Notes under the pieces: model-generated | The model's input: the letters and a program-made list of their open reading frames with translations, nothing else | Databases searched by the model: none | What the model was told of the DNA's origin: nothing | NCBI GenBank assembly: GCA_030630935.1 | Contig: DAOVMD010000214.1 | Location: 1 to 5,937, forward strand | Origin: Candidatus Mcinerneyibacteriota bacterium | Lineage (GTDB): Bacteria > AUK180 > JAQVHJ01 | Reading direction: 5' to 3' | Length of the DNA: 5,937 nt | Made by a program: the position numbers and the translations under genes | Part shown: positions 1-5,937 of the stretch, in pieces | Layout of the letters: each line of letters starts with the position of its first letter | Numbering within the stretch: the stretch's first letter is position 1

Positions 1-68
1 TCACTGAAATTCATTTGACAACCGTAGGTCTTTATGTAAATTTTCTTAATTGCGAGTTGTACTTTCAT
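1..68 (-). CDS. miaB: MiaB-type tRNA methylthiotransferase, N-terminal fragment (cut by window edge)
   Basis: Only the first 22 codons lie inside the window: ATG at 68-66 on the minus strand, reading MKVQLAIKKIYIKTYGCQMNFS. The TYGCQMN motif is characteristic of the N-terminal methylthiotransferase domain of MiaB. Its cysteine (residue 17) is the first of three that bind the auxiliary [4Fe-4S] cluster. RimO normally has TLGCPKN and MtaB has TLGCKVN, so MiaB fits best. MiaB is a cytosolic radical-SAM enzyme that adds a methylthio group to i6A37 of tRNAs reading UNN codons. The ATG shares one base with the kinase stop codon (TGATG). The purine run GAAGAAG (77-71) lies only 2 nt from the ATG, too close for a normal ribosome binding site, so translation probably depends on termination of the kinase gene. 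The radical-SAM CxxxCxxC and TRAM regions lie outside the window. Confidence 0.85.
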   Translation of the reverse strand, partial: MKVQLAIKKIYIKTYGCQMNFS

Positions 69-1522
69 CACTTCTTCATTAATTCTTTACATTTCTTCAA
101 TGCATATTTACCCATCGCTGAATCCGGAGATAATTCAATTATCTTCCTGTAATATCTTCTTGCATTTCTTTTATCACCTCGATCAACAAAGTACTCTGCT
201 AAATCTAATAAAATTTCAATCTCTGAACTACCAGGAAAACGAATTAATTTCTCAGCATATTCAATAGCTTTTTTATCGTGATTGATGTCTTTTGCATATT
301 TAAATAGGTCCCTGTAAATCGTAAGTTTATAATCCGGGTTCTCAATAACAAATTCCTCACCGGCTTGAAAAACTTCATTAATCTTCCCTTCCCTCTTCAA
401 AATCTCCATCTTATTTAAAATACTCAGTTCATTTACCACAGGTTCATCAGTAAATAGATTCATAACTTTAAGTTTTATTTGAATTAAAGTATTCCCAATA
501 ACTGGAATCTCAATTTTATCAGAGAAAATTGTTGCTGCCACAAAAAGTAAAAATAATAAAAACACAACCTTCATTAGTTGAGAGAAAAAATCTTTAACAT
601 TATAACTAACTTTTATTTTGGATTTCTTTGCAGGGAATGATTGAGTTTGAACATTGTTTGAAATTCTCTGTTTTGGTCGACTTCGAGTGATTGTTGATTC
701 TGAATCAATTAGTTTCTCCTCCCTATTCAATTCTTCAATAACTTCTTCAATACTTTGAAACCTGTCCTCAGGATAAAGTGTTATTAACTTCATTGCAACC
801 TGCCCTAAACGATATGGAATGAATGGATTCTTGGTGATAGGGTCAACAGGTGGTTCGCGTAATTTCTTTTTCATAAGCTCTTTCTTCGTTGGAGCATAAT
901 ATGGAAGCTCACCTGTCAGGAGTTCGTATAAAACTATACCAAGTGAATAGAGATCGGTACGCTTATCAATTGCTTCACCTCTTAACTGTTCAGGTGCCAT
1001 GTATTCAACTGTCCCAACTAATAACCTCTTTGTTAGCTCTACCTTACCCTCAATCTTTCCAATTCCAAAGTCTGTAATCTTTATCTGACCTTCCTTAGTC
1101 TGAAGAATATTATTTGCCTTAATATCAAGATGCAGAATTCCCTGATCATGAATATATCTAATCGCTTCACAAATCTCTCTGAATAAAATTAGGATCTCTT
1201 TCCCCGTAAGATTACCACGCTTAATAGTATCCTTCAATGTGTTACCATCGATATGCTCCATTGCAAAATAATGATGATTACCATATTGATTAATATCAAA
1301 AATCTTAACAATATATTTATGATTCAACTTTGCCATCGCTTCTGCTTCTGTATAAAACATATCTACAATGCGCTTATCCTTTGCGTGTACAGGGAGCAAA
1401 ACCTTTAATGCAACATTCCTATTTAAAACTATATGGCGGGCAATGTAAACTATTGCCATACCACCTTGACCTAATTTACCAAATATTTCATATCGATCAA
1501 ATTTATACTTCTTCCCGGTCAT
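68..1522 (-). CDS. Membrane-anchored Hanks-type Ser/Thr protein kinase with C-terminal TPR-like domain
   Basis: A 484-aa protein. The kinase domain spans about residues 10-266. Visible motifs are a glycine-rich loop (LGQGGMAIV, 17-25), ATP-anchoring Lys40 (VALK), helix-C Glu59, catalytic loop HLDIKANN (131-138: Asp133, Lys135, Asn138), DFG (151-153), APE (176-178), Asp190 in DLYSLG, and Arg254. All catalytic residues are present, so it should phosphorylate Ser/Thr. The Arg of HRD is Leu132, making it a non-RD kinase. Thr164 and Thr171 are candidate activation-loop phosphosites. One membrane segment (about 317-334) follows a basic stretch. Residues about 366-484 form helical TPR-like repeats, probably on the far side of the membrane; PASTA repeats are absent. 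The ATG overlaps the TAA of the upstream pseudokinase gene by one base. A GAGGG 12 nt upstream is a poorly spaced ribosome binding site, which favours translational coupling. The substrate is unknown. Confidence 0.95.
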   Translation of the reverse strand: MTGKKYKFDRYEIFGKLGQGGMAIVYIARHIVLNRNVALKVLLPVHAKDKRIVDMFYTEAEAMAKLNHKYIVKIFDINQYGNHHYFAMEHIDGNTLKDTIKRGNLTGKEILILFREICEAIRYIHDQGILHLDIKANNILQTKEGQIKITDFGIGKIEGKVELTKRLLVGTVEYMAPEQLRGEAIDKRTDLYSLGIVLYELLTGELPYYAPTKKELMKKKLREPPVDPITKNPFIPYRLGQVAMKLITLYPEDRFQSIEEVIEELNREEKLIDSESTITRSRPKQRISNNVQTQSFPAKKSKIKVSYNVKDFFSQLMKVVFLLFLLFVAATIFSDKIEIPVIGNTLIQIKLKVMNLFTDEPVVNELSILNKMEILKREGKINEVFQAGEEFVIENPDYKLTIYRDLFKYAKDINHDKKAIEYAEKLIRFPGSSEIEILLDLAEYFVDRGDKRNARRYYRKIIELSPDSAMGKYALKKCKELMKK

Positions 1523-3735
1523 TATTTAATCTTACCCTCGCGCCGCATAATAACAATCGCTTTATAAGCAAGTTTACCTTCTGTGTATTTTGGATAATAA
1601 TGCCTAACCAAAACATCATATTCTATTTTCGCACTCTTATACCAATGAATGGCCCTGTAATAATCGGCTAATGCTAAACGGGCTTCACGCCTAATCTCTG
1701 AACTCCCAGGAGTACTTTTTAGAAAAGCCTTCATTACTTTAACACCTGACTTGAGGTCGCCCTTTTTCTTATAAATATTAGCAAGGGTTCTGGAATATTT
1801 CAGTTTTTGGTCAATTTTTACGCCTGCCTTGGATATTAATTCATCTAACATTTTAATGGAGTCATTGTACATAGAAAGCTCAATATAACGGGCAAGTAAC
1901 TCGTGTCGAGCCATATCTTTCCGGGTTTCCGATTGATTATCATCATTTAAAATTATAAAAATCTCTACCAGCTCAGGATCTGTTTCGATATAATAATCAC
2001 GTAATTTATTATAAGACTGATTCCTGATCTCCTTATTAGCTTTTCTGTCATCATAAATCTCTCGAAGCTGCTTGACATAATCATCAAATCTCTCGTCTTC
2101 ATAATATAAATTGGCTAATGCAAGCCTGACTTCATCAAATTCCTTACCCTTATATTTACCGGTTGAAATATCTGTAACATATAAGGCAATCTGTTCTCGA
2201 AGCTGCTTCTCTAATTTCCTGGTCCTGCCTTTGGAGAACATTCCGGAAACTACAAAAAATAAAATAACAACGATTACTGCAATTCCAATATACATTAATA
2301 ATTTCTTGCTAATTGTTACACTTTCCTTCTTAATTTCTAAATCGGAAACAGGACCCTCTGAAACTGAATCAGAAGAAGGTTTTGACTCTTTATCCGAAGG
2401 AGGAGCAGTCTCTAATGCCTGGGTCTTCTCTTCATCTAACTTCCGCTGCTCGTCTATCTTCGTTAATAACTCCTTGTGTTTCTGTTCTTTTAGCTGCTTA
2501 TCAATTACTGCTTGCTTCTGCTCTTCTTCCTTATGCTTAAGTAATTCTGCTTCTCGACGAGCTGATTCTTCCTGCTGAAGTTTAAATTGCTTCTTCTCCA
2601 ACCGATCCTTATACTCAAGATAACAGTTTGCACAATAATAAATCCCTTCCAACTCCTCTACACAATCACTACAAAAATACTTCTTACAACCGGGACAAGG
2701 GTTCTTAAGTGCGTGACGTTTCGGATGAAATTCACAAAAATGCTCAGTAACATCTTCTGAAGTAGAGTCGGATTCCTTAACGGGTTCTCCGGGAAATTCT
2801 GTAACGTGCATGTCTAATGTCTCTTCACAATCCTTACAGAACGGTGAATCTCTTATTAATTTAATGCATTCCGAACATAACTCCTTACCACATCGTGAAC
2901 ATACTTCTGCGGCAACACGGGAAGGATGAACTTTACAAAATTTTACCTGACCGGCCTTGACTAAAGATAAGGCTTTCTTAACTTCTGTTAAAGTTGGACG
3001 ATGACTCGAATCAATGCTTATCATTGCTGAAATGAAATTACGCCACTTCTCTGGAATCTCCTCAATATAAGACTCTGATACACCAGCTGCTGCCTTAGGA
3101 CCAAATTCAAAAAAGTTTTGAGGTTTAAAAGGAAGCTTACCCGTTAATATAAATGCTAACATTAAACCAAGTGAGTAAACATCCGATTTCTCTGTAAGTT
3201 TTTCTAATCCCAATACTTCTGGTGCTATGAAAACAATTCGCTTTGATGCTAATGAACTAGATAAAATTTTTAAAATATCTAAATTCGAAATATCAACAAA
3301 ATTATCCTGGAAATAAATATCTAAATTCTGATTCATTTCTAAAAACGAAGTATTTAACAGCCCAAAGTAAATTTCTTTCTTATGAAAGTGTTGTAGAAAA
3401 TCAACTACTTTAAGAAAAACTTTGATTAGAAGAGTTTCATTTTTTAATTTATCATAAAAATCTTGAAAACTTCGAATCTCCTTAACTGTCTCAACTAAAT
3501 AAAAATATTTATCAAATTCTCCGAATTCCGAAATCACATTTAAAGGGATTGAAAGTGAATTTAATTGTTCAATACGATTTTTTATTAGGTTTATAAATTC
3601 TTCGTTTTTAGCAAAATCATCCTTGATAACCTTAATCCAAAAATATTTCCCAACTGAATTCTTCGCCAGGAGAAGATTGTAAAACCCGCAATCTTCGAGC
3701 TTTTTCACAATCTCATACTTATTATTTATCTGCAT
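1522..3735 (-). CDS. Membrane pseudokinase with tandem B-box-like zinc fingers, coiled coil and C-terminal TPR-like repeats
   Basis: A 737-aa protein. Residues 7-258 have a protein kinase fold: Lys35 (FWIKV), APE (171-173), SDVYSLG (Asp185) and HRPT (Arg246) are kept. The catalytic loop reads about YFGLLNTSF (123-131) instead of HRDxKxxN, the glycine-rich loop is lost (LEDCGFYN), and DFG is replaced (possibly DNF, 144-146). It should therefore lack phosphotransfer. Two zinc fingers follow with nearly identical spacing: Cys267/His270/Cys279/Cys282/Cys287/Cys290/Cys300/Cys303, and Cys334/His337/Cys347/Cys350/Cys355/Cys358/Cys368/Cys371. Each has eight ligands, enough for two zinc ions. Residues about 372-440 are Lys/Glu/Gln-rich and probably coiled coil. 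A low-complexity Ser/Pro linker leads to a membrane segment (479-500). Residues 505-737 look like TPR-like helical pairs. It is the first gene of the operon, with a good ribosome binding site (AAGGA, 7 nt from ATG). A scaffold or regulator of the neighbouring kinase is inferred. Confidence 0.9.
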   Translation of the reverse strand: MQINNKYEIVKKLEDCGFYNLLLAKNSVGKYFWIKVIKDDFAKNEEFINLIKNRIEQLNSLSIPLNVISEFGEFDKYFYLVETVKEIRSFQDFYDKLKNETLLIKVFLKVVDFLQHFHKKEIYFGLLNTSFLEMNQNLDIYFQDNFVDISNLDILKILSSSLASKRIVFIAPEVLGLEKLTEKSDVYSLGLMLAFILTGKLPFKPQNFFEFGPKAAAGVSESYIEEIPEKWRNFISAMISIDSSHRPTLTEVKKALSLVKAGQVKFCKVHPSRVAAEVCSRCGKELCSECIKLIRDSPFCKDCEETLDMHVTEFPGEPVKESDSTSEDVTEHFCEFHPKRHALKNPCPGCKKYFCSDCVEELEGIYYCANCYLEYKDRLEKKQFKLQQEESARREAELLKHKEEEQKQAVIDKQLKEQKHKELLTKIDEQRKLDEEKTQALETAPPSDKESKPSSDSVSEGPVSDLEIKKESVTISKKLLMYIGIAVIVVILFFVVSGMFSKGRTRKLEKQLREQIALYVTDISTGKYKGKEFDEVRLALANLYYEDERFDDYVKQLREIYDDRKANKEIRNQSYNKLRDYYIETDPELVEIFIILNDDNQSETRKDMARHELLARYIELSMYNDSIKMLDELISKAGVKIDQKLKYSRTLANIYKKKGDLKSGVKVMKAFLKSTPGSSEIRREARLALADYYRAIHWYKSAKIEYDVLVRHYYPKYTEGKLAYKAIVIMRREGKIK

Positions 3736-3742
3736 TATTAAA

Positions 3743-3747
3743 TCCTT
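3743..3747 (-). promoter_or_regulatory. Ribosome binding site of the pseudokinase gene
   Basis: AAGGA on the minus strand, 7 nt before the ATG at 3735. It supports this start and is the only well-spaced Shine-Dalgarno site seen in the window. Confidence 0.75.
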
Positions 3748-3771
3748 TTTTAATAGTATAATCTATTTTAT

Positions 3772-3800
3772 ATTATAACATATTAAATAAAAGTAGTCAA
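3772..3800 (-). promoter_or_regulatory. Sigma-70-type promoter with extended -10 for the pseudokinase-kinase-miaB operon
   Basis: On the minus strand, -35 TTGACT (3800-3795), a 17-nt spacer and -10 TATAAT (3777-3772). The -10 is preceded by TGT, giving an extended -10 (TGTTATAAT). Transcription should start near 3765, leaving a leader of about 30 nt that contains the AAGGA ribosome binding site. Only one base departs from the -35 consensus, so strong constitutive expression is expected. No operator was recognised. Confidence 0.8.
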
Positions 3801-3861
3801 GAAAAATTAACTTGTGAAATGGACGTTTCCTTGTTTACTTAATATGGAATGCATCACCTGT

Positions 3862-3882
3862 TCAAGCAACGGAGTTGCTTGA
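3862..3882. repeat. Hairpin 1: 9-bp inverted repeat
   Basis: TCAAGCAAC and GTTGCTTGA are exact reverse complements separated by GGA. A T-run follows (about 3900-3905), but it begins about 17 nt after the stem, too far for a classical intrinsic terminator. It is probably part of a dispersed palindromic element together with the next two hairpins. Confidence 0.7.
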
Positions 3883-3914
3883 GAATGGGACTGTTCTGTT
3901 TTTTTGCATTTTAA

Positions 3915-3938
3915 CCCAGCAATGAATTGCTGGGCTAC
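3915..3938 (-). repeat. Hairpin 2: REP-like palindrome with 5'-GTAG foot
   Basis: CCCAGCAAT and ATTGCTGGG form a 9-bp inverted repeat around GA. On the minus strand the stem is immediately preceded by GTAG (3938-3935). This is the conserved tetranucleotide at the foot of REP hairpins recognised by RAYT (TnpA-REP) Y1 transposases, as in the E. coli REP. No RAYT gene lies in the window. Assignment to this class is inferred from architecture alone. Confidence 0.6.
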
Positions 3939-3944
3939 TATCAC

Positions 3945-3963
3945 TTTATCCCTACGGGATAAA
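3945..3963. repeat. Hairpin 3: 8-bp inverted repeat next to the REP-like element
   Basis: TTTATCCC and GGGATAAA pair exactly around TAC. On the minus strand the centre reads CCCGTAGGG, so a GTAG is present here too, but it spans the loop and stem rather than the foot. It lies 6 nt from the GTAG of hairpin 2, suggesting that the two form one composite element. Confidence 0.6.
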
Positions 3964-4090
3964 AAATAAAATCAAAATGGTCTTTTTTAATAATCTACGT
4001 ATATTAATATTGAATTTTATTCATAAAAGTCAACCATTTACCGGTCTCCTTTTATCTTGCCAATAACCATCAATCATAAATCATAAATGT

Positions 4091-4112
4091 AAAAGGGAGC
4101 AAGCTCCCTTTT
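4091..4112. repeat. Hairpin 4: 10-bp inverted repeat with A and T flanks
   Basis: AAAAGGGAGC and GCTCCCTTTT are exact reverse complements around AA. The GC core plus a T-tract has the form of a bidirectional intrinsic terminator, but no visible gene ends here. It could insulate the transporter promoter from stray upstream transcription, or be another dispersed palindrome. Confidence 0.6.
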
Positions 4113-4117
4113 AAAAG

Positions 4118-4133
4118 GCGAAACTAGTTTCGC
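4118..4133 (+). repeat. Hairpin 5: 16-nt perfect palindrome before the transporter promoter
   Basis: GCGAAACTAGTTTCGC is a perfect palindrome followed by ATTTTTA, and it ends 17 nt before the -35 box of the transporter. It could be a small plus-strand terminator or an operator for a dimeric regulator. Nothing in the sequence decides between these, and a repeat origin like its neighbours is equally possible. Confidence 0.5.
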
Positions 4134-4150
4134 ATTTTTATGCTTTACAC

Positions 4151-4179
4151 TTGACAATATTTGATTTTTGTTTTATAAT
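4151..4179 (+). promoter_or_regulatory. Consensus sigma-70-type promoter of the transporter gene
   Basis: Exact TTGACA (4151-4156), a 17-nt spacer and exact TATAAT (4174-4179). Transcription should begin about 7 nt further on, at or next to A4186, the first base of the ATG. The in-frame TTG at 4168 lies inside the promoter spacer and would not be transcribed from here, which argues for the ATG start and for a leaderless message. Confidence 0.85.
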
Positions 4180-4185
4180 AGTTTT

Positions 4186-5571
4186 ATGAAGCAGAAAAAA
4201 TCAATTATCCAGCAAACTATTCGTATTTCTATAAAGGAAGGTGTTTTTTCTCAGATTTTCAAGACTATCGCAGGTCCTGAGAGTATTTTTATTACTAAGT
4301 TTGCAATTATTTTAGGAGCAACTCCATTTCATTTTGCAATTCTTTCCGCAATTGGTCATCTTTCTCAGGTCTTCAGGCCTTTAGGGGTGGTCATCTCAAA
4401 TAAATTGCATTCACGAAAGAGTACTGTACTTCGAATAGTTGGACTTGGTCGAATTTTAGCTGTTTTCTTCGGAATGCTCCCATTCTTTCTACTCGGGAAA
4501 TATACCATTGAAGCATTTTTAATTTTGTTCTTTGTGAGTAATTCAATTCAAGCTGTAGGTTCAAATGCTTGGATAGCCTGGATAGCTGATTTAATACCTT
4601 TAAAGATCAGGGGAAGGTTCTTTTCATGGCGAGTCCAATATTCTATGTTCTTCGGTTTAATAATAGGCTATGTAATTAGTATTTTCCTTGACCTTTTTAA
4701 AACAGATCCGGGAAACATTGCTCAGAATCTACAGACTGTTTTGGAAAGTACAAGGATTTTATCTCAGATTAATATCTTAATTGCTTTTGCTGGGATTTTC
4801 ATTTTTGCAGCATTTATGGGGATCTGGAGTCTAAAGATTTTATCGAAACAACACGAAAGACCAAGAGATATAGAAACAGAAAAATTTAAGGATATTTTAA
4901 TCACACCGTTAAAAGATAAGAATTTCCGAAAAGTTTTATTATATGGTTTCTGGTGGATGTTAACGCTTGGAATTGGAGCACCTTTCTGGGTGCCGTTTAT
5001 GATGACAAAACTTGGAATGACCTTAGTCCAGGTTCAGATATATTTCACAATCAGAATAATGGCAACTTTACTTACATTACCTACCTGGGGAAGGATGATA
5101 GATAGATTCGGAAATAAAACTTCTATGCGTGTTGTAATTTTACTCGGTGGTATAACTCCGTTATTATGGTTATTTGCAAGTAAAACAATGTACTGGTTCA
5201 TATTCCTTGAAGCGATTGGGTCAGGGATTGCATGGGCAGGCTCAGAGATAATCTCGAGGAATTTTATTCTCGCAATTGCTCCGCCAAATAGAAGACAGAT
5301 CTATTCAGGAGTCTTCGGAGCATTCTCAGGGGTTGCAATTATGATTACAATGTTATTATCAGGAATTTTTATCCCAAGCTCAGCAGTCGAAATATTTAAA
5401 TTCCACTTAGAACCGGAACAGATACTTTTCGGGATAACAGGAATCGCAAGATGGACGACTCAATTCTCATTAGGTTGGATTAATGAACCAAAATCTAAAT
5501 CTTTAAGAGAAGTAACCTTCGAACTATTAGGTTGGGAGATACCTGAATTCTTAAAAAAGAAAACGAAATAA
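4186..5571 (+). CDS. Major facilitator superfamily (MFS) transporter
   Basis: A 461-aa, strongly hydrophobic protein with about 10-12 membrane segments in two halves. They are separated by a charged cytoplasmic loop near residues 219-250 (KQHERPRDIETEKFKD). The MFS loop signature appears as GRMIDRFGNK (302-311, a G-x-x-x-D-R-x-G-x-K form) in the C-terminal half. The N-terminal half has WIADLIP followed by RGRFFSWR (132-149). The frame extends 6 codons further to a TTG at 4168, but that codon sits inside the consensus promoter and has no ribosome binding site. The ATG at 4186 (MKQKKSIIQQ) is therefore chosen. No Shine-Dalgarno precedes it, consistent with a leaderless mRNA. The gene is monocistronic here and divergent from the kinase operon. 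The substrate cannot be inferred; an uptake carrier or an efflux pump are both possible. Confidence 0.9.
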   Translation: MKQKKSIIQQTIRISIKEGVFSQIFKTIAGPESIFITKFAIILGATPFHFAILSAIGHLSQVFRPLGVVISNKLHSRKSTVLRIVGLGRILAVFFGMLPFFLLGKYTIEAFLILFFVSNSIQAVGSNAWIAWIADLIPLKIRGRFFSWRVQYSMFFGLIIGYVISIFLDLFKTDPGNIAQNLQTVLESTRILSQINILIAFAGIFIFAAFMGIWSLKILSKQHERPRDIETEKFKDILITPLKDKNFRKVLLYGFWWMLTLGIGAPFWVPFMMTKLGMTLVQVQIYFTIRIMATLLTLPTWGRMIDRFGNKTSMRVVILLGGITPLLWLFASKTMYWFIFLEAIGSGIAWAGSEIISRNFILAIAPPNRRQIYSGVFGAFSGVAIMITMLLSGIFIPSSAVEIFKFHLEPEQILFGITGIARWTTQFSLGWINEPKSKSLREVTFELLGWEIPEFLKKKTK

Positions 5572-5630
5572 TAACAGAGAGCATACAAGAACTTTTTTAA
5601 TAAATGAAATACATGAAGGATATTTGAAAT

Positions 5631-5674
5631 GTCATTGCGAGAAATGAACGAAGTGAATGACGCGGCAATCTCTT
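5631..5674. repeat. CATTGCGAG-type dispersed palindromic repeat, degenerate copy
   Basis: The element begins GTCATTGCGAG and ends CGGCAATCTC, with outer ATTGC (5634-5638) pairing with GCAAT (5664-5668). An alternative pairing joins GTCATT (5631-5636) to AATGAC (5656-5661). Similar short intergenic palindromes with the CATTGCGAG...GGCAATCTC pattern are widespread in many bacterial genomes. Its minus-strand translation gives the familiar spurious RHSLRSFLAMT peptide. Confidence 0.65.
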
Positions 5675-5752
5675 TGAAGCAAGGAACATAGATGGGATAA
5701 TGAAAACATAATAAAAATATTTAACAGGGATTAATAGGATAAAAACAAAGAG

Positions 5753-5787
5753 CTCGCTTCGCTCAAACTTTTTTATTTGACAGAGAA
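5753..5787 (+). repeat. 35-bp direct repeat, copy 1
   Basis: Identical over 35 bp to 5903-5937. It starts CTCGCTTCGCTC, contains a six-T run and ends TTGACAGAGAA. Just after it, ACAGAGAACTAACAAGAACTT (5780-5800) resembles 5574-5594 after the transporter stop in 18 of 21 positions, suggesting a third, degenerate partial copy. Confidence 0.85.
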
Positions 5788-5902
5788 CTAACAAGAACTT
5801 AAGAGAACTTTTTAAAATAAATAAAAGAAAAAAAAATGACAGTGACTTTTACGAGACTTGTAAAGGATAAGAAAAAATTAAAAAATAAAAATTTAAATTT
5901 AA

Positions 5903-5937
5903 CTCGCTTCGCTCAAACTTTTTTATTTGACAGAGAA
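5903..5937 (+). repeat. 35-bp direct repeat, copy 2 (reaches window edge)
   Basis: Exact copy of 5753-5787, starting 150 bp further on. The match runs to the last base of the window, so the true repeat may be longer. Whether it is a tandem array, a dispersed repeat or the edge of an inserted element cannot be decided here. Confidence 0.85.

Follow-up and report, generated by a model that had tools for sequence, protein, structure and literature searches.

A pseudokinase gene followed directly, and always in the same order, by the gene of an active-type Ser/Thr kinase was found in seven of seven genomes, from two families and six genera, of one small phylum of uncultured bacteria. We lean slightly towards reading the two products as a dedicated membrane signalling pair that arose by duplication of a receptor kinase, the pseudokinase acting as a non-catalytic allosteric regulator or co-receptor of the kinase. 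Co-inheritance, probable paralogy, coupling, a single upstream promoter and a common architecture together point to a dedicated pair. Adjacency in an operon is by itself no proof of a complex, and we infer the physical association of the proteins, the direction of control, the topology and the signal.

The window, a stretch of 5,937 nucleotides from a Candidatus Mcinerneyibacteriota bacterium, is one whole contig (G000:C123), and its features are listed in Table 1. Family f1 is represented by the genome of the window (G000) and a sister genome (G001), family f2 by five genomes. Both open reading frames proposed in an earlier sequence-only reading were recovered on the minus strand, with a one-base TAATG overlap at position 1522, and the kinase fold, single membrane helix and helical-repeat C-terminus which it assigned to both proteins were confirmed by Pfam, an AlphaFold model and hydropathy. 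The zinc-ligand modules, the charged helix, the non-RD state, the loss of activation-loop threonines and the probable paralogy, all described below, were absent from that reading. A divergent MFS transporter gene occupies positions 4186-5571, outside the conserved block.

Table 1. Features of the window, with positions on the forward-strand numbering.
Feature	Position	Strand	Basis or detail
Pseudokinase gene, 737 aa, first in operon	1522..3735	-	ORF; Pfam Pkinase 53 bits; orthologues in 7/7 phylum genomes; AlphaFold model Z 23 to PknA
Pseudokinase domain, residues 1-265	2941..3735	-	No Gly-loop, HRD, catalytic Lys/Asn or DFG Gly; Arg54 in place of the alphaC Glu; Lys35, Asp144, Glu173, Asp185, Arg246 retained
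Two Cys-rich (B-box-like) zinc-ligand modules, residues ~264-306 and ~334-371	2623..2946	-	Invariant Cys/His; zf-B_box sub-threshold
Long charged helix, residues 369-441, predicted cytoplasmic stalk	2413..2631	-	DSSP on AlphaFold model
Pseudokinase transmembrane helix, residues 479-497	2245..2301	-	Hydropathy
Pseudokinase C-terminal helical-repeat (TPR-like) domain	1525..2244	-	TPR_14; helices in model
Gene of the active-type non-RD Ser/Thr kinase, 484 aa; shares one base with the pseudokinase stop	68..1522	-	
Kinase domain, residues 11-250	773..1492	-	K40, E59, D133, K135, N138, D151 present; HRD position reads HLD
Kinase transmembrane helix, residues 316-334	521..577	-	Hydropathy
Kinase C-terminal TPR-like domain	71..520	-	TPR_14 24.1 bits, cut-off 23.5
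TAATG stop/start overlap, candidate translational coupling	1520..1524	-	Identical in 5/7 genomes, 1-2 nt gap in the other two
Promoter-like TTGACT-17-TATAAT with extended TG, 36 nt ahead of pseudokinase ATG	3772..3800	-	Same arrangement in G001
miaB start, 22 codons MKVQLAIKKIYIKTYGCQMNFS, overlaps kinase stop; cut by contig end	1..68	-	Orthologue comparison

The AlphaFold model of the window pseudokinase aligned to PknA (Z 23.1, rmsd 3.4, 257 residues) and also to PknB, and the protein matched Pfam TPR_14 as well as Pkinase. The f2 pseudokinases were below threshold for Pfam Pkinase and homologous by profile comparison. An f2 orthologue was predicted to be kinase-like, with Z ~15 over the C-lobe, the C-lobe alone being used since the N-lobe of this model was of low confidence and the arrangement of the lobes uncertain (rmsd >10 with both lobes aligned).

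Catalytic positions were lost throughout the seven pseudokinases. The glycines of the Gly-loop were missing (one chance Gly apart) in comparison with the partner kinases, the VAIK Lys was lost in five and survived in the f1 pair alone, and the alphaC Glu was an Arg in all. HRD was replaced by F/V/L-G-L/N, so that its Asp was lost in 7/7, the catalytic Lys had changed to N/S/A and the catalytic Asn to F/Y/L. The DFG Asp was kept in six proteins and lost in one, and the DFG Gly was lost in every one. The APE Glu, the F-helix Asp and the subdomain XI Arg were kept in 7/7, which together with the losses indicates that the structural core was retained and the chemistry is gone. The seven-orthologue comparison thereby bears out the loss of HRDxKxxN and the Gly-loop, with retention of APE, Asp185 and Arg246, that had been noticed in the single window protein. 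Homologues that usually keep HRD and DFG had been named in advance as evidence against the proposed kinase-pseudokinase complex; HRD or a complete DFG was present in 0/7. The catalytic signature was lost in 7/7 pseudokinases, whereas it was kept in 7/7 partner kinases.

Purifying selection on the pseudokinase is strong, with a dN/dS of ~0.09 against 0.21 for the kinase in one close genome pair (G002-G003). A degraded gene is ruled out by this value from the one genome pair and by the intact reading frame in 7/7 genomes, and motif drift in a single genome by the fixation of the loss signature across the seven. Both marks of a Hanks-fold bacterial Ser/Thr pseudokinase are present, the kinase fold and the absence of one or more of the VAIK Lys, the HRD Asp and the DFG Asp, and the protein is a true, maintained pseudokinase. 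With its VAIK-type Lys35 and DFG-position Asp144 the window protein may still bind a nucleotide. That the pseudokinase is a nucleotide sensor, or a different enzyme transferring AMP as SelO does or glutamylating as SidJ does, is nevertheless very improbable: such precedents are reviewed in PMC12599244, and the Lys and Asp are both kept in f1 (the Asp in 6/7), but the Lys is lost in f2, none of the proteins has the Gly-loop, the alphaC Glu or the catalytic-loop residues, and no conserved new catalytic cluster was apparent among the seven pseudokinases.

The partner kinase scored 183 bits with Pfam Pkinase, and PknB was its best solved-structure match. Lys40, Glu59, Asp133, Lys135, Asn138 and Asp151 were invariant in 7/7 orthologues. 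The sequence-only reading had credited this protein with all catalytic residues; that holds for the phosphotransfer residues, including Lys40, Asp133, Asn138 and Asp151, and not for the full HRD motif, which reads HLD. All seven partner kinases carried HLD or HMD at this position, whereas 2 of 23 other kinases recovered from the same genomes were non-RD (Fisher p 2e-5, a statistic that ignores kinship). At the positions equivalent to PknB T171 and T173 (-8 and -6 before GT) a Thr was found in one partner kinase of seven, that of G006, and at least one Thr was present there in most other kinases of the phylum. Non-RD kinases are usually independent of activation-loop phosphorylation. Judged from these motifs, the non-RD state and the general lack of PknB-type activation-loop threonines lend new support to an unusual regulation of the kinase.

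As a PknB-like receptor kinase, the protein has the active residues K/E/D/K/N/D, one transmembrane helix and a domain that would be extracytoplasmic, and lacks the RD motif with activation-loop Thr171/Thr173. Pfam detected no PASTA repeats in it, its repeats being TPR-like. Leu33, which was mutated in the L33D structures of PknB, was invariant in the kinase. The position was not kept in the pseudokinase, on which a PknB-like dimer interface was not recognisable.

The genes meet at a TAATG overlap or within 1-2 nt in every genome, and this tight junction apparently reflects translational coupling. Rare adjacency in related genomes, the second outcome that the sequence-only reading had set against itself, is contradicted by the 7/7 count and by the overlapping or near-overlapping junctions. 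In both f1 genomes a promoter-like sequence, near-consensus in the window, lies ahead of the pseudokinase gene; in 5/5 f2 genomes a -10-like box takes this place. The gene after the kinase was miaB in 7/7 genomes (orthologue domains Radical_SAM, UPF0004 and TRAM). The last 68 bases of the window in the direction of the pair were assigned to the start of miaB because MKVQLAIKKIYIKTYGCQMNFS matches the start of the miaB that comes after the kinase in all relatives. Beyond miaB, the f2 loci contained a YfiO/SPOR-domain protein, then mutS and then a GNAT-like gene, and the place of the pair ahead of miaB and mutS may mean nothing beyond a common promoter. Such a neighbourhood allows the two genes to be diverged paralogues which share an operon and work separately, their adjacency stemming from tandem duplication and synteny with miaB-mutS. 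The block psi-kinase-miaB-(YfiO/SPOR)-mutS-GNAT is conserved in f2, so synteny alone could hold the pair, and tandem kinases are found elsewhere too. We regard this explanation as improbable, since the tight junction was kept across two families at ~23% pseudokinase identity, the side upstream of the pair was not conserved among the phylum genomes, and the pseudokinase is under the strong selection described above.

A profile of the pseudokinase with its zinc region gave full-length matches only in this phylum (7 of 386 genomes), at 478 bits compared with 63 bits for the next best hit, an ordinary kinase. The kinase profile likewise matched at full length only in the phylum (7 of 372 genomes; 684 versus 276 bits). 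Most of the inspected matches from outside the phylum carried canonical catalytic motifs. Viral contigs were also searched, with no confirmed match. Four contigs of metagenome-assembled genomes were matched; their lengths coincide with those of G002-G005, and they add no members to the seven.

The origin of the pair may be traced as follows. The f2 pseudokinase profile aligned with the kinase profile from alphaC through the transmembrane helix and the TPR region to the last residue (prob 94.6, E 7e-8), and the two proteins are therefore probably full-length paralogues, one of which gained the zinc modules and the stalk. The C-terminal part of this match could be generic TPR similarity. In the phylogenetic tree the pseudokinases formed one clade and the kinases another (100/99 and 95/84), both with the same two-family split, and because each is a single clade that tracks this split, both genes were probably already present in the ancestor of the phylum. 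The pseudokinase sits on a long branch, so its placement within the kinase tree is not fixed, and it may or may not descend from this particular kinase.

The two modules of putative zinc ligands are situated after the pseudokinase domain and ahead of the membrane helix, with C279, C282, C300 and C303 in the first and C334, H337, C347, C350, C355, C358 and C368 in the second, all invariant in 7/7 pseudokinases. With Pfam zf-B_box the modules scored 15-20 bits, below the cut-off of 24.1, though the ligands are similarly spaced and none of the Cys varies. In the model, the predicted helix of residues 369-441 runs toward the membrane segment. In the linker of the f2 proteins, which otherwise varies, F-x(6-9)-T-[IV]-[ST]-E is conserved in 5/5. 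This plausible phosphosite and the two zinc modules, typical docking elements, suggest the main rival explanation, a phosphorylated scaffold: the kinase would phosphorylate the pseudokinase linker and the site would recruit an effector, as PknB does with MviN and FhaA in mycobacteria (PMC12599244). We think it unlikely, though worth serious attention; the T-[IV]-[ST]-E motif is not conserved in f1 (loose in the window protein, absent in G001), and a scaffold leaves the non-RD state of the kinase unexplained.

For the regulatory pair that we favour, the following course may be envisaged. One kinase-TM-TPR receptor kinase would have been duplicated; one copy would have stayed catalytic, non-RD and mostly without PknB-type activation-loop phosphosites, and the other would have lost catalysis, exchanged the alphaC Glu for Arg, acquired a pair of zinc modules and turned into a regulatory co-receptor. 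Both proteins would be produced from one promoter through the coupled junction and assemble in the membrane via their kinase domains, their TPR domains or both. The TPR domains, on the far side of the membrane, would serve sensing or docking, and the kinase domains would meet in the cytoplasm, where the pseudokinase would set the active conformation of the kinase without the usual phospho-switch. The zinc modules and linker would supply an input or a docking site.

HER3-EGFR, STRAD-LKB1 and KSR-RAF are eukaryotic kinase-pseudokinase pairs. By analogy with them we suggest, tentatively, that the two genes encode a bacterial receptor whose coupled pseudokinase acts as an allosteric switch of the non-RD kinase, a HER3- or STRAD-like logic that would have evolved independently and be phylum-wide. 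The eukaryotic pairs, and also EFR-BAK1 of plants, in which EFR activates BAK1 non-catalytically (PMC11259431), resemble the present pair in having separate kinase-fold partners of which one is non-catalytic, and alphaC allosteric control is the working model. The analogy is of mechanism only, the pairing not being of common descent, and the roles differ, since the non-RD protein regulates in EFR-BAK1 and catalyses here.

Among bacterial systems, N-lobe dimerisation allosterically activates receptor kinases (PMC3601408). The partner kinase resembles those of the PknB/PrkC/StkP type in its Hanks domain, juxtamembrane linker, single transmembrane helix, C-terminal sensor-like domain and N-lobe Leu33; it differs from them in that TPR-like repeats replace PASTA, HLD stands where they have HRD, six of the seven proteins lack equivalents of T171/T173, and its gene follows that of a dedicated pseudokinase. 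The mycobacterial MviN/MurJ pseudokinase (ActPs3) is likewise membrane-linked, degraded in its catalytic motifs and functionally tied to a Ser/Thr kinase, but its operon, as listed in PMC12599244, is without a kinase, whereas the pseudokinase described here carries zinc modules and its gene is followed and overlapped by that of the partner kinase. EssB/YukC of T7SSb also has a pseudokinase domain in a membrane protein and acts as a scaffold; it differs as a secretion-system component for which the review describes no active paralogous kinase partner (PMC12599244). The same 2025 review of bacterial pseudokinase families gives operons for several pseudokinases and names no adjacent active kinase. 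A bacterial Ser/Thr kinase-pseudokinase gene pair was not found in the open-access papers searched, an absence that is not proof.

The pair is real and conserved, and it extends the known bacterial receptor kinases and pseudokinases. Bacterial pseudokinases are numerous and few have a known partner; here the coupling to a probable active paralogue names the partner. Allostery between a kinase and a pseudokinase in prokaryotes is thus made directly testable, with two proteins in one assay. The teaming of a functional kinase with an inactive one, familiar chiefly from animals and plants, may occur in bacteria as well.

The genomes of both members of the first family of the phylum, f1, carried a further non-RD kinase, and the two genes (L069 on contig 380 of G000 and L061 on contig 233 of G001) were mutually orthologous, with the catalytic-loop motifs HLDVSPQN and HLDISPHN, respectively. 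All five genomes of the second family, f2 (G002-G006), contained two additional kinase families of 642-757 aa, located approximately 6-7 kb from each other, as at 28920 and 35572 on contig 30 of G004. These shared a contig with the pseudokinase-kinase pair in G003 and G004. In a different phylum, the locus L089 (G378, contig 295, minus strand) encoded a protein of >1000 aa with a tandem array of three degenerate kinase domains (HLAIKPNN, AHGALKPGH and VYGRVSPES), followed by a C-terminal region that may resemble a phosphatase.

Further sequence features of the window are listed below. The second copy of the direct repeat forms the extreme end of the contig, and the repeat may have caused the assembly to stop there.

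Further sequence features of the window
Feature	Position	Strand	Remark
Two terminator-like hairpins	within 4090-4179		gap preceding the MFS transporter gene
Promoter	4151-4179	plus	12/12 consensus match; same gap
35-nt direct repeat, copy 1	5753-5787		identical to copy 2
35-nt direct repeat, copy 2	5903-5937		identical to copy 1

The start regions of the pseudokinase genes differed between the families. The f1 genes had a leader containing a purine-rich run that resembled a Shine-Dalgarno sequence, whereas in all five f2 loci (L034, L035, L037, L038 and L039) a TAAAAT −10-like box ended about 6 nt 5′ of the ATG, in most of them with a TTGAA-like −35 farther upstream. This arrangement suggests that the f2 pseudokinase mRNA, unlike that of f1, would be leaderless.
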